The notes beneath the pieces were generated by a model, which saw only the letters and a program-made list of their open reading frames with translations, searched no databases and had not been told where the DNA came from. The position numbers and the translations under genes were made by a program. A stretch of 64,000 nt of DNA from an uncultured Oscillospiraceae bacterium (GTDB lineage: Bacteria; Bacillota; Clostridia; Oscillospirales; Oscillospiraceae), in contig CANPYK010000001.1 in the NCBI GenBank assembly GCA_947588605.1, positions 124,001-188,000 of the forward strand, given 5' to 3'. Of this stretch, positions 1 through 64,000 are shown in pieces; the first letter of the stretch is position 1, and each line of letters opens with the position of its first letter.

Positions 1-275
1 CCGGCTCCGAGGAGACGGTCCCCTGTGAGCTTCTTTTGATCGCGGCGGGCTTTCTGGGCACGGAGAGCTACATCCCCGAGGCCTTCGGGGTGGACACCGA
101 CGCCCGTGGCAACATCGCCACGGCGGAGGGCTCCTACCGCGCGTCCGTCCCCAAGATCTTCGCCGCCGGCGACACCCGTCGGGGCCAGTCCCTGGTGGTC
201 CACGCCATCGCCGAGGGCCGCGGCGCGGCCAGAGAGGTGGACGAATTTTTAATGGGCTACACAAATTTAACATAA
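1..275 (+). CDS. gltD: Glutamate synthase small (beta) subunit, C-terminal fragment
   Basis: The reading frame is open from the left edge (first full codon at base 3), so only the last ~91 residues are present. They match the C-terminal FAD-binding part of NADPH-dependent glutamate synthase small subunits: an AAGFLG segment, a VPKIFAAGD(T)RRGQSLVV block (the family's FAD-contacting AAGD..RGQSLVV motif) and a final [12 protein letters not shown] helix. GltD passes electrons from NADPH to the GltB subunit for glutamate synthesis from glutamine and 2-oxoglutarate. The fragment could also belong to a close relative such as a GltD-like NfnB subunit. A nitrogen role fits the ammonium transporter that follows. 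Confidence 0.85.
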
Positions 276-289
276 ATCATCCGGTTCAT

Positions 290-324
290 AAGAGCGACGG
301 TGCTTTTACCGCCGCTCTTTCTAT
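290..324 (+). terminator. Intrinsic terminator after gltD
   Basis: A hairpin with ~12-bp arms (AAGAGCGACGGT with ACCGCCGCTCTT, one mismatch) is followed by TTTCTATA. It ends the gltD transcript and separates it from the transporter gene. Confidence 0.7.
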
Positions 325-390
325 ATATCCGAATCCCGCCGCAAAGGTAAGACGGCCTTCGGAAATTCCAAATTTCAGGAGGAAACTACA

Positions 391-2091
391 ATGGATATGT
401 CTGTATGGTATCTGGTGGGCGCGGTGCTGGTCTTCTTCATGCAGGGCGGCTTCGCCATGGTGGAGACGGGCTTGACCCGGGCCAAAAACGCCGGCAACAT
501 CATCATGAAGAACCTGATGGACTTCTGCATCGGCACGGTGGTGTTCTCGCTCCTGGGCTACGGCATCATGATGGGCGAGCACGTCTTCTTCGGCCTCATC
601 GGCAAGCCCGACTGGCAGCTTTTCACCGACTTTGACGGCGCGGACTGGAGCAGCTTCGTCTTCCAGCTGGTGTTCTGCGCCACGGCGGCCACCATCGTGT
701 CCGGCTCCATGGCCGAGCGCACCAAGTTCTCCGCCTACTGCCTCTACTCCGGCGTCATCAGCCTCGTCATCTACCCCATCGAGGCCGGCTGGGCCTGGGG
801 CGGCGGCTGGCTTGCCGACCTTCACTTCATCGACTTTGCCGGCTCCGCCGTCATCCACATGGTGGGCGGCTGGACGGCCCTCATCGGCGCGTGGCTGGTG
901 GGCCCGCGCATCGGCAAGTATACAAAGGACAAGGACGGCAAGACCAAGGTCAACGCCATTCCCGGACACTCCATGACCCTGGCGGCGCTGGGCGTCTTCA
1001 TGCTGTGGTTTGCCTGGTACGGCTTCAACGCCGCGGCGGCGGAGGATGTCACGGAGATGGCCCAGATCCTGGGCACCACCACCATCGCCCCCGCCGTGGC
1101 CACGGTGGTCTGCATGTGCTATACCTGGCTGCGCACCGGCAAGCCTGACGTCTCCATGTGCCTCAACGCCTCCCTCGCGGGCCTCGTGGCCGTCACCGCC
1201 GGGTGCGCCAGCGTGGACGCCATCGGCGCGGCGGTCATCGGCGCCGTCTCCGGCGTGCTGGTGGTGGAGTCCGTCAACTTCATCGACCAGAAGGTGAAGA
1301 TTGATGACCCGGTGGGCGCCTTCTCCGTCCACGGCGTCCACGGCCTGTGGGGCACGCTGGCGGTGGGCCTCTTCGCCTGCAACGAGAAGTACGGCACAAA
1401 GGGCCTCTTCTACGGCGGAGGCTTTAGGCAGCTGGGCGTCCAGTGTCTCGGCATCGTCTGCATCCTCGCCTGGACAGTCGTCATGATGTTCATTGTCTTC
1501 AAGCTCATCGGCAAATGCACCCACGGCCTGCGCGTCAGCCCCGAGGAGGAGATCGAGGGCCTGGATATCGCCGAGCACGGCTTAGTCTCCGCTTACGCCG
1601 ACTTCGTCACGCCTCAGAACCTCTCCGTCTACGCCCTGGCCGCCTCCACCGTCCCCGGCGAGGCTGTGCAGGAGGCCGACGGCAAGGTCCCCGTGGAGGC
1701 CGCCGTCCCTGTCTACGGCCGCAAGAGCGACTCCAAGCCCGGTGAGAAGATCACCAAGGTGGAGATCATCATGAACATGAACCGCTTCGAGCCTCTGAAG
1801 AACGCCCTGGAGGACATCGGCGTCACGGGCATGACCGTCACCAACGTCATGGGCTGCGGCATCCAGAAGGGCCACACCCGCTACTACCGCGGCGTTCCCG
1901 TGGAGATCCAGCTCCTGCCCAAGGTCCAGGTGGACATCGTCGTCTCCAAGGTCCCCGTCAGCGACGTCATCCACACCGCCCGCAAGGTCCTCTACACCGG
2001 CAACATCGGCGACGGAAAGATCTTCCTCTACGATGTGGAGAACGTGGTCAAGGTCCGCACCGGCGAAGAGGGGTACGACGCCCTTCAATAA
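391..2091 (+). CDS. amt: Ammonium transporter fused to a C-terminal PII (GlnB/GlnK) domain
   Basis: Residues ~1-400 form an Amt/Rh ammonium channel: repeated membrane helices, pore twin histidines at about H156 (AVIHMVGGW) and H314 (FSVHGVHGLWG), and the AERTKF and GFNAAAA signatures. Residues ~454-566 are a full PII domain: KVEIIMNMNRFEPLKNAL start, T-loop region GCGIQKGHTRYYRGVP, LPKVQVDIVV core and a terminal VRTGEEGYDA matching the PII RTGE.G.DA signature. PII proteins sense ATP/ADP and 2-oxoglutarate and block Amt channels by inserting the T-loop; here regulator and channel are one chain joined by a ~50-residue linker. The ATG start has GGAGG 9 bases upstream. At 566 aa it is ~130 aa longer than a plain Amt. 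Confidence 0.93.
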   Translation: MDMSVWYLVGAVLVFFMQGGFAMVETGLTRAKNAGNIIMKNLMDFCIGTVVFSLLGYGIMMGEHVFFGLIGKPDWQLFTDFDGADWSSFVFQLVFCATAATIVSGSMAERTKFSAYCLYSGVISLVIYPIEAGWAWGGGWLADLHFIDFAGSAVIHMVGGWTALIGAWLVGPRIGKYTKDKDGKTKVNAIPGHSMTLAALGVFMLWFAWYGFNAAAAEDVTEMAQILGTTTIAPAVATVVCMCYTWLRTGKPDVSMCLNASLAGLVAVTAGCASVDAIGAAVIGAVSGVLVVESVNFIDQKVKIDDPVGAFSVHGVHGLWGTLAVGLFACNEKYGTKGLFYGGGFRQLGVQCLGIVCILAWTVVMMFIVFKLIGKCTHGLRVSPEEEIEGLDIAEHGLVSAYADFVTPQNLSVYALAASTVPGEAVQEADGKVPVEAAVPVYGRKSDSKPGEKITKVEIIMNMNRFEPLKNALEDIGVTGMTVTNVMGCGIQKGHTRYYRGVPVEIQLLPKVQVDIVVSKVPVSDVIHTARKVLYTGNIGDGKIFLYDVENVVKVRTGEEGYDALQ

Positions 2092-2096
2092 ACCGC

Positions 2097-2605
2097 GGTT
2101 CCCTCGACCTCCCCCACGGGGGAGGTGGCGCGCAGCGCCGGAAGGGTCCGCCGCGCGTCACCACCCCTGCCGCTTCGCGGCTGTCCCCTCCGTGGGAGGG
2201 GCAAAAGGGAGTGCGCAGGTAGTCTTGCCCCTCCAACGGAGGGGTGGCGCGAAGCGCCGGGGTGGTGCCGCAATCCGTAAACGCACAGCGGCAAGGAAAT
2301 CGCACCCGCCCCCGACTCAGAGCCCTCCCCGCGGGGCGGGGAGGGGGAGGGGTGAGGTGGGAGCCGAAGGGCTGCAACCGGTTTTAATGAACGCACGCAC
2401 CTCATCCGGCGCCTGCGGGCGCCACCTTCCCCACTTTGTGGGGAAGGCTAAGACGAGGGACGAGGGCTCGAATACCCCGCCGCTGCGGCGGCGCCCCTTT
2501 TTCCGAAAAAGGGGTCGGGGGAACAAGGATGCGGCGCAAAACCTTTTTAAGCCCCCTCCTCGTAGGAGGGGGGCAGGGGGCAGCGAACGTTGGATAACAG
2601 AGCGG
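2097..2605. repeat. Mosaic intergenic repeat R1, copy A
   Basis: A gene-free gap between converging amt and pyk, made of short inverted-repeat modules: CCTCCCCC/GGGGGAGG arms, GGCGCGAAGCGCC, a GAGCCCTCCCCG block, the CATCCGGCGCCTGCGGGCGCC block with a following TTCCCCACTTTGTGGGGAA hairpin, and CCCCTTTTTCCGAAAAAGGGG. The same modules recur near 5840, 9920, 14700, 17780 and 37610. Open frames crossing it are low-complexity Pro/Arg/Gly and are not genes. Confidence 0.85.
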
Positions 2606-2609
2606 CATC

Positions 2610-2656
2610 AAAAAAACGCCCACCCCCGGCCCTGTTTTGGGGCTTGGGGGTGGGCG
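2610..2656 (-). terminator. Intrinsic terminator of pyk
   Basis: On the minus strand a ~15-bp GC stem (CGCCCACCCCC arm against GGGGGTGGGCG) is followed directly by seven T, 17 bases after the pyk stop. Confidence 0.9.
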
Positions 2657-2672
2657 CGAACTATTGGTTCCT

Positions 2673-4085
2673 TTATACCGTCTCGATCTTAATGAGATTC
2701 GTGTTCCCGCTCTTGCCGGTGGAGGCGCCGCCGGTGATGACGACGCGGTCGCCGGTCTGGATGGGGAAGGCGCCCCGCACAAGGCGCGTGGCCATGTAGA
2801 AGAGGACCTCGGTGGACTCGTACTGCTCGGCCAGGGCGGGGGTGACGCCCCAGGAGAGGTTCAGCTTGCGCCAGCTCTTCTCGTCGGTGGTGACGCCCAG
2901 GATGTCCACGGGGCAGCGGAAGCGCGAGACCATGCGGACGGTCTTGCCGGAGAGGGAGCAGACGGCGATGGCCTTGGCGTCCACGTCGATGGCCATGCCG
3001 CAGGTGGCGTGGGAGATGGCGTCCACGGTGCTGTGGATCTGGAAGTTGAAGTTGTGGAACTGCTCCACGAAGTTGATGCCCCGCTCGGCCTCCTCGGCGA
3101 TGCGGCTCATCGTCTCCACCACCAGCACCGGGTGCTTGCCGGAGGCCGTCTCGCCGGAGAGCATGATGGCAGAGGTGCCGTCGTAGACGGCGTTGGCCAC
3201 GTCGGAGATCTCCGCGCGGGTGGGCCGGGGCTTTTCAATCATGGACTCCAGCATCTCGGTAGCCGTGATGACCATCTTGCCCAAAAGGCGGCACTTCATG
3301 ATGAGGTGCTTCTGGATGCCGGGCAGCTCCTCGAAGGGGATCTCCACGCCCAAGTCGCCGCGGGCGACCATGATGCCGTCGCACTCATCGCAGATCTCCT
3401 CGATGTTGTCCACGCCGGCGCGGTTTTCGATCTTGGCGATGAGGTCGATGCCCTTGACGTTGTGCTCGGCCAGGAGCGCCTTGATGTCCCGGATGTTCTG
3501 GGCCTCGGACACGAAGGAGCAGGCGATGAAGTCCACGTCGTTGGCCACGCCGAAGAGGATGTCCGCCTTGTCCTGCTCGGAGAGGTAGACCTGCTTGAGG
3601 ACCTTGCCGGGGAAGGCCATGGACTTGCGGTCGGAGAGGATGCCGCCCACCTCCACCACCGTCTTGACCTCTTTTTTGGTGGTGCCGGTGACCCGGAAGG
3701 TCATGAGGCCGTTGTTCAAAAGGATGATGTCGCCCACGGCCATCTCCTGGGGAAGCCCGGCGTAGCTCACGGAGACGCGCTGCTGGTCGCCTACGATCTC
3801 CTCGGTGGTGAAGGTGAACTCGTCGCCTTCCTTGAGCTCCACCTTGCCGCCCTCAAAGGTGCGGATGCGGTACTCCGGGCCCTTGGTGTCCAGCATGATG
3901 GCGATGGGGAGATTCAGCTTCTCCCGGACCTTCTTGATGAGGTCGATGGTGACCTGGTGGCTCTCATGGGTGCCGTGGGAGAAGTTGAGGCGCGCCACGT
4001 TCATGCCGGCAAGGCACATTTTGGTGAGCGTCTCCTCGTTGGCGCAGGCGGGACCGATGGTGCAGACGATCTTTGTTTTTCTCAT
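2673..4085 (-). CDS. pyk: Pyruvate kinase
   Basis: 470 aa. Converts phosphoenolpyruvate and ADP to pyruvate and ATP in the last step of glycolysis. The N-terminus MRKTKIVCTIGPA, the NFSHG motif, MLDTKGPE, the IAKIENRAGVDNIEEI active-site segment, MVARGDLGVE and the ATEMLESMI stretch followed by PTRAEISDVANA are all typical. The chain ends after the C-terminal allosteric domain and has no extra PEP-utiliser domain of the kind seen in Bacillus. I chose the ATG at 4085 because the family begins at MRKTK and a GGGGAG site precedes it; an in-frame ATG at 4130 would add 15 unrelated residues. It has its own promoter and terminator. Confidence 0.96.
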   Translation of the reverse strand: MRKTKIVCTIGPACANEETLTKMCLAGMNVARLNFSHGTHESHQVTIDLIKKVREKLNLPIAIMLDTKGPEYRIRTFEGGKVELKEGDEFTFTTEEIVGDQQRVSVSYAGLPQEMAVGDIILLNNGLMTFRVTGTTKKEVKTVVEVGGILSDRKSMAFPGKVLKQVYLSEQDKADILFGVANDVDFIACSFVSEAQNIRDIKALLAEHNVKGIDLIAKIENRAGVDNIEEICDECDGIMVARGDLGVEIPFEELPGIQKHLIMKCRLLGKMVITATEMLESMIEKPRPTRAEISDVANAVYDGTSAIMLSGETASGKHPVLVVETMSRIAEEAERGINFVEQFHNFNFQIHSTVDAISHATCGMAIDVDAKAIAVCSLSGKTVRMVSRFRCPVDILGVTTDEKSWRKLNLSWGVTPALAEQYESTEVLFYMATRLVRGAFPIQTGDRVVITGGASTGKSGNTNLIKIETV

Positions 4086-4148
4086 GGGCTTGGCTCTCCC
4101 CTCGTATGTAAAAAATTTGGGCGGTAACAAACTGCCATAGATACCTCT

Positions 4149-4177
4149 ATTTTAGTAGCATTTCGCCCAAACGTCAA
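4149..4177 (-). promoter_or_regulatory. Promoter of pyk
   Basis: On the minus strand TTGACG (4172-4177), a 17-base spacer and TAAAAT (4149-4154) lie ~65 bases upstream of the pyk start. Confidence 0.75.
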
Positions 4178-4206
4178 GGGAAATCCTCCCGTCAAAACGT
4201 CAAAAT

Positions 4207-4815
4207 TTACAAATCCTCCCGCCGCTCGGCGGTGACGCAGGAGATCTCGAAGGCCGTTTTCTCCACGGGCACGTCGTCCTCCAGCTTGATGTAGGCCCGG
4301 GACTGGAGCCGCCCGGTGACGGACACCTCCGCTCCCACGGGCCAGGCGGCGGCGCGCCGCGCCACCGCGCCCCAGGCGATGCAGGGGATGTAGTCGGAGC
4401 GCTGGAAGGCGCGGGGGACGGCCAGCATCATGTCGCTGATCTCCCGGCCCATGGGCGTCCGGCGCAGGCTGGGGGCGCGGCACAGCGTGCCCGTGAGGGC
4501 CACGGCGTTGTCGAAGTCCTCTTCGGTGAAGGACAGCTCCCGCGCCAGCACCGTGATCACCAGCCTCGGCCCCACGCCGGAGCGGTTGTTGTAGGAGCGG
4601 ACCTCGCCCAAGACCAGAAGGCGCGGCGCGGTCTCCACCTCCAGCCGGTCCATGAGCGCCTCGCTCACCAGGATATTCAGGGTGTCCTCGGTGCCGGACA
4701 GACGCCGCACCGCCAGGGGAAACCGGTAGTAGACGCCGTCCCGGCCCGTGTGGGAATAAACGGGCCGTCCCGCCAGGACCCCGCAAAGCCTCACCGTATC
4801 GTTTGCTCTGTCCAT
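4207..4815 (-). CDS. SSB-like protein with two OB-fold halves
   Basis: 202 aa. The N-terminal half (NDTVRLCGVLAGRPVYSHTGRDGVYYRFPLAV) and the C-terminal half (DNAVALTGTLCRAPSLRRTPMGREISDMMLAVPR) each start with the 'VxLxGxLxxxPxxRxTxxGxxxxxFxLAV' pattern of single-stranded DNA-binding OB folds. It therefore appears to be two tandem SSB/PriB-type OB domains in one chain, without the acidic DDDIPF tail of the main SSB. It may bind single-stranded DNA in repair or recombination; the exact role is unknown. GAGGAG lies just upstream of the ATG. It is not the housekeeping ssb, which normally sits between rpsF and rpsR. Confidence 0.7.
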   Translation of the reverse strand: MDRANDTVRLCGVLAGRPVYSHTGRDGVYYRFPLAVRRLSGTEDTLNILVSEALMDRLEVETAPRLLVLGEVRSYNNRSGVGPRLVITVLARELSFTEEDFDNAVALTGTLCRAPSLRRTPMGREISDMMLAVPRAFQRSDYIPCIAWGAVARRAAAWPVGAEVSVTGRLQSRAYIKLEDDVPVEKTAFEISCVTAERREDL

Positions 4816-4904
4816 ATTGATCTCCTCGCCCTCGGCTGATTTCGTTCACATGGCGAGTATATGTCCGGGATGCAAAAGTTAGAATAACCTTAAGAAATTC
4901 GCGG

Positions 4905-4933
4905 TTGGCAAACGGGGAAAAGCGTGCTATACT
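4905..4933 (+). promoter_or_regulatory. Promoter of the DUF368 gene
   Basis: TTGGCA (4905-4910), 17-base spacer, TATACT (4928-4933). An in-frame ATG at 4934 touches the -10 box and so cannot be in a normal transcript; this supports the start at 4985. Confidence 0.8.
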
Positions 4934-4984
4934 ATGGGGCTGTGGGATAGCATCCGAAAACACGAAAAGCTTAAGGGGAACCTT

Positions 4985-5827
4985 ATGGAGCATACAGAAA
5001 GAACAAAAAAGAGCCTGTCGGCCCGGGGGAATTTCTTCCTTCTCCTGGCGGTGGGGGTGGTCATCGGCGTCGGCGGCATCCTGCCGGGGGTGTCCGGGGC
5101 CGTGCTGGCGGTGAGTCTGGGGCTCTATAAGCCCATGCTGGACGCCATCGCCGGGTTTTTCAAGGCGCCAAAGAAGAATTTTCTTTTCCTTCTGCCCATC
5201 GGTCTCGGCGCGGCGCTGGGCTTTCTCGTGGTCGCCGTGGCGCTGAACGGCCTTCTGGAGCGGTGGGAGGCCCAGGTGGTCTGGCTGTTCATCGGCCTTG
5301 TGGCCGGGGGCATCCCCTCCTTTTTGCGGGAGGCCAACGAACGGGGCTTCAAAAAGCGCTACCTTCTGATGACGGTTTTGGGCGCGGCCCTGGGGACAGC
5401 GCTGCTCCTTTTGGACAAGGACGTCCAGGAAACGCAGAATGTGACGCGGCTTTTGCCCCTCCAGGCCCTGGCCGCCGGGGCCATCGTCTCCGTGGGGGCC
5501 GTCTTCCCCGGTGTGTCCACCGCCTTCATCCTCATGTACCTGGGCTGGTATAAGGCCATGATGGACGCCTTCTCCTCAGTACAGGTGAGCACCGTCCTCT
5601 TCGTCGGCCTGGGCGCGGGCGCCTGCTTCCTCTTGACGGTCAAATTCGCCCGCTGGCTCTTCGACCGCTTCCACGGCTGGGCCTACTACACGGTCCTGGG
5701 CTTCCTCCTGGTCTCCGCCCTCCTCATCATCCCGCCCATCACCTGGTCCCTCGCCCTCCTCGTCGATCTCCTCATCGCCCTCGCCGGCGCCGCGGGCGCG
5801 TATTTGCTGGGGAGGATCAATTTGTAA
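4985..5827 (+). CDS. DUF368 family membrane protein (candidate undecaprenyl-phosphate translocase, PopT type)
   Basis: 280 aa with ~8 hydrophobic segments. The hallmark is a duplicated half: GVGGILPGVSGAVLAVSLGLYKPMLDAI near the N-terminus and SVGAVFPGVSTAFILMYLGWYKAMMDAF in the second half, i.e. two copies of a PGVS-x-A loop, which defines DUF368. Members of this family (PopT) have been shown to recycle undecaprenyl phosphate across the cytoplasmic membrane for wall synthesis; assigning that substrate here is by family only. The start at 4985 follows AAGGGGAA and fits the upstream promoter. It stands alone, separated from the next operon by repeat DNA. Confidence 0.85.
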   Translation: MEHTERTKKSLSARGNFFLLLAVGVVIGVGGILPGVSGAVLAVSLGLYKPMLDAIAGFFKAPKKNFLFLLPIGLGAALGFLVVAVALNGLLERWEAQVVWLFIGLVAGGIPSFLREANERGFKKRYLLMTVLGAALGTALLLLDKDVQETQNVTRLLPLQALAAGAIVSVGAVFPGVSTAFILMYLGWYKAMMDAFSSVQVSTVLFVGLGAGACFLLTVKFARWLFDRFHGWAYYTVLGFLLVSALLIIPPITWSLALLVDLLIALAGAAGAYLLGRINL

Positions 5828-5837
5828 AAGGCCGGCC

Positions 5838-6012
5838 TCCCCCGCGGGGGAGGTCGTTTTTTTTGCCCACCTCCGATTAAGAGCCCTCCCCGCAGGGCGG
5901 GGAGGGGCAGGGGTGAGGTGGGAGCCGAAGGACTTTGAGCGGTTTCGATGAACGCACTCACCTCATCCGGCGCCTGCGGGCGCCACCTTCCCCGCCCTGC
6001 GGGGAAGGCTAA
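5838..6012. repeat. Mosaic intergenic repeat R1, copy B (short)
   Basis: Contains the GAGCCCTCCCCGCAGGGCGG block, the GGTGAGGTGGGAGCCGAAGG block and the CTCATCCGGCGCCTGCGGG module with a CCTTCCCCGCCCTGCGGGGAAGG hairpin. This variant lacks the CCCCTTTTTCCG... modules seen in the longer copies. Confidence 0.8.
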
Positions 6013-6013
6013 G

Positions 6014-6066
6014 ACGGGGGAACCCTTCAGTCACGGCCGAAGGCCGTGACTGAAGGGTTCCCCCGT
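6014..6066. repeat. Perfect 25-bp inverted repeat with 3-base loop
   Basis: Arms 6014-6038 and 6042-6066 are exact reverse complements around GAA, giving a 53-base hairpin. No T-run follows on either strand, so it is not a standard terminator. Its CCCTTCAGTCACGGCC core recurs near 28028 inside the ribosomal operon. Confidence 0.9.
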
Positions 6067-6168
6067 CCCCGGACTTTACGCAAATTTAACATAATTATGA
6101 TTTCCCTTTTAACCTTGGCTGGTGTATAGTACACTTGTGATTATCTGTTGCCGGGAGGAGGGCGCTTC

Positions 6169-6834
6169 TTGATCTTTTTGCTGGAGGACGACGGGACGAT
6201 CCGCAACTTTGTGGAATACGCCCTCAACGGCGCGGGGCTGGAGACGCGGGGGTTCGAGAGGCCCTCGGAGTTCTGGCGGGCGGCGGAGAGGGAGACGCCG
6301 CGCCTTATTTTGCTGGACATCATGCTCCCGGAGGAGGACGGGCTGGAGATCTTGAAAAAGCTGCGCGCCCGCCGGGAGACGAGGAAGACCCCGGTGATCA
6401 TGCTCACGGCCCGGGGGACCGAGTACGACAAGGTCCTGGGGCTGGATAACGGGGCGGACGACTACATCGCCAAGCCCTTTGGCATCATGGAGCTCATGAG
6501 CCGCGTCCGGGCGCTGTTGCGCCGGACGGAGGAGGGCGTCCCGGAGGACGTGGTCCTCGGCGATCTGCGCCTCTCCCCGGCGGGACACCGGGTGACGGTG
6601 GAGGGCGAGGACGTGGCGCTGACCAACAAGGAATTTGAGCTGCTGCGCCTCCTGCTCACAAAGCCGGGGTCGGTCTTCCCCCGGGAAAAGATCGTGAGCG
6701 AGGTCTGGGGCGCGGACTTTGACGGCGAGAGCCGGACGCTGGACGTCCACATTCGCACCCTCCGGGCCAAGCTGGGCCGGTGCGGGGACATGATCAGGAC
6801 GGTGCGGGGCGTCGGCTACAAGGCGGAGGTGTAA
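6169..6834 (+). CDS. OmpR/PhoB-family response regulator
   Basis: 221 aa. An N-terminal receiver domain (acidic pair in LEDDG, phospho-acceptor D50 in LILLDIMLPEEDG, conserved T in MLTARG, K in AKPFGIMEL) is joined to a C-terminal winged-helix DNA-binding domain (LTNKEFELLRLL, SRTLDVHIRTLRAKLG, IRTVRGVGYK). The TTG at 6169 is preferred: it follows GGGAGGAGGG at a normal distance and gives the standard IFLLEDD start, whereas a TTG at 6148 lies upstream of that site. It precedes its kinase gene by 2 bases. The kinase's PhoR-like layout and the adjoining Na/Pi transporter suggest phosphate control, but the ligand is not shown by sequence. Confidence 0.9.
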   Translation: MIFLLEDDGTIRNFVEYALNGAGLETRGFERPSEFWRAAERETPRLILLDIMLPEEDGLEILKKLRARRETRKTPVIMLTARGTEYDKVLGLDNGADDYIAKPFGIMELMSRVRALLRRTEEGVPEDVVLGDLRLSPAGHRVTVEGEDVALTNKEFELLRLLLTKPGSVFPREKIVSEVWGADFDGESRTLDVHIRTLRAKLGRCGDMIRTVRGVGYKAEV

Positions 6835-6836
6835 GC

Positions 6837-8132
6837 GTGAGAAAGAAAATTTTCTGGAGCATCCTTTCTGTGGCAATCTTAGGGCTGGGCCTGGCGCTGG
6901 GGGCGTATTTCAAGCTCCCCAAAACGGCGTTCATTGTCCTGGCGTGCCTGTTCGCGGCGGCCTCGGGGGCCTTCGCCAGCGTGGCGGCCAGCCTCATCGT
7001 CAAGCCCCTGCGGGATTTCGACCCGGCCAAGGGCGGGCCGCAGTATAAGGAGATGTCCCCCCTCATGGGCCGTCTCACCCGCCAGAGCCAGCTCATCGAC
7101 CTGCAAACGGCGGACTTAAAGCGCTCCCAGGAGGAGTTTCGCGCCATCACCGACTCCATGGCCGAGGGCTTCGTTCTCATTGACCCGGACATGAAGCTTT
7201 TAAGCTCCAACCCCGCCGCCCGGCGGCTCATGGGCGGCGAGGACCCCCGGGCCTCGGAGATCTTCCGCGCCGCCGCCCAGAAGGCCCTGGCCGGCGAGCA
7301 CAATGAGCGGAACATGGAGCTGGAGGGCCACGTTTATCAGATCCTGGCAAGCCCCGTGGAGACGGCGGGCCGCATCACCGGCGCCGTCATCGTCAGCCTC
7401 GACATCACCGAGAAGGCCCGGCGGGAGGCCATGCGCCACGACTTCTCCTCCAACGTCTCCCATGAGCTGCGCACCCCCCTCACCTCCATCTACGGCATCT
7501 CGGAGCTCATGATGAACGGCCTGGTGAAGCCCGAGGACGTGGCGGGATTTGCCAAGAACATCCACGACGAGTCCGGGCGGCTCATCGCCCTCATCAACGA
7601 CATCATCAAGCTCTCGGAGCTGGACGAGGGCGTTTTGCAGCTGGAGCGAAAGGACGTGGACCTGCTGGAGGTGGCCAAGAGCGTGGCCGACCGGCTGCGG
7701 CCCGTGGCGGCGGCGCGGGGGGTAGAGATCGCCGTCACCGGCAATCCCGCCGCCGTCTACGGCATCCCCTCGGTCATCGACGAGATGGTCTACAACCTGT
7801 GCGACAACGCCGTCAAATATAACGTGGAAAACGGCCGGGTGCTCCTGAGCTCCGCCACCATCGCCGGCCGCCCCGCCGTCGCCGTCTCGGATACCGGCAT
7901 CGGCATCCCCCGGGAGCACATCGACCGGGTGTTCGAGCGGTTCTACCGGGTGGACAAGAGCCACTCCAAGGCCATCGGCGGCACGGGCCTGGGCCTCAGT
8001 ATCGTCAAGCACGGCGCGGCGGTCCACGGGGCCGACGTGAACATCAAGAGCAACCCAGGCCGGGGGACGGTGGTCACCGTCACCTTCCCGGTCCAAAAGA
8101 AAGACGGTGCCGACGGGGCGGAGGGAGCGTAA
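6837..8132 (+). CDS. PhoR-like sensor histidine kinase
   Basis: 431 aa from a GTG with GGAGGT upstream. Two membrane segments (about residues 6-23 and 30-55) are separated by only a few residues, so almost nothing is exposed outside the cell. A PAS-like domain follows (EEFRAITDSMAEGFVLIDPDMKLLSSNPAA), then HisKA with phospho-acceptor H209 (NVSHELRTPLTSI), N-box (DNAVKYN), G1 (VSDTGIGIP) and G2 (GGTGLGLSIV). PhoR-type kinases with little external domain often sense through partner proteins such as a phosphate transporter and PhoU; a PhoU-like domain is present in the next gene product. Confidence 0.9.
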   Translation: MRKKIFWSILSVAILGLGLALGAYFKLPKTAFIVLACLFAAASGAFASVAASLIVKPLRDFDPAKGGPQYKEMSPLMGRLTRQSQLIDLQTADLKRSQEEFRAITDSMAEGFVLIDPDMKLLSSNPAARRLMGGEDPRASEIFRAAAQKALAGEHNERNMELEGHVYQILASPVETAGRITGAVIVSLDITEKARREAMRHDFSSNVSHELRTPLTSIYGISELMMNGLVKPEDVAGFAKNIHDESGRLIALINDIIKLSELDEGVLQLERKDVDLLEVAKSVADRLRPVAAARGVEIAVTGNPAAVYGIPSVIDEMVYNLCDNAVKYNVENGRVLLSSATIAGRPAVAVSDTGIGIPREHIDRVFERFYRVDKSHSKAIGGTGLGLSIVKHGAAVHGADVNIKSNPGRGTVVTVTFPVQKKDGADGAEGA

Positions 8133-8135
8133 GAT

Positions 8136-9914
8136 ATGGGCTTTGACGTATTCGATGTGATCTCCCTCTTCGGGGGCCTGGCGCTGTTCCTCTTCGGCAT
8201 GAACCTGATGAGCTCGTCCCTGGAAAAAAGGGCCGGCGGGCGTCTGAAGGCGCTTTTGTCCAACATCACCTCCAACCCGGTGAAGGGCTTTTTGCTGGGT
8301 GTGGGCGTCACGGCGCTTCTCCAGTCCAGCTCCGCCACCACGGTCATGGTGGTGGGCTTCGTCAACTCCGGCCTTATGACCCTGAGCCAGTCGGTGAGCA
8401 TCATCGTGGGCGCGAATTTGGGCGCCTCCATCACCCCCTGGCTTTTGTCCCTGGCGGGCGTGCAGGGCGGCAGCGTGATCCTGGAGATCTTCAAGATGTC
8501 CACCATCACCCCCGTCATGGCCTTCATCGGCGCGATCCTCTACATCTTCCAGAAAAAGCCCGCCAAGCGGGACACCGGCATGATCTTCCTGGGCTTCGCC
8601 ATCCTCATGTACGGCATGGAGGCCATGTCCGGCGCGGTGGAGGGCCTGCGGGACCTGCCCCAGTTCGGGGAGATCATCTCCGTCCTCTCCAACCCCCTGG
8701 TGGGCGTGCTGGCGGGCATCGTCATCACCGCCGTCATCCAGTCCAGCTCCGCCTCCATCGGTATTTTGCAGGCCCTGGCCACCACGGGGAAGATCAGCTA
8801 CGGCACCGCCATTCCCGTGATCATGGGCCAGAACATCGGTACGTGTATCTCCGCCATCCTCTCCTGCATCGGCGCGTCCAAGAACGCCAAACGCGCCGCC
8901 ATGATCCACCTGGCCTTCAACGTTATCTCCACCCTGGTGGTCCTGCCCATCTACTATCTGGTCTACTACCTCTTTGACATGAGCTTCGCCGGTCTTGCCG
9001 TCACCTCCTGGCAGATCGCCCTCATCAACACGGCCTATAAGGTGGTGTCCATCGTGGTGCTCCTGCCGGTCCTGCGGTGGCTGGAGCCCCTCAGCCGCCT
9101 CCTCATCCGGGACTCCTCCGCCGAGAGCGAGGAGGAGACGCTGCTGGACGAACGCCTCCTCAAATCCCCCGCCGTGGCCGTGGCCCGGTGCCGGTCCGTC
9201 ACGGTGACCATGGCGGAAATGGCCGTCAAGTCCGTCAACGACGCCTTCCGGGAGCTCACCAGCTTCGACGAGGACCTGGCGGAGGACATTTTGAAGAGCG
9301 AAAGCCGGGTGGACTTCTACGAGGACAAGCTGGGCACGTACCTGGTGAAGCTCTCCGCCCAGAACCTCTCCAGCGCCGACAACGCCCAGGCGACTAAGCT
9401 TTTGCACATGATCTCCGACTTTGAGCGCATCTCCGACCACTCGGTGAACATCCTCAAGTCCGCCGAGGAGATGAGCGAGAAGAAGCTGACCTTCTCCAGC
9501 GACGCCATGCAGGAGCTGAGCACCATGATCGACGCCGTCAGCGAGATCCTGGGCCTGGCCCTCCAGAGCTTCCGGGACGACGACCTCAACTCCGCCGTGA
9601 TGGTAGAGCCCCTGGAGCAGGTGGTGGACAACCTCAAGGACCGCATCCGCCTCAACCACGTCCGCCGGATGCAGACCGGCGAGTGCACCATCGAGCTGGG
9701 CTTCATCCTCACCGACCTTGTGACGAACCTGGAGCGCGTCAGCGACCACTGCTCCAACATCGCCGGCTACATGCTGGAGATGAGCGGCGACAACCAGAAC
9801 ATCGGCGTCCATGAGTTCCTCCACAACGTCCGCAGCGGCGAGGAGAAGGAGTTCAACGACTACTACGACTACTTCCGCGTGAAGTACAGGATGCCGGAGC
9901 AGAGCTGGCTTTGA
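8136..9914 (+). CDS. Na+/phosphate cotransporter with C-terminal PhoU-like domain
   Basis: 592 aa. Residues ~1-330 are a NptA/PNaS-2 transporter: the diagnostic QSSSA motif occurs twice, at Q63 (LLQSSSATT) and Q202 (VIQSSSASI), each near a GxNIG/GANLG loop, reflecting the inverted-repeat fold. Residues ~350-560 are helical with PhoU-like patterns (SDFERISDHSVNI, TNLERVSDHCSNIA). It imports inorganic phosphate with sodium. It begins 3 bases after the kinase stop, so regulator, kinase and transporter form one operon; the PhoU-like tail is a plausible link between transport state and kinase. Confidence 0.93.
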   Translation: MGFDVFDVISLFGGLALFLFGMNLMSSSLEKRAGGRLKALLSNITSNPVKGFLLGVGVTALLQSSSATTVMVVGFVNSGLMTLSQSVSIIVGANLGASITPWLLSLAGVQGGSVILEIFKMSTITPVMAFIGAILYIFQKKPAKRDTGMIFLGFAILMYGMEAMSGAVEGLRDLPQFGEIISVLSNPLVGVLAGIVITAVIQSSSASIGILQALATTGKISYGTAIPVIMGQNIGTCISAILSCIGASKNAKRAAMIHLAFNVISTLVVLPIYYLVYYLFDMSFAGLAVTSWQIALINTAYKVVSIVVLLPVLRWLEPLSRLLIRDSSAESEEETLLDERLLKSPAVAVARCRSVTVTMAEMAVKSVNDAFRELTSFDEDLAEDILKSESRVDFYEDKLGTYLVKLSAQNLSSADNAQATKLLHMISDFERISDHSVNILKSAEEMSEKKLTFSSDAMQELSTMIDAVSEILGLALQSFRDDDLNSAVMVEPLEQVVDNLKDRIRLNHVRRMQTGECTIELGFILTDLVTNLERVSDHCSNIAGYMLEMSGDNQNIGVHEFLHNVRSGEEKEFNDYYDYFRVKYRMPEQSWL

Positions 9915-9917
9915 AGG

Positions 9918-10500
9918 CGAGAAGCGCCGGGGGCGGTGCTACAGTCCGTAATCCCGATAGGGAGAGTAGGGGCGGGTTCCAAACCCGCCCGTCCCCACCG
10001 CAGCGGATACCGGGTTTGAAGCTTTGCACGGTTCCGACTAACCGCGCCAGCCCCCGACAAAGAGCCCTCCCCGCAGGGCGGGGAGGGGGGAGGGGTGAGG
10101 TGGGAGCCGAAGGGCTGCAACCGGTTTCGATGAACGCACGCACCTCATCCGGCGCCTGCGGGCGCCACCTTCCCCACTTTGTGGGGAAGGCTAGGACGGG
10201 GGACAGGGGACGAGGGCTCGAATACCCCGCCGCCGCGGCGGCACCCCTTTTTCCGAAAAAGGGGTCAAGGAGAATAAGGTTGCGGCGCTACGCGCCGCGT
10301 TTATAAAATATTGCGCCGCACAGCGGCGCAAAACCTTTTTTACCCCCTTTCCGGGAAAGGGGGGGCAGGGGGGATTCGAGCCCTCGTCCTTCGTCCCCCG
10401 TCCCCGCCGCAGCGGGCAAATCCAAATCTGCGGCGAAGCCGCAACCTTTTTCGCCCCCTCCTCGCAGGGTGGGGCAGGGGGGAAGCGAGCGTGGGATGTG
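9918..10500. repeat. Mosaic intergenic repeat R1, copy C
   Basis: Fills the gap between the converging Na/Pi transporter and mutase genes. It carries a GGGGCGGGTT...AACCCGCCC hairpin at ~9968, the GAGCCCTCCCCG block, the CATCCGGCGCCTGCGGGCGCC module, CCGCCGCCGCGGCGG, CCCCTTTTTCCGAAAAAGGGG, and GCGCCGC/GCGGCGC stems. No gene is seen in it. Confidence 0.85.
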
Positions 10501-10529
10501 AGAGCGGTCCCGGAAACGTGGCCGGGAGG

Positions 10530-10568
10530 CTTATAAAACAACCCACGGGCCGCCAAGCGGCCCGTGGG
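10530..10568 (-). terminator. Intrinsic terminator of the mutase operon
   Basis: A perfect 12-bp stem (CCCACGGGCCGC / GCGGCCCGTGGG, 3-base loop) on the minus strand is followed by TTGTTTTATAA, 24 bases past the mutase stop. Confidence 0.85.
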
Positions 10569-10592
10569 GGGTGGATTTGTGTTTTGCCTGCG

Positions 10593-12320
10593 TTATTTTC
10601 CCAGGCCCATGGCCCAGGCGGCGTATTTGGCGGTCTTTTCCCGGGCCTCGGGCATATTTTCGCCGCGGCAGAGGACGTAGACCTTGACCTTGGGCTCGGT
10701 GCCGGAGGGGCGGACGATGAGGACGGTGCCGTCGGCGAGGACAAAGGCGAGGACGTTGGAGCCGGACAGCTCCATCTGAGCCACCGCGCCGGTGACGGCG
10801 TCCTTCTCCGTGCCGTCTTTATAATCCCGGTAGAGCTTCACCTTCTGGCCGGCGATCTCGGCGGGGGGATCGCTGCGAAGGCCGTCCATGAGGGCCTTCA
10901 TCTTCTTCTGGCCGTCGAGGCCCGGCATCACCAGATTCAGGGTCTTCTCCAGGTACGCGCCGTACTTTTCATAGAGGGCGTCCAGGGCGTCCACCAGGGC
11001 GATGCCTTGGCTTGCGTACCACGCCGCCATCTCGCAGATCATGAGGGAGGCGGTGACGGCGTCCTTGTCGCGGACGTAGTCGCCGAACATGTAGCCGTAG
11101 GACTCCTCGAAGGAGAAGATGACCTTCCCCTCGCCGGACTCCTCCAGGGCGTTCTTCTTCTCGGCCAGGAACTTAAAGCCGGTGAAGGTATCATAGAACT
11201 GAAGGCCGTTCTTCTCCGCCACGGCGCGGGCCATCTCGGAGGAGACGATGGACTTGAGGGCCACGGGCTTTTCCGGCATGGTCCCGGCGCGGCGCTTGGC
11301 GCCGATGATGTAGTCCAAAAGCAGCACGCCGGTCTGGTTGCCGGTGAAGGGGATGAACTTCCCGTCGTGGTCCCGGACCATGATGCCCACGCGGTCGGCG
11401 TCCGGGTCGGAGCCGAGGATGAAGTCCGCGCCCACCTTGTCGGCCAGCTCGACGCACAGGTAGAAGCCCTCGGGGTTTTCGGGGTTGGGGGACTTGACGG
11501 TGGGGAAGTCGCCGTCCTTGATCATCTGCTGGGGCTCGCAGTAGACCTTCTTGAGTCCCATGCGGCGCAGCGCCTCGGGGATGAGCTTCATGCCGGTGCC
11601 GTGGAAGGGCGTGTAGACCATCTTGAAGCTGTCGGCCACATTGGCGATGAGGGCGGGGTCGTTCTGCTGGGCCATGACGTTGGCAAGGAACGCCTCGTCC
11701 GTCTCGTGGCCCATGAGGACGATCTTGCCCTCGGCGAGGGCCTTGTCGAAGTCCATGGTCTTCACGCAGTCGAAGACGTCGAGCTTCGCCATTTTGGCAG
11801 CCACCTCGTCGGCGTGCTTGGGGGGCAGCTGGGCGCCGTCCTCCCAGTAGACCTTGTAGCCGTTATACTCCTTGGGGTTGTGGGAGGCGGTGATGTTGAT
11901 GCCGGCGATGCAGTGGTACTCCCGGATGGCGAAGGAAAGCTCCGGGGTGGGGCGCATATCGTCGAAAAGCCGCACGAAGATGCCGTTGGCGGCCATGACT
12001 TTGGCGGCCTCGTGGGCGAACGTCTCGGAATTGTTGCGGCAGTCGTAGCAGACGGCCACGCCGCGCCGACACGCCTCCTCGCCCTCGGCCAGGATCACCT
12101 CGGCGAAGGCCTGGGTGGTGTGGCGTATCACGTGGACGTTCATGCGATTGAGGCCCACGGCCATGGTGCCCCGGAGGCCGGCGGTGCCGAACTCCAGCTG
12201 GGCCACGAAGCGGGACTCGATCTCCTTCTCGTCCTGGGCGATGGCCTGGAGCTCAGCCCTTTCGGCGTCGCTCAGAGCCGGGGAAGCGAGCCATTTTTCA
12301 TAGGATTCACGGTAGGTCAT
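10593..12320 (-). CDS. Phospho-sugar mutase (phosphoglucomutase/phosphomannomutase, alpha-D-phosphohexomutase family)
   Basis: 575 aa. Interconverts hexose 1- and 6-phosphates through a phosphoserine enzyme. The active-site loop ITASHNPKEYNGYK carries the phosphorylated serine at about S146; the Mg2+ loop is GSDPDADRVGI; the sugar loop is FSFEESYGYM; the phosphate-binding loop is RPSGTEPKVK. The N-terminal EFGTAGLRG motif and the length match the PgcA type of Firmicutes. Its ATG overlaps the end of the upstream small gene by 14 bases, suggesting translational coupling. Confidence 0.93.
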   Translation of the reverse strand: MTYRESYEKWLASPALSDAERAELQAIAQDEKEIESRFVAQLEFGTAGLRGTMAVGLNRMNVHVIRHTTQAFAEVILAEGEEACRRGVAVCYDCRNNSETFAHEAAKVMAANGIFVRLFDDMRPTPELSFAIREYHCIAGINITASHNPKEYNGYKVYWEDGAQLPPKHADEVAAKMAKLDVFDCVKTMDFDKALAEGKIVLMGHETDEAFLANVMAQQNDPALIANVADSFKMVYTPFHGTGMKLIPEALRRMGLKKVYCEPQQMIKDGDFPTVKSPNPENPEGFYLCVELADKVGADFILGSDPDADRVGIMVRDHDGKFIPFTGNQTGVLLLDYIIGAKRRAGTMPEKPVALKSIVSSEMARAVAEKNGLQFYDTFTGFKFLAEKKNALEESGEGKVIFSFEESYGYMFGDYVRDKDAVTASLMICEMAAWYASQGIALVDALDALYEKYGAYLEKTLNLVMPGLDGQKKMKALMDGLRSDPPAEIAGQKVKLYRDYKDGTEKDAVTGAVAQMELSGSNVLAFVLADGTVLIVRPSGTEPKVKVYVLCRGENMPEAREKTAKYAAWAMGLGK

Positions 12321-12654
12321 GTTGATTTTCCTCCTCCTCAGATGGAATGTCTTGTATGTCGTTTTCGCTGGTGCTTATAATATTTTTCGCGTCCTCAAGC
12401 ATACTCTTGGGGACGAAAATATCCATACCGAACCCGGACTGGCCCAGAATGACCTTGCCCAGGGCCCCGTCCAGGGGATAGCGGCCCACGCTGGGCACGC
12501 CGTAGGCCCAGAGCATGTTGCGCGCCAGGGTGATCTCGATCTCATTGCCGCACAGCCGCTCCAGAAAGGCCGGCTCCTCCGGCTGGCCGTTTGCGTCCGG
12601 GGGCCAGTTGCCGGTGACGCCGGAGGCGTATTTGAAGCTCCAATCGCCGCTCAT
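12307..12654 (-). CDS. Small DUF2007-like protein
   Basis: 115 aa from an ATG that overlaps the rlmH stop as ATGA, with GGAGGGA upstream. The C-terminal ~60 residues (YGVPSVGRYPLDGALGKVILGQSGFGMDIFVPKSMLEDAKNII, quoted in part: GFGMDIFVPKSMLEDA) follow the DUF2007/'putative signal transducing protein' pattern, in which a short beta-alpha unit ends in a V-P-...-A-...-I helix. The tail is acidic (DIPSEEEENQHD). Function unknown; it is translated between rlmH and the mutase. Confidence 0.65.
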   Translation of the reverse strand: MSGDWSFKYASGVTGNWPPDANGQPEEPAFLERLCGNEIEITLARNMLWAYGVPSVGRYPLDGALGKVILGQSGFGMDIFVPKSMLEDAKNIISTSENDIQDIPSEEEENQHDLP

Positions 12655-13130
12655 TTGTGGTATCTCCCTCCGTTCATGATGGAAAAGGCCCGGTAGAGCT
12701 GCTCTAAGACCATGACCCGCGCCAGATGGTGGGGGAAGGTCATGGGGGACATGGAAAGCCGCAGGGCCGCCTGGGCCTTGACGCTTTCGTGAAGACCGTC
12801 GGAGGAGCCGATGACGAAGCACAGCTTCTGGCTCGTCAGCGCCATGCGCGTGAGCGTCCCGGCAAGGGCCTCCGAGGACATTTCCCGCCCCTCCACACAC
12901 AGGGCGATGATCGCCGCGCCACGGGGCACGGCCTTTTGGATGTCCCGTGCCTCCCGGAGGAGGGCGGCGTCGATCTCCGCCTTCGAGGGCGCGTCGCTTT
13001 TGCGCTGTTCGGGAAGCTCCAGAATTTGAAGCCGGCAATAGGCCCCCAGCCGCTTAACGTATTCCGCGCAGGCGTCCTTATAAAAGGCTTCCTTCAGCTT
13101 CCCCACGCAGATCAATGTCACTTCAACCAT
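12651..13130 (-). CDS. rlmH: 23S rRNA (pseudouridine1915-N3)-methyltransferase RlmH
   Basis: 159 aa, the usual size. A SPOUT methyltransferase that methylates pseudouridine 1915 in helix 69 of 23S rRNA using SAM. Seen: ICVGKLKEAFYKDA start, ALCVEGREMSSEALA, FVIGSSDGLHE (the GG.DG-type SAM loop, here GSSDG) and the C-terminal knot MTFPHHLARVMVLEQLYRAFSIMNGGRYHK (quoted in part: LARVMVLEQLYRAF). The canonical loop is GG.xG; G-to-S is seen here. It sits downstream of murA, behind a hairpin, and overlaps the next gene by 4 bases. Confidence 0.95.
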   Translation of the reverse strand: MVEVTLICVGKLKEAFYKDACAEYVKRLGAYCRLQILELPEQRKSDAPSKAEIDAALLREARDIQKAVPRGAAIIALCVEGREMSSEALAGTLTRMALTSQKLCFVIGSSDGLHESVKAQAALRLSMSPMTFPHHLARVMVLEQLYRAFSIMNGGRYHK

Positions 13131-13133
13131 GTC

Positions 13134-13163
13134 TATAAAACTGAGGGGGCAAGCCTGCCCCCT
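13134..13163 (-). terminator. Terminator-like hairpin between murA and rlmH
   Basis: Minus-strand stem AGGGGGCA / TGCCCCCT with a 4-base loop, then CAGTTTTATA, immediately before the rlmH start. It probably ends or attenuates murA transcription; I see no clear separate rlmH promoter, so some readthrough is likely. Confidence 0.65.
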
Positions 13164-13178
13164 TCTGCAGCGGTGTAT

Positions 13179-14480
13179 TTATCCGATGCGTATGATCTCC
13201 TGCTCCTCGTCCTCCGCCGGGACGTCCACGCTTTCGATGTCCGCGCCCACCTTTTTGAGCTTGCCCACCAGGTCCACGTAGCCGCGCTCGATATAGTCCA
13301 CGCCCTCGACCTCCGTGGTGCCCTGGGCGCACAGGCCCGCGATGACCATGGCCGCGCCGGCCCGCAGGTCCCAGGCCTTCACGCAGGCCCCGGTGAGGCA
13401 GTCCACCCCCTGGATGATGGCCTTCCGGCCGTCCACGGTGACGTTGGCCCCCATCTTCAAAAGCTCGTTCACATACTTATACCGGGTGTCCCAGACCCCC
13501 TCGGTGATGATGGACGTGCCCTGGGCCAGACACAGCACGGTGGCAATCTGGGGCTGCATGTCCGTGGGGAAACCGGGGTAGTAGTAGGTCTTCACGTTGA
13601 TGTGCCGCAGGGGGCCGGAGCGGCTGACCAGGATCTCGTCCTCGCCCTCCTCCACCCGGACGCCCATTTCCTCCAGCTTGCCGGTGATGCAGTCCATGTG
13701 CTTGGGGATGACGTTCTTGATAAGCAGGCTCCCGCCCGCGCCGGCTACGGCGGCCATGTAGGTGCCGGCCTCGATCTGGTCGGGGATGAGGGCGTAGCTG
13801 CCGCCGGAGAGGCGCTCCACGCCCCGGATCTTGATGACGTTGGTGCCCGCGCCCCGAATGTCCGCGCCCATGGCGTTGAGGAAGCCCGCCACGTCCACCA
13901 CGTGGGGCTCCCTGGCCACGTTCTCGATACGGGTGACGCCCCGGGCGAAGACGGCGGCCAGCATAATATTGATGGTCGCGCCGACAGAAGCCACGTCCAG
14001 ATAAATGTCCGCGCCGTGAAGCCCCTCCGGGGCGGTGGCGGAGACAAGGCCGTTTTTCACGTCCACCTGGGCGCCCATGGCGATAAAGCCCTTGACGTGC
14101 TGGTCGATGGGCCGCACGGACCCGAAGTTGCACCCGCCGGGCATGGCCACGAGGGCGCGCCCAAAGCGCCCCAGCAGCGCCCCGATGAGGTAGTAGCTGG
14201 CGCGGATGCGGGTCATGATGTCAAAGTCCGCCCTCGATGAGCGCACGCCGGAGCAGTCGATGTCCATGGTATGCCGGTCCACCGTCCGCACCCGCGCGCC
14301 CAGGCGGCGCAGGATGTTCAAAAGCATGGTCACGTCGGAGATCTGGGGGATATTCTCAATGCGGCAGACCCCGTCCACCAGCATAGCGGCGGGGATAATG
14401 GCCACCGCGGCGTTCTTGGCGCCGCTGACCTCCACGGTCCCGTAAAGGGGTTTCCCACCTTTGATAATATACTTTGTCAA
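13179..14480 (-). CDS. murA: UDP-N-acetylglucosamine 1-carboxyvinyltransferase MurA
   Basis: 433 aa. Adds enolpyruvate from PEP to UDP-GlcNAc, the first committed step of peptidoglycan synthesis. The PEP-binding catalytic cysteine is present at C117 in MPGGCNFGSVRPIDQH, so a fosfomycin-sensitive type is expected. Other signatures: KGGKPLYGTVEVSGAKNAA, DQIEAGTYM, HMDCITGKLEEMG and FPTDMQPQ. The start is the TTG at 14480, which follows GGAAGGTGAG; a longer frame running upstream enters repeat DNA and is not coding. Confidence 0.95.
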   Translation of the reverse strand: MTKYIIKGGKPLYGTVEVSGAKNAAVAIIPAAMLVDGVCRIENIPQISDVTMLLNILRRLGARVRTVDRHTMDIDCSGVRSSRADFDIMTRIRASYYLIGALLGRFGRALVAMPGGCNFGSVRPIDQHVKGFIAMGAQVDVKNGLVSATAPEGLHGADIYLDVASVGATINIMLAAVFARGVTRIENVAREPHVVDVAGFLNAMGADIRGAGTNVIKIRGVERLSGGSYALIPDQIEAGTYMAAVAGAGGSLLIKNVIPKHMDCITGKLEEMGVRVEEGEDEILVSRSGPLRHINVKTYYYPGFPTDMQPQIATVLCLAQGTSIITEGVWDTRYKYVNELLKMGANVTVDGRKAIIQGVDCLTGACVKAWDLRAGAAMVIAGLCAQGTTEVEGVDYIERGYVDLVGKLKKVGADIESVDVPAEDEEQEIIRIG

Positions 14481-14540
14481 AGGCTCACCTTCCTGTGCGA
14501 TTTCTGACGACCGGGCCAACAGCTTGGCCCACTCAAATGG

Positions 14541-14569
14541 ATTATACCATCCGTCTGGAAATTTTGCAA
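14541..14569 (-). promoter_or_regulatory. Promoter of murA
   Basis: Minus strand TTGCAA (14564-14569), 17-base spacer, TATAAT (14541-14546), ~60 bases upstream of the TTG start. Confidence 0.8.
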
Positions 14570-14689
14570 CACATTTTCGGCAGTTCTGTACAAATTTGGG
14601 TGACATAATCTGACCCTTTCCCCAAAAATGCCAGCGGCGGCGAAAGGTTTGCGGCTTTGCCGCATTTTTTATATTCCCCACCCGCCCGC

Positions 14690-15241
14690 CCCCGCCGCCG
14701 CACACACCACCCCTGCCGCTTCGCGGCTGTCCCCTCCGTTGGAGGGGCAAAAGGGAGCGCATAGGTAATCTTGCCCCTCCTACGGAGGGGTGGCGCGAAG
14801 CGCCGGGGTGGTTCCGTCTATCCCGCCGCCCAAATAACCGCACCCGCCTCCAATCTAGAGCCCTCCCCGCAGGGCGGCTGCGCCCGCAGGCGCGTTTCGT
14901 AGCGCAACCGCCGCGAAGCGGCGGCTCTTAGCGCGGAGATGGAGGGGCAGGGGTGAGGTGGGAGCCGAAGGGCTGCAACCGGTTTCGATGAACGCACGTA
15001 CCTCATCCGGCGCCTGCGGGCGCCACCTTCCCCACTTTGTGGGGAAGGCTAGGACGGGGGACGAGGGACGAGGGCTCGAATACCCCGCCGCTGCGGCGGC
15101 ACCCCTTTTTCCGAAAAAGGGGTCGGGGGGAATAAGGATGCGGCGCTTCGCGCCGCGTTTTTAAAAAATTGCGCCGCAAAGCGGCGCATCCTTTCTAAGC
15201 CCCCTCCTCGTAGGAGGGGGGCAGGGGGGAAGCGAAGGTGG
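14690..15241. repeat. Mosaic intergenic repeat R1, copy D
   Basis: Lies between divergent murA and mrp. Its 15001-15241 part reads the same as 18010-18250 (copy E) over the whole ~240 bases. The 5' part carries ACCACCCCTGCCGCTTCGCGG and GGTGGCGCGAAGCGCCGG modules, also shared with copies A and E. An extra GCGCCTGCGG / CCGCCGCGAAGCGGCGG insert at ~14877-14935 splits the GAGCCCTCCCC block. No gene seen. Confidence 0.87.
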
Positions 15242-15270
15242 ATTCTTTTCAACTTCTCCATTTTCCCCGA

Positions 15271-15299
15271 TTGACGAAAAGGGAAAAAAGGGGTATAGT
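15271..15299 (+). promoter_or_regulatory. Promoter of mrp
   Basis: TTGACG (15271-15276), 17-base spacer, TATAGT (15294-15299), 38 bases before the mrp start. Confidence 0.85.
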
Positions 15300-15337
15300 A
15301 AAAACAATAACAGCAAACGCGCAAGGAGGTCACTATT

Positions 15338-16165
15338 TTGAGCGAAGAATGTACCCACGACTGCTCCACCTGCGGCGCTGCCTGCGCCAGCCGGGAGAAG
15401 AAGAACGAGGACCCCAAGGCGGGCAATCCCTCGTCCCATGTGAAGAAGGTCATCGCCGTCGTCTCCGGCAAGGGCGGCGTGGGCAAGACGATGGTCACGG
15501 GCCTTCTGGCCGCCGCCATGCGCCGGCGCGGCGGGAGCGTGGCCGTGATGGACGCGGACATCACCGGCCCCTCCATTCCCAAGGTCTTCGGCGTCCATGA
15601 GCGCGCCATGGGCGTGGAGGAGGGCATCGTCCCCGCCGAGACGCGCACGGGCATCAAGCTCATGAGCATGAACCTTCTTCTGGATGACCCCTCCGACCCC
15701 GTGGTCTGGCGCGGCCCCATCATCGGCGGCGTGGTCCAGCAGTTCTGGAAGGAGGTCTGGTGGGGCGACGTGGACTATATGTTCGTGGACATGCCTCCCG
15801 GCACCGGCGACGTGCCCCTGACCGTCTTCCAGTCCCTGCCCGTCAGCGGCATCGTGGTGGTCACCTCCCCCCAGGAGCTGGTGTCCCTGGTGGTGGAAAA
15901 GGCCGTGAAGATGGCGGAGCTCATGGAGATCCCGGTCCTGGGCCTGGTGGAGAACATGTCCTACTTTACCTGCCCCGACTGCGGCAAAAAGCACTTCATC
16001 TACGGCCAGAGCCACCTGGAGGAGCTGGCGGAGGCCCACCATATCCCCGTCACCGCCCGCCTGCCCATCGAGCCCGCCATCCCTGAGGCCGCCGACGCCG
16101 GCGACATCGAGGGCGTGGAGACAAATATGCTGGACGCGGTCCTGACGGCCGTTGTAAACGCGTAA
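15338..16165 (+). CDS. mrp: Mrp/NBP35-family ATP-binding protein
   Basis: 275 aa from a TTG with AAGGAGGT seven bases upstream. A P-loop ATPase of the ApbC/Nbp35 class that carries and delivers iron-sulfur clusters. Seen: deviant Walker A SGKGGVGKTMV, MDADITGPSIPK, the DMPPGTGDVPLT switch and the MSYFTCPDCGKKHFIYG segment with the bridging CxxC. The N-terminus has its own cysteine cluster (ECTHDCSTCGAAC), which can bind a cluster as in Nbp35. It is followed after 45 bases by the isomerase-like gene, probably in one transcript. Confidence 0.92.
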   Translation: MSEECTHDCSTCGAACASREKKNEDPKAGNPSSHVKKVIAVVSGKGGVGKTMVTGLLAAAMRRRGGSVAVMDADITGPSIPKVFGVHERAMGVEEGIVPAETRTGIKLMSMNLLLDDPSDPVVWRGPIIGGVVQQFWKEVWWGDVDYMFVDMPPGTGDVPLTVFQSLPVSGIVVVTSPQELVSLVVEKAVKMAELMEIPVLGLVENMSYFTCPDCGKKHFIYGQSHLEELAEAHHIPVTARLPIEPAIPEAADAGDIEGVETNMLDAVLTAVVNA

Positions 16166-16210
16166 ATCAAGGGAAAAACAATTTATACATTATTAAGGAG
16201 GTCATCTGTC

Positions 16211-17689
16211 ATGTGCAACAACATCCCCGAGGTCAAGCTCGGCATCGTCGCGGTGTCCCGCGACTGCTTCCCCATCGCGCTGTCCACCCAGCGCCGCCAG
16301 AACATCGTGAAGGCCTACCAAGGCGAGCTCTACGAGTGCCCCGTCACCGTGGAGAACGAGCACGACGCCCTGAAGGCCGTGGCCGACGTCACCGCCGCCG
16401 GGTGCAACGCTCTCGTTGTGTTCCTGGGCAACTTCGGCCCCGAGACGCCGGAGACGCTCATCGCCCAGAAGTTCGACGGCCCCTGCATGTACGTGTCCGC
16501 CGCCGAGGGCGACGGGGACATGATCAACGGCCGCGGCGACGCCTACTGCGGGATGCTCAACTGCTCCTATAACCTTGGTATGCGCCACCTCAAGGGCTAC
16601 ATCCCCGAGTACCCCGTGGGCACCTGTGAGGACATCTGCCAGATGATCGCGGAATTCGTCCCCATCGCCCGCGCCATCATCGGCGTCAAGAACCTGAAGA
16701 TCATCACCTTCGGCCCCCGTCCCCAGGACTTCTTCGCCTGCAACGCCCCCATCAAGGGCCTCTACGAGCTGGGCGTGGAGATCGAGGAGAACTCCGAGCT
16801 CGACCTTCTCGTCAGCTACAAGGCCCACGCCGGCGATCCCCGCATCCCCGCCATCTGCGCCGAAATGGCCGCCGAGATGGGCGAGGGCCGGTATTTCCCG
16901 GAGATGAACGAGCGCCTTGCCCAGTTTGAGCTGACGCTTCTCGACTGGGCCGAGCAGCACAAGGGCGCCCGCAAGTACGTGGCCTTCGCCGACAAGTGCT
17001 GGCCCGCCTTCCCCGAGGCCTTCGGCTTCGAGCCCTGCTACGTAAACTCGCGTCTGGCCGCCCGGGGCATCCCCGTGGCCTGCGAGGTGGACATCTACGG
17101 CGCGCTTTCCGAGTACATCGGCGCCTGCATCACCAATGATGCCGTGACGCTTCTGGACATCAACAACTCCGTGCCTCAGTACATATACGACGAGGACATC
17201 AAGGGCAAGTTCGACTGCAAGCTCACGGACACCTTCATGGGCTTCCACTGCGGCAACACGCCCGAGTGCAAGATGTGCGAGAGCCGCGCCATCAAGTACC
17301 AGCTCATCCAGCACCGCCTTCTGGAGCCCGAGGGGTCCGAGCCCGACTTCACCCGCGGCACCCTGGAGGGCGACATCGCCCCCGGCGACATCACCTTCTA
17401 CCGCCTCCAGTGCGACAGCGACGGGAACCTCCGCTCCTACGTGGCCGAGGGCCAGGTCCTGCCCGTGGCCACCCGCTCCTTCGGCGGCATCGGCATCTTC
17501 GCCATCCCCGAAATGGGCCGCTTCTACCGGCACGTGCTCATCCAGAAGCGCTACCCCCATCACGGCGCCGTGGCCTTCGCCCACTGCGGCAAGGCCATGT
17601 TCGAGGTCCTCAAGTACCTGGGCGTCAAGGACATCGCCTACAACCAGCCGAAGTCCCTGCCGTATCCCACGGAGAACCCCTGGGCATAA
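16211..17689 (+). CDS. L-fucose/L-arabinose isomerase-family protein
   Basis: 492 aa behind AAGGAGGT. It has the fucose isomerase fold pattern: an N-terminal Rossmann-like part (VKLGIVAVSRDCFP; ALVVFLGNFGPETP), a middle part with metal ligands and a C-terminal beta domain. Candidate ligands are E292 (CEVDIYGALSEY), D316 (TLLDINN) and H450/H451 (YPHHGAVAFAHCG). The 24-residue spacing of E292 to D316 equals that of E337 and D361 in E. coli FucI. It should interconvert an aldose and a ketose, but no kinase, aldolase or sugar transporter is nearby, so the substrate is not known. It is shorter than FucI (591 aa). Confidence 0.8.
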   Translation: MCNNIPEVKLGIVAVSRDCFPIALSTQRRQNIVKAYQGELYECPVTVENEHDALKAVADVTAAGCNALVVFLGNFGPETPETLIAQKFDGPCMYVSAAEGDGDMINGRGDAYCGMLNCSYNLGMRHLKGYIPEYPVGTCEDICQMIAEFVPIARAIIGVKNLKIITFGPRPQDFFACNAPIKGLYELGVEIEENSELDLLVSYKAHAGDPRIPAICAEMAAEMGEGRYFPEMNERLAQFELTLLDWAEQHKGARKYVAFADKCWPAFPEAFGFEPCYVNSRLAARGIPVACEVDIYGALSEYIGACITNDAVTLLDINNSVPQYIYDEDIKGKFDCKLTDTFMGFHCGNTPECKMCESRAIKYQLIQHRLLEPEGSEPDFTRGTLEGDIAPGDITFYRLQCDSDGNLRSYVAEGQVLPVATRSFGGIGIFAIPEMGRFYRHVLIQKRYPHHGAVAFAHCGKAMFEVLKYLGVKDIAYNQPKSLPYPTENPWA

Positions 17690-17708
17690 AGACAAAGAAA
17701 TACGCGCG

Positions 17709-17750
17709 AAAGCCCCCTCCCGGATCTTGCGAGGTCCGGGATGGGGCTTT
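17709..17750 (+). terminator. Intrinsic terminator after the isomerase-like gene
   Basis: AAAGCCCC(CTCCCGGA) pairs with (TCCGGGAT)GGGGCTTT around a ~9-base loop, ending in TTT; 20 bases after the stop. Confidence 0.75.
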
Positions 17751-17774
17751 ACTGTCGCCCTTTTCTACGTCACT

Positions 17775-18250
17775 TAAACCACCCCTGCCGCTCCGCGGCT
17801 GTCCCCTCCGCTGGAGGGGCAAAAGGGAGCGCATAGGTAATCTTGCCCCTCCTAGGTCGGGGTGGCGCGAAGCGCCGGGGTGGTTCCGTCTATCCAACCG
17901 TGCAAATAATCGCACCCGCCCCCGGTTTAGAGCCCTCCCCGCAGGGCGGGGAGGGGGAGGGGTGAGGTGGGAGCCGAAGGGCCTTGAGCGGCTGCGATGA
18001 ACGCACGCACCTCATCCGGCGCCTGCGGGCGCCACCTTCCCCACTTTGTGGGGAAGGCTAGGACGGGGGACGAGGGACGAGGGCTCGAATACCCCGCCGC
18101 TGCGGCGGCACCCCTTTTTCCGAAAAAGGGGTCGGGGGGAATAAGGATGCGGCGCTTCGCGCCGCGTTTTTAAAAAATTGCGCCGCAAAGCGGCGCATCC
18201 TTTCTAAGCCCCCTCCTCGTAGGAGGGGGGCAGGGGGGAAGCGAAGGTGG
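17775..18250. repeat. Mosaic intergenic repeat R1, copy E
   Basis: Between the converging isomerase-like and anti-sigma genes. Same module order as copy D: ACCACCCCTGCCGCT, GAGCCCTCCCCG, CATCCGGCGCCTGCGGGCGCC, TTCCCCACTTTGTGGGGAA, CCGCCGCTGCGGCGG, CCCCTTTTTCCGAAAAAGGGG and GCGCCGC/GCGGCGC. 18010-18250 duplicates 15001-15241. Confidence 0.87.
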
Positions 18251-18284
18251 GACCACAGAACCCCCTCCGCCGTTTCACCGCCGT

Positions 18285-18320
18285 AAAAAGCCTTCGCCGC
18301 GCTTTTGGCGCGGCGAAAGG
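18285..18320 (-). terminator. Intrinsic terminator of the dusB-sigma-anti-sigma operon
   Basis: Minus-strand stem CCTTTCGCCGCGC / GCGCGGCGAAGG (one bulged base) followed by CTTTTTACGG, starting 5 bases after the anti-sigma stop. Confidence 0.85.
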
Positions 18321-18324
18321 GGGG

Positions 18325-19005
18325 TCATTCTGGCTCGGCGGCGAGGACCGCCATGTATTGGGCGCCGGTGGGGGAGGGGTGGGTGACGCGGAGGGCGGTG
18401 GGGAGGAGGGAATCGAATTGCTCCTTTGTCACCTCACAGCCCACAGAGCCGTCGGGGAAGAGGGTTTGGGGGGCGGAGGTCAGGATCTCCTCCGGGAGGG
18501 CGTCGAACCAGGCCACGGCGGCGTAGGCGGCGCAATATTCCTCCACGGTGAAAGGCGTGTCCGGGTCGTCGGGGCGGGTGAGGCGGAAGCCGGTGGGGTC
18601 CCCGGCGTATCCGGCGGGGTCCTCGGCCACGGGGGTGTCGTTCTCCCGCGTCAGGGACACGGGGGCGACGCCAATGTCCTCCGCCTTGTCGTGCCGGGGG
18701 AGGGCGGCGGGGAGGATGGCCACGGCCAGCACCGCCGCGGCGGCCAAAGCGCCGGTCAGGGCGCGCAGGCGGATCTTTTTCCGGTTTTTCTCCGCCCGGA
18801 CGGCCTCCATGACGTTGGTTTTCAATTCCTCCGGCGGCTCCGCCTCAAAATCCAGCGCCCCGTGGGCGGCGGAGAGGATCGTCATGAGCTCCCGGCAGTC
18901 CTGGCAGGAGGCCAGATGGGCGGCAAGCTCCCGCTCGCCGGCGGCGGTGATGACGCCGTCCAGCTTTTCCGATATGAGGTCTTCAAAACGCGTATGCTCG
19001 CTCAT
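18325..19005 (-). CDS. Membrane-bound anti-sigma factor with zinc-finger domain
   Basis: 226 aa. The N-terminal ~75 residues are a ZAS/zf-HC2 domain with the H-x3-C-x2-C zinc motif (AAHLASCQDCRELM), which binds and holds an ECF sigma factor. One membrane helix follows (about residues 80-100, LTGALAAAAVLAVAILPAAL). The ~125-residue external part is not recognised. Start at 19005 is chosen because GGAAGGGG is well spaced from it; a GTG at 19014 is also possible. The gene begins just beyond the sigma gene's stop, the usual sigma/anti-sigma pairing. Confidence 0.88.
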   Translation of the reverse strand: MSEHTRFEDLISEKLDGVITAAGERELAAHLASCQDCRELMTILSAAHGALDFEAEPPEELKTNVMEAVRAEKNRKKIRLRALTGALAAAAVLAVAILPAALPRHDKAEDIGVAPVSLTRENDTPVAEDPAGYAGDPTGFRLTRPDDPDTPFTVEEYCAAYAAVAWFDALPEEILTSAPQTLFPDGSVGCEVTKEQFDSLLPTALRVTHPSPTGAQYMAVLAAEPE

Positions 19006-19010
19006 CGGCG

Positions 19011-19622
19011 TCACCCCTTCCGTTTGTTGGTCTGATTGTTAGACTGTGGCGGCGCTTGAAAAGTTCCGCGTTTTTTCAAAATTTCAGCAAGGGCGGCCCG
19101 GGCACGGGCCAGCCGGGATTTGACGGTGCCCTCCTCCAGCCCCAGGGCCCGGGCGATGTCCTGATAGGACATGCCGTTATACTCCCGCATGAGCAGGATC
19201 CTGCGCTTGTCCTCGTCCAGCTCCTCCATGGCCCTGCGGACCTCCTCCAGCTCCTCCCGGCGCAGGGCCTCCTCGTCCGGGGTGGGGGAGGGGTCGGGGA
19301 TCTCCAGCTCCGCGCCCTCCTCGTCGGCGGGGAGGGGGACCAGCGTCCCCCGGCGGGATTTTTTGAGGATGTCCATGCTGGCGTTGTAGGTGAGGCGGTA
19401 GAGCCACACGGACACGCGGCTCTCGCCCCGGAAGGAACGGAGGTTCTGGAACGCCTTCAAAAAGGCGTCCTGGGAGGCGTCCATGGCGTCCTCGGCGCTA
19501 CCGGTGAGCTTCAGCGCCAGGGAATAGACGTGCTTCTGGTGGGCCAGGACCAGCTTTTCAAAGGCGGCCTCATCCCCCCGGGCGGCGGCGCGGACGATCC
19601 GCGCCTCCTCATCGGCTGTCAT
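19011..19622 (-). CDS. RNA polymerase sigma factor, ECF family (SigW-like)
   Basis: 203 aa. Region 2 (FEKLVLAHQKHVYSLALKLTGSAEDAMDASQDAFLKAFQNL; core EDAMDASQDAFLKAF) and region 4 (DEDKRRILLMREYNGMSYQDIARALGLEEGTVKSRLARAR; core GMSYQDIARALGLEEGTVKS) are both clear, joined by an acidic linker. It directs transcription of a stress or envelope regulon, released when the downstream anti-sigma factor is inactivated. GGAGGG precedes the ATG. Its first 14 bases overlap the end of dusB. Confidence 0.93.
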   Translation of the reverse strand: MTADEEARIVRAAARGDEAAFEKLVLAHQKHVYSLALKLTGSAEDAMDASQDAFLKAFQNLRSFRGESRVSVWLYRLTYNASMDILKKSRRGTLVPLPADEEGAELEIPDPSPTPDEEALRREELEEVRRAMEELDEDKRRILLMREYNGMSYQDIARALGLEEGTVKSRLARARAALAEILKKRGTFQAPPQSNNQTNKRKG

Positions 19623-20610
19623 GGGCTTCCCTCCTCTCCTCGTCCCGCAAAAAGTCCAGGATGTCGCGGGAGACGTCGTATATATCCTGAAGGGTGCACA
19701 CGCTCATGACCCTCTCTTTAAAAAAGGAGGCGCGGGGCATCCCCTTGAGATACCAGGCGAAGTGCTTCCGGGCCTGGAGGCACGCGACCTTCTCGCCCTC
19801 GATGCGCGCGGCGCGCTCGAACTGCCCCACGGCGGTTTTTACCCGCAGGGAATAGGGGGGCAGAGCGGGGATCTCCCGTCCCTCCAAGGCGGCGCGGCAC
19901 CGGTCGAAAAGCCACGGGTCGCCCATGGCGCCCCGGGCGAGCATGGCCGCGTCCGCGCCGGTATAATGTAAAATGTGTACGCAGTCCTCCGCCGTGAACA
20001 CGTCGCCGTTGGCGACGACGGGCACGGAGACGGCGGCCTTGACCTTTCCTATTATGTCCCAGTCGGCGCGGCCTGAGTACATCTGCGCCCTGGTGCGGCC
20101 GTGGACGGCGAGCATGGCTGCCCCGGCGCTCTCCAAAAGGACCGCCAGCTCCACGGCGTTGACGCTCCCGGCGTCGAAGCCCTTGCGGAGCTTCACGGTG
20201 ACGGGCCGGTCGGCGGCGTTCTTCACCGCCTCCACGATTTTCGCCGCCAGGTCCGGCGCGCGCATCAGCGCCGAGCCGTCGCCGGAGCGGACGACCTTCC
20301 CCACGGGACAGCCCATGTTGATGTCGATGAAGTCGCAGTCGGAGACCTCGCAGACCCTGGCCGCCGCCTCCGCCATGCACACGGGGTCGGAGCCGAAAAG
20401 CTGCACCGCGGCGGGGCGCTCGCCTTCGCCCAGCTCCATGAGCTTGAGGGTCTTCTTATCCTCAAACATCAAAGCCTTGGAGCTGACCATCTCCGTGTAG
20501 GTGAGCCCCGCGCCGTGGGCGCGGCAGACCTCCCGGAACGCCAGATCCGTCACCCCGGCCATGGGCCCGAGCACAAGGCGCGTATTGACTTCGACGCCGC
20601 CGACGACCAT
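19609..20610 (-). CDS. dusB: tRNA-dihydrouridine synthase (DusB type)
   Basis: 333 aa. Flavoenzyme that reduces uridines in the tRNA D-loop. Seen: LGPMAGVTDLAFRE start, QLFGSDP, DINMGCPVGKVV with the catalytic cysteine at C101, KLRKGFD, VHGRTRAQMYSG.ADWD, VANGDV and MLARGAMGDPWLF. AGGAGG lies before the ATG. It is first in the operon, with its own promoter; the 14-base overlap with the sigma gene couples an RNA-modification enzyme to an envelope-stress sigma pair. Confidence 0.93.
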   Translation of the reverse strand: MVVGGVEVNTRLVLGPMAGVTDLAFREVCRAHGAGLTYTEMVSSKALMFEDKKTLKLMELGEGERPAAVQLFGSDPVCMAEAAARVCEVSDCDFIDINMGCPVGKVVRSGDGSALMRAPDLAAKIVEAVKNAADRPVTVKLRKGFDAGSVNAVELAVLLESAGAAMLAVHGRTRAQMYSGRADWDIIGKVKAAVSVPVVANGDVFTAEDCVHILHYTGADAAMLARGAMGDPWLFDRCRAALEGREIPALPPYSLRVKTAVGQFERAARIEGEKVACLQARKHFAWYLKGMPRASFFKERVMSVCTLQDIYDVSRDILDFLRDEERREAHDSR

Positions 20611-20645
20611 CCCGCGCCTCCTGACTCCATGACATGAATAGGGTT

Positions 20646-20674
20646 ATTTTACGCAATTTTTGGGGGAATGTCAA
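20646..20674 (-). promoter_or_regulatory. Promoter of dusB operon
   Basis: Minus strand TTGACA (20669-20674), 17-base spacer, TAAAAT (20646-20651), 35 bases before dusB. Confidence 0.85.
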
Positions 20675-20733
20675 TCCGAAACCCGCTTCGGGGCCGGAGA
20701 GAAAAAAGTTTTTCAAAAAATCAAAAATTTCTC

Positions 20734-20762
20734 TTGACAAGGAGCGGAGATTTTGGTATCCT
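20734..20762 (+). promoter_or_regulatory. Promoter of the ribosomal superoperon
   Basis: TTGACA (20734-20739), 17-base spacer, TATCCT (20757-20762). It is the only strong plus-strand promoter I see before rpsJ and implies a leader of about 390 bases. Confidence 0.8.
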
Positions 20763-20769
20763 ATCAAAG

Positions 20770-21158
20770 CGCCTGTGGGCGAGGAATGCCCGCGCGCGTA
20801 CTGCGATGATCCGGGAGATTGCGCGAAAGCGGTAACTTCCGGGGAGTATGTCCGGTCGAAGCTGGAAACTTTTCCACCCGGCCGCGAGCCCAGTGAAACG
20901 GGTCGCGGACGGAAAGGAGGAGCGAAACCCGCGCCTGAGCCCGACCAACGGGAGGGCGAGGTAAAGCGGTTTCAGCGACGACGCAATCGGGCGGCTGAAA
21001 GATTTCCTGTGTACTTGTGACGATATTGCGTATATCGTCTGAGCAGAAGGTCGGCCGGATTCGTCCGGCGCTTTTTGTGGGCAGAAGTGATACGCACGGA
21101 ACCGTGGACGGAAAATTTTTCACCGTACTATCAAATGTACGTTTTGGAGGAAACAAAC
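20770..21158 (+). promoter_or_regulatory. Long 5' leader of rpsJ operon with terminator-like hairpin
   Basis: No credible gene. Visible structures: an 8-bp hairpin at 21019-21039 (GACGATAT / ATATCGTC) and a hairpin at 21054-21069 (GCCGGA-TTCG-TCCGGC, a UUCG tetraloop) followed by GCTTTTT at 21070-21076, which looks like an intrinsic terminator ~80 bases before rpsJ. This suggests attenuation control; the effector is unknown. Confidence 0.55.
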
Positions 21159-21470
21159 ATGGCAGCAAAGAAAACCATCCGCATCAGACTCAAGGCTTAC
21201 GACCACCAGCTCATCGACCAGGCCGCCGAGCGGATCGTGGAGACGGCGAAGAGGACCGAGGCCAAGGTCTCCGGCCCCATCCCCCTGCCCACCAAGAAGG
21301 AGGTCGTCACCATCCTGCGCTCTCCCCACGTCAACAAGGACTCCCGCGAGCAGTTCGAGCGCCGCACCCACAAGCGCCTCATCGACATCGTCTCCCCCAC
21401 CCAGAAGACCGTGGAGGCCCTGATGAGCCTGGAGCTCCCCGCCGGCGTGGAGATCGAGATCAAGCTTTGA
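21159..21470 (+). CDS. rpsJ: 30S ribosomal protein S10
   Basis: 103 aa. [20 protein letters not shown] start, [20 protein letters not shown] and the [10 protein letters not shown] signature are typical. S10 sits in the 30S head and also acts as NusE in antitermination. The ATG at 21159 follows TTGGAGGAAAC; an upstream in-frame extension is not part of S10. First gene of the S10 operon. Confidence 0.98.
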
Positions 21471-21552
21471 TTTTTTCGCAATACGGCGTTGCGCCGGCTT
21501 GCCGTACACAAAGTACTGTCTGCGCCGCCGCGCCTTGCCTTGCGAAAAAATC
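21469..21552. repeat. 84-bp fold-back element inside the S10 operon
   Basis: 13-bp perfect terminal inverted repeats (21469-21481 and 21540-21552, GATTTTTTCGCAA / TTGCGAAAAAATC) enclose a GC-rich, partly self-complementary core with a palindromic AGTACT at its centre. The left arm contains the last bases of the rpsJ stop codon. Confidence 0.8.
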
Positions 21553-21559
21553 TTCCTGA

Positions 21560-21693
21560 ACAACCTGTTTAGTTAACAACCCATTGGCCGCGACTTGCGT
21601 TAAGCGGCCAGGGTCATGTCGGCGGAAGGGCCTACGGTTGCTGAAAGCCCAGGCCGTCGACCAATAACCTTATAAAGGAAGGATCGATCAAGA
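21560..21693 (+). promoter_or_regulatory. Structured spacer before rplC
   Basis: A hairpin GGCCGC (21586-21591) / GCGGCC (21604-21609) and further GGCC-rich pairing around 21628-21655 precede the rplC ribosome-binding site (AAGGAAGG). It may be an r-protein binding leader displaced from rpsJ by the fold-back element; no gene is seen. Confidence 0.35.
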
Positions 21694-22398
21694 ATGGAAA
21701 TGACAAAGGTCATCATCGGCAAAAAGGTCGGCATGAGCCAGATCTTCGATGAAGCCGGCAAGGTCGTCCCCGTCACGGTCATCGAGGCGGGTCCTTGCGT
21801 GGTCACCCAGGTCAAGACCGTGGACAAGGACGGCTACGACGCCATCCAGCTCGGTTTTGAGGACGTGGCCGAGAAGAAGCTCACCAAGCCCGAGATCGGG
21901 CACCTCAAGAAGGCCGGCGTCGGCCTCAAGCGGCACCTGAAGGAGTTCAGGCTCGCGGACTGCTCCAAGTTCGAGGTCGGCGACGAGATAAAGGCCGACA
22001 TGTTCCAGAAGGGCGACCAGGTGGACATCACCGGCACCAGCAAGGGCAAGGGCTATCAGGGCGCCATCAAGCGCTTCAACGCCCAGCGGACGCCCACCAG
22101 CCACGGCGGCGGCCCCGTTCACCGTCACGCCGGCTCCATGGGCTCCACCTCCACCCCCTCCCGCATCTACAAGGGCAAGATCGGCGCCGGCCACATGGGC
22201 GACGAGCAGGTCACCGTCCAGAACCTGGACATCGTGGCCATCGACCCGGAGCTCAACATGATCGCCGTGCGCGGCGCGGTGCCCGGCCCCAAGGGCGGCA
22301 TCGTCACCCTGAAGAACACCGTCATCAACCGCAGCAAGGTCAAGGGCCCGGCCCAGACCGTCAGCTCCAACCCGCAGAAGCGTTCTGCCCGTGGTTGA
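21694..22398 (+). CDS. rplC: 50S ribosomal protein L3
   Basis: 234 aa including a long extension loop. [29 protein letters not shown] start, [24 protein letters not shown] and HRHAGSMGS signatures are clear. L3 nucleates 50S assembly and reaches toward the peptidyl-transferase centre. AAGGAAGG precedes the start. 18 bases before rplD. Confidence 0.98.
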
Positions 22399-22416
22399 GA
22401 AAGGAGAGACTGAAAT

Positions 22417-23040
22417 ATGCCTAAAGCAACGTTAGTCAACATGGCCGGGGAGGTCATTGGCGATATTGAGCTCTCCGACGCCGTCTTCGGCATCGAGCCC
22501 AACGTGACGGCCATCCACACCGTGGTCCGCAATCACCTCGCCAACCTCCGCCAGGGCACCCAGAGCGCCCTCACCAAGGCCGAGGTCTCCGGCGGCGGCA
22601 TCAAGCCCTGGCGCCAGAAGGGCTCCGGCCGCGCCCGTCAGGGCAGCACCCGCAACCCCCACTGGACCCACGGCGGCGTGGCCTTCGCCCCCAAGCCCCG
22701 CGCCTACGGCTTCTCCGTCAACAAGAAGGTCCGGGCGCTGGCCATCCGTTCCGCCCTCTCCGACAAGGCCCAGGAGGCCAACGTCATCGTGGTGGACGGC
22801 CTGAAGCTGGACGAGGTCAAGACCAAGACCTTCAAGACCTTCATGGACAAGATCGGCGCGAACAAAAAGGCCGTCGTGGTCACCGCCGACGTGGACCGCA
22901 ACGTGGTCCTCTCCGCCAGGAACATCCCCGGCGTGCTCACCACCCCCGCCAACATCCTGAACGCCTATGACCTTGTCAACGCCGACAAGCTGGTGGTGGA
23001 CAAGGCCGCCCTTGAGAAAATCCAGGAGGTGTACGCGTAA
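22417..23040 (+). CDS. rplD: 50S ribosomal protein L4
   Basis: 207 aa. The arginine/glycine-rich exit-tunnel loop is intact ([21 protein letters not shown]), with GVAFAPKPR after it. In enteric bacteria L4 also represses the S10 operon; that is not established in Clostridia. Its stop overlaps the rplW start (TAATG). Confidence 0.98.
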
Positions 23041-23336
23041 TGAAAACCTCTTACGATGTGATCGTCCGCCCCATCATCACCGAGCAGTCCATGGAGGCCA
23101 TCGACCTCAAGAAGTACGTCTTCGAGGTCGCGAAGGACGCCACCAAGGCCGACGTGAAGCGCGCCGTGGAGGAGATCTTCTCCGTCAAGGTCGATTCCGT
23201 CAACACCCTGAACGTCCGGGGCAAGGCCAAGAGGACCGGCCGGTACCCTCAGGGCTACACCAAGTCCTGGAAAAAGGCCGTGGTGAGGCTCGCCGCCGAC
23301 TCCAAGCCCATCGAGTTCTTTGAGGGCATGGTATAA
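23040..23336 (+). CDS. rplW: 50S ribosomal protein L23
   Basis: 98 aa. [11 protein letters not shown] start and the [21 protein letters not shown] arm are typical. L23 lines the tunnel exit and docks trigger factor and SRP. The start overlaps the rplD stop by one base, so translation is probably coupled. Confidence 0.97.
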
Positions 23337-23350
23337 GGGAGGATAAGGAA

Positions 23351-24187
23351 ATGGCTATAAAGAATTACAAACCGACTACTCCGTCCAGGCGGCACATGTC
23401 CGTCTCCGGCTTCGACGGAGTCGATAAGAAGGCCAAGCCCGAGCGGGCGCTGACCGAGGTCCTCAAGAAGCACTCCGGCCGCAACAGCTACGGCCGCATC
23501 ACCGTCCGCCACAAGGGCGGCGGCAACCGCCGCAAGTACCGCGTCATCGACTTCAAGCGCCAGAACGTGGGCGTCCCCGGCACGGTCCTGCGCCTGGAGT
23601 ACGACCCCAACCGCAGCGCCTATATCGCCCTCGTGGAGTTTGAAGGCGGCGAGCGCCGCTACATCCTGGCTCCCGTGGGCCTCAAGGCCGGCGACACCGT
23701 CATGAGCGGTCCCGACGCCGACATCAAGCCCGGCAACGCCCTGCCCTTCCAGAGCATCCCCGTGGGCACTGTCGTCCACAACATCGAGCTCTACCCCGGC
23801 CGCGGCGCGCAGCTGGTGCGCTCCGCCGGCGCGGCGGCCCAGCTCATGGCCAAGGAGAACGGCATGGCGCAGGTGCGCCTCCCCTCCGGCGAGTACCGGT
23901 ATATCCGGCTCGACTGCATGGCGTCCATCGGCCAGGTGGGCAACATCGACCACGCCAACGTCCATCTGGGCAAGGCCGGCCGTGTCCGCCACATGGGCAT
24001 CCGTCCCACGGTTCGCGGCTCCGTCATGAACCCCGTGGATCACCCCCACGGCGGCGGCGAGGGCAAGGCCCCCATCGGCCGTCCCGGCCCTGTTACCCCC
24101 TGGGGTAAGCCGGCACTGGGTTATAAGACCCGCAAGACCAAGAACCGCACCGATAAGTTCATCGTCAAGCGCCGCAACGCGAAGTAA
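23351..24187 (+). CDS. rplB: 50S ribosomal protein L2
   Basis: 278 aa. YKPTTPSRR start, [21 protein letters not shown], and the C-terminal [20 protein letters not shown] loop with the conserved histidine near the peptidyl-transferase centre. RBS GGGAGGATAAGGA. Confidence 0.98.
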
Positions 24188-24202
24188 GGAGGGACTGAGT
24201 AA

Positions 24203-24481
24203 ATGAGCAGAAGCATCAAGAAGGGGCCCTACGCGGCACCCGAGCTTTTAAAGAGAGTCGATGAAATGAACAAGACCGGCGAAAAGAAGGTCCTCAAGAC
24301 CTGGAGCCGCGCGTCCACCATCTTCCCCTCCTTCGTGGGCCACACCATCGCCGTCCATGACGGACGCCGCCACATTCCCGTGTATATCACCGAGGACATG
24401 GTAGGCCACAAGCTGGGCGAGTTTGCCCCGACGCGTACCTTCCGCGGCCACTCCGGCAGCAAGACCGCCGCCGCGAAATAA
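24203..24481 (+). CDS. rpsS: 30S ribosomal protein S19
   Basis: 92 aa. [10 protein letters not shown] start, [29 protein letters not shown] (core [17 protein letters not shown]) and [15 protein letters not shown]. It binds 16S rRNA in the 30S head with S13. Confidence 0.98.
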
Positions 24482-24492
24482 GGAGGACAGAC

Positions 24493-24831
24493 ATGGAAGC
24501 AAGAGCACAGATGAAATACGCGCTTATCTCCCCCCGCAAGGTGAAGATAGTCTGCGATATCATAAGGGGCAAGGACGCCAATGTGGCCCGCGCTATCCTT
24601 ATGAACACCCCCAAGCACGCCAGCGAGCTGATGATCAAGGTCCTGAACTCCGCTATGGCCAACGCCGAGAACAACTTCAACATGGACCCCGCCAGGCTCT
24701 ATGTGGCTGAGACCTACGCCAACCCCGGCCCCATCCTCAAGAGGATGCAGCCCGTCTCCAAGGGCCGCGGCTACCGCATCAACAAGCGCACCAGTCACAT
24801 CACCATCGTGCTGAAGGAAAGGGAGGCGTAA
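24493..24831 (+). CDS. rplV: 50S ribosomal protein L22
   Basis: 112 aa. ARAQMKYALISPRKVKIVCDIIRGK start and the long tunnel hairpin GPILKRMQPVSKGRGYRINKRTSHI (core KRMQPVSKGRGYRI). GGAGG lies 7 bases before the ATG. Confidence 0.98.
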   Translation: MEARAQMKYALISPRKVKIVCDIIRGKDANVARAILMNTPKHASELMIKVLNSAMANAENNFNMDPARLYVAETYANPGPILKRMQPVSKGRGYRINKRTSHITIVLKEREA

Positions 24832-24834
24832 AGC

Positions 24835-25665
24835 ATGGGACAGAAAGTTAATCCTCACGGCCTTCGCGTCGGCGTCATCAAGGACTGGGATTCCCGCTGG
24901 TATGCCAGGGAGGACAAGGTCGGCGATCTGCTGGTGGAGGACCACAACATCCGCAAGGTGCTGAAAAAGCGCCTCTATGATACCGGTATCCCCAAGATCG
25001 AGATCGAGCGCGACAACTCCAAGGTCAAGATCTTCCTGCATTGCTCCCGTCCCGGCCTTGTCATCGGCAAGGGCGGCCAGGAGATCGAGAAGCTCCGCGC
25101 CGATATGGAGAAGATGCTGGGCAAGCCCGTGGCCGTCTCCATCATCGAGGTCAAGAACCCCGACGCCGACGCTCAGCTGGTGGCCGAGTCCATCGCCGCC
25201 CAGCTTGAGAAGCGCGTCAGCTACCGCCGCGCCATGAAGAACGCCATGGGCCGCGCCATGCGCCTGGGCGTCCGCGGCATCAAGATCAAGCTGTCCGGCC
25301 GTATCGGCGGCGCCGAGATCGCCCGGAACGAGAGCTACCATGAGGGCACCATCCCCCTGCAGACCCTGCGCGCCGACATCGAGTACGGCTTCGCCGAGGC
25401 CGCCACCACCTATGGCCGCATCGGCGTCAAGGTATGGATCTACAAGGGCGAGATCCTCTCCAGCACGCTCCGCACCACCCCCCGCACCATGGACACCACC
25501 CGTCCTCCCCGTGAGCGCCGCGAGCGCCGGGATGACCGTCGGGGACCCCGTCCCCAGGGCCAGGGCGGCTACAACCGTGACCGGCAGGGCGCGCCCCGTC
25601 AGCAGGGCGGCTACGCCCCCCGCGCCCCGCGTCCCACTACTCCGAAAGAAGGAGGAAGCAACTGA
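24835..25665 (+). CDS. rpsC: 30S ribosomal protein S3 with long Arg/Gly/Gln-rich tail
   Basis: 276 aa. [20 protein letters not shown] start, KH domain with the [12 protein letters not shown] loop, and the C-terminal [13 protein letters not shown]...[15 protein letters not shown] part. Beyond the usual end (about residue 220) is a ~50-residue basic tail rich in R, G, Q and P ([20 protein letters not shown]), resembling an RNA-binding low-complexity segment. The stop overlaps the rplP start (TGATG). Confidence 0.97.
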
Positions 25666-26087
25666 TGCTGTTACCTAAGAGAGTCAAATACCGCAAGCAG
25701 CAGCGCGGCCGTATGACCGGCGTGGCTACCCGCGGCAACACCGTCACTTACGGTGAGTGGGGCCTTGTCGCCACCGAGCCTGCTTGGATCACCTCCAACC
25801 AGATCGAGGCGGCCCGTGTGGCCATCACCCGTTATACCAAGCGCGGCGGCAAGGTCTGGATCAAGATCTTCCCCGACAAGCCCGTGACCGCCAAGCCCGC
25901 CGAGACCCGCATGGGTTCCGGTAAAGGCGCCCCTGAGTACTGGGTGGCAGTTGTCAAGCCCGGCAGAGTCCTCTTTGAGATCGCCGGCGTCAGCACCGAG
26001 GACGCCCAGGAGGCCCTGCGCCTCGGCGCCCACAAGCTGCCCTGCAAGACAAAGATAGTCGCCCGTGAGACCGAGGAGGGTGAATGA
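25665..26087 (+). CDS. rplP: 50S ribosomal protein L16
   Basis: 140 aa. [19 protein letters not shown] start, [28 protein letters not shown] and [20 protein letters not shown] signatures. Overlaps rpsC by one base and is followed one base later by rpmC. Confidence 0.98.
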
Positions 26088-26088
26088 G

Positions 26089-26283
26089 ATGAAGGCAACT
26101 GAAGTCAGAAAAATGAGCGTCCCGGAACTTGAGGCCAAGCTCACGGACCTGAAAAAGGACCTGTTCACGCTCCGTATGCAGCACGCTACGAACCAGCTCG
26201 ACAACCCCGTGAGGATCAATCTGGTGAAGAAGGACATTGCCCGCGTCCAGACGATCATCCGCGAGAAGTCCGTAGAGCAGTGA
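26089..26283 (+). CDS. rpmC: 50S ribosomal protein L29
   Basis: 64 aa. [26 protein letters not shown] (core [19 protein letters not shown]) and [19 protein letters not shown] are characteristic two-helix L29. The ATG at 26089 follows GAGGAGGGT at the end of rplP. Confidence 0.97.
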
Positions 26284-26296
26284 GGAGGTAACGTAA

Positions 26297-26560
26297 ATGA
26301 GTGAAGAAAGAACGTCTTCCCGGAAGACCAGGGTCGGCCGCGTGGTGTCCGACAAGATGGACAAGACCATCGTCGTCGCCATCGCCGAGCGCGTCCCCCA
26401 TCCCCTCTATAAGAAGATAGTCAAGAGGACCTACAAACTCAAGGCCCACGATGAGAACAACGAGTGCGGCGTCGGCGATACCGTCCGCGTCATGGAGACC
26501 AGGCCCCTTTCCAAGGAGAAGCGCTGGCGTCTCGTTGAGATCGTGGAGAAGGCGAAGTAA
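26297..26560 (+). CDS. rpsQ: 30S ribosomal protein S17
   Basis: 87 aa. [21 protein letters not shown] start and the [21 protein letters not shown] signature. OB-fold protein binding 16S rRNA. RBS GAGGAGGT. Confidence 0.98.
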
Positions 26561-26573
26561 GGAGGCGGCATAA

Positions 26574-26942
26574 ATGATACAGCAGGAGTCTTATCTGAAG
26601 GTCGCCGACAATACCGGCGCCAAGGAGATCAAGTGCATCCGCGTGATGGGCGGCGCCAAGCGCAAGTGGGGCAACATCGGCGACGTGATCGTGGCCTCCG
26701 TCCGCAAGGCCGCTCCCGGCGGCCAGGTGAAGAAGGGCGATGTGGTCCGCGCCGTTATCGTCCGCTCCGCCAAGGGCGTCCGCCGCGCCGACGGCACCTA
26801 CGTCAGGTTCGACGAGAACGCCGCGGTGCTCATCCGCGACGACAAGAACCCGGTCGGGACCCGCATCTTTGGGCCCGTCGCCCGCGAGCTGCGCGACAAG
26901 GACTACATGAAGATCCTGTCCCTGGCTCCCGAGGTCATTTGA
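26574..26942 (+). CDS. rplN: 50S ribosomal protein L14
   Basis: 122 aa, the standard length. [19 protein letters not shown] start, [29 protein letters not shown] and [11 protein letters not shown]. Forms an intersubunit bridge near L19. Confidence 0.98.
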
Positions 26943-26955
26943 GGAGGGCCAGACA

Positions 26956-27261
26956 ATGAACATTAGAACGAATGACACCGTCGTCGTCCTGTCCGGCAAG
27001 GACAAGGGCAAGCAGGGCAAGGTCATCTCCGCCGATCCCCAGGGCCGCAAGGTCATCGTGGAGGGCGTGAACGTGGCCAAGCGCCACCAGAAGGCCCGCC
27101 GTCAGGAGGAGCAGAGCGAGATCATCAAGAAGGAGACCCCCATCTACGTCTCCAAGGTCCAGCTCGTGTGCCCCAAGTGCGGCAAGGCCACCCGCGTCGG
27201 CCATAAGATGGACGGCGACAAGAAGGTCCGCGTCTGCAAGAAGTGCGGCGCGTCCATGTGA
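26956..27261 (+). CDS. rplX: 50S ribosomal protein L24 (zinc-ribbon variant)
   Basis: 101 aa. N-terminal KOW motif (NDTVVVLSGKDKGKQGKVI). The C-terminus has two CxxC pairs (LVCPKCGKATRVG and RVCKKCGASM) that would bind zinc, the cysteine-bearing form of L24. L24 starts 50S assembly. RBS GAGGAGGG. Confidence 0.97.
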   Translation: MNIRTNDTVVVLSGKDKGKQGKVISADPQGRKVIVEGVNVAKRHQKARRQEEQSEIIKKETPIYVSKVQLVCPKCGKATRVGHKMDGDKKVRVCKKCGASM

Positions 27262-27278
27262 GAGAGGGAGGATAGATC

Positions 27279-27821
27279 ATGCCCAGACTGAAAACAAAGT
27301 ACAACGAGGAGATCGCCCCCGCCCTCATGAAGAAGTTCGGCTACAAGAGCGTCATGCAGATCCCGAAGCTTGACAAGATCGTCATCAACGTGGGCTGCGG
27401 CGACGCCAAGGACAACGCCAAGGTCACCGACAGCGTGGTCAAGGAGATCTCCGCCATCGCCGGCCAGCACGCCGTGGTGACCCGTGCCCGCAAGTCCGTG
27501 GCGAACTTCAAGATCCGCGAGGGAATGAACATCGGCGTGAAGGTCACCCTCCGCCGGGACCGGATGTGGGAGTTCCTGGACCGCCTCTTCAACGTGGCCC
27601 TGCCCCGCGTCCGTGACTTCCACGGCATCAACCCCAACTCCTTTGACGGCCGCGGCAACTACGCCCTGGGTATCAAGGAGCAGCTCATTTTCCCCGAGAT
27701 CGACTACGATAAGATCGACAAGATCCGCGGCATGGACATCGTGATGTGCACCACCGCCAAGACGGACGAGGAGGCCCGGGAGCTCTTGACTCTCCTCGGC
27801 GCCCCGTTCTACAGAAACTAA
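27279..27821 (+). CDS. rplE: 50S ribosomal protein L5
   Basis: 180 aa. [22 protein letters not shown] start, [28 protein letters not shown] and [21 protein letters not shown]. Binds 5S rRNA in the central protuberance. Confidence 0.98.
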
Positions 27822-27836
27822 GGGAGGAGAGAAGTT

Positions 27837-28022
27837 ATGGCCAAGAAATCGATGATCCTCAAGCAGCAGAGAGATCCCAAGTTCTCCACCCGCAAATATA
27901 ACCGCTGCAAGATCTGCGGCAGGCCCCACGCCTACCTCAGGAACTACGGCATCTGCCGTATCTGCTTCCGGGAACTGGCCTATAAGGGCGAAATTCCTGG
28001 CGTTAAAAAGGCTTCCTGGTAA
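27837..28022 (+). CDS. rpsN: 30S ribosomal protein S14, zinc-binding (type Z)
   Basis: 61 aa, the short zinc form with all four cysteines: C24-x2-C27 and C40-x2-C43 ([20 protein letters not shown]). Followed by a 174-base non-coding insert before rpsH. Confidence 0.98.
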
Positions 28023-28023
28023 G

Positions 28024-28196
28024 CCGCCCTTCAGTCACGGCCTGCGGCCGCGACAGCTCCCCCAAGGGGGAGCCAAAGAGGTACTTTTATTCGTTGATAG
28101 GATGGCGAAAGGTCCGCGGCAATCACGTGATTGCCGTGGATACCTCGCCGCCTGAACCGCGTGAGCGGTAACTCTGATCAAGGAGGAACAGTAAAC
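28024..28196 (+). promoter_or_regulatory. Spacer before rpsH with repeat fragment and long hairpin
   Basis: 28028-28075 carries a CCTTCAGTCACGGC ... CAGCTCCCCCAAGGGGGAG repeat fragment (related to 6014-6066 and ~37800). 28104-28149 forms a near-perfect ~20-bp stem (GGCAATCA / TGATTGCC at the top, GGCG / CGCC at the base), followed by a small ACCGC/GCGGT hairpin and the rpsH site AAGGAGGA. A possible autoregulatory leader; no promoter is evident. Confidence 0.5.
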
Positions 28197-28592
28197 ATGC
28201 AAGTGACCGATCCCATTGCGGATATGTTGACCCGCATCCGCAACGCCAACTCCGCAAAGCATCCCACTGTGGATATCCCCTGCTCAAACATGAAAAAGGC
28301 TATCGCCCAGATCCTGCTTGACGAGGGATACATCAAGAGCTTCCAGATCGCCGAGGACGGCGGCCAGGGAGTCATCAAGGTGACCCTGAAGTACAACGGC
28401 AACGAGAAGGTCATCCAGGGCCTGCGCCGTGTGTCCAAGCCGGGCCTTCGCGTCTATGCCGGCACGGACGAGATCCCCTACGTTCTCAAGGGGCTGGGCA
28501 CCGCCATTATTTCCACGTCCAAGGGCGTCATGACCGACAAGCAGGCTCGGAAAGAGCACGTCGGCGGCGAAGTCCTGGCGTTCGTGTGGTAA
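28197..28592 (+). CDS. rpsH: 30S ribosomal protein S8
   Basis: 131 aa. [20 protein letters not shown] start, [20 protein letters not shown] and the C-terminal [20 protein letters not shown]. The ATG at 28197 follows AAGGAGGAACAG. S8 represses the spc operon in E. coli; here a structured spacer lies directly upstream. Confidence 0.98.
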
Positions 28593-28607
28593 GGGAGGTA
28601 GAAGAAT

Positions 28608-29147
28608 ATGTCCAGAATCGGAAGAGCTCCCATTGCCATCCCCGCGGGTGTGGACGTGACGATCGCCGAAGGCAACGTCGTCACCGTGAAGGGCCCCAAG
28701 GGGACCATCACCAAGACCCTTCGCCCCGAGATGACCATCGAGAAGGACGGCGCGGTCCTGCACGTCAAGCGCCCCAACGACGAGAAGTTCGAGCGCAGCG
28801 TCCACGGCCTCACCCGTACCATCCTTGCCAACATGGTCCACGGCGTGACCCACGAGTTTTCCAAGACTCTTGAGATCAACGGCGTCGGCTACCGCGCGGC
28901 CAAGGAGGGGAAGAACCTGGTCATGAACCTGGGTTATTCCCATCAGGTCATCGTCCCTGAGATCGACGGCATCGGCATCGATGTTCCCAACCCCAACCAG
29001 GTGGTCATCCACGGCGTCGACAAGCAGCTTGTCGGCCAGTTCGCCGCGGACGTGAGGAACAAGAGGCCCCCGGAACCCTATAAGGGCAAGGGCATCAAGT
29101 ACGCAGACGAAGTCATCCGCCGCAAGGAAGGCAAGACTGGTAAATAA
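28608..29147 (+). CDS. rplF: 50S ribosomal protein L6
   Basis: 179 aa. MSRIGRAPIAIPAGVDV start, VTVKGPKGTIT and the C-terminal RNKRPPEPYKGKGIKYADEV signature. RBS GGGAGGT. Confidence 0.98.
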   Translation: MSRIGRAPIAIPAGVDVTIAEGNVVTVKGPKGTITKTLRPEMTIEKDGAVLHVKRPNDEKFERSVHGLTRTILANMVHGVTHEFSKTLEINGVGYRAAKEGKNLVMNLGYSHQVIVPEIDGIGIDVPNPNQVVIHGVDKQLVGQFAADVRNKRPPEPYKGKGIKYADEVIRRKEGKTGK

Positions 29148-29163
29148 AAGGAGGTGTGCCTAA

Positions 29164-29523
29164 ATGATCAACAGACCCAATACAAACGCTCAGCGCTTAA
29201 AGCGCCATAAGAGAGTCAGAGCCAAGATCTCCGGCACGCCGGAGTGCCCCAGACTCAACGTGTTCCGCAGCGAGAAGAACATCTACGCCCAGATCATCGA
29301 CGACACCAAGGGTGTCACGCTGTGCGCCGCTTCTTCCGTGGAAAAGGATTTTGAAGGCAGCGGCTCCAACAAGGAGGGCGCCCGCAAGGTGGGCAAGCTC
29401 ATCGCCGAGCGCGCCCGTGCCCGTGGGATAGAGGACGTGGTCTTCGACCGCGGCGGCTATATCTACCACGGCCGCGTCCAGGAGCTGGCCGAGGGCGCCC
29501 GCGAGGGCGGACTCAACTTTTAA
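29164..29523 (+). CDS. rplR: 50S ribosomal protein L18
   Basis: 119 aa. [21 protein letters not shown] start and [21 protein letters not shown] end. Binds 5S rRNA with L5. RBS AGGAGGT. Confidence 0.98.
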
Positions 29524-29541
29524 CGCAGGGAGGGAACGAAT

Positions 29542-30072
<531 letters not shown>

Positions 30073-30084
30073 GGAGGGCTTGAC

Positions 30085-30267
30085 ATGGCTAAACTGAACA
30101 TTAAGCTCGTAAAGAGCCTCAACGGCAGGATCGAGAAGCACATCGCCACCGCCGCGTCCCTGGGACTTCGGAAGATCGGCGATGAGACGACTCAGCCCGA
30201 CAACCCCCAGACCAGAGGGAAGATCGCCAAGATCGGCTACCTCCTCCAGGTCACCGAAGAGAAATAA
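30085..30267 (+). CDS. rpmD: 50S ribosomal protein L30
   Basis: 60 aa, standard size. LNIKLVKSLNGRIEKHIATAASLGLRKIGD (core LVKSLNGRIEKHIATAASLG) and GYLLQV end. Confidence 0.96.
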   Translation: MAKLNIKLVKSLNGRIEKHIATAASLGLRKIGDETTQPDNPQTRGKIAKIGYLLQVTEEK

Positions 30268-30281
30268 GGAGGTAAGCGAAC

Positions 30282-30722
30282 ATGAAAATCAACGACTTAT
30301 CTCCCGCCGCCGGCTCCACCGCCAAGGCGTGGAGGAAGGGCCGCGGGATCGGCTCCGGCAACGGCAAGACCGGCGGCCGCGGCCACAAGGGCCAGAAGGC
30401 CCGCAGCGGCGGCGGGGTCCGCGTGGGCTTCGAGGGCGGCCAGATGCCCCTCGCCCGCCGTATCCCCAAAAGGGGCTTCAACAACATCTTCGCAAAGCCC
30501 CTGGACGCAGTGAACGTATCCATGCTCAACCGCTTTGAGGACGGCGCGACGGTGGATGTGGAGGCCCTCGAGAAGGCCGGCATCCTCTCCGGCGTCAAAT
30601 ACGGCGTCAAGGTCATCGGAAACGGCGAAGTTACCAAGAAACTGACTGTCAAAGCTTCAGCTTTTTCCGAGACCGCCAAGACGAAGATCGAGGCGGCTGG
30701 CGGAAAGGCTGAGGTGATCTGA
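30282..30722 (+). CDS. rplO: 50S ribosomal protein L15
   Basis: 146 aa. [20 protein letters not shown] start with [20 protein letters not shown] and [17 protein letters not shown]. Its TGA is immediately followed by the GTG of secY. Confidence 0.98.
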
Positions 30723-32033
30723 GTGATCCAGACATTAAAGAACGCCTGGAAGGTCATCGAGCTTCGTAAAAAGCTGCTCTTCACGCTTTTTATGATCATC
30801 CTCTTCCGTCTGGGCAGCGCCATTCCCGTCCCCCACATCGACGCAGGCGCGCTGAGCGCGGCGTTCAAGTCCACCGAGCTTGGCAACACCATCCTGGGGC
30901 TTTATAACGTCATGAGCGGCTCGGCCTTCCAGTACGGAACGGTCTTCGCCCTCTCCATCCAGCCCTATATCAACGCCAGCATCATCATCCAGCTCCTTGC
31001 CATCGCCATTCCCGCCCTGGAGCGCCTTTCCAAGGAGGGCGGCGAGGAAGGCAAGCGCAAGCTGGAGAACATCACCCGCTACACCACCGTGGGTATCGCC
31101 CTTTTGCAGGCTTACGGCTACTATGCGCTCCTCTCCAACAACAACGCGCTGGCGGACGAGAGCTTCCTCACCGGTCTTGTCATCGTGGCGACCCTGGTGG
31201 CCGGCTCGTGCCTGGTCATGTGGATGGGTGAGCAGATCACGGAGTTCGGTATCGGCAACGGTATCTCCATGATCCTCTTCGCCGGCATCATCGCCCGGGT
31301 TCCCAACGTAGTGGTCACCATGTTCAACAACCTCATCAGCAACCCCTCCAATTGGCGGCTGTGGGTCATGTATCCCCTGATGATCGTGGGCGGCCTTGCT
31401 ATGATCGTCCTGATCGTCATCGTCACCAACGCCGAGCGGCGCATCCCCGTGATGTACTCCAAGCGCGTGGTGGGCCGCAAGGTCTACGGCGGCCAGAGCA
31501 CCCACCTTCCTCTGAAGGTGAATATGTCCGGCGTGCTGCCCGTCATCTTCGCCGGCTCCATCGCGAGCCTGCCCGCCACCATCGGCATGTTCTTCGGCAA
31601 GACCAGCCAGTCCGCCGGCGGATGGGGCACGTTCCTCCGGCTCTTCAGCCAGACCAGCCCCCTCTATATGGTGCTCTACTTCCTGCTGATCATCTTCTTC
31701 AGCTACTTCTACAGCACCATCCAGTTCAACCCCATCGAGGTTTCCAATAATCTCATGAAGAACGGCGGGTATATCCCCGGCTTCCGTCCCGGCAAGCCCA
31801 CCAGCGCCTTCATCGCCAAGGTCCTCAACAAGGTCACCCTCTTCGGCGCCATTTATCTGGCGATCATCGCCCTGGTGCCCCTGATCGTGGGCGCCGTGTT
31901 CCCCACCGCCGGCAATTCCGGCATCAGCGTGGGCGGCACGTCCCTCATCATCGTCGTGGGCGTGGCTCTGGAGACCGTGAAGGCCCTGGAGGCCCAGCTC
32001 ATCATGCGCAACTACAAGGGATTTCTTGAGTAA
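30723..32033 (+). CDS. secY: Preprotein translocase subunit SecY
   Basis: 436 aa with ten predicted membrane helices. Forms the protein-conducting channel with SecE and SecG. Seen: RLGSAIPVPHID near the N-terminus, the plug region SGSAFQYGTVFALSIQPYINASII, GIGNGISMILFAGI and the cytoplasmic loop NAERRIPVMYSKRVVGRKVYG. GTG start directly after the rplO stop, with GAGGTGA inside rplO. Confidence 0.98.
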   Translation: MIQTLKNAWKVIELRKKLLFTLFMIILFRLGSAIPVPHIDAGALSAAFKSTELGNTILGLYNVMSGSAFQYGTVFALSIQPYINASIIIQLLAIAIPALERLSKEGGEEGKRKLENITRYTTVGIALLQAYGYYALLSNNNALADESFLTGLVIVATLVAGSCLVMWMGEQITEFGIGNGISMILFAGIIARVPNVVVTMFNNLISNPSNWRLWVMYPLMIVGGLAMIVLIVIVTNAERRIPVMYSKRVVGRKVYGGQSTHLPLKVNMSGVLPVIFAGSIASLPATIGMFFGKTSQSAGGWGTFLRLFSQTSPLYMVLYFLLIIFFSYFYSTIQFNPIEVSNNLMKNGGYIPGFRPGKPTSAFIAKVLNKVTLFGAIYLAIIALVPLIVGAVFPTAGNSGISVGGTSLIIVVGVALETVKALEAQLIMRNYKGFLE

Positions 32034-32042
32034 ACCGACGCT

Positions 32043-32070
32043 GTCCCTCTCCCGGAGACGGGGGAGGGAC
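32043..32070 (+). promoter_or_regulatory. Hairpin between secY and adk
   Basis: GTCCCTCTCCC pairs with GGGGGAGGGAC (one G-U) around a 6-base loop. There is no T-run, so it may be an mRNA processing or stability element rather than a terminator. Confidence 0.5.
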
Positions 32071-32099
32071 GGCAGGAAGACGATCAAAGGAGTGTTTGC

Positions 32100-32732
32100 A
32101 TGAAGCTCATACTTCTGGGAGCCCCCGGCGCCGGCAAAGGCACGCAGGCGGACATCATCTCCCATAAACTTGGGATCCCCACCATCTCCACCGGAAACAT
32201 CCTCCGCGCCGCCATCCGCGAGGGCACGCCCGTGGGCCTGCAGGCCAAGGCCATCATCGAGGCCGGCGGGCTCGTCCCGGACGACGTCATCATCGGCATC
32301 GTCGCCGAGCGCGTGGCGAAGGACGACTGTCAAAACGGGTACATCCTGGACGGCGTTCCCCGGAACACGGCCCAGGCCGACGCCTTGGAGGACAACGGCA
32401 TCCACGTGGACAAGGCGCTGTGCATCGACGTGCCCGACGAGGTCATCGAAAAGCGCATGTCCGGCCGCCGGACCTGCTCCGTCTGCTCCGCCACCTACCA
32501 TGTGGAGAGCAATCCCCCCAAGGTGGAGGGCGTCTGCGACGCCTGCGGCGGGGCGCTCACTATCCGCAAGGATGATATGCCGGAGACGGTGAAGAACCGC
32601 CTCGCGGTGTATCACGCCCAGACCGAGCCCCTGCTGGCCTACTACGAGGCCCGCGGCAAGCTCCTCCGGGTGAAGGGGGAGGCCACCATCGAGGCCACCT
32701 CCGAAAAAGTGTTCGAGGCCCTGGGGATCTAA
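32100..32732 (+). CDS. adk: Adenylate kinase, zinc-binding LID type
   Basis: 210 aa. Balances ATP + AMP with 2 ADP. P-loop GAPGAGKGTQ; STGNILRAAI; DGVPRNTAQAD (family consensus DG.PRT..QA, here with N for T). The LID has four zinc-ligand cysteines (RTCSVCSATYH and GVCDACGG), as in Gram-positive enzymes. 3 bases before map. Confidence 0.97.
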   Translation: MKLILLGAPGAGKGTQADIISHKLGIPTISTGNILRAAIREGTPVGLQAKAIIEAGGLVPDDVIIGIVAERVAKDDCQNGYILDGVPRNTAQADALEDNGIHVDKALCIDVPDEVIEKRMSGRRTCSVCSATYHVESNPPKVEGVCDACGGALTIRKDDMPETVKNRLAVYHAQTEPLLAYYEARGKLLRVKGEATIEATSEKVFEALGI

Positions 32733-32735
32733 CGC

Positions 32736-33497
32736 ATGATACGTATCAAGACTCCCCGGGAGATCGATAAAATGCGCCGGGCGGCTCAAATCACCGCGGC
32801 TGCCCGCATTTACGCGGGAAAGATGATCGCCCCCGGCGTGACCACCAAGGAAATCGACAAGGCGACCGAAAGCTTCATAAGATCCCAGGGCGCGATCCCC
32901 TCCTGCCTTGGCTATGGCGGATTCCCGGCCAGCGTGTGCATCTCCGTCAACGACGAGGTGATCCACGGCATCCCGGGAAAACGGGTCATCCGCGACGGCG
33001 ACGTCGTGAGCATCGACCTGTGCGCCGGCATCGAGGGCTTCATCGGGGACTGCGCCGCCACCTTCATAGCGGGAAAGCCGCGTTCGGAGGAGGACGTGAG
33101 GCTCCTGTCAATCACTAGGCAGGCGTTTTACGAGGGGCTGAAATACGCCCGGCCCGGTTACCGGGTCTCCGACATCAGCGCGGCCGTCCAACAGTTTGTG
33201 GAGGCAAATGGTTTTTCCGTCATCCGCGACTACGTGGGCCACGGCATCGGCTCCGAGATGCACGAGGAGCCTGAGGTGCCCAACTTCGGCAAGCCCGGAC
33301 ACGGGCCGAGACTCGTGAAGGGCATGACCATCTGCGTGGAGCCCATGGTGGCCGCCGGCGGATGGCCCGTCCGGGTCCTGGGGGACGACTGGACCGTGGT
33401 GACACGGGACGGGTCCCGCGCCGCCCACTACGAGAACACCATCCTTATCACCGACGGGGAGCCGGAGATCCTGACGCTCCCGGAACCGGAGGCGTGA
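32736..33497 (+). CDS. map: Methionine aminopeptidase, type I
   Basis: 253 aa. Removes initiator methionine. The five metal ligands are recognisable: D in VSIDLCAGIEGFIGD (two Asp), H in YVGHGIGSEMHEEPEVPN, E in ICVEPMV and E in AAHYENTILIT. The substrate loop contains CLGYGGFPASVCISVNDEVIHG. It follows adk in the usual order. Confidence 0.97.
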   Translation: MIRIKTPREIDKMRRAAQITAAARIYAGKMIAPGVTTKEIDKATESFIRSQGAIPSCLGYGGFPASVCISVNDEVIHGIPGKRVIRDGDVVSIDLCAGIEGFIGDCAATFIAGKPRSEEDVRLLSITRQAFYEGLKYARPGYRVSDISAAVQQFVEANGFSVIRDYVGHGIGSEMHEEPEVPNFGKPGHGPRLVKGMTICVEPMVAAGGWPVRVLGDDWTVVTRDGSRAAHYENTILITDGEPEILTLPEPEA

Positions 33498-33498
33498 G

Positions 33499-33795
33499 AT
33501 GGCCATCGAGAAAGCGGATGTGGTCCGATCCCTGGCCGGACGGGACCGCGGAGAGCTCTTCTTCGTCACCGGACTTGAGGAGAACTACGCGTCCATCGTC
33601 AACGGACGGGACCGGAGACTGGAAAAACCGAAACGAAAAAAGCTCAAGCACCTTGCCTTCGTGGAGCGTTCCGCCGACAGGACGGACCAGAAGCTCCGGG
33701 ACGGCGAAAAGGTGACCAACAGCGAGCTGAGAAGGGCGCTGGCCGCAAAGCTCGGCGCCGACGAAAAAGGAGGTATGCCAAATGGCGAAGGATGA
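33499..33795 (+). CDS. KOW-domain RNA-binding protein (L14e-like)
   Basis: 98 aa. Start [32 protein letters not shown] (core [15 protein letters not shown]) is a KOW/L14e-type RNA-binding motif, followed by a [10 protein letters not shown] basic stretch. Small proteins of this type lie between map and infA in many Clostridia; their function is not established, though ribosome association is likely. It starts one base after map and overlaps infA by 14 bases. Confidence 0.85.
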
Positions 33796-34000
33796 CGTTA
33801 TCGAGCTGGAGGGTACGGTCGTCGAGTCCCTGCCCAACACGATGTTCAATGTGGATATCGGCAACGGACATATGATCCTCGCCCATATCTCCGGAAAGCT
33901 CCGCATGAACTTCATCAGGATCCTCCCCGGCGACAAGGTCACGGTGCAGATGAGCCCCTACGACCTGACCCGCGGGCGGATCACATGGCGCACGAAATAA
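33782..34000 (+). CDS. infA: Translation initiation factor IF-1
   Basis: 72 aa, exact family length. [19 protein letters not shown] start, [25 protein letters not shown] and [10 protein letters not shown]1-like OB fold that blocks the A site during initiation. Its AGGAGGT site is inside the upstream KOW gene. Confidence 0.98.
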
Positions 34001-34147
<147 letters not shown>

Positions 34148-34188
34148 CAGCACCCACGACGAAACGTAGAAAGGATTGGTCATAAAGT

Positions 34189-34557
34189 ATGGCAAGAATT
34201 TCCGGCGTTGACCTGCCCCGCGACAAGCGGATCGAGATCGGCCTCACCTATGTGTACGGCATCGGCAGGACCAGCGCGAAAAAGATTTTGGAAGAGACCG
34301 GTATCAACCCCGACACCCGCGTCAAGGACCTGACCGAGGCGCAGGAGGCCGCGCTTCGTGAGTGCATCGACCACCACTATGTGGTGGAGGGCGATCTTCG
34401 CCGCCAGGTGGCCCTGGACATCAAGCGCCTCACCGAGATCGGCTGCTATCGCGGCACCCGCCACAGAAGGGGCCTGCCCGTCCGCGGCCAGAGAAGCAAG
34501 ACGAACGCCCGTACCCGCAAGGGTCCGAAGCGCACCATCGCCAATAAGAAGAAGTAA
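34189..34557 (+). CDS. rpsM: 30S ribosomal protein S13
   Basis: 122 aa. [25 protein letters not shown] start (core [20 protein letters not shown]) and the C-terminal [19 protein letters not shown] tail, which contacts tRNA in the P site. Confidence 0.98.
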
Positions 34558-34571
34558 AGGAGGGATATGAC

Positions 34572-34973
34572 ATGGCAGGAAACACGAAAGGCAAGGTCGT
34601 CCGCACCCGTCGCCGTGAGCGCAAAAACATCGAAAAGGGCCAGGTGCATATCAGCTCCAGCTTCAATAACACCATGGTCACCGTGACCGACTCCTTCGGC
34701 AACGCCCTCAGCTGGGCCTCCGCCGGCGGGATGGGCTTCCGGGGCAGCAAGAAGAGCACCCCCTTCGCCGCCCAGACGGCCGCCGAGACCGCGGCCCGCG
34801 CCGCCATGGAGCACGGCCTGAAGACCGTTGAGGTCTTTGTCAAGGGCCCCGGCTCCGGCCGTGAGGCCGCCATCCGCGCCCTGCAGACCGTGGGCCTCGA
34901 GGTCACCATGATCAAGGACGTGACCCCCATCGCCCACAACGGCTGCCGGCCCCCGAAGCGCCGCCGCGTGTAA
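34572..34973 (+). CDS. rpsK: 30S ribosomal protein S11
   Basis: 133 aa. [30 protein letters not shown] (core [19 protein letters not shown]), [12 protein letters not shown] and [18 protein letters not shown] end. Confidence 0.98.
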
Positions 34974-34997
34974 TCGAAGAAGGAGGAAGATCATACT

Positions 34998-35609
34998 ATG
35001 GCTAAGAATATGCAGCCCATCGTGAAGCGCTGCAAGGCGCTGGGCATTTCTCCTGCTTACATGGGATACACGGCGAAGACCAAGTCCAACACCATCCGCG
35101 ACCCCAAGGGCCAGATGCGCCGTAAGCAGGGCGAGTACGCCATGCAGCTCAATGAGAAGCAGAAGGTCAAGTTCGTATACGGCATCCTGGAGAAGCAGTT
35201 CCGTCTCTACTACGAGAAGGCCGCCAAGGCCCCCGGCCAGACCGGCGAGGTGCTGCTGACCACCATCGAGCGCCGTCTCGACAACGTCATCTATCGTCTG
35301 GGCTTTGCCATGACCCGCCGCGAGGCCCGTCAGGCTGTGAACCACGGACACTTCAACGTCAACGGCAAGAGAGTGGACATCCCCTCCTACCTCGTCAAGC
35401 CCGGCGACGTCATCGAGGTCCGCGAGAAGAGCCGTCAGAGCCCCATGTTCAAGCGCCTCACCGGCGAGGACGCCGTCATCGTCACCCCGCCGAAGTGGTT
35501 GGAGAAGGATCTTTCCAAGCTCTCCGCCAAGGTCCTGACCAACCCCACCCGTGAGGACATCGACCTGCCCGTGGAGGAGCAGCTCATCGTCGAGCTCTAT
35601 TCCAAGTGA
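34998..35609 (+). CDS. rpsD: 30S ribosomal protein S4 (zinc-free N-terminal form)
   Basis: 203 aa. The S4 domain ([31 protein letters not shown]) and [22 protein letters not shown] are clear. The N-terminus ([20 protein letters not shown]) lacks the four-cysteine zinc motif of many S4 proteins, a variant common in Clostridia. S4 starts 30S assembly and in Bacillus represses its own gene. Confidence 0.97.
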
Positions 35610-35673
35610 TCCGTAAACCCTCATCCGCGAAGGAAACCGGTCGTTAGCGCACAATTTAAAGGAGGGTATTTAT

Positions 35674-36630
35674 TTGATCGAAATTGAAAAGCCGCGTATT
35701 GAGTGCATCGAGTCCCCGGAGGACGATTCCTACGGCAAGTATGTCGTGGAGCCCCTGGAGCGCGGCTACGGCATTACCTTGGGAAACTCCCTGCGCAGGA
35801 TACTCCTCTCGTCCCTCCCCGGCACGGCGGTCACCAGCGTCAAGATCTCCGGCGTCCAGCATGAGTTCAGCACCATCCCCGGCGTGAAGGAGGATGTGAC
35901 CGAGATCGTCCTGAACCTGAAGAGCATCATCGCCAAGCTCCACAACGAGGGCGAAAAGACCGTCTACATCGAGGCCATCGGCGAGGGCGAGGTCACCGCC
36001 GGCGACATCAAGGCCGACGGCGAGGTGGAGATCCTCAACCCCGAGCTGCACATCGCCACCCTGGGCCCCGACGCCCAGCTTCGCATGGAGCTCACCATGA
36101 ACCACGGGCGCGGCTACGTCAGCGCCGAGCGCAACAAGGCCGCCCAGACCCAGCAGATCATCGGCGTCATCCCCGTGGATTCCATCTACACCCCGGTCCT
36201 GAAGGTCAACTACACGGTGGAGAACACCCGCGTAGGCAACATGACGGACTTCGATAAGCTGACCTTAGAGGTCTGGACGGACAAGACCATCTCCGCCCGG
36301 GACGCCGTCAGCATGGGCGCCAAGATCCTCTGCGACCACTTCACGCTGTTCACCGACCTCAGTGAGGCCGCCGGCTCCAAGAGCCTCATCGTGGAGAAGA
36401 GCGAGACGCAGCGCGACAAGGTCCTGGAGATGACCATCGAGGAGCTGGACCTGTCCGTGAGGAGCTTCAACTGCCTGAAGCGCGCCAACATCAACACCGT
36501 GGAGGAGCTGATCTCCAAGACCGAGTCCGAGATGATCAAGGTTCGCAACCTGGGCCATAAGTCTCTGGAGGAGGTCATCCACAAGCTGGCAATGATGGGT
36601 CTTTCCCTCGCCAGCGACGACAATAACTAA
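35674..36630 (+). CDS. rpoA: DNA-directed RNA polymerase subunit alpha
   Basis: 318 aa from a TTG with AAAGGAGGG upstream. N-terminal dimerisation domain ([25 protein letters not shown]) and C-terminal domain with the DNA/activator-binding helix-hairpin-helix ([36 protein letters not shown]), joined by a flexible linker. Confidence 0.98.
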
Positions 36631-36659
36631 GTCACTCTGGTAAGAAGGAGGAGAAAGAT

Positions 36660-37001
36660 ATGCCCGGAACACGTAAGCTCGGCAGGACCACCGACCAGCG
36701 CAAGGCCATGCTCCGTCAGCTCGTCACGGATTTCCTTGACAAGGGCCGCATGGAGACGACCTTCACCCGCGCCAGCGAGGTCGCGCCCCTGGCCGAGAAG
36801 ATGATAACCCTCGGCAAGAAGGGCACCCTGGCCGCCCGCCGGGAAGCCCTGGAGTTCATCACCCGCGAGGACGTGGTCACCAAGGTCTTCAAGGACCTGA
36901 GCGAGAAGTACGCCAACCGCGCCGGCGGCTACACCCGCGTCACCCGCACCGGCCCCCGCCGCGGCGACGGCGCCGAGATGGCCGTTATCGAGCTTGTGTA
37001 A
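36660..37001 (+). CDS. rplQ: 50S ribosomal protein L17
   Basis: 113 aa. [25 protein letters not shown] start (core [17 protein letters not shown]) and [20 protein letters not shown] end. Last gene of the superoperon, followed by a strong terminator. Confidence 0.98.
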
Positions 37002-37017
37002 GCGCCCAAACGCTGAA

Positions 37018-37055
37018 AAATACCGCTCTTTCGTAAGGAAAGGGCGGTATTTTTA
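37018..37055 (+). terminator. Terminator of the ribosomal superoperon
   Basis: AAATACCGCTCTTTC pairs with GAAAGGGCGGTATTT around GTAAG, ending in TTTTTA; 17 bases after rplQ. Confidence 0.93.
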
Positions 37056-37117
37056 GTTTTGCATAATTGAGGCCCGCCGGGAAAAGCTAAAGGCGAAACA
37101 AAAAGCGAGGTGCAGCC

Positions 37118-37561
37118 ATGAAAATGACCAACAAGGAGTACGCCGCCTACGTCAAGAAGGTGACGCCCAACTCCAAGCTTATCCCGAATATGCTGAAGGC
37201 GTTCCTGGTGGGCGGGCTCATCTGCTGCCTGGGGCAGGGGATCCTGGACGGCATGAAGGCCGCCGGCCTTACGGAGGAGAGCGCCGCCACGGCCACCAGC
37301 ATCCTCCTGGTCCTCCTGGGCGCCCTGCTCACCGGCGTGGGCCTCTACGACGACATCGCCAAATTCGCCGGCGCCGGCACCCTGGTGCCCATCACCGGCT
37401 TTGCCAACTCCGTCGTCTCCCCGGCCCTGGAGTTCAAGACCGAGGGCTATATCACCGGAACGGCCGCCAAAATGTTCATCATCGCCGGCCCCGTCATCGT
37501 CTTCGGCATCGCCGCCAGCGTGGTCTACGGGGTGGTGCTGGTGCTGTTTAAGCTGATCTAG
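37118..37561 (+). CDS. spoVAC: Stage V sporulation protein AC (SpoVAC)
   Basis: 147 aa with four hydrophobic segments. Inner-membrane channel subunit that moves dipicolinic acid into the developing spore and lets it out on germination. Signatures: YVKKVTPNSKLIPNMLKAFLVGG (core KVTPNSKLIPNMLKAFLVGG), GVGLYDDIAKFAGAGTLVPITGFANSVVSPALEFKTEG (core AKFAGAGTLVPITGFANS). spoVAC normally precedes spoVAD and spoVAE; neither follows here, only a terminator and repeats. Confidence 0.93.
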   Translation: MKMTNKEYAAYVKKVTPNSKLIPNMLKAFLVGGLICCLGQGILDGMKAAGLTEESAATATSILLVLLGALLTGVGLYDDIAKFAGAGTLVPITGFANSVVSPALEFKTEGYITGTAAKMFIIAGPVIVFGIAASVVYGVVLVLFKLI

Positions 37562-37573
37562 CCCCCGTTCTGG

Positions 37574-37603
37574 CCCTCCCCGCCTGAGCGGGGAGGGTCT
37601 TTT
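37574..37603 (+). terminator. Terminator of spoVAC
   Basis: CCCTCCCCGC / GCGGGGAGGG with a 4-base loop then TCTTTT, 12 bases after the stop. Confidence 0.9.
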
Positions 37604-37609
37604 AAAGGG

Positions 37610-38370
37610 TTTGCGGCTTCGTTGCGGTTTTGATGATCCGCAGTTTCAAGTTGCGTTCAATCAATGCCGTACGGGTCGCATCTCCGCGCTAAGAGCCGCC
37701 GCTTTGCGGCGGTTGCGCTCGTGATGCGCGCCTGCGGGCGCATCCTTTGCCCCAAAGGGGGTCAAAGGATGCGCCGCTATGCGCCGCAACCTTTTTGAAA
37801 GGCTCCCTTTCGTAAAGGGAGCTGTCGCGAAGCGACTGAGGAATCGAGCGTTGAGGGATAGAGCCCTATCGTCCCACGCTCGCTGCCCCCCGCCCCCCTC
37901 CTACGAGGAGGGGGCTTAAAAAGGTTGCGGCTTCGCCGCAGATTTGATTATCCGCTGCGGCGGGGACGGGGGACGGGCGGGTTTGGAACCCGCCCCTACA
38001 GTTTAAATTGCGTTCAATCCACGCCGTACGGGCTGCCGCCCAGGTTGGCCCCCGTTGCAGGTTTCGGATTGCCCCCGATAACGCCGTAGGTGTCGCCGTC
38101 CTCGGCGACCCGCGTTTCGATGATCTCCCATGTCATTTTAATGGGATAACCTTCCACTTCTCCTGTAGGGGCGGGTTCTAAACCCGCCCGTGCCCACATT
38201 GTATAACGGAAACGATTCCGATAAAGCGGGGATTGGTGGTTATTCGGGGGAATGGGCCAACCTGGGCGCTGCGCCCGCAGGCGCGCATCATGAGCGCAAG
38301 CGCCGCGAAGGGCGGCTCTTAGCGAGTCGCAGTGCGGCCCCAAAGGGGCCGTGCGCGGAGCAAAACAGCA
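37610..38370. repeat. Mosaic intergenic repeat R1, copy F (rearranged)
   Basis: A ~760-base gap between converging spoVAC and hsp20. It has R1-like modules in a different order: GCCGCCGCTTTGCGGCGG, GCGCCTGCGGGCGC, GGCTCCCTTTCGTAAAGGGAGC, CCCCCTCCTACGAGGAGGGGG, TTGCGGCTTCGCCGCA and two copies of a GGGCGGGTT(T/C)...AACCCGCCC hairpin (~37976 and ~38167). A minus-strand open frame (38014-38433) crosses it but shows no clear family or ribosome-binding site. Confidence 0.8.
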
Positions 38371-38460
38371 GAACCCCCCGGCGTGAATTCCGCGGAATTC
38401 GCGCCGGGGGGTTCGCACGCATCCCCTTGGCATTTGAAGCCCGCAAGGCGGGCTTCAATG
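38371..38460 (-). terminator. R2 double-hairpin repeat after hsp20
   Basis: Read on the minus strand from just after the hsp20 stop: an 11-bp hairpin TTGAAGCCCGC / GCGGGCTTCAA, a CCAAGGGGA box, then a 44-base near-perfect palindrome (38371-38414) centred on AATTCCGCGGAATT. The same layout follows carB and asnB. Confidence 0.8.
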
Positions 38461-38465
38461 ACGGT

Positions 38466-38921
38466 TTACTCGATCTCCAGCGTATGGCTCTCGGGGAGCT
38501 GCTGCTGTTTCTTGGGCATGGTGAGCTTCAGGACGCCGTTTTCGTACTTGGCCTTGATGGCCTTGGCGTCGATGCCGGTGATGTCGAACTGGCGGCTGTA
38601 CTGACCGTAGGAGCGCTCCAGGCGGATATAGTTGCTCTTTTTGTCCTTGTCCTCGTGCTCGGAGTGGCGCTCGGCGTTGATGGTCAGGACGTCGCCGGAG
38701 ATGTCCAGGTGGATGTCCTTCTTCTCAAAACCGGGCAGATCGGCCTCCAGGAGGTAGCTGTCGCCCTTGTCGGAGATGTCGGTTTTGAACTCCGCGATGT
38801 CGCCCGTCTCAAAAAAGCCGGTGAAGGGGTCCTCAAAAAAGCGCTTTTCAAAGTCCTCCATGGCCTTGAAGGGGTTGTAGGTGATGTCCTGGTTGCGGCG
38901 GAAGGGTCTGAGTTCAAACAT
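38466..38921 (-). CDS. hsp20: Hsp20/alpha-crystallin small heat-shock protein
   Basis: 151 aa. Holds unfolding proteins soluble for the DnaK/ClpB systems. The alpha-crystallin domain covers about residues 45-135: FKTDISDKGDSYLLEADLPGFEKKDIHLDI, then GQYSRQFDITGIDAKAIKAKYENGVLKLTMPK (cores LEADLPGFEKKDI and AKYENGVLKLTMPK, the A-x-x-x-n-GvL motif). The ATG at 38921 is chosen because GGAGG lies 8 bases upstream; a longer start at 38936 would put that site inside the gene. A perfect CIRCE operator lies ~165 bases upstream, so HrcA repression and heat induction are expected. Confidence 0.95.
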   Translation of the reverse strand: MFELRPFRRNQDITYNPFKAMEDFEKRFFEDPFTGFFETGDIAEFKTDISDKGDSYLLEADLPGFEKKDIHLDISGDVLTINAERHSEHEDKDKKSNYIRLERSYGQYSRQFDITGIDAKAIKAKYENGVLKLTMPKKQQQLPESHTLEIE

Positions 38922-39085
38922 TTTAATTTCCTCCATTCAAATATTCCTAGTATGCCCGCCCTGGCTCTAAAGATTCCCGATGGGGCGGACCGGGTGTCGG
39001 TTCTTGGGCTCTTGCCCTTGATACGAGCTTATAATAGTCCCGGATTATGAAGAATGGATGGAATTTTTATGAAGTTTTTGTGAAA

Positions 39086-39112
39086 TTAGCACTCTTGACC
39101 TGAGAGTGCTAA
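39086..39112. promoter_or_regulatory. CIRCE operator (HrcA binding site)
   Basis: Perfect TTAGCACTC-N9-GAGTGCTAA, the consensus HrcA site. It lies upstream of hsp20 and inside the last codons of the MATE gene: the stop of that gene is the TAA of one half-site. Confidence 0.95.
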
Positions 39113-40509
39113 TTCTGTCTGCTTTGGGGCACTCAGCTCCCGGTAAGTCTGCCGGATGAGGACGGCGGCTAAACAGAAGGTGAGGAGGTCCGAGACGGGC
39201 ATGGAGTATAAGACCCCGTCCAGGCCCCAGAAGAGGGGGAGGAGCAGGGCGAATCCCACGCCGAAGACGATCTCCCGCACCATGGAAAGGAGCGTGGAGG
39301 CCGCCGCCTTGCCCATGGCCTGGAGGAAGATGAAGCACGCCTTGTTGACGCAGGCGAAGACCACCATGCAGAGGTAGATCCGGAAGGCCCGGACGGCGAA
39401 GTCCGTGTAGTAGGCGCTTTCGTGGGCCGCGCCGAAGAGGCCGATGAGCGCCCGAGGGAAGCACTCCACGATGACGAGGGCGACGAGGCCCACGGCGGCC
39501 TCGGCGATCAAAAGCCGGGTGAACAGGGCCTTGACGCGCTCCCGCAGGCCCGCGCCCATGTTGAACCCGGCGATGGGGATGCACCCGGCGGCCATGCCCA
39601 CCACGACGGAGATGACGATCTGGAAGAACTTCATGACGATGCCCACCACCGCCATGGGGATCTGGGCGTACTGGGCCTGCCCAAACACCGGGTCCAGGGC
39701 CCCGTACTTGCGGATCATGTTGTTGATAGCGGCCATGGCGGCCACCAGGGAGATCTGGGAGAGGAAGCTGGTGATACCCAGCGTCAGCGTCCGGGCGCAG
39801 ATGTGCCGGTCGGGGACGTAGTCGCCCTTTCCGGGCTTGATGACGCGCATGTGGAGGAGATACCACACCGACAGCGCCGCCGTCACGAGCTGCCCCAGCA
39901 CCGTGGCAACTGCCGCGCCGGTCATGCCCCAGCGGAAGACGAAGATGAACACCGGGTCCAGAACCGTATTGAGTACCGCCCCGGCCAGGGTGGAGGCCAT
40001 GGCGAAGCGCGGCGCGCCGTCGGCGCGGATCACCGGGTTCATGCCCTGACCGAAGACGTAAAAGGGGATACCCAGGCTGATCCAGAAGAAGTATTCTTTT
40101 GAGAGCCGGAAGGTCTCCGCGTTCACGGTGCCGCCGAAGACGGTGATGATGGGCTCGGCGAGGAGAAGATAGAGGGCGCACAGGATAAGGCCGCCGGCGG
40201 TGAGCATCACCACGCAGTTGCCCACGCTCCGTTTGGCCTCCCCAGGCTTGCCCATGCCGAGGCTGAGGCTCACGAAGGCGCAGCAGCCGTCCCCGGCCAT
40301 GACGGCGCGGCCAGGGCGATGACCGTCAGCGGGAAGACCACCGTGTTGGCCGCGTTGCCGTAGGAGCCGAGATACGAGGCGTTGGCGATGAAGATCTGGT
40401 CCACGATGTTGTAAAGCGCCCCCACCAGCAGGGAGATGACACAGGGCACGGCGTACCGCGCCATGAGCTTTCCCACGCTCTGGGAGCCTAAAAACTGGTT
40501 GGTTTCCAT
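39086..40509 (-). pseudogene. MATE-family efflux transporter, frameshifted
   Basis: Two overlapping frames together encode a MATE multidrug/cation antiporter of ~475 aa. The N-terminal part (METNQFLGSQSVGKLMARYA...NTVVFPLTVIALA) starts at 40509 behind GGAAAGGAAA. The rest (VMAGDGCCAFVSLSLGMGKPGEAKRSVGN onward) continues in the next frame to 39086. The break is at ~40304-40315 in a GC-rich run; adding one base would restore a normal IALAxAVM.GDGCCA helix. MATE proteins have 12 helices and export drugs using Na+ or H+. Either a recent loss-of-function mutation or a sequence error. Confidence 0.85.
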
Positions 40510-40530
40510 AGAGATTTCCTTTCCAAGCAT

Positions 40531-40580
40531 AAAAAAATAGCGCGGCATCTGAGCTGGACTTACGCATCAGATGCCGCGCG
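40531..40580 (-). terminator. Terminator of the aromatic operon
   Basis: Minus-strand 13-bp perfect stem GCGCGGCATCTGA / TCAGATGCCGCGC with a 14-base loop, followed by CTATTTTTTT. It lies 77 bases after aroQ. Confidence 0.92.
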
Positions 40581-40656
40581 TTCGGTTTGTATTGTAGCTC
40601 TTTTTAAAGCCGGGGTCAAAGGACGTTCTGCACAAAAATGGGGGACGCGGTGATGT

Positions 40657-41088
40657 TCAATTTGCCCCGCCGGCCAAAAAGCGCAGGGCCTCCAGGTAGC
40701 CCTCAAAGCCGTGGCCCTTGATGGTCTTGACGCAGGCGGCGCGGATGTAGCTTGTGCGGCGGAAGTCCTCGCGGGTGTCGGGGTCGGAGATGTGGACCTC
40801 CACGGTGGGGATGCCCACGGCCTTGACGGCGTCCAGGAGGGCGACGCTGGTGTGGGTGTACGCGCCGGGGTTGATGACGATGCCGTCCGCGCGCCCGTAG
40901 GCACCCTGGATGGCGTCCACCAGGGCCCCCTCGTGGTTGGACTGGAAAAATTCTACCTCCACGCCCAGGCTCTCGGCCTCGGCGCTTATCATGCGGAGAA
41001 GGTCGGCGTAGGTGGCGCTGCCGTAAATGGCGGGCTCGCGGATGCCCAGCATATTGAGGTTGGGGCCGTTAAGCACCAGTATTTTCAC
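40657..41088 (-). CDS. aroQ: 3-dehydroquinate dehydratase, type II
   Basis: 143 aa. Dehydrates 3-dehydroquinate to 3-dehydroshikimate. Type II motifs: LVLNGPNLNMLGIREPAIYG with the catalytic tyrosine, NHEGALVDAIQGA, INPGAYTHTSVAL with the catalytic histidine, and VEVHISDP. Last gene of the operon; its start overlaps aroE/K by 20 bases. Confidence 0.97.
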   Translation of the reverse strand: MKILVLNGPNLNMLGIREPAIYGSATYADLLRMISAEAESLGVEVEFFQSNHEGALVDAIQGAYGRADGIVINPGAYTHTSVALLDAVKAVGIPTVEVHISDPDTREDFRRTSYIRAACVKTIKGHGFEGYLEALRFLAGGAN

Positions 41089-42313
41089 AAAAATCCCTCC
41101 AGATCTTCTCGGCGGTGTCCTCCAGGGCGCCGTTATTTTGGACGGTCACATCGGCGAAGCGGGCGTAGAGCGGGTCCCGGACCGCGTAGAGCGCCCGGAG
41201 GCCCTCGATCCCCCCGGCGGAGAGGGGCCGGCCCCGGGTGGACAGCTCCTCCAGACGCCGCTCCAAGCGATAGATACGGCCTGTCTGGTGGAGGAGGGGG
41301 TAATTCTCCGGCACGGTGACGCACCCGCCGCCGGTGGTGACGATCTTCCCCCCGGAGGCGCAGACCTCCCGGAGAAGCGATGTCTCGATTTTCCGGAACT
41401 CCGCCTCGCCGCGGCTTGTGATGATGTCGCCGGGGCGGACGCCCTCACGCTGGAGGATGAGCTTGTCGATGTCCACCAGTTCCCGGCCGGAGAGGGAGGC
41501 GATGAACTTGCCCACGGTGGTCTTGCCGGAGCCGGGCATCCCGATAAGGACGATGTTGGTGACGTCTTTTGCCAGGGATGCGGCGATCTTCTCGACGAGT
41601 GTGTCGTCAAAGCTTTTGCGGAAAAACCGCTGTTCCGCCGCCTTCGCTTGGGCCACCAGCATGGGAAGGCCCCCGGCGTGGGGGATGCCCAGCTCCTCGG
41701 CCTGCATGAGAAGCCCGGTGCGGATGGGGTTGTAGACCACGTCCATCACGCCCTGAAGGCGGGGGAAGGCCCGCAGGTCCACAGGCGCGGCGGGACAATT
41801 GGGGTACATGCCCACGGGGGTGGTGTTGATGAGGATCTCGGTGTCGGCGTTGCGCTCCAGATTTCCGTAGTGATTCTCCCCGGAGCGGGAGATGACCACG
41901 ATCTCCCGGGCGCCCAGGGCCTTCGCCGCCGCCGTGGCGGTGCGGGAGGTGCCGCCGGAGCCGAGAATGGTCACCTTTTTGCCGTTGGGGTCAATGCCGC
42001 CCCGGCGCAGGGCGTACCGGAGGCCGTCGATGTCGGTGTTGTAGCCGTAGAGCTCCCCGCCCCGGTTGACCACGGTGTTGATGGCGCCGATCTCCAGCGC
42101 CGTGCGCTCCACGTAGTCCACGTACTTGAACACCTCCCGCTTGTAGGGGATGGTCACGTTGACGCCCCCCAGGTCGGAACGGCGCAGAAAGCCCTCCAGC
42201 TCCTCGGGGGGAAGCTCGTAGAGCTTATACCCCTTGCACCCCAGGGCGGCGTGGATCTGGGGCGACCAGCTGTGCCCCAGCTTGCCGCCGATGAGGCCGA
42301 AGACACGGTACAT
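41069..42313 (-). CDS. aroE-aroK: Bifunctional shikimate dehydrogenase / shikimate kinase
   Basis: 414 aa. Residues 1-~248 are AroE: GLIGGKLGHSWSPQIHAALG, GVNVTIPYK (catalytic Lys), GAINTVV, GYNTDIDG (catalytic Asp) and the NADP loop ILGSGGTSRTA. Residues ~250-414 are AroK: Walker A GMPGSGKTT (K264), D in ELVDIDKLI, FRKIETSLLREV, TGGGCV and the lid R in STRGRPL. It covers two non-adjacent steps, 3-dehydroshikimate to shikimate and shikimate to shikimate 3-phosphate. ATG at 42313 starts at MYRVFGLIG, one base after pheA. Confidence 0.95.
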   Translation of the reverse strand: MYRVFGLIGGKLGHSWSPQIHAALGCKGYKLYELPPEELEGFLRRSDLGGVNVTIPYKREVFKYVDYVERTALEIGAINTVVNRGGELYGYNTDIDGLRYALRRGGIDPNGKKVTILGSGGTSRTATAAAKALGAREIVVISRSGENHYGNLERNADTEILINTTPVGMYPNCPAAPVDLRAFPRLQGVMDVVYNPIRTGLLMQAEELGIPHAGGLPMLVAQAKAAEQRFFRKSFDDTLVEKIAASLAKDVTNIVLIGMPGSGKTTVGKFIASLSGRELVDIDKLILQREGVRPGDIITSRGEAEFRKIETSLLREVCASGGKIVTTGGGCVTVPENYPLLHQTGRIYRLERRLEELSTRGRPLSAGGIEGLRALYAVRDPLYARFADVTVQNNGALEDTAEKIWRDFCENTGA

Positions 42314-42314
42314 G

Positions 42315-43457
42315 TCAGACCTCCTGATAGTTGCCCAAATACCGGAGGGACCGGCAGGAGTGCTCCAAGCTCTCCAGCATGTCCACCACCTTGGGGTCGC
42401 GGACGCTGGCCTCGATCTCAAAGAAGAAGAGGAACTCGAAGTCGTGGCCCACCATGGGGCAGGACTCCAATTTAATGAGGTTCAGCTCCAGCGCGGAGAT
42501 GTGGCTTAAGACATCGTAGAGCGCGCCGGGGCGGTGCTCGCAGGAGAGGACCAGGGTGATGCGGTTGGCGCCGGGGTAGACCACGGGCTTTTTGGCCACG
42601 CAGACGAAGCGGGTATAATTGTTGTCGGAGTTCTGGATGCGCCCGCAGTCCAGCGCCTCCAGCCCGTAAAGCTCGGCGCAGTTGGAGCTGGAGAGGGCCG
42701 CCACGGTGTTGTCCGCACACTGGGAGACATATTTGGCGGCCACGGCGGTGTTCTCCATCTTCTCCACCTCCACCTTGTCCCCCAAAGACTTGAGGAACCG
42801 GTCGCACTGGCCCAGGGCCTGCTCGTGGGAGACGATCTTGCGGATGTCGGAGAGCTTCGTTCCGGGCTTTACCAGCAGTTCGTGGGAGATACAAAGCCGC
42901 TCGGAGCGGACGATGGAGACGTTTTTCACCTGGAGAAGGTCGTAGACCGCCCGGACGGACCCGTTGGAGCTGTTCTCGATGGGCAAAATTCCGAAGGTGC
43001 AAAGCCCGGACTCCACCGCGTCGAAAACGGCCTCGAAGGTCTTGAAGTAGATGACGTTCCCACGGGGGAACATCCGGTCCGCGGCCATCTGGGAGTAGGC
43101 CCCCTCCACGCCCTGACAGGCCACGAGGCCCGTCTCCGGGAAGAGCTCCGGGGTGTCCCGGAGGGAGTTTTCGATGAAGTCGCGCACGTGGGAGCCGGTT
43201 TTCAGGAAGGTGCGCTGATAGGTGCGGCTCAGCTCCAGCACCGTGGAAAAGAGCCGGTGGGAGTAGAGGTCAAAGTCCCCGGAGCGCTCCTGCACGGTCC
43301 GCAGGATCTCCCGCTCCCGCTCCTTGTTGAGGATGGGCAGGCCGTCCCTGGACTTTACCTCGGCGATCTCGCGGGACAGCTCCATGCGGTCCAGGAACAG
43401 CCTCAGAAGCTCGCTGTCGATCCCGTCGATCTTTTTGCGGATCTCAGTCATTTCCAT
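42315..43457 (-). CDS. pheA: Chorismate mutase / prephenate dehydratase (P-protein)
   Basis: 380 aa. N-terminal AroQ-type chorismate mutase (~1-90: IRKKIDGIDSELLRLFLDRMELSREIAEVK), prephenate dehydratase (~110-290: CQGVEGAYSQMAA, FGILPIENSSNGSV, SHEQALGQC, NYTRFVCV with the TRF motif) and a C-terminal ACT domain (~300-380). The ACT domain has GALY and ESCP where Phe-sensitive enzymes usually have GALV and ESRP, so feedback binding may differ. GGAGG precedes the ATG. Starts inside the end of aroC (14-base overlap). Confidence 0.95.
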   Translation of the reverse strand: MEMTEIRKKIDGIDSELLRLFLDRMELSREIAEVKSRDGLPILNKEREREILRTVQERSGDFDLYSHRLFSTVLELSRTYQRTFLKTGSHVRDFIENSLRDTPELFPETGLVACQGVEGAYSQMAADRMFPRGNVIYFKTFEAVFDAVESGLCTFGILPIENSSNGSVRAVYDLLQVKNVSIVRSERLCISHELLVKPGTKLSDIRKIVSHEQALGQCDRFLKSLGDKVEVEKMENTAVAAKYVSQCADNTVAALSSSNCAELYGLEALDCGRIQNSDNNYTRFVCVAKKPVVYPGANRITLVLSCEHRPGALYDVLSHISALELNLIKLESCPMVGHDFEFLFFFEIEASVRDPKVVDMLESLEHSCRSLRYLGNYQEV

Positions 43458-44538
43458 ATCCTTGTTCCTCCAAAAGTATGTCTAACAGGGTAAAGGCCGT
43501 GACGGCCTCGATGACCGGGACGGCGCGGATGGCTACGCAGGGGTCATGGCGGCCCTTGACGGTGAGCTCCTCCGGCTCCATGGTGGAAAGGCGCACGCTT
43601 TGCTGCGGCCTTCCGATGGAGGGGGTGGGCTTCATGGCGCATTTGAGGACCAGGGGCATCCCGGTCGTGATGCCGCCGATGATACCGCCGGCATCGTTTT
43701 TCGCGGTCCTGATCTTGCCGTTTTCCACGATGTACGGGTCGTTATGCCGGCTTCCCCGCATGGTTGCGGCCTCAAACCCCGCGCCGAACTCCACGCCCTT
43801 CACCGCCGGAACGCCGAAAAGCGCGGCGGCGAGGCGGTTTTCAATCCCGTCGAATATGGGGGAACCGAGGCCGGCGGGGAGGCCCACGGCGGCGCACTCG
43901 ATGACGCCGCCTACGCTGTCCGCCTCCGCCCGCGCGGCCTCCACGGCCTGAGCCATACGTTCCCCGGCCGCGTCCGAGAGGACGGGGATGGGCTTTCGCG
44001 CCACGGCGTCAAAAAGCTCCTTCGTGGGGTGGAGCGGGAAGGGCTCGTCGCGCTCCCGCTCGACGCTCAAAAGGTGCGCGCCTACGTAGATGCCCTTGCT
44101 CTCCAAAATCTGCTTGGCGACGCCCCCGGCGATACAAAGAGGGGCGGTGAGCCGCCCGGAGAAATGCCCGGAGCCGCGCATGTCCACCGCTTCGCCGTAG
44201 CGCATTTTCGCGGTGTAGTCGGCGTGGGAGGGGCGGGGGAGGTCAGTGAGACCGGCGTAGTCGCCGCTTCGCGTGTCGCCGTTTTCAATGACCGCGCACA
44301 GGGGCGACCCGGCGGTGACGCCGTCCACAAGGCCGGAGAGGAACACCGGCCGGTCGTCCTCCTTGCGCTGGGTGGACAGGCGCGAGGTTCCCGGCTTCCG
44401 GCGGCACATAAAGCCGTACAGCGCCTCCTCGTCGAGCCTTAAACCGGCGGGCAGGCCGTCCACGACGACGCCGATGGCCCTGCCGTGGGATTGGCCGAAG
44501 ACGGAAATTTTCAAAGCTTTTCCGATCTCAGAGGACAT
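43444..44538 (-). CDS. aroC: Chorismate synthase
   Basis: 364 aa. Makes chorismate from EPSP with reduced FMN. Motifs: FGQSHGRAIGVVVDGLPAG (core FGQSHGRAIGVVVDGLP), R-R-(K)PGTSRLSTQRKE, RPSHADYTAKMRYG, RGSGHFSGRLTAPL and the C-terminal RHDPCVAIRAVPVIEA. The ATG at 44538 follows GGGAGGG and overlaps the end of aroA by 11 bases. Confidence 0.97.
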   Translation of the reverse strand: MSSEIGKALKISVFGQSHGRAIGVVVDGLPAGLRLDEEALYGFMCRRKPGTSRLSTQRKEDDRPVFLSGLVDGVTAGSPLCAVIENGDTRSGDYAGLTDLPRPSHADYTAKMRYGEAVDMRGSGHFSGRLTAPLCIAGGVAKQILESKGIYVGAHLLSVERERDEPFPLHPTKELFDAVARKPIPVLSDAAGERMAQAVEAARAEADSVGGVIECAAVGLPAGLGSPIFDGIENRLAAALFGVPAVKGVEFGAGFEAATMRGSRHNDPYIVENGKIRTAKNDAGGIIGGITTGMPLVLKCAMKPTPSIGRPQQSVRLSTMEPEELTVKGRHDPCVAIRAVPVIEAVTAFTLLDILLEEQGYGND

Positions 44539-45682
44539 CCGCGATCCCTCCCAGTCGTCTAAAGTCGTCAAAAAAGGCGGGGTAGGACTTGGCGACCGCC
44601 TCCGCGCCGCGAATCGTCACCGGCCCATTAGCGCGGGTGGCCAGAATGGCGGCGGCCATGACGATCCGGTGATCGTTTGCCCCGTCCACGGTGCAGGCGG
44701 AAAGGGCGTCCGTCCCCGTGACGGCGAGGAAATCCGGCCCCTCCTCGCAAGATACGCCGAAGGTGCGGAGCATAGCCGCCGTGGCGGCAATGCGGTCGGA
44801 TTCCTTCATTCTGAGCCGCGCGGCGTTCACAAAGCGCGTCGTGCCCGTCTTCACCGCCGCCATGGCCGCCAGGGGCGGCAAGAGGTCGGGGATCTGGGAG
44901 AGATTGACGGTGTCGGGCAAAGCCTCGCTGTACGCCGCCGCCAGCTTGTCCCCCTGGGGGGAGGCCGGGTCCAGGCCGAGGACGGCCACGTCGTGCCCCA
45001 GCGCCCGGGCGGCGTACCAGAAGCCCGCCTGGGACCAGTCTGCCTCCACGGTGTAGTCCGCGGCGACGTACCGCTGATTTCCGGGGACGACAAACCGGGA
45101 AAAACCGTGGTTTTCCACGGAAATGCCGTACCTTTTCAGCACGTCCAGCGTCATGGTCACGTACTCCCGGCTCTGGAGCGGGGAGGTGACGTCGATCTCG
45201 CTGTCGCCGTCTGTCAGCGGCAGGGCGTAGAGGAGGCCCGTGACGAACTGGCTGGACACGTCGCCGGGGAGCTCGTACCGTCCCGGCGTCAGCGTGCCGG
45301 AGACAAAGAGCTCGCCGCCGGTTTTTTCAAAGTGGATGTGTGTTTGCCGGAAAATGGAAAAATACGGCTCCTGAGGCCGCTCCATGAGCCGCCCGCGCCC
45401 TGTGAACCGCGCCCCGCCCCGCAGCACCAGCGCCAGGGGAATGAGAAACCGCAGGGTGGAGCCGGACTCTCCGCAGTCAAGGCACGGAAAGCCGTTTTCA
45501 ATGTCAAAAAGCGCCTCCAGGCACCGGCGCGTGGCGTCGATGTCCTGGGATTCGGCCAGATGCGCGATCCGCTCCGCCGACCCGGCCAGCGTCGCCGCGA
45601 TCAGCGCCCGGTGGCTGAGGGACTTGGAGGGCGGGGGCGTCACCGCCCCGCGGAGGGGACACGGCGTGATACGTATGTCCAT
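44528..45682 (-). CDS. aroA: 3-phosphoshikimate 1-carboxyvinyltransferase (EPSP synthase)
   Basis: 384 aa, shorter than the 427 aa of E. coli. Joins PEP to shikimate 3-phosphate. Motifs: PPPSKSLSHRALIAATLA (phosphate-binding Lys), the GESGSTLRFLIPLAL loop in place of the classic GNAGTAMRPL, PGDVSSQF.TGLL, RLRMKESDRI and DGANDHRIVMAAA. Loop residues differ from E. coli at the positions equivalent to N94 and P101. Begins 2 bases after aroB. Confidence 0.95.
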   Translation of the reverse strand: MDIRITPCPLRGAVTPPPSKSLSHRALIAATLAGSAERIAHLAESQDIDATRRCLEALFDIENGFPCLDCGESGSTLRFLIPLALVLRGGARFTGRGRLMERPQEPYFSIFRQTHIHFEKTGGELFVSGTLTPGRYELPGDVSSQFVTGLLYALPLTDGDSEIDVTSPLQSREYVTMTLDVLKRYGISVENHGFSRFVVPGNQRYVAADYTVEADWSQAGFWYAARALGHDVAVLGLDPASPQGDKLAAAYSEALPDTVNLSQIPDLLPPLAAMAAVKTGTTRFVNAARLRMKESDRIAATAAMLRTFGVSCEEGPDFLAVTGTDALSACTVDGANDHRIVMAAAILATRANGPVTIRGAEAVAKSYPAFFDDFRRLGGIADVL

Positions 45683-45684
45683 CC

Positions 45685-46767
45685 TTACCTCCCGCGCATT
45701 TCGGCAAGGACGTCCAGGACCTGCGCCTTCGGGAGCTTCAGGGGCAGGACCGCGCCGATTTTCTCAAGCAGAATGAGGGTCACGTCGTCCCCGGCGCTCT
45801 TCTTGTCGATGCCCACGGCCTTTTCAAGGTCGCTGAAGTCGCAGTCAATAGCTGTAGGCAGGCCCAGGGGGGACAAAATCGCCTCGATCTGCCCCGGCAC
45901 GTCCGGGTCCGTAACGCCCTGCGCCACGCCCAGCTTCGCCGCTGTGACCATGCCGGCGGCCACCGCCTCGCCGTGGATCCAGCGGGTGTAGCCCCCCGCC
46001 AGCTCGTAGGCGTGGCCCAGGGTGTGGCCGAAGTTCAAGATCATCCGAAGGCCGGTGTCGTGCTCGTCCGTCTCCACCACCTGGCGCTTGATCTCGCAGC
46101 AGGTGTGGAGGATGTGGGCGATATCGGCCATCAGCGCCTCCCGCGAGGGGCGGGCCTTCAAAAAGGCAAAGAACGCCGCGTCCCAAATACAGCCGTACTT
46201 GACGACCTCCGCCATGCCGGCGGCAAACTCCCGGTCCGGCAGGGTCCGCAGCGTCTCCGGGTCCATGAGGACGAGGCGCGGCTGGGTGAAGGTCCCGGCC
46301 AGATTTTTGCCGGTGGCGAGGTCAATGGCCGTCTTGCCGCCCACGGAGGAATCGACCTGGGACAGAAGGGTCGTGGGGATCTGCACCAGCCCCACGCCCC
46401 GCAGGACGGTGGAGGCGGCAAAGCCCGCCAGATCCCCCACCACGCCGCCGCCCAAAGCCACCACGCCGTCGGTGCGGGTGACGCCGTGGGCGGTCATCCA
46501 CTCCCAGAGGGCCACGAGATTGGAAGCGCTCTTGGACGTCTCCCCGGCGGGGAGGACGTAGGTGTGGACCTCGAAGCTCTCGATCTCCAGCGACGCCACA
46601 AGGCGCGGGCCGTAGAGAGGGGAGACGTTGGTATCGGTGACCACGAAAAGCCGTTTGGCCCGGGGCAGGGCCGCCTTGATGAGCCCGCCGGCACGGTCGA
46701 GAACGCCGTGGTCGATAAGGATGTCGTAGCCGCCGCCGGCGGATACGTGTAAGGTCATGGCGTCCAT
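45685..46767 (-). CDS. aroB: 3-dehydroquinate synthase
   Basis: 360 aa. NAD+- and Zn2+-dependent cyclisation of DAHP. Motifs: PAGETSKSASNL, VALGGGVVGDLAGFAASTVLRGV (NAD loop; core ALGGGVVGDLAGFAAST), IPTTLLSQVDSSVGGKTAID, GMAEVVKYG (Zn ligand Glu), and NFGHTLGHA with IHGEAVAAGM (Zn ligand His residues). It starts one base after tyrA. Confidence 0.97.
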   Translation of the reverse strand: MDAMTLHVSAGGGYDILIDHGVLDRAGGLIKAALPRAKRLFVVTDTNVSPLYGPRLVASLEIESFEVHTYVLPAGETSKSASNLVALWEWMTAHGVTRTDGVVALGGGVVGDLAGFAASTVLRGVGLVQIPTTLLSQVDSSVGGKTAIDLATGKNLAGTFTQPRLVLMDPETLRTLPDREFAAGMAEVVKYGCIWDAAFFAFLKARPSREALMADIAHILHTCCEIKRQVVETDEHDTGLRMILNFGHTLGHAYELAGGYTRWIHGEAVAAGMVTAAKLGVAQGVTDPDVPGQIEAILSPLGLPTAIDCDFSDLEKAVGIDKKSAGDDVTLILLEKIGAVLPLKLPKAQVLDVLAEMRGR

Positions 46768-46768
46768 C

Positions 46769-47608
46769 TCAAATCCCTCCCGCCGTCATCTTAAGCTCCC
46801 GGCCCTCCCGGAGGAGCGAGCGCAACCGCTCCCGGTCCCGGTCGCCCAGGGCGTCCCGGTACTCCTGGAGGTGCGTTATGAGCGTGTCCAGCTCCCCGGT
46901 GAGGTAGTCGGCGTCGGCCAGGAAGAGCTGGGTCCACATGGCCTCGTCCAGATACGCCACCCGTGTCATGTCCCGGAAGGACCCGGCGGAGAAGCCCATG
47001 TGGGTCTGGGCCGTGGGGGACTTGACGAAGGCGGAGGAGGTGATGTGGCAAAGCTGGGAGGTGTAGGAGATGATCCTGTCGTGCTCGGCGGGAGTGGCGT
47101 AGGTGACGGTCCCGAAGCCCAGGGAGAGGAAGAAGGTCTTGAGCCGCTCCAGAAGCGGCGCCTCGGTGGTCTCGTCCGGCGTCAGGATCATGGACGCGCC
47201 GGAGAAGAGGAGGGCCGTGGCGTGCTTGAAGCCCCCGCGCTCCTTGCCCGCCATGGGGTGCCCGCCCACGTAGGCAAAGCCGTACCGTTGGGCCAGGGGC
47301 CGCAGGGCGTCCGCGATGAGCCGCTTGACGCCGCACAGGTCCACCACCACGGCGGTTTTGGCGATTTTCGGCGCGTTGGCCTGCGCCCAGCCGATCAGCG
47401 CCTCCGGCGGCAGGGCCAGGAGCAGAAGATCGCACGAATTTAGGCTCGTCCCGTCCAGCTCCCCGTCGATAGCCCCGGAGGCGAAGGCCAGGGCCATGGT
47501 GTCCCGGTCCAGGTCCGCGCCGAGGACCGCGTGGTCTGTGTGAAATTTAATGGCCTTGGCCATGGACCCCCCGATGAGGCCCAGGCCGACGATGCCGATG
47601 GTTGACAT
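46769..47608 (-). CDS. tyrA: Prephenate dehydrogenase
   Basis: 279 aa. Oxidatively decarboxylates prephenate to 4-hydroxyphenylpyruvate for tyrosine. N-terminal NAD(P) fold (TIGIVGLGLIGGSMAKAI), VDLCGVK, GGHPMAGKERGGF with the catalytic histidine, and the helical dimer domain (SQLCHITSSAF, SFRDMTRVA). No ACT domain, so Tyr feedback by that route is not expected. ATG at 47608 follows GGGAGTTGA. Confidence 0.95.
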   Translation of the reverse strand: MSTIGIVGLGLIGGSMAKAIKFHTDHAVLGADLDRDTMALAFASGAIDGELDGTSLNSCDLLLLALPPEALIGWAQANAPKIAKTAVVVDLCGVKRLIADALRPLAQRYGFAYVGGHPMAGKERGGFKHATALLFSGASMILTPDETTEAPLLERLKTFFLSLGFGTVTYATPAEHDRIISYTSQLCHITSSAFVKSPTAQTHMGFSAGSFRDMTRVAYLDEAMWTQLFLADADYLTGELDTLITHLQEYRDALGDRDRERLRSLLREGRELKMTAGGI

Positions 47609-47621
47609 AATATCAACTCCC

Positions 47622-48632
47622 TTATTTTTGAGCGGAAACGACCTCGTGAATGGCTCGGAGCTTCTGGGCCAGCGCGTCAAAGACGGCGGGCTTCAGGGAC
47701 TGGGGCCCGTCGCACAGGGCGTGGGCCGGGTCGTTGTGGACCTCGATGATGAGTCCGTCGGCTCCCGCCGCCACGGCGGCGCAGGAGAGCGGGTCCACCA
47801 GCTCCCACTTACCGGCGGAGTGGCTGGGGTCGATGATCACGGGCAGGTGGGAGAGCTTCTTGAGCACCGGCACGGCGGAGACGTCCAGGGTGTTGCGGGT
47901 GTACGTCTCAAAGGTGCGGATGCCCCGCTCGCAGAGGATGACCTTCTGGTTGCCGCCGGCCATGATGTACTCAGCGCTCATCAAAAGCTCCTCGTAGGTG
48001 TTGGCAAGGCCGCGCTTTAAGAGGATGGGCTTGTCGATGTGGCCTAAGAGCTTCAGAAGCTCGAAGTTCTGCATGTTCCGGGCGCCCACCTGGATGATGT
48101 CCACGTCCTCGAAAAGGGGCAGGTGGCTGGCGTCCATGAGCTCGGTGACGATGGGAAGGCCGGTGACCTCCCGTGCCAGCTTCAAAAGCCGGATGCCCTC
48201 GCCGTGGAGGCCCTGGAAGGAATAGGGGGAGGTGCGGGGCTTGAAGGCGCCGCCCCGGAGGATCTGGGCGCCGCTGGCCTTCACGGCCTGGGCCACGGCG
48301 ATGATCTGCTCCTCGTTCTCCACGGAGCAGGGCCCGGCGATGAGGGTCAGGTTCCCGCCGCCAATCTTCACGCCGCCCACGTCGATGACGGTGTCGTCCG
48401 GGTGGAACTTGCGGTTGGCGTTCTTGTAGGGCTCCTGGATGCGCTTGACGTCCTCCACGATGTCCAGCGCCAGGAGGAGGTCCATGTCCAGCTTGGAGGT
48501 GTCGCCCACCAGGCCCAGCACCGTCTGGTGCTCGCCCACGGAGGTGTGGATCTCGATGCCCTTGCTCTCCAGCCAGGCCATCAGGGAGTCCACCTGGGTC
48601 TTGTTGGGGTTTTCTTTTAAGATGACGATCAT
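47622..48632 (-). CDS. aroF: 3-deoxy-7-phosphoheptulonate (DAHP) synthase, type I-beta with regulatory N-domain
   Basis: 336 aa. First step of the shikimate pathway, from PEP and erythrose 4-phosphate. Residues 1-~70 are the ferredoxin-like regulatory domain of the Thermotoga type (MIVILKENPNKTQVDSL). The barrel follows: IAGPCSVENEEQI, GAFKPRTSPYSFQGL, QVGARNMQNFELL, LLKRGL, ILCERGIRTFE, IIDPSHSAGK and GLIIEVHNDP with metal ligands. Aromatic amino acids normally bind the N-domain. First structural gene of the operon, behind an attenuator. Confidence 0.96.
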   Translation of the reverse strand: MIVILKENPNKTQVDSLMAWLESKGIEIHTSVGEHQTVLGLVGDTSKLDMDLLLALDIVEDVKRIQEPYKNANRKFHPDDTVIDVGGVKIGGGNLTLIAGPCSVENEEQIIAVAQAVKASGAQILRGGAFKPRTSPYSFQGLHGEGIRLLKLAREVTGLPIVTELMDASHLPLFEDVDIIQVGARNMQNFELLKLLGHIDKPILLKRGLANTYEELLMSAEYIMAGGNQKVILCERGIRTFETYTRNTLDVSAVPVLKKLSHLPVIIDPSHSAGKWELVDPLSCAAVAAGADGLIIEVHNDPAHALCDGPQSLKPAVFDALAQKLRAIHEVVSAQK

Positions 48633-48654
48633 GTTTGCCGCTCCTTTTTTGCCG

Positions 48655-48690
48655 TAAAAAGCCCCCGCAGCCGGTCTGACTGCGAGGGTC
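48655..48690 (-). terminator. Leader terminator (attenuator) of the aromatic operon
   Basis: Minus-strand stem CCCTCGCAG / CTGCGGGGG (one G-U) with an ~9-base loop, followed by CTTTTTA, 23-58 bases before the aroF ATG and after the aromatic leader peptide. A competing pairing can be drawn between the end of the peptide gene (GGTAAGGC, 48741-48748) and GCCTTGGACC (48687-48696). Confidence 0.8.
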
Positions 48691-48736
48691 CAAGGCGATT
48701 TTTCTTTTGCCCGTCAACCGTTTCAGCCAAACCGTT

Positions 48737-48811
48737 TTAAGCCTTACCAAAAAAATAGGTAAAGCGGAAGGTAAAGCCAAAATAGCTGTTTTCAAGGCGG
48801 ATGTTTTCCAT
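48737..48811 (-). CDS. Phe/Tyr-rich leader peptide of the aromatic operon
   Basis: 24 aa, ATG to TAA, with a GTGAGG site 6 bases upstream. Residues 10-21 (YFGFTFRFTYFF) contain six Phe and two Tyr in twelve positions, after a charged start (MENIRLENS). This is the hallmark of a ribosome-stalling attenuation peptide like those of pheA or pheST in enteric bacteria. It lies between a good promoter and an intrinsic terminator just before aroF. Stalling at Phe/Tyr codons would leave GGTAAGGC free to form the alternative hairpin and open transcription of all eight aro/phe/tyr genes. Confidence 0.85.
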   Translation of the reverse strand: MENIRLENSYFGFTFRFTYFFGKA

Positions 48812-48841
48812 ACAAAACCTCACGGGCGATTTGTTAAGGAG

Positions 48842-48870
48842 ATAATAGCACTTTATCATCCAAAAGACAA
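48842..48870 (-). promoter_or_regulatory. Promoter of the aromatic operon
   Basis: Minus strand TTGTCT (48865-48870), 17-base spacer, TATTAT (48842-48847), ~25 bases before the leader peptide. Confidence 0.75.
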
Positions 48871-48917
48871 GATGGCAACTTGCACAAAAAGCCGCAAAAA
48901 CAGAGAAATCCGCCCGA

Positions 48918-48946
48918 TTGACAAGACCGGACAAAAGGAGTATGAT
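48918..48946 (+). promoter_or_regulatory. Promoter of peptide module 1
   Basis: TTGACA (48918-48923), 17-base spacer, TATGAT (48941-48946). Diverges from the aromatic-operon promoter. Confidence 0.85.
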
Positions 48947-49043
48947 ACACCCAGCCCCATTTGGGGGAGGCTGTGCAGAGGTCAAGCACTTCTGGCGGTG
49001 GACCCGCTTCCCGGAGCGACGAGCGAGGGGAGGTGGTAATGGC

Positions 49044-49139
49044 GTGAGGAAAAGGCTGTTAAAGGTACTTATCACCTTGCTGTTGACCATGGCTTTTGCC
49101 GTGATCTACGCGGTGTTTTTCCCCATATACGCCAGTTGA
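49044..49139 (+). CDS. 31-aa hydrophobic peptide, module 1 (candidate type I toxin)
   Basis: GTG start 9 bases after GGGGAGGTGG. The peptide has a basic N-terminus (MRKRLLK), a hydrophobic core of ~20 residues (VLITLLLTMAFAVIYAVF) and ends in FFPIYAS. Length and the last six residues (FPIYAS) match modules 2 and 3. Its TGA lies in the 5' arm of a 15-bp hairpin (49133-49147 / 49155-49169). An outward promoter at 49228-49256 points back at its 3' end. It is the diverged copy. No family is recognised. Confidence 0.65.
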   Translation: MRKRLLKVLITLLLTMAFAVIYAVFFPIYAS

Positions 49140-49169
49140 CCGCTTGGTGTGCGCCCAAGCGGTCAACTG
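49133..49169. terminator. Hairpin overlapping the module 1 stop codon
   Basis: Perfect 15-bp stem CAGTTGACCGCTTGG / CCAAGCGGTCAACTG with a 7-base loop. It could end the sense RNA and, being symmetric, also the antisense RNA. No strong T-run. Confidence 0.6.
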
Positions 49170-49227
49170 ATTGAAATAATTAAGCGATCGCGGGTCCCCG
49201 TCGTGTGACGAGCCCCTTTACAGTCTC

Positions 49228-49269
49228 AGTATACCCCCTCCTGACACCTTTGTCAAGAGGGGGTATACT
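49228..49269. promoter_or_regulatory. Palindromic back-to-back promoter pair, copy 1
   Basis: 13-bp arms AGTATACCCCCTC / GAGGGGGTATACT. Minus strand: TTGACA (49251-49256), 17 bases, TATACT (49228-49233), firing toward the 3' end of module 1. Plus strand: CTGACA (49241-49246), 17 bases, TATACT (49264-49269), firing into module 2. Repeated at +379 and +758. Confidence 0.8.
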
Positions 49270-49293
49270 CATTTTTCGCGAGCATCATTGTGG

Positions 49294-49322
49294 TTGACAG
49301 TTTCCGACAAAAGGAGTATGAT
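49294..49322 (+). promoter_or_regulatory. Promoter of peptide module 2
   Basis: TTGACA (49294-49299), 17-base spacer, TATGAT (49317-49322). Confidence 0.87.
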
Positions 49323-49422
49323 ACACCCAGCCCCATTTGGGGGAGGCTGTGCAGAGGTCAAGCACTTCTGGCGGTGGACCCACCTTTTTTCCGGAGAGTC
49401 TCAGGAAAGGAGGTGGTACGGC

Positions 49423-49518
49423 GTGTGGAAAACATGGAAAAAGATACTTATCTTGATCCTTCTCGTTACGCTGCTGTTTTTGGCATCGAGCATTCTGTTT
49501 CCCATATACGCCAGTTGA
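49423..49518 (+). CDS. 31-aa hydrophobic peptide, module 2 (candidate type I toxin)
   Basis: GTG start 9 bases after AAAGGAGG. Basic, Trp-bearing N-terminus (MWKTWKK), a membrane-length core (ILILILLVTLLFLASSILF) and the shared end FPIYAS. Its mRNA would start ~49329 and have a ~95-base leader with a GCCCCATTTGGGGG hairpin. An 11-bp hairpin (49512-49522 / 49538-49548) overlaps the stop codon. Antisense-facing promoter at 49607-49635. Peptides of this size, charge and arrangement are typical of type I toxins (TxpA, BsrG), but there is no sequence match I can name; it could also be a regulatory membrane peptide. Confidence 0.7.
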   Translation: MWKTWKKILILILLVTLLFLASSILFPIYAS

Positions 49519-49548
49519 CCGCCTGGACGCTACCCAAGCGGTCAACTG
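49512..49548. terminator. Hairpin overlapping the module 2 stop codon
   Basis: 11-bp perfect stem CAGTTGACCGC / GCGGTCAACTG with a 15-base loop, then ATTTCAAATTT. Confidence 0.6.
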
Positions 49549-49606
49549 ATTTCAAATTTGATTGACAACTGGGTCCCCGTCGTGTGACGAGCCCCTTTAC
49601 AGTCTC

Positions 49607-49648
49607 AGTATACCCCCTCCTGACACCTTTGTCAAGAGGGGGTATACT
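49607..49648. promoter_or_regulatory. Palindromic back-to-back promoter pair, copy 2
   Basis: Identical to the pair at 49228-49269; the minus-strand promoter faces module 2, the plus-strand one enters module 3. Confidence 0.8.
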
Positions 49649-49672
49649 CATTTTTCGCGAGCATCATTGTGG

Positions 49673-49701
49673 TTGACAGTTTCCGACAAAAGGAGTATGA
49701 T
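49673..49701 (+). promoter_or_regulatory. Promoter of peptide module 3
   Basis: TTGACA (49673-49678), 17-base spacer, TATGAT (49696-49701). Confidence 0.87.
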
Positions 49702-49801
49702 ACACCCAGCCCCATTTGGGGGAGGCTGTGCAGAGGTCAAGCACTTCTGGCGGTGGACCCACCTTTTTTCCGGAGAGTCTCAGGAAAGGAGGTGGTACGG
49801 C

Positions 49802-49897
49802 GTGTGGAAAACATGGAAAAAGATACTTATCTTGATCCTTCTCGTTACGCTGCTGTTTTTGGCATCGAGCATTCTGTTTCCCATATACGCCAGTTGA
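49802..49897 (+). CDS. 31-aa hydrophobic peptide, module 3 (candidate type I toxin)
   Basis: Same as module 2 in gene, leader, RBS and hairpin (49891-49901 / 49917-49927), 379 bases downstream. Identity of modules 2 and 3, down to non-coding bases, points to a recent tandem duplication. Confidence 0.7.
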   Translation: MWKTWKKILILILLVTLLFLASSILFPIYAS

Positions 49898-49927
49898 CCG
49901 CCTGGACGCTACCCAAGCGGTCAACTG
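49891..49927. terminator. Hairpin overlapping the module 3 stop codon
   Basis: Same 11-bp stem as in module 2, shifted by 379 bases. Confidence 0.6.
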
Positions 49928-49985
49928 ATTTCAAATTTGATTGACAACTGGGTCCCCGTCGTGTGACGAGCCCCTTTACAGTCTC

Positions 49986-50027
49986 AGTATACCCCCTCCT
50001 GACACCTTTGTCAAGAGGGGGTATACT
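49986..50027. promoter_or_regulatory. Palindromic back-to-back promoter pair, copy 3
   Basis: Third copy of the 42-bp palindrome. The minus-strand promoter faces module 3; the plus-strand promoter points into the 3' end of the DUF5658 gene. Confidence 0.75.
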
Positions 50028-50044
50028 CATTTTTCCGCGTCGTT

Positions 50045-50380
50045 TTACGCCAGGATCACGAGAGCCAGAAGAAGCTCATAGACCACCACGGCGGCGTAGG
50101 CCGCCGCCACGCACACGATGCCAAGGCGCGCGGAGCGGTACGCGCGCATCCGGTAGAGGAGCCACAGGAAGCCCCCCACGCCCACAAGCTTGAACGCGGC
50201 CGCCAGCGCCGGCGTCCGGAGCAGTGCCGCAAAGACTGGATTCTCCTCCCGAAGCCCCGCCCAGTGCCGCAGGCCGTAGAGGGTGTAGGCGTAGTCAAAG
50301 AGGTTGCAAAGATACGTGAACACGCAAAGGGCCGCCAACGGCAGAGCTCGGGCGCGGGAGAGGGCGTTTTTGTTTTCCAT
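50045..50380 (-). CDS. DUF5658-like small membrane protein
   Basis: 111 aa with three to four hydrophobic segments. The pattern YLCNLFDYAYTLYGLRHWAGLREENPVFAALL (core FDYAYTLYGLRHWAGLREEN) resembles DUF5658: an Asp in the first helix and a G-x-x-E-x-NP-like loop. Function unknown. GCAGGAGGC lies upstream of the ATG. It is separate from carB, which ends in its own R2 hairpin. Confidence 0.6.
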   Translation of the reverse strand: MENKNALSRARALPLAALCVFTYLCNLFDYAYTLYGLRHWAGLREENPVFAALLRTPALAAAFKLVGVGGFLWLLYRMRAYRSARLGIVCVAAAYAAVVVYELLLALVILA

Positions 50381-50463
50381 GGTGTGCCTCCTGCCTTCAT
50401 GTCATAGACCCATTCTGCCCATCTGCGCAGCGCCTTACACGTCCGGCACAGGAAATAAAACAA

Positions 50464-50530
50464 ACCCCCGTCTCAAATTCCGCGGAATTTGAGACGGGGG
50501 GTCGCAAGTTTCCCCTTGGCCTTCAAAGCC
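50464..50530 (-). terminator. R2 repeat after carB
   Basis: Starts 2 bases after the carB stop on the minus strand: a TTGAAGGCC half-hairpin, the CCAAGGGGAA box, then a ~38-base palindrome (50464-50501) centred on AATTCCGCGGAATT and ending in GGGGGTTTGTTTTA. The right arm of the first hairpin is missing compared with the other two copies. Confidence 0.85.
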
Positions 50531-50532
50531 AG

Positions 50533-53500
50533 TTAATATTCGTATACTCCCTCGAACACCATCACGGCGTCGCCGGTGAGGGTGACGAACTCGTCGGAGT
50601 AGTTGACGGTGACGTCGCCGCCGGGGAGCTTGACGGTGGTGTCGCGGGCCTTTTTGAGGTCGCCGCGCTCGGTGGCGGCGATGACGGCGGCGCAGGCGGC
50701 GGTGCCGTTGGCCCGTGTCTCGCCCTCGTCCGGGGCGTAGACGCGGATGCGCAGGGTGTCGTCGTTGACCACCTTCACGAACTCCACGAAGGCCCCTTCG
50801 GGGAGCAAGCCGGAGCCGGTGAGGGCGCGGCCCACGCCCACCACGTCCACGTTCCCCAGGTCCTCGGTGAAGACGGTGCAGTGGGGCACGCCGAGGCTGG
50901 AGAGGGTGATGCGGTACTCCACGCCGTCCACGGTGACGGGCTCGTCCACCACCCGGGACTTGCCGATGAGGTTGACCTGCATCCGTCTTGCGTCCAGGAA
51001 GGCCGTGCCCATGTGGACGCTCACGGTGCTGACACGCCCGTTGCGGGTGTAGAGCTGGAGGGAGCGGATGCCGGTGTCCGTCTGGATGGTCATGTGCTCA
51101 CTTCTGACGATGCCCTTGTCGTAGAGGTACTTGCCCACGCAACGGATGGAGTTGGCGGCCATGCGGCCCTCCGTGCCGTCCTGGTTGAAGATGCGCATCT
51201 TGGCGTCCGCGCCGGCGGAGTTCTCAATGAGCACCAGCGCCCCGCCGCCGATGCCGGTGACCCGGTCGCAGAGGGTGACGCTCAAAGACTCCGGGCTCGT
51301 GATGCGCCCGTCGCGGTTATCGAAGAAGATATAGTCGCTGCCGCAGGTGTGCATCTTGGCGAAGCTCACCAGCTCCCGGCTCTTGCGCATGTCGTTGAGG
51401 TCCACAAGCTCGGTGTTTTCGTTGGTGAAGCGGCTCATGAGGGTGTCCGTCACCGCGTCGGCGGTGTCGAGGCTGGTGATGCAGGGGATGCGCAGGCGCA
51501 CCGCACGGGCGTGGAGGTCGATGAAGTCGCCCATGGTGTCGTCATAGAGAGCGCCGGTGTAGACGATGAAGCTGATGGCCCCCTCGTCCATGAGGGAGTA
51601 AGCGTCGTGGACGTGGCGGACCTCCGTGACCTGAAGGCCCAGGCTGCGGATGACTTGGGCGGTGTCCGGAGTGGCGTAAAGCGCCATGTGGAGATCGCTG
51701 ACCTTCTTGGCAAGCTTCACCACGTCGGGCAGGTCGTGGTTCTCGATGGACAGGAGGACGCCGTTTTTCCCCGGCGTGAAGGCGCCGGCCAGGTTGTAGC
51801 CCGCGGCCCGCAGGCCCTTGAAAAGCGCCTCCGTGAACGTCCGGCCGAGGCCGAGGACCTCGCCGGTTGACTTCATCTCCGGGCCCAGCATGGAGTTGGC
51901 GTCGGTGATCTTCTCAAAAGAGAAGACCGGGACCTTCACGGCGTAATAGGGCGGCGTGTCGCAAAGGACCTTCTCGTAGCCCAGGCCCTTCAACGTCGCG
52001 CCCATCATGACGCGGCTGGCCACGTCCACCATGGGGATGCCGGTGACCTTGCTGAGGTACGGCACCGTCCGGCTGGCGCGGGGGTTGACCTCGATGACGT
52101 AGAGCTCCTTTTTGTAGATGAGGTACTGGATGTTGACTAAACCCCGTGTGCCCAGCTCCAGCGCCAGACGGGTGGAGCACTCCACCACGCGGGCCATCAT
52201 CTTGTCCGTCAGGTTGTAGGGGGGATAGACGGCGATGGAGTCGCCGGAGTGGACGCCGGCCCGCTCGATGTGCTCCATGATGCCGGGCATTAAGACGTCC
52301 GTGCCGTCGGAGATGACGTCCACCTCCAGCTCGGTCCCCGGCATATACTTGTCCACCAGGACCGAATTGTCCTCCCGCTCGGTGCTGGCAAAGATGAGGG
52401 CCATGTAGCTGCGCACGTCCTGTTCGTCGTGGGCAATGACCATGTTCTGGCCGCCGATGACGTAGCTCGGCCGCAGGAGCACCGGGTAGCCCAGCGTCTC
52501 GGCGGCGGACAGGGCCTCCTCCAGGGTGTGGGTGCCGAAGCCCCGGGGCCGCTTGATGCCGAGGGACTCCAAAAGCGCGTCGAACCGCTCCCGGTCCTCG
52601 GCTAAGTCGATGCCCTCGGCGCTGGTGCCCAGGATGCGGATGCCGGCCTTGTCCAGATACTCCGTGAGCTTGATGGCCGTCTGGCCGCCGAAGGCCACCA
52701 CCACGCCGATGGGCTTCTCCACCGCGATGACGCCCATGACGTCCTCGGGGGTCAGGGGCTCGAAGTAGAGCCTGTCGGCGGTGTCGTAGTCGGTGGAGAC
52801 GGTCTCCGGGTTATTGTTGATGATCACCACGTCGTAGCCCAGCTTCTTGAGGGTCACGGCGCAGTGGACGGAGCTGTAGTCGAACTCGATGCCCTGCCCG
52901 ATGCGGATGGGGCCGGAGCCGATGACGATGACGCTCATGCGCCGGCGCGGCATGGGCCGGGAGTCGCACTTGTCGTTGTAGGCGGAGTAGTAGTAGGGCG
53001 TCTCGGCCTCGAACTCGGCGGCGCAGGTGTCCACCATCTTGTAGACGGGGTCTATATGCGGGATCTCCTTCTGGCCGGAGATGGCCCGGAGGGCCGCGTC
53101 GGTGTAGCCCAGGCGCTTGCCCTTTAAATATGTCTCGCCGTCGATGCCGTTTTTGGCGATGTCATTTTCGAAGTTGACGAGATTTTGGAGCTTGTGGAGG
53201 AACCAGCGGTCGATCATGGTGACCTCGTGGATGTGCTCCACGCTGACGCCGGCCTTCAGCGCCTCAAAGACGGTGAAGATCCGAAGGTCGTCCATAGCCG
53301 CCAGCCTCTCCTCCAGGGACTTTTTGGGGTCGGGGGCGCGGTTTAAGGTGGACTGGCCGATCTCGGCGCCCCGGACGGCCTTCATAAGGGCCGCCTCGAA
53401 ATTGGGGGCGATGGACATGACCTCGCCGGTGGCCTTCATTTGGGTGCCCAGACGCCTCTGCGCGCCGTGGAACTTGTCGAAGGGCCACTTGGGGAACTTC

Positions 53501-54564
53501 ACAACGCAGTAGTCCACCGTGGGCTCGAAGCAGGCGTAGGTCTTGCCGGTGATGTCGTTGCGGATCTCGTCCAGGGTGTACCCCAGCGCGATCTTCACCG
53601 CCACCTTGGCGATGGGGTAGCCCGTGGCCTTGCTGGCGAGGGCCGAGGAGCGGGACACACGGGGGTTGACCTCGATGACCGCGTACTCGAAGGAATCCGG
53701 GTTCAGGGCGAATTGGCAGTTGCACCCGCCCTCGATGCCAAGCTCGGTGATGATGTCCAGCGCGGCGGAGCGGAGCATCTGATACTCCTTGTCCATGAGC
53801 GTCAGGGCGGGCGCCACCACGATGGAGTCGCCGGTGTGGATGCCCACGGGGTCAAAGTTCTCCATGGAGCAGACGGTGATGACGTTGCCCGCGCCGTCCC
53901 GGATGACCTCGAACTCGATCTCCTTCCAGCCGAAGATGTATTTCTCGATGAGGACCTGATGAATGGGGGAGGTCTCCAGCCCCACGAAGGCGACCTTTCG
54001 AAGCTCGTCGGCGCTGTACGCCACGCCGCCGCCTCCGCCGCCCAGGGTGAAGGCCGGCCGGACGATGACGGGGTAGCCAATGCGGTCGGCGATGGCTACG
54101 CACGTCTCCACGTCGTTGGCGATGTCCGAGGGGATACAGGGCTGACCGATCTTCTCCATCGTCTCCTTGAAGAGCTCCCGGTCCTCGGCCTTGTCGATGG
54201 CCTCGGCATTGGTGCCGATGAGGCGCACGCCGTGCTTCTGCAAAAAGCCCTCGTGCGTCAGCTGCATGGCGATGGTGAGGCCCGTCTGGCCGCCAAGACC
54301 GGCGAGCAGGCAGTCGGGCTTCTCCTTCAAAATGATGCGCTTGACGGTGTCGGCGTTCAAAGGCTCCAGGTAGACGCTGTCGGCCATGTCCCCGTCGGTC
54401 ATGACGGTGGCGGGGTTGGAGTTGACGAGAATGGACTTGACGCCCTCCTGCTTCAAAATGCGGCAGGCCTGGGTGCCGGCGTAATCGAACTCGGCGGCCT
54501 GGCCGATGACGATGGGGCCGGAGCCGATGACCATGACCTTCTTGATGGTTTTATCTAAAGGCAT
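50533..54564 (-). CDS. carB: Carbamoyl-phosphate synthase large subunit fused to a DapF-like domain lacking both catalytic cysteines
   Basis: 1343 aa. Residues 1-~1060 are complete CarB: two ATP-grasp halves (VMVIGSGPIVIGQAAEFDYAG and VIVIGSGPIRIGQGIEFDYSS), GGGGGG loop, oligomerisation region and the MGS-type allosteric domain ending PCITSLDTADAVTD. It makes carbamoyl phosphate from bicarbonate, ATP and ammonia from CarA. Residues ~1066-1343 (~278 aa, full DapF size) are diaminopimelate-epimerase-like: FAKMHTCGSDYIFFDNRDG, MRIFNQDGTEGRMAANS, ETRANGTAACAAVIAA, LPGGDVTVNYSD. The two catalytic Cys of DapF are A1136 (MCGNG becomes MAANS) and N1286 (ACGTG becomes ANGTA). No stop or start separates the parts. 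The ATG overlaps the carA stop (TAATG). Confidence 0.93.
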   Translation of the reverse strand: MPLDKTIKKVMVIGSGPIVIGQAAEFDYAGTQACRILKQEGVKSILVNSNPATVMTDGDMADSVYLEPLNADTVKRIILKEKPDCLLAGLGGQTGLTIAMQLTHEGFLQKHGVRLIGTNAEAIDKAEDRELFKETMEKIGQPCIPSDIANDVETCVAIADRIGYPVIVRPAFTLGGGGGGVAYSADELRKVAFVGLETSPIHQVLIEKYIFGWKEIEFEVIRDGAGNVITVCSMENFDPVGIHTGDSIVVAPALTLMDKEYQMLRSAALDIITELGIEGGCNCQFALNPDSFEYAVIEVNPRVSRSSALASKATGYPIAKVAVKIALGYTLDEIRNDITGKTYACFEPTVDYCVVKFPKWPFDKFHGAQRRLGTQMKATGEVMSIAPNFEAALMKAVRGAEIGQSTLNRAPDPKKSLEERLAAMDDLRIFTVFEALKAGVSVEHIHEVTMIDRWFLHKLQNLVNFENDIAKNGIDGETYLKGKRLGYTDAALRAISGQKEIPHIDPVYKMVDTCAAEFEAETPYYYSAYNDKCDSRPMPRRRMSVIVIGSGPIRIGQGIEFDYSSVHCAVTLKKLGYDVVIINNNPETVSTDYDTADRLYFEPLTPEDVMGVIAVEKPIGVVVAFGGQTAIKLTEYLDKAGIRILGTSAEGIDLAEDRERFDALLESLGIKRPRGFGTHTLEEALSAAETLGYPVLLRPSYVIGGQNMVIAHDEQDVRSYMALIFASTEREDNSVLVDKYMPGTELEVDVISDGTDVLMPGIMEHIERAGVHSGDSIAVYPPYNLTDKMMARVVECSTRLALELGTRGLVNIQYLIYKKELYVIEVNPRASRTVPYLSKVTGIPMVDVASRVMMGATLKGLGYEKVLCDTPPYYAVKVPVFSFEKITDANSMLGPEMKSTGEVLGLGRTFTEALFKGLRAAGYNLAGAFTPGKNGVLLSIENHDLPDVVKLAKKVSDLHMALYATPDTAQVIRSLGLQVTEVRHVHDAYSLMDEGAISFIVYTGALYDDTMGDFIDLHARAVRLRIPCITSLDTADAVTDTLMSRFTNENTELVDLNDMRKSRELVSFAKMHTCGSDYIFFDNRDGRITSPESLSVTLCDRVTGIGGGALVLIENSAGADAKMRIFNQDGTEGRMAANSIRCVGKYLYDKGIVRSEHMTIQTDTGIRSLQLYTRNGRVSTVSVHMGTAFLDARRMQVNLIGKSRVVDEPVTVDGVEYRITLSSLGVPHCTVFTEDLGNVDVVGVGRALTGSGLLPEGAFVEFVKVVNDDTLRIRVYAPDEGETRANGTAACAAVIAATERGDLKKARDTTVKLPGGDVTVNYSDEFVTLTGDAVMVFEGVYEY

Positions 54565-55631
54565 TACCGCACCTCCATCATGTCCATGAATCTGTCGAAC
54601 GCCCATTCCGTGTCCCGGGGCCCGCCGTGGGCCTCCGGGTGGAACTGCATGGAGAAGGCCCGCTTTCCGGGGTAGTCCAGCCCCTCGCAGGTGCCGTCGT
54701 TGACGTTTATAAACCGCGCCTTTGCGCCGATAGCGTCGAGACACCCCATGTCCACCGCGTACCCGTGGTTCTGGCAGGTGATGTACACCCGCCCTGTCTC
54801 CAGGTCCTTCACCGGCTGGTTGGCGCCCCGGTGGCCGAACTTGAGCTTTACCGTCTTGCCCCCCTGGGAGAGGGCCATCATCTGGTGCCCCAGGCAGATG
54901 CCGAAGAGCGGGACGCGGCCCATGAGATTCCCGATCTCGCGGACGCACTCCACATTGTCCGCGGGGTCGCCGGGGCCGTTGGAGAGCATCACGCCGTCCA
55001 CCCGGAGCTTCAAAACGTCCTCGGCCTTCGTATCGTGGGGCAGGACCAGCACCCGGCAGCCGCGCTTTAGAAGGTTCTCCGGGATGCTCCCCTTGGCGCC
55101 GTAGTCCATGAGCGCCACGGTGCGCCGGACCTCGCCCTTGGGCAGCAGCTCCTCCATGACCTTCGTGGACGTGGCGGGGACGGACCCCTCCACCCGGTAG
55201 CTTTTGAGGCTGTGCCAGTCGTAGTCCGCGTCGTCGGTGATGACGGCGTTCATGACGCCCCCGTCCCGGATAAGCTGGGTGAGCTCCCGGGTGTCCACGC
55301 CGGAGATGCCCACGATGCCCATGCGCTCCATGAAGGACTGGATGTTCTCCTGGCACCGGAAGTTGGAGGGCTCGTCGCAAACCTCCCTGACAACAGCTCC
55401 GCGGACATGGATAGACGAGCTTTCCATGTCCGCGTCGGTCACGCCGTAATTACAAAACATCGGGAACGTGAAGATCACCAGCTGCCCGAAGTAGCTGGGG
55501 TCGGTGAGACTTTCCACGCACCCGGTCATTCCCGTGGTGAACACCAGCTCTCCCACGCTGGTCCCGGTCTTGCCAAAGGCTTGTCCCTCATATTTTTTGC
55601 CGTTTTCCAAAATCAAGTAAGCTTTTCCCAT
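54564..55631 (-). CDS. carA: Carbamoyl-phosphate synthase small subunit
   Basis: 355 aa. Class I glutamine amidotransferase that supplies ammonia to CarB. YLILENGKKYEGQAFGKTG start, TGMTGCVESLTDPSYFGQL, SGVDTRELTQLIRD, LSNGPGDPADN, the nucleophile in FGICLGHQMMALS, and the HPEAHGGP catalytic His/Glu. ATG at 55631 follows GGAGGG; longer in-frame starts upstream lie in the end of dapL. No arg or pyr genes are adjacent. Confidence 0.96.
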   Translation of the reverse strand: MGKAYLILENGKKYEGQAFGKTGTSVGELVFTTGMTGCVESLTDPSYFGQLVIFTFPMFCNYGVTDADMESSSIHVRGAVVREVCDEPSNFRCQENIQSFMERMGIVGISGVDTRELTQLIRDGGVMNAVITDDADYDWHSLKSYRVEGSVPATSTKVMEELLPKGEVRRTVALMDYGAKGSIPENLLKRGCRVLVLPHDTKAEDVLKLRVDGVMLSNGPGDPADNVECVREIGNLMGRVPLFGICLGHQMMALSQGGKTVKLKFGHRGANQPVKDLETGRVYITCQNHGYAVDMGCLDAIGAKARFINVNDGTCEGLDYPGKRAFSMQFHPEAHGGPRDTEWAFDRFMDMMEVR

Positions 55632-55665
55632 ATTCCCTCCATATTCATATGCGTCTGACGGACCG

Positions 55666-56883
55666 TCAGGCCAACAGCTTCCGGATGCGCTCCATGGCCT
55701 CGCAGGTGTTCTCGTATGTCCCGAAGGCCGTGAGGCGGACATACCCCTCGCCGGAGGGGCCGAAGCCCGCGCCGGGGGTGGTGACGACGCACGCCTCCTT
55801 TAAAAGTCTGTCGAAGAATTCCCAGGACCCCATCCCCTCCGGCGTGCCGCACCAGATGTAGGGCGCGTTCACGCCGCCGTAGACCGTGAGTCCCGCGCCG
55901 GACAGGGCCTTCCGGATGACTTCGGCGTTGTGGAGGTAGTAGCGCACGTTCTCCATGGACTGCTCCCAACCCTCGTCGGAAAGCGCCGCCTCGGCGGCCC
56001 GCTGGATGACGTAGGGCACGCCGTTGAACTTCGTCCCCATGCGCCGGTTCCACATGTCCCGCAGGGAGGCCCCGCCGCGCGTGAGCGCCTTGGGCACCAC
56101 CGTGTAGGCGCACCGGTTGCCGGTGAAGCCGGAGGACTTGGAGAAGGACCTAAACTCAATGGCGCAGGTTTTGGCCCCCTCTACCTCATAAATGCTGTGG
56201 GGGATGCCGGGCTCCGTGATGAACGCCTCGTAAGCGGAATCGAACAGGATCACGCTGCCGTGCTCGTTTGCGTAGTCCACCCAGACCTTCAGCTGGCCGT
56301 AATTGGCCGCCGTGCCGGTGGGGTTATTGGGGGAGCAGATGTAGATGATGTCCGGCACCCGCTCGGGAAGCGCCGGGAAAAAGCCGTTTTCCGCCGTGCA
56401 GGGGAGGTAGACGAGGTTCGTCCACTTCTCCCCGTCAAAATCTCCGGCCCTGCCGGCCATGGCGTTGGTGTCTACATAGACGGGGTACACCGGGTCGCAG
56501 ACGGCCACCACGTTATCCACGGCGAAAATATCCCCGATGTTGCCGCAGTCGGACTTGGCCCCATCGGAGACGAAGATCTCGTCGTCGGCCACGTCCACGC
56601 CCCGCTTTTTGTAGGCCCGCTGAATGGCGAACCTGAGGAAGTCGTAGGCCCCGCAGGTCTCCTCGCAGTAGCCCCGGAACGTCTCCTGCCGGCCCATCTC
56701 GCGGCTTGCCTTCTCCATGGCCTCCACCACCGCCGGCGCCAGGGGGCGCGTCACGTCGCCGATGCCCATGCGGATGATGGGCAGGGGGGGATTTTCGGCC
56801 TGAAAGGCGCGGGTGCGCCGTCCGATCTCCGGGAAGAGATACCCGCCGGGGAGCTTTTGGAAATTCGCGTTGACCTTGACCAT
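55666..56883 (-). CDS. dapL: LL-diaminopimelate aminotransferase
   Basis: 405 aa. PLP enzyme converting tetrahydrodipicolinate directly to LL-diaminopimelate, bypassing the succinyl/acetyl routes. Signatures: [64 protein letters not shown] and the PLP lysine in [16 protein letters not shown]. Its product is the normal DapF substrate, which makes the DapF-like tail of CarB two genes downstream notable. 34 bases before carA; own promoter. Confidence 0.97.
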
Positions 56884-56915
56884 GCTGACAGCCCCTTTTT
56901 GTCCATTTTAATAAA

Positions 56916-56944
56916 ATTATAGGACGAAAAGGCTTTGTTGTCAA
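56916..56944 (-). promoter_or_regulatory. Promoter of dapL-carA-carB
   Basis: Minus strand TTGACA (56939-56944), 17-base spacer, TATAAT (56916-56921): full consensus, 33 bases before dapL. Confidence 0.92.
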
Positions 56945-57013
56945 CGCTGTGTTAAGCCCAAAAACCCGCCAAATTCCCCACCCCTTTTGGGCATAGCTCC
57001 AAAACAAAAGCTC

Positions 57014-57042
57014 TTGACAAAAAAGGCCCCATACGCTAGAAT
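57014..57042 (+). promoter_or_regulatory. Promoter of asnB
   Basis: TTGACA (57014-57019), 17-base spacer, TAGAAT (57037-57042). Confidence 0.87.
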
Positions 57043-57070
57043 GTAGTGCGTTAATGAATAAAACATCCAC

Positions 57071-57121
57071 AACGGTGCGGATCGTCCCGAAAGGGGACCT
57101 CCGCGCCGTTTTTGATTTTTT
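57071..57121 (+). terminator. Terminator/attenuator in the asnB leader
   Basis: AACGGTGCGGA (57071-57081) pairs with TCCGCGCCGTT (57100-57110), with an inner GTCCC-GAAA-GGGAC-type hairpin, followed by TTTGATTTTTT. It lies between promoter and start codon, ending ~12 bases before the asnB ATG, so expression must depend on readthrough or antitermination. Confidence 0.75.
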
Positions 57122-57133
57122 GGAGGGATCGCC

Positions 57134-58714
57134 ATGTGTTCCATCATCGGCTTTGAAAAGCGCTCCGTGCCTTTGGAGCTGGCCATGGAGGGCTTCAACG
57201 AGACGGTCAGCCGCGGGCCGGACATGTCCCGGTTCGTGGAGGCCGGGGAGGGGTGGCTGGGCTTCCACCGCCTTGCCATCATGGGCCTGACGCCCGCGGG
57301 GATGCAGCCCTTCGAGCTGGAGGGCAATCTGGTGGTCTGCAACGGCGAGCTCTACGGCTTCCGCTCCGTCCGGCGGCGGATGGGGAAGAAGTACGCCTTC
57401 CGGTCCGACTCCGACTGCGAGATCATCCTCCCCCTCTATAAGGAGCTGGGCCTCTCCCTCTTCGAGCGGCTGGACGCGGAGTTTGCCATGGTCATCTACG
57501 ATCAAAAGCTGGGCCTTGTGGCCGCTCGGGACCCCATCGGCATCCGGCCCCTCTACTACGGGTATCTCACGGACGGCTCCATCGTCTTTGCCAGCGAGCC
57601 CAAGAACCTCGTAAAGCTGGTGAAAAAGATTTTCCCCTTCCCGCCCGGTCACTACTGGGTGGGCGGCAAATTCGTGCGCTACAGCGACCCGGCCCGGGTG
57701 GAGGGGGAGTACATCCGCGCCTCGACCTATCAGGTCTGCGCCGGCATCCGGGAGCGGCTCATCGCCGCCGTGGAAAAGCGCCTGGACTCCGACGCGCCGG
57801 TGGGCTTCCTCCTCTCCGGGGGGCTGGACTCCAGCCTCGTGTGCGCCATCGCCGCGAAGATCCTGGGCCGGCGCATCCGCACCTTCGCCATCGGCATGGA
57901 CAAGGACGCCATCGACCTCAAATACGCCCGCATGGTGGCCGACTACATCGGCGCCGACCACACGGAGGTCTTCATGACCCGCAACGAGGTCATCGAGAAT
58001 CTGGAGACGGTGATCCGCGCCCTGGGCACCTGGGACATCACCACCGTCCGCGCCAGCATGGGCATGTACCTCGTCTGCAAGGCCATCCACGAGACGACGG
58101 ACATCCGCGTCCTCCTCACCGGCGAGATCAGCGACGAGCTCTTCGGCTACAAGTACACGGACTTCGCCCCCTCGGCGGAGGAATTCCAGAGGGAGAGCCA
58201 GAAGCGCGTGCGGGAGCTCCACGCCTACGACGTCCTCCGCGCCGACCGGTGCATCTCCGTCAACTCCCTGGAGGCCCGGGTGCCCTTCGGGGACCTTGCC
58301 TTCGTGAAATACGTCATGGCCGTGGACCCGGAGATGAAGCTGAACACCTACGGCATGGGCAAGTACCTCCTGCGCCACGCCTTCGAGGCCGACGACATCC
58401 TCCCCGGCCCCATCCTCTGGCGGCAGAAGGCCGCCTTCTCCGACGCGGTGGGCCACTCCATGGTGGACGACCTGAAGGCCTACGCCGAGACGGTCTACAC
58501 CGACGAGGCGTTCGAGGAAAAACGCCAAAAGTACGCTTACCGCCCGCCCTTCACCAAGGAGAGCCTCCTCTATCGCGAGATCTTCGAGAAATACTACCCC
58601 GCCCAGGCCGACATGATTCCCGACTACTGGATGCCCAACCCCTCCTGGCCCCACTGCGCCGTCTCCGACCCCAGCGCCCGCGTGCTGGAAAACTACGGGG
58701 CAAGCGGAATATAA
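57134..58714 (+). CDS. asnB: Asparagine synthetase B (glutamine-hydrolysing)
   Basis: 526 aa. N-terminal Ntn glutaminase domain with nucleophile C2 (MCSIIGFE), SRGPDMS, FHRLAIMGLTPAGMQPF and NGELYGFRSVR. C-terminal ATP-pyrophosphatase domain with SGGLDSSLVCAIAA, ITTVRASMGMYLV, TGEISDELFGYKYT and SLEARVPF. Converts aspartate to asparagine using glutamine amide and ATP. GGAGGG precedes the ATG. Slightly shorter than E. coli AsnB (554 aa). Transcript passes a leader terminator. Confidence 0.95.
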   Translation: MCSIIGFEKRSVPLELAMEGFNETVSRGPDMSRFVEAGEGWLGFHRLAIMGLTPAGMQPFELEGNLVVCNGELYGFRSVRRRMGKKYAFRSDSDCEIILPLYKELGLSLFERLDAEFAMVIYDQKLGLVAARDPIGIRPLYYGYLTDGSIVFASEPKNLVKLVKKIFPFPPGHYWVGGKFVRYSDPARVEGEYIRASTYQVCAGIRERLIAAVEKRLDSDAPVGFLLSGGLDSSLVCAIAAKILGRRIRTFAIGMDKDAIDLKYARMVADYIGADHTEVFMTRNEVIENLETVIRALGTWDITTVRASMGMYLVCKAIHETTDIRVLLTGEISDELFGYKYTDFAPSAEEFQRESQKRVRELHAYDVLRADRCISVNSLEARVPFGDLAFVKYVMAVDPEMKLNTYGMGKYLLRHAFEADDILPGPILWRQKAAFSDAVGHSMVDDLKAYAETVYTDEAFEEKRQKYAYRPPFTKESLLYREIFEKYYPAQADMIPDYWMPNPSWPHCAVSDPSARVLENYGASGI

Positions 58715-58720
58715 CTGGCT

Positions 58721-58807
58721 TTGAAGGCCGCGTTGCGGCCTTCAAATGCCAAAGGGGAACGTGCGAAACCCCCGGCGTGAATTCCGCGGAATTCACGCCG
58801 GGGGTTT
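58721..58807 (+). terminator. R2 double-hairpin repeat after asnB
   Basis: Six bases after the stop: 11-bp hairpin TTGAAGGCCGC / GCGGCCTTCAA (58721-58745), a CCAAAGGGGAA box, then a perfect 42-base palindrome with no spacer (58766-58807, centre AATTCCGCGGAATT) ending in GGGGGTTTCTG. Confidence 0.88.
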
Positions 58808-58977
58808 CTGCTGTCGCCCTGCGCGCACTCGCTTCGCTCGCACACTTGGGCGACAAAAGGTATTTTTTCCGACGTACATGCCGCCGGAAAAAATAGCTCG
58901 ATGGGGGGATTGGGAATTTTGAATTGACGTATCTCTTTTACATTCCATTGGCGCGGACTTCGGTTCTCGCTGAGGAT

Positions 58978-59117
58978 CATAAAAGACAAGACCGCCACTG
59001 AGTCAGAGTGACGGTCAATGTCTTCGCTATGATATAAAAGTCGTAGCCTAAGATGTTTCCCAGCACTTAGGACCAGGCCGCTCGTCGAAGGCCAACGCCC
59101 GCGGCGACCCTTTTCTA
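58978..59117 (-). ncRNA. Putative ~140-nt small RNA
   Basis: A consensus promoter (59123-59151) is followed on the minus strand, without a convincing gene, by an intrinsic terminator: GACCGTCACT / AGTGGCGGTC stem (58990-59016) then TTGTCTTTTA. Internal pairing includes CCTAAG...CTTAGG. A short frame runs through it but has no ribosome-binding site. Role unknown. Confidence 0.55.
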
Positions 59118-59122
59118 TGGTC

Positions 59123-59151
59123 ATTATACCCCTCCGCCGCTTGTCTGTCAA
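59123..59151 (-). promoter_or_regulatory. Consensus promoter of the putative small RNA
   Basis: Minus strand TTGACA (59146-59151), 17-base spacer, TATAAT (59123-59128). The -35 lies in a CCGCTTG/CAAGCGG hairpin just after the ABC permease stop. Confidence 0.88.
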
Positions 59152-59157
59152 GCGGTT

Positions 59158-59775
59158 TTATTTTTTGAGCCGCCGCGTGTAGCCGGCGACGGAGAGGGGG
59201 ATGGAGGCGAGGGAGAGGGCGGCGCCGGCCAGGAGGAGGTGCCAGGGGCGGAGCCTCGTGAGCACGCCCAAAAGGCCCGTCAGGACCGTGCCGGTCATGA
59301 GGCTTACCGACAGGAAGGTCACGGCGCCGATGGCTACCATCAGGATGAGCCGCCCCTTTGTGGTGCCATAGCGGAACAGGACAGGAAGGACCAGCCCCTG
59401 CATCGTCAGGGACAAGCACACATCGAAGCACAAAAGCATGAGATACTCCCGGTCCACCGCCATGCGGCCCATGCGGGACCACAAAAGCGCCTGCCCCGAG
59501 ACGGCCAGGGCGGACAGGAGGGCGATATAGCCCCAGCCGATGATATACGTCTCCAGCACCACCTGCCTGCGGGATACCGGCAGCATGGGCAGGAGGGTAT
59601 CAAATTTGCTCTGCTCATCAGCCTGCATGAGGATCAGGGTCAGCAGAACCGTGTAGAAGGCGGCGAAGGCGAAAAACCGAAGGTCCGGGATGAGGGAAAA
59701 CACCAGATCCATCAGGATGAAGATACACCCGATGCCGCGCAGTACGTAGAGATCCTTTCGAAAAAGCGCCTTCAT
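59158..59775 (-). CDS. ABC-2 type transporter permease
   Basis: 205 aa, six hydrophobic segments, an N-terminal MKALFRKDLYVLRG start and a LPVSRRQVVLETYIIGW loop typical of ABC-2 permeases of YtrB/BcrA-type exporters. Pairs with the ATPase upstream, which overlaps it by 4 bases. Substrate unknown; such GntR-ABC operons often answer cell-wall-acting antibiotics. Confidence 0.85.
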   Translation of the reverse strand: MKALFRKDLYVLRGIGCIFILMDLVFSLIPDLRFFAFAAFYTVLLTLILMQADEQSKFDTLLPMLPVSRRQVVLETYIIGWGYIALLSALAVSGQALLWSRMGRMAVDREYLMLLCFDVCLSLTMQGLVLPVLFRYGTTKGRLILMVAIGAVTFLSVSLMTGTVLTGLLGVLTRLRPWHLLLAGAALSLASIPLSVAGYTRRLKK

Positions 59776-60620
59776 GCTCTATCCCCCCTTGCGAAAAAGA
59801 CGATGATGTCCTCAAGCGTTGGTTTTTCCAGCGGGACGCCGGCGGGGACGAGCCGCCGCTCTACCAGCGCCTCCGCCCCGTATTTGCCGCGGCGCGTGCC
59901 CCGGACGGCCTCCGGCGGAAGGGCGGCAAGCTCCGCCTCGGTCACCCGCGCCATGGCGTACTCCTCCAAAAGCCGGTCCTTCTCCTCGAAGAGCAGAAGC
60001 TCTCCCCGGTGGAGAAAGGCCACGTAGTCGCACAGCTTCTCCAGGTCCGAGACGATGTGGGAGCTTATCAGCACCGACCGGTCCTCCCGGCGGGTGAAGT
60101 CCTCCAGGATGTCCAAGATCTCGTCCCGCACCACGGGATCGAGCCCCCCGGTGGGCTCGTCCAGCACCAGGAGCCGCGCGTCATGGCTCAGCGCCAGGGC
60201 CAGGGCCAGCTTCATCTTCATGCCCCGGGAGAAGTCCTTCACCTTTTTCTTCTCCGGCAGCTCCAGCCGCCGGAGGTAGTCGTGGTAGGTTTCCCCGTCC
60301 CACCGGTCGTAAAGTCCGGCGAAGACGCGCCCGAGCTTCCGGGGGTCCAGCGTCTCGGGAAGCCGCGCGTCGTCCAGAACCACGCCGATGTCGCCCCGGA
60401 CCCTGGTGAAGGCCGGGTCCGTTGCCTCGATGCCCAGCACCCGCGCCGTCCCCGCGTCCCGGCCCGTGGCGTCCATGATGAGCCGGATGAGGGTGGATTT
60501 GCCCGCGCCGTTTTCCCCCACGAGTCCCAGGATGCACCCCTCCGGCAGGGTGAAGCTGATGTCGCTGAGCGTAAAGCCGGGGTAGCTCTTGCTCAGTCCG
60601 CAAACCTCTATGGCGTTCAT
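59772..60620 (-). CDS. ABC transporter ATP-binding protein
   Basis: 282 aa. Walker A GLVGENGAGKSTLIRLIMD, Q-loop region, signature DFSRGMKMKLALALALSHD (core FSRGMKMKLALAL), Walker B LLVLDEPTGGLD and H-loop ISSHIVSDL. Drives the membrane partner. Overlaps gntR-type regulator and permease by 4 bases each (ATGA). Confidence 0.95.
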   Translation of the reverse strand: MNAIEVCGLSKSYPGFTLSDISFTLPEGCILGLVGENGAGKSTLIRLIMDATGRDAGTARVLGIEATDPAFTRVRGDIGVVLDDARLPETLDPRKLGRVFAGLYDRWDGETYHDYLRRLELPEKKKVKDFSRGMKMKLALALALSHDARLLVLDEPTGGLDPVVRDEILDILEDFTRREDRSVLISSHIVSDLEKLCDYVAFLHRGELLLFEEKDRLLEEYAMARVTEAELAALPPEAVRGTRRGKYGAEALVERRLVPAGVPLEKPTLEDIIVFFARGDRA

Positions 60621-60994
60621 ATGTCCTCCTTGCTGAGTAAGATAAGCGCCTGCGCGACGGCCTCCGCGTCCAGCCCCGCGCCTCGCCCCAGCGCCAGCGC
60701 GCGGCGCAGATGGTCCTCCATCTCCCGGAGCCTCTGCTCCCGCAGGAGCGGCGCCCCCACGTCGGCGGCGAAGGAGCCCTTGCCGGGGACCGTCTCGATG
60801 TACCCGTCCCGCTCCAGCTCCTCAAAGGCCCGTTTGGTGGTGATCACGGAGACCCGCAGGTCCTTGGCCAGCGCCCGGATGGACGGCAGCGCCTCCCCGG
60901 CCGCCACCTCCCCCGAAACGATCGCCTCCCGCACCGCCGCCCCGATCTGCTCATAGATGGGCCTCGGGTCGGCGTTGGAAATGATGATGTTCAT
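60617..60994 (-). CDS. GntR-family transcriptional regulator (YtrA type)
   Basis: 125 aa. Winged-helix DNA-binding domain (PIYEQIGAAVREAIVSGEVAAGEALPSIRALAKDL; core GEALPSIRALAKDLRVS, then TTKRAFEELERDGYIETVPGKGSF) with only a short C-terminal helical tail, as in the YtrA subfamily that represses ABC exporter operons. ATG at 60994 is preceded by GTGAGG. The palindrome over its promoter is the likely operator. Confidence 0.92.
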   Translation of the reverse strand: MNIIISNADPRPIYEQIGAAVREAIVSGEVAAGEALPSIRALAKDLRVSVITTKRAFEELERDGYIETVPGKGSFAADVGAPLLREQRLREMEDHLRRALALGRGAGLDAEAVAQALILLSKEDI

Positions 60995-61011
60995 GGTGTA
61001 CCTCACAGTCG

Positions 61012-61053
61012 ACTGTATATATACACTATACACAGTATGTACGGGCGTGTCAA
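61012..61053 (-). promoter_or_regulatory. Promoter and operator of the GntR/ABC operon
   Basis: Minus strand TTGACA (61048-61053), 17-base spacer, TATAGT (61025-61030). An inverted repeat ACTGTGTAT...ATATACAGT (61012-61036) covers the -10 and start site, fitting autorepression. Confidence 0.8.
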
Positions 61054-61207
61054 GGGGGAATGTGAAAATTTTTTGTGGGGGAGGGGAAAGGTTTGCGGCT
61101 TCGCCGCGTTTTTCCCCGCCCACCCCCGCCGCCGTAGGGGTCGCCGTCCCCGGCGACCCGCGTCCCCGCCGCAACGGTCGGATGGATTAAAAATACTTAA
61201 AAACTAC

Positions 61208-61236
61208 TTGACAATTTGCTTAATTTGCGGTATAAT
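61208..61236 (+). promoter_or_regulatory. Promoter of the U32 gene
   Basis: TTGACA (61208-61213), 17-base spacer, TATAAT (61231-61236), full consensus. A second extended -10 (TGGTATAAT, 61321-61329) lies closer to the gene. The rest of 61054-61364 holds a short TTTGCGGCTTCGCCGC repeat and a GGGGTCGCC...GGCGACCC hairpin; no gene seen. Confidence 0.85.
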
Positions 61237-61364
61237 ACGGGCGCGTGGAAAAGGGGCGGAGGGGGAAATGCGGACAAATTGTTAAATCTGCAAAAAGGCA
61301 TTTAAATTTCCAATCGGGTGTGGTATAATGAACCATACGTATGCCTTGAAAGGAGGGGAGGGGC

Positions 61365-63425
61365 GTGGCGGAGCTGGTGAGCTGGGCCGGGGAGGCCGAA
61401 GGGGTCGCGGCGGCGGTGCAGAGCGGCGCGGACGCGGTGCTCGTGGGCTTCGGCATCGGCGAGAGGCGCGGACGGCTGGAGCTTTCCGAGGACGAGCTGG
61501 GCCGGGCGGCGCAGTTTTGCCGGGTCCGGGGCGTGAAGCTCTACGTGGCCATGGACGTCCTACCCACCGACGAGGCTCTCCCGCTGGCGCTGGAGAAGGC
61601 GCGGCGGGCCGCCCGGATGGGGGCGGACGCCCTGGTGGCGGAGGATATCGGGCTCATCTGGGCCTTGCGGCGGGCGGTGCCCTCCATGCCGCTTCACGGC
61701 GGGACGGGGCTGGGCATCCACGACCGGGACGGGCTGAGGCTTTGCGCCTCCATGGGGCTCAAGCGCGTGGCACTGCCGCCGCATCTCACAAGGGCGCAGC
61801 TGGAGGGGCTTTGCAAGGACGCGCCGCTGGAGATGGAGGTCCAGGTCCACGGGCCCCTGTGCCCCGCCGTGGCGGGGACGTGCCGGCTTGCGGACTTCGA
61901 GGAGCAGCCGGGGGGACCCTGCCGGTGGGAGTGCGTCTCCCGCTTCGCCCCGGCGGTGGGGACCAGGCGGCCGCTGGCGCTGAAGGACCTGTGCCTTCTG
62001 GACGAGCTGGAGTTTTTGCAAAAGGCGGGGCTCGCCGCCCTGCGCATCGACGGGCGGGACCGCCGCCCGGAATATACGGCCGCCGTTACCGGGGTCTACA
62101 CCAGGGCCCTGGGCACCGGGCGCAGGCCCTCCGAGGAGGACCGGGCGCTTCTGGAAAACGCCTACCCCGCCGCGGGGTTCACCGCCGGGGCCCTCGGCGG
62201 GGCGGACTACGGGGACATGCTGGGCATGGCCCGGCCGGAGCCGGAGGGGGACACGCCCTTCTACACCGGCGTCCGGAAGAACTACTTAAACCACGAGTTC
62301 CAGGGGGTGGAGGTGGACTTTGAGGCCCGTATCGCCCTGGGGAGCCCCTTTACCCTCACCGTCCGGGACGACCGGGGGAACGCGATCACCAGGGAGGGGG
62401 AGGAGCCGGAGCTTGCCTTCCACACCGCCACCACCCCCGCCATGCTCAGGACGGAGCTTTACAAGACCGGGGGCACGCCCTTTCGGTGCGGCATCGTCAG
62501 CGCCTCCATCGCCAAGGGCGTCTGGCTGGACCCGGCGAAGGTGGCGCCGGTGCGGGACGCGCTTTTGAAGGAGCTGATGCTTCGCCGCGTGGCCTTCGAG
62601 CCCAGGAGCGAGGGGACCTTGCCGGAGCTGCCGGCCCCGGCGGTGTCGCCGGAGACGCCGGTGCTCACTGTGTCGGTGCTGAAGGCCGATCAGCTCACGC
62701 CCCGGCTTCTCTCCCTGGCCCCGCCGGTGGTGTATCTGCCGCTGGAGGAGGCCGTCTCCGGCAATAAGCGGCTGGAGCCGTTCCTCGCCTCGGAGCACAT
62801 CGCCGTCTGCGCCCAGCTGCCACCGGTGATCGGGGAGGACGAGCTGGGACGGGTGGCGGAGCTCCTTTTCAAGGCACGCCAGCTGGGCATCACGCAGGTG
62901 TCGGTGTCCAATTTGGGGCACATCGTCTTCTGCCGGAAGCTGGGCTTTGAGGTGCGGGGGGAGCCGGGGCTGAACGCGCGAAGCTCCTATACCCTCGCGG
63001 TGCTGGCCGGCCTGCGGCTCAAGTCCGCCGCCCTCCGGGGGGACATGACCGCCCGGGAGGTGCGGGCCATCAAAAAATTTACGGATACGGAGCTTGCCGT
63101 CTACGGCCGGGAGGCCCTGACGGAGACCTCCGGGTGTCTGGTGCGGGCCCAGACGGGGGCCTGCTCCTGCGACAGCTTCACCGGCCTTACCGGGGACGGG
63201 GGCTTCACCTTCCCGGTGACCCGCTCCTTCGGCTGCCGCAACACCCTCTGGAGCGGGAAAAAGCTCCACCTGGCCGCCAGGAGCCGGGAGTATCTCACCT
63301 CGGGCCTGTGGGGCGTGCGGCTGTGCTTCACCACGGAGAACCCGGAGGAGTGCTCCCGCGTCACGGAGCGGTATCTGGAGCTGGGCGGCTACGAGCCGCA
63401 GAGCGTGACAATGGGCCGGTATTGA
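61365..63425 (+). CDS. U32 peptidase-family protein with DUF3656
   Basis: 686 aa from a GTG behind AAAGGAGGGG. The N-terminal ~230 residues are a U32 barrel: VQSGADAVLVGFG, YVAMDVLPTDEALP, DALVAEDIGL, and MEVQVHGPLCPAVAGTCRL...GGPCRWEC with the paired cysteine motif. The middle carries a DUF3656-like region (NHEFQGVEVDFEARIALG, FTLTVRD); the C-terminal ~250 residues have FGCRNTLWSGK. Members (RlhA, TrhP/YrrO) hydroxylate 23S rRNA or tRNA uridine/cytidine using prephenate, rather than acting as peptidases. Followed after 33 bases by maf. Confidence 0.88.
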   Translation: MAELVSWAGEAEGVAAAVQSGADAVLVGFGIGERRGRLELSEDELGRAAQFCRVRGVKLYVAMDVLPTDEALPLALEKARRAARMGADALVAEDIGLIWALRRAVPSMPLHGGTGLGIHDRDGLRLCASMGLKRVALPPHLTRAQLEGLCKDAPLEMEVQVHGPLCPAVAGTCRLADFEEQPGGPCRWECVSRFAPAVGTRRPLALKDLCLLDELEFLQKAGLAALRIDGRDRRPEYTAAVTGVYTRALGTGRRPSEEDRALLENAYPAAGFTAGALGGADYGDMLGMARPEPEGDTPFYTGVRKNYLNHEFQGVEVDFEARIALGSPFTLTVRDDRGNAITREGEEPELAFHTATTPAMLRTELYKTGGTPFRCGIVSASIAKGVWLDPAKVAPVRDALLKELMLRRVAFEPRSEGTLPELPAPAVSPETPVLTVSVLKADQLTPRLLSLAPPVVYLPLEEAVSGNKRLEPFLASEHIAVCAQLPPVIGEDELGRVAELLFKARQLGITQVSVSNLGHIVFCRKLGFEVRGEPGLNARSSYTLAVLAGLRLKSAALRGDMTAREVRAIKKFTDTELAVYGREALTETSGCLVRAQTGACSCDSFTGLTGDGGFTFPVTRSFGCRNTLWSGKKLHLAARSREYLTSGLWGVRLCFTTENPEECSRVTERYLELGGYEPQSVTMGRY

Positions 63426-63458
63426 TTTTCGGACAAGGCTTTTCAAAGGAGACTTTTT

Positions 63459-64000
63459 ATGCTGATTCTCGCGTCCGCCTCGCCCAGAAGGCGGGAGCTT
63501 ATCGGGGCCATGGGGATCCGGGACTTTCTGGTGCGGCCCTCGGACCACGAGGGGGCCTTCGACCCCGCCCTGCCGCCGGAAAAGGCGGTGGAGAAGATCG
63601 CCCTGGGCAAGGCAAGGGACGTGGCCGCCACGGCCTCGGCGGAGGATATCGTCGTAGCGGCGGATACGCTGGTTTTTCTGGACGGCAAGCCTCTGGGCAA
63701 GCCAAAGGATGAAACCGACGCCAAACGGATGCTGACGGCCCTCTCCGGCCGGGAGCACACGGTGATCACCGGCCTTGCCGTCATCGCCCACGGCCGGGAG
63801 GAGACGCAAAGCGCCGCCACCGCCGTGACCTTCGCCGCCCTCACGGCGGAGGAGATCGGGGCGTATGTCAGGACCGGCGAGCCCATGGACAAGGCCGGGG
63901 CCTACGGCATCCAGGGCATGGGCGGGATGCTGGTGGAGGGCATCCGGGGGGACTGGTCCAACGTGGTGGGCCTCCCCGTGCGGACGCTGGCGCTGATGCT
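63459..64000 (+). CDS. maf: Maf-family nucleotide pyrophosphatase (runs off the window)
   Basis: About 180 residues are present and the frame is open at the right edge. MLILASASPRRRELIGAMGI start (the SxSPRR substrate loop), VVAADTLVFLDGKPLGKPKDE, ML..LSGREHTVITGLAV, and GEPMDKAGAYGIQGMGGMLVEGI...DWSNVVGLP, where the usual Maf motif is YAIQG. Maf/YhdE proteins hydrolyse dTTP, UTP or modified nucleotides. ATG at 63459 follows AAAGGAG. Confidence 0.93.
   Translation, partial: MLILASASPRRRELIGAMGIRDFLVRPSDHEGAFDPALPPEKAVEKIALGKARDVAATASAEDIVVAADTLVFLDGKPLGKPKDETDAKRMLTALSGREHTVITGLAVIAHGREETQSAATAVTFAALTAEEIGAYVRTGEPMDKAGAYGIQGMGGMLVEGIRGDWSNVVGLPVRTLALM

Follow-up and report, generated by a model that had tools for sequence, protein, structure and literature searches.

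What is encoded by a chromosomal array of three short tandem repeats in an uncultured Oscillospiraceae bacterium, and what keeps its genes in check? The window analysed here is a stretch of 64,000 nucleotides (contig CANPYK010000001.1 of assembly GCA_947588605.1, positions 124,001 to 188,000 of the forward strand), and all coordinates refer to it unless a locus is named. An initial annotation, made from the letters alone, had taken the array for a set of type I toxin-antitoxin modules. We recovered the layout that it described, with three head-to-tail units at 48918-49293, 49294-49672 and 49673-50035. Unit 1 has indeed diverged, sharing 82% identity with unit 2. Units 2 and 3 show no difference in an alignment of 363 bp (100% identity), and the 379 bp of identity previously given is their start-to-start distance. 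Every unit has its own plus-strand peptide promoter, TTGACA-17-TATGAT (11/12 matches in all three), followed by a leader predicted at 91 nt in unit 1 and 94 nt in unit 2, close to the 95 bases or so first proposed, a good Shine-Dalgarno sequence and a GTG-started gene for a hydrophobic 31-residue peptide (VRKRLLKVLITLLLTMAFAVIYAVFFPIYAS in unit 1, VWKTWKKILILILLVTLLFLASSILFPIYAS in units 2 and 3). A hairpin begins at the stop codon, as had been noted. Further downstream lies a 42-bp palindrome with 19-bp arms that are 95% complementary, and on its minus strand a promoter, TTGACA-17-TATACT, points back into the peptide gene (11/12 matches, 3/3 units). Altogether, 12 promoter-like sites were found in 1.9 kb at the array, against a mean of 0.9 in shuffled sequence.

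Table 1. Observed and predicted features of the three array units (window coordinates).
Feature	Position	Strand	Basis
Unit 1 peptide promoter, TTGACA-17-TATGAT	48918..48946	+	promoter scan
Unit 1 leader segment GGCGGTGGACCC, complementary to 3'UTR 49192-49202	48994..49005	+	sequence, duplex prediction, fold
Unit 1 predicted Shine-Dalgarno-sequestering hairpin	49004..49036	+	fold
Unit 1 peptide gene, 31 aa, GTG start	49044..49139	+	ORF
Unit 1 stop-codon hairpin, presumed 3' end of antisense RNA	49133..49169		hairpin, family covariation
Unit 1 putative antisense RNA, ~90 nt (start set 7 nt from -10)	49133..49221	-	inferred from promoter and stop hairpin
Unit 1 3'UTR segment GGGTCCCCGTC, leader partner	49192..49202	+	sequence, duplex prediction, fold
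Unit 1 palindrome plus CATTTTT, read as terminator (+) and antisense promoter (-, 49228-49256)	49228..49275		palindrome, promoter and terminator scans
Unit 2 peptide promoter	49294..49322	+	promoter scan
Unit 2 predicted Shine-Dalgarno-sequestering hairpin	49380..49416	+	fold
Unit 2 peptide gene, 31 aa, GTG start	49423..49518	+	ORF
Unit 2 stop-codon hairpin	49512..49548		hairpin search
Unit 2 putative antisense RNA	49512..49600	-	promoter and stop hairpin
Unit 2 palindrome, read as terminator (+) and antisense promoter (-, 49607-49635)	49607..49654		palindrome, promoter and terminator scans
Unit 3 peptide promoter	49673..49701	+	promoter scan
Unit 3 predicted Shine-Dalgarno hairpin, identical to unit 2	49759..49795	+	unit 2 fold and identity
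Unit 3 peptide gene, identical to unit 2	49802..49897	+	sequence, identity
Unit 3 stop-codon hairpin	49891..49927		hairpin search
Unit 3 putative antisense RNA	49891..49979	-	promoter and stop hairpin
Unit 3 palindrome, read as terminator (+) and antisense promoter (-, 49986-50014)	49986..50033		palindrome, promoter and terminator scans

Relatives of these units were collected in two ways. Covariance model R1, built on the stop hairpin together with the antisense region, matched 85 of 400 same-family genomes in 36 of 106 genera (E up to 0.001), 12 of 34 same-genus genomes (E up to 0.01; seven below 1e-9) and 24 of 394 genomes of the order (E up to 1e-6), the window's own genome being counted each time; up to eight matches were seen per genome. 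At the phylum level, the single match among 398 genomes was again the window's own. The large R1 searches ran with stricter filters that lose weak matches, and R1 loci are biased towards carrying a promoter because the model includes promoter columns. An exact DNA pattern that left out the promoter matched 42 stretches in a one-genome-per-species collection. By title, 34 of these come from Oscillospiraceae, Ruminococcaceae or genera that we take to belong there, six are labelled only as Firmicutes, Clostridia or Clostridiales, and two only as 'bacterium'. Pseudoflavonifractor sp. 60 and Colidextribacter sp. OB.20, whose titles carry no MAG label and which we take for cultured relatives, are among the carriers. 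The pattern also matched six viral contigs, one of which is apparently the same DNA as a genome match; viral contig L139 is not independent of L115, as the two contigs are equally long and the unit sits at the same position in both. Neither a search of viral contigs with the genus-type leader pattern nor tblastn of one family peptide against plasmid and phage collections gave a match. The window array thus appears to be one branch of a large gut-bacterial family of RNA-controlled, toxin-antitoxin-like modules, common among gut Oscillospiraceae relatives. The family extends far beyond the array.

For the comparisons below, 52 units with a hairpin and an open reading frame were assembled; removal of L017 (+) and L110, which are non-members, and of L073, a doubtful relative, left 49, and removal of near-identical reading frames left 39, of which the Shine-Dalgarno and leader-duplex analyses took 38 (without L133). 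The 48 pattern loci contributed 29 units after duplicates and failures of the reading-frame and hairpin rules were dropped.

A conserved DNA repeat around an unconserved peptide frame, the outcome named at the outset as counting against the toxin-antitoxin reading, is not what we found. Judged by substitution patterns, the peptide frame is under selection: pN/pS was 0.43 in 15 independent close pairs (pS 0.20, pN 0.087; Fisher p 3.7e-7), counted without the start codon and the final three codons. A hydrophobic core is present in each of the 46 distinct peptides (15-residue Kyte-Doolittle maximum never below 2.25), and in 42 of them the first twelve residues carry a net positive charge. Lengths range from 27 to 32 residues, except for a 25-residue entry (L133) whose start was set too far in. 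The product would therefore be a small, hydrophobic, membrane-spanning peptide under coding selection, one of the marks by which we judged type I membership. Most peptides (44/46) end in AC or AS, a feature that is partly also fixed by the stop hairpin. No Pfam or NCBIfam model reached its cut-off with the two window peptides or 25 family members, three peptides gave nothing better than E 0.012 in PHROGs and no match in PADLOC, and one peptide found no match in the PDB. The family genes are shorter than usual annotation limits. Among the top matches listed in a search of open-licence papers, a weak basis for absence, none describes the module family, which is apparently undescribed.

The 42-bp palindrome had been described as encoding two promoters. 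The minus-strand promoter stands; the plus-strand one does not, its -35 element being poorly conserved. In 11 distinct genus palindromes retrieved with one regular expression, the plus-strand -35 shows one to five mismatches at 17-bp spacing (the two palindromes with five mismatches have TTGACC at 16), whereas the minus strand reads TTGACA in 10/11 with a 17-bp spacer in 11/11. CATTT follows each of the 11 on the plus strand. Since the expression demanded GTCAAG and CTCAT, the minus-strand figure and the first tail bases are partly selected, and at least three genus palindromes were missed. In alignment A1, TTGACA is the minus-strand -35 in 13 of 14 genus-type rows, which were picked with a pattern ending TCAAG. 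The palindrome is best read as a putative intrinsic terminator of the mRNA on the plus strand, with a long stem followed by CATTTTT, and an antisense promoter on the minus strand. A scan allowing one stem mismatch called the palindromes terminators, and a stricter scan of the window array did not list them. Some terminator-like site occurs in 31/49 units versus 5/49 shuffled stretches, and a terminator-like stem overlaps the antisense promoter in 8/8 genus-type units but in only 15/41 others. Such an overlap may be one way of keeping toxin and antitoxin genes coupled.

Distant units lack the palindrome and keep the antisense promoter. The 52 units were assembled with no promoter filter, and in 48 of them the antisense promoter scores at least 11/12 matches, a value reached in 0.1% of mononucleotide shuffles of the same stretches. 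In the 29 units from promoter-free pattern loci the count is 28, and the one miss (L110) has a non-family peptide. The antisense promoter is a full 12/12 in 39/52 units, and the best peptide promoter reaches 12/12 in 9/52, as expected if the antitoxin exceeds the toxin mRNA. At the sequence level, the units accordingly contain a promoter for an antisense RNA that overlaps the toxin mRNA. A TTTT run follows the stop hairpin in 30/49 units; it is absent from the window-type antisense RNA, which makes the 3' end of the latter uncertain. An Rfam search of the window gave nothing at the gathering threshold. Its best sub-threshold match, tsr31 on the minus strand of the palindrome, scored 26.2 bits against a gathering value of 50 and was taken as chance.

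The mRNA itself is predicted to be closed. Mean pairing of the Shine-Dalgarno sequence was 0.87, compared with 0.65 when the upstream sequence was shuffled; it was higher than in shuffles in 33/38 units and no higher in the remaining 5/38, so that the prediction gives a toxin mRNA with a sequestered Shine-Dalgarno sequence. In 18 stop hairpins chosen by the analyst for diversity, 29 cells changed on both sides versus 10.6 in shuffles, and the type of stop codon (TGA, TAG or TAA) changes along with its pairing partner; one of five covariation measures, that of further pair types, fell below shuffles (9 versus 13.0).

We also found a structure that the initial annotation had missed: in sequence comparison, the leader and 3'UTR of the same unit covary as the two strands of a long 5'-3' helix. 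Cognate pairs in 38 units had a mean duplex energy of -43.1 kcal/mol, compared with -35.5 in non-cognate combinations and -26.5 with shuffled leaders, and none of 10,000 permutations matched the cognate pairing, related units being treated as separate in this count. The cognate 3'UTR was not the best partner for 28/38 leaders (median rank 2). Covariation was scored in 28 of the 39 units, leaving out five window-type units as well as L060, L101, L105, L112, L116 and L143, most of them because they are without the leader motif. There were 47 cells changed on both sides versus 14.7 in shuffles, and 12 of 23 pairs had such changes; the share of cells that pair is 92.8%, falling to 87.7% after shuffling and to 30-57% when the strands are slid. 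Helix 2 is favoured by the sampling because units were picked on the leader GGYGGY motif; helix 1 played no part in the picking, and 7 of its 11 pairs covary. In 28/28 units, the leader has the longer linker between the helices. The long helix appears in the predicted folds of six chosen family mRNAs and, shortened, in those of both distinct window units. The 3'UTR is complementary to the antisense RNA and pairs with the leader, so the first half of the antisense RNA is nearly the leader itself.

We considered whether binding of the antisense RNA would strongly hide the Shine-Dalgarno sequence and rejected this: pairing is predicted to rise from 0.84 to no more than 0.89 (p 0.006), with no significant change at the start codon (p 0.11). 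Since antisense binding barely raises this pairing, decay is favoured over hiding.

The surroundings of the array are ordinary chromosomal ones. It is flanked by genes for DAHP synthase and a DUF5658 protein, beyond which lies a carbamoyl-phosphate synthase/DAP epimerase frame, and no phage gene was found among seven neighbouring proteins scanned. Single units adjoin a DAHP synthase start in two same-genus genomes (L016 and L018), and a two-unit array in G031 adjoins a DAP-epimerase-like end, so the array position seems partly common by descent. Other copies, unlike the window array, lie in phage-like surroundings: of ten neighbouring proteins picked as phage-like, nine (from L146, L142, L061, L051, L148, L143 and L152, with L142 and L143 being viral contigs) matched phage tail, holin or endolysin families, and the one from L141 gave no match. 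Prophage regions are described as a common location of type I systems in the excerpted text of PMC6563280.

These locations bear on what else the units could be. A non-toxic small membrane peptide, a regulator or stress protein tuning a membrane process under tight antisense control, would also have a selected frame and could well sit beside ordinary biosynthesis genes, as the window array and its sister loci do. We consider this unlikely, as the multiple variable copies per genome, the patchy presence (85/400 genomes; 12/34 in the genus) and the copies in prophage regions better suit a selfish or addiction-like module. Several copies adjoin tail, holin or endolysin genes, which would fit a domesticated phage peptide with a lysis-timing or holin-like role; nearly all units, however, have their own peptide and antisense promoters, no holin family matched, and the window locus lies in the chromosome beside DAHP synthase with no phage gene in the seven neighbours, making such an origin highly improbable. 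That the units are mobile, MITE-like DNA in which the inverted repeats and the frame are incidental is scarcely credible. The reading frame is indeed flanked by inverted complementary segments and the unit is amplified in tandem, but the frame is selected, both promoters are conserved outside the inverted segments, the asymmetry of the segments is constant (longer leader linker in 28/28) and each leader matches its own 3'UTR.

We therefore regard the units, with good though incomplete confidence, as antisense-controlled, type I-like modules with a harmful peptide, whose transcription and toxicity we infer along with the displacement and RNase III steps described below. The toxin-antitoxin reading of the initial annotation is borne out by comparison, through the selected frame, the near-perfect antisense promoter, the predicted sequestered Shine-Dalgarno sequence and the covarying stop hairpin; copies beside phage tail and lysis genes and truncated antisense-only copies also count in its favour. 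Comparative evidence likewise supports the promoters, the Shine-Dalgarno hairpin and the leader-3'UTR helix as parts of the module. In the working model, a strong promoter would give an mRNA of ~320 nt encoding the small membrane peptide. This mRNA would be closed and silent, with the Shine-Dalgarno sequence in a hairpin and the 5' leader paired with its own 3'UTR. From inside the mRNA terminator, the consensus promoter would fire back to make an antisense RNA of ~90 nt that spans the 3'UTR together with the stop-codon hairpin. Because it begins with a near copy of the leader, this RNA could replace the leader on the 3'UTR; that it does displace the leader is our tentative proposal, a little short of evenly poised. 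The resulting uninterrupted duplex would be a likely RNase III substrate, whereas the leader-3'UTR helix retains a leader-strand bulge that may protect it. Should the antisense RNA become scarce, the peptide would be made and would enter the membrane.

In its arrangement, the module resembles several known systems and coincides with none of those compared. The Fst/Ldr (par) family combines a short hydrophobic peptide with a convergent antisense RNA, as here, and par has a bidirectional terminator and direct repeats. Neither of the latter was seen in our units, where the common segments are inverted instead, and the family peptides had no Fst match in NCBIfam or Pfam. In hok/Sok and aapA/IsoA, the antitoxins target the 5' part of the toxin mRNA. 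The antisense promoter here lies in the 3' region, the antisense RNA overlaps the 3' part of the mRNA and resembles the leader rather than its complement, and the peptides have no family match; the common feature, on comparative grounds, is a 5'-3' long-distance interaction of the toxin mRNA. Pfam includes a TxpA-like model, and 25 family peptides gave no Pfam or NCBIfam match at cut-off and thus no profile similarity to TxpA or BsrG; the antitoxin, judged by promoter position, does overlap the 3' end of the toxin mRNA as in those systems. Precedent for 5'-3' closure of a toxin mRNA comes from aapA and hok (PMC6733600, in excerpt).

The closest likeness is to bsrG/SR4 and txpA/RatA of Bacillus subtilis, which, in the excerpts of PMC7430163, combine a small hydrophobic peptide with RNAs for toxin and antitoxin whose 3' ends overlap, and which also have a Shine-Dalgarno sequence in a short helix, a stronger antitoxin promoter and prophage copies. 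The same excerpts make bsrG/SR4 a precedent for the mechanism proposed here: its antitoxin overlaps the toxin mRNA at the 3' end, RNase III cuts close to the stop codon, and the Shine-Dalgarno stem is lengthened. The antitoxin predicted here is shorter, at ~90 nt versus 180 for SR4 and 222 for RatA (PMC7430163, same excerpts). Leaving helix P1 of bsrG aside, the leader-length 5'-3' complementarity and the leader-like 5' half of the antitoxin set the present units apart. By analogy, the best reading is a bsrG/SR4-like layout with hok/AapA-like 5'-3' closure. Modules of Clostridioides difficile (CD2517.1-RCd8 and others) are likewise from Clostridia, with convergent, overlapping toxin and antitoxin genes and many copies in prophages; their toxins have 34-59 residues and a charged C-terminus, a feature described for B. 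subtilis type I toxins as well (PMC6563280, in excerpt). The present peptides have 27-32 residues with the charge at the N-terminus, and 44/46 end in AC or AS without a charged C-terminus. In its excerpted text, that 2019 review restricts Clostridia type I knowledge to experimentally validated C. difficile modules (PMC6563280).

These features may define a type I family, found here in one order only, in which the first half of the antitoxin approximates the leader and the two compete for one 3'UTR in a strand-exchange switch. The mRNA would be stored stably as the bulged leader helix and destroyed once it is in the uninterrupted antitoxin duplex, and the antitoxin promoter would lie inside the toxin terminator. 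We advance this scheme with slightly less than even confidence; the conserved leader-3'UTR helix turns the action of 3'-overlapping antitoxins into a testable model.

Some units have lost their peptide gene. A second locus in the window's genome (C5:90477-90979) holds one full and one truncated unit, and G021 and G011 have similar truncated copies. Such units, at C5:90495-90623, L017:1334-1455 and L018:1144-1272, are without the peptide gene but have kept the palindrome, the antisense region and the stop hairpin. They are possible stand-alone antitoxin RNAs. The weakest DNA match in the window's genome (E 0.017; L011 ~1511-1800, on contig C25) is unrelated; by eye, it falls where a lipoprotein-like frame begins, one in which segments containing Cys are repeated.

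Some further sequences deserve mention in their own right. The minus-strand frame at 50533-55380 is a single frame of 1615 residues with carbamoyl-phosphate synthase large-chain domains and diaminopimelate epimerase, possibly a CarB-DapF fusion, with an uncertain true start. In the minus-strand region 48640-48811, upstream of the DAHP synthase gene, a short Phe-rich frame, MENIRLENSYFGFTFRFTYFFGKA, lies at 48737-48811; L016 and L018 have a similar one by eye, and it is likely a phenylalanine attenuator. Finally, five same-genus loci (L073, L075, L076, L077 and L091) gave weak R1 matches (E 1.2e-4 to 0.009) beside other short peptides, which had no Pfam match at cut-off. Some of these peptides have a basic KDK-type tail, and a similar hairpin and antisense promoter are visible by eye; the loci perhaps represent further type I families.
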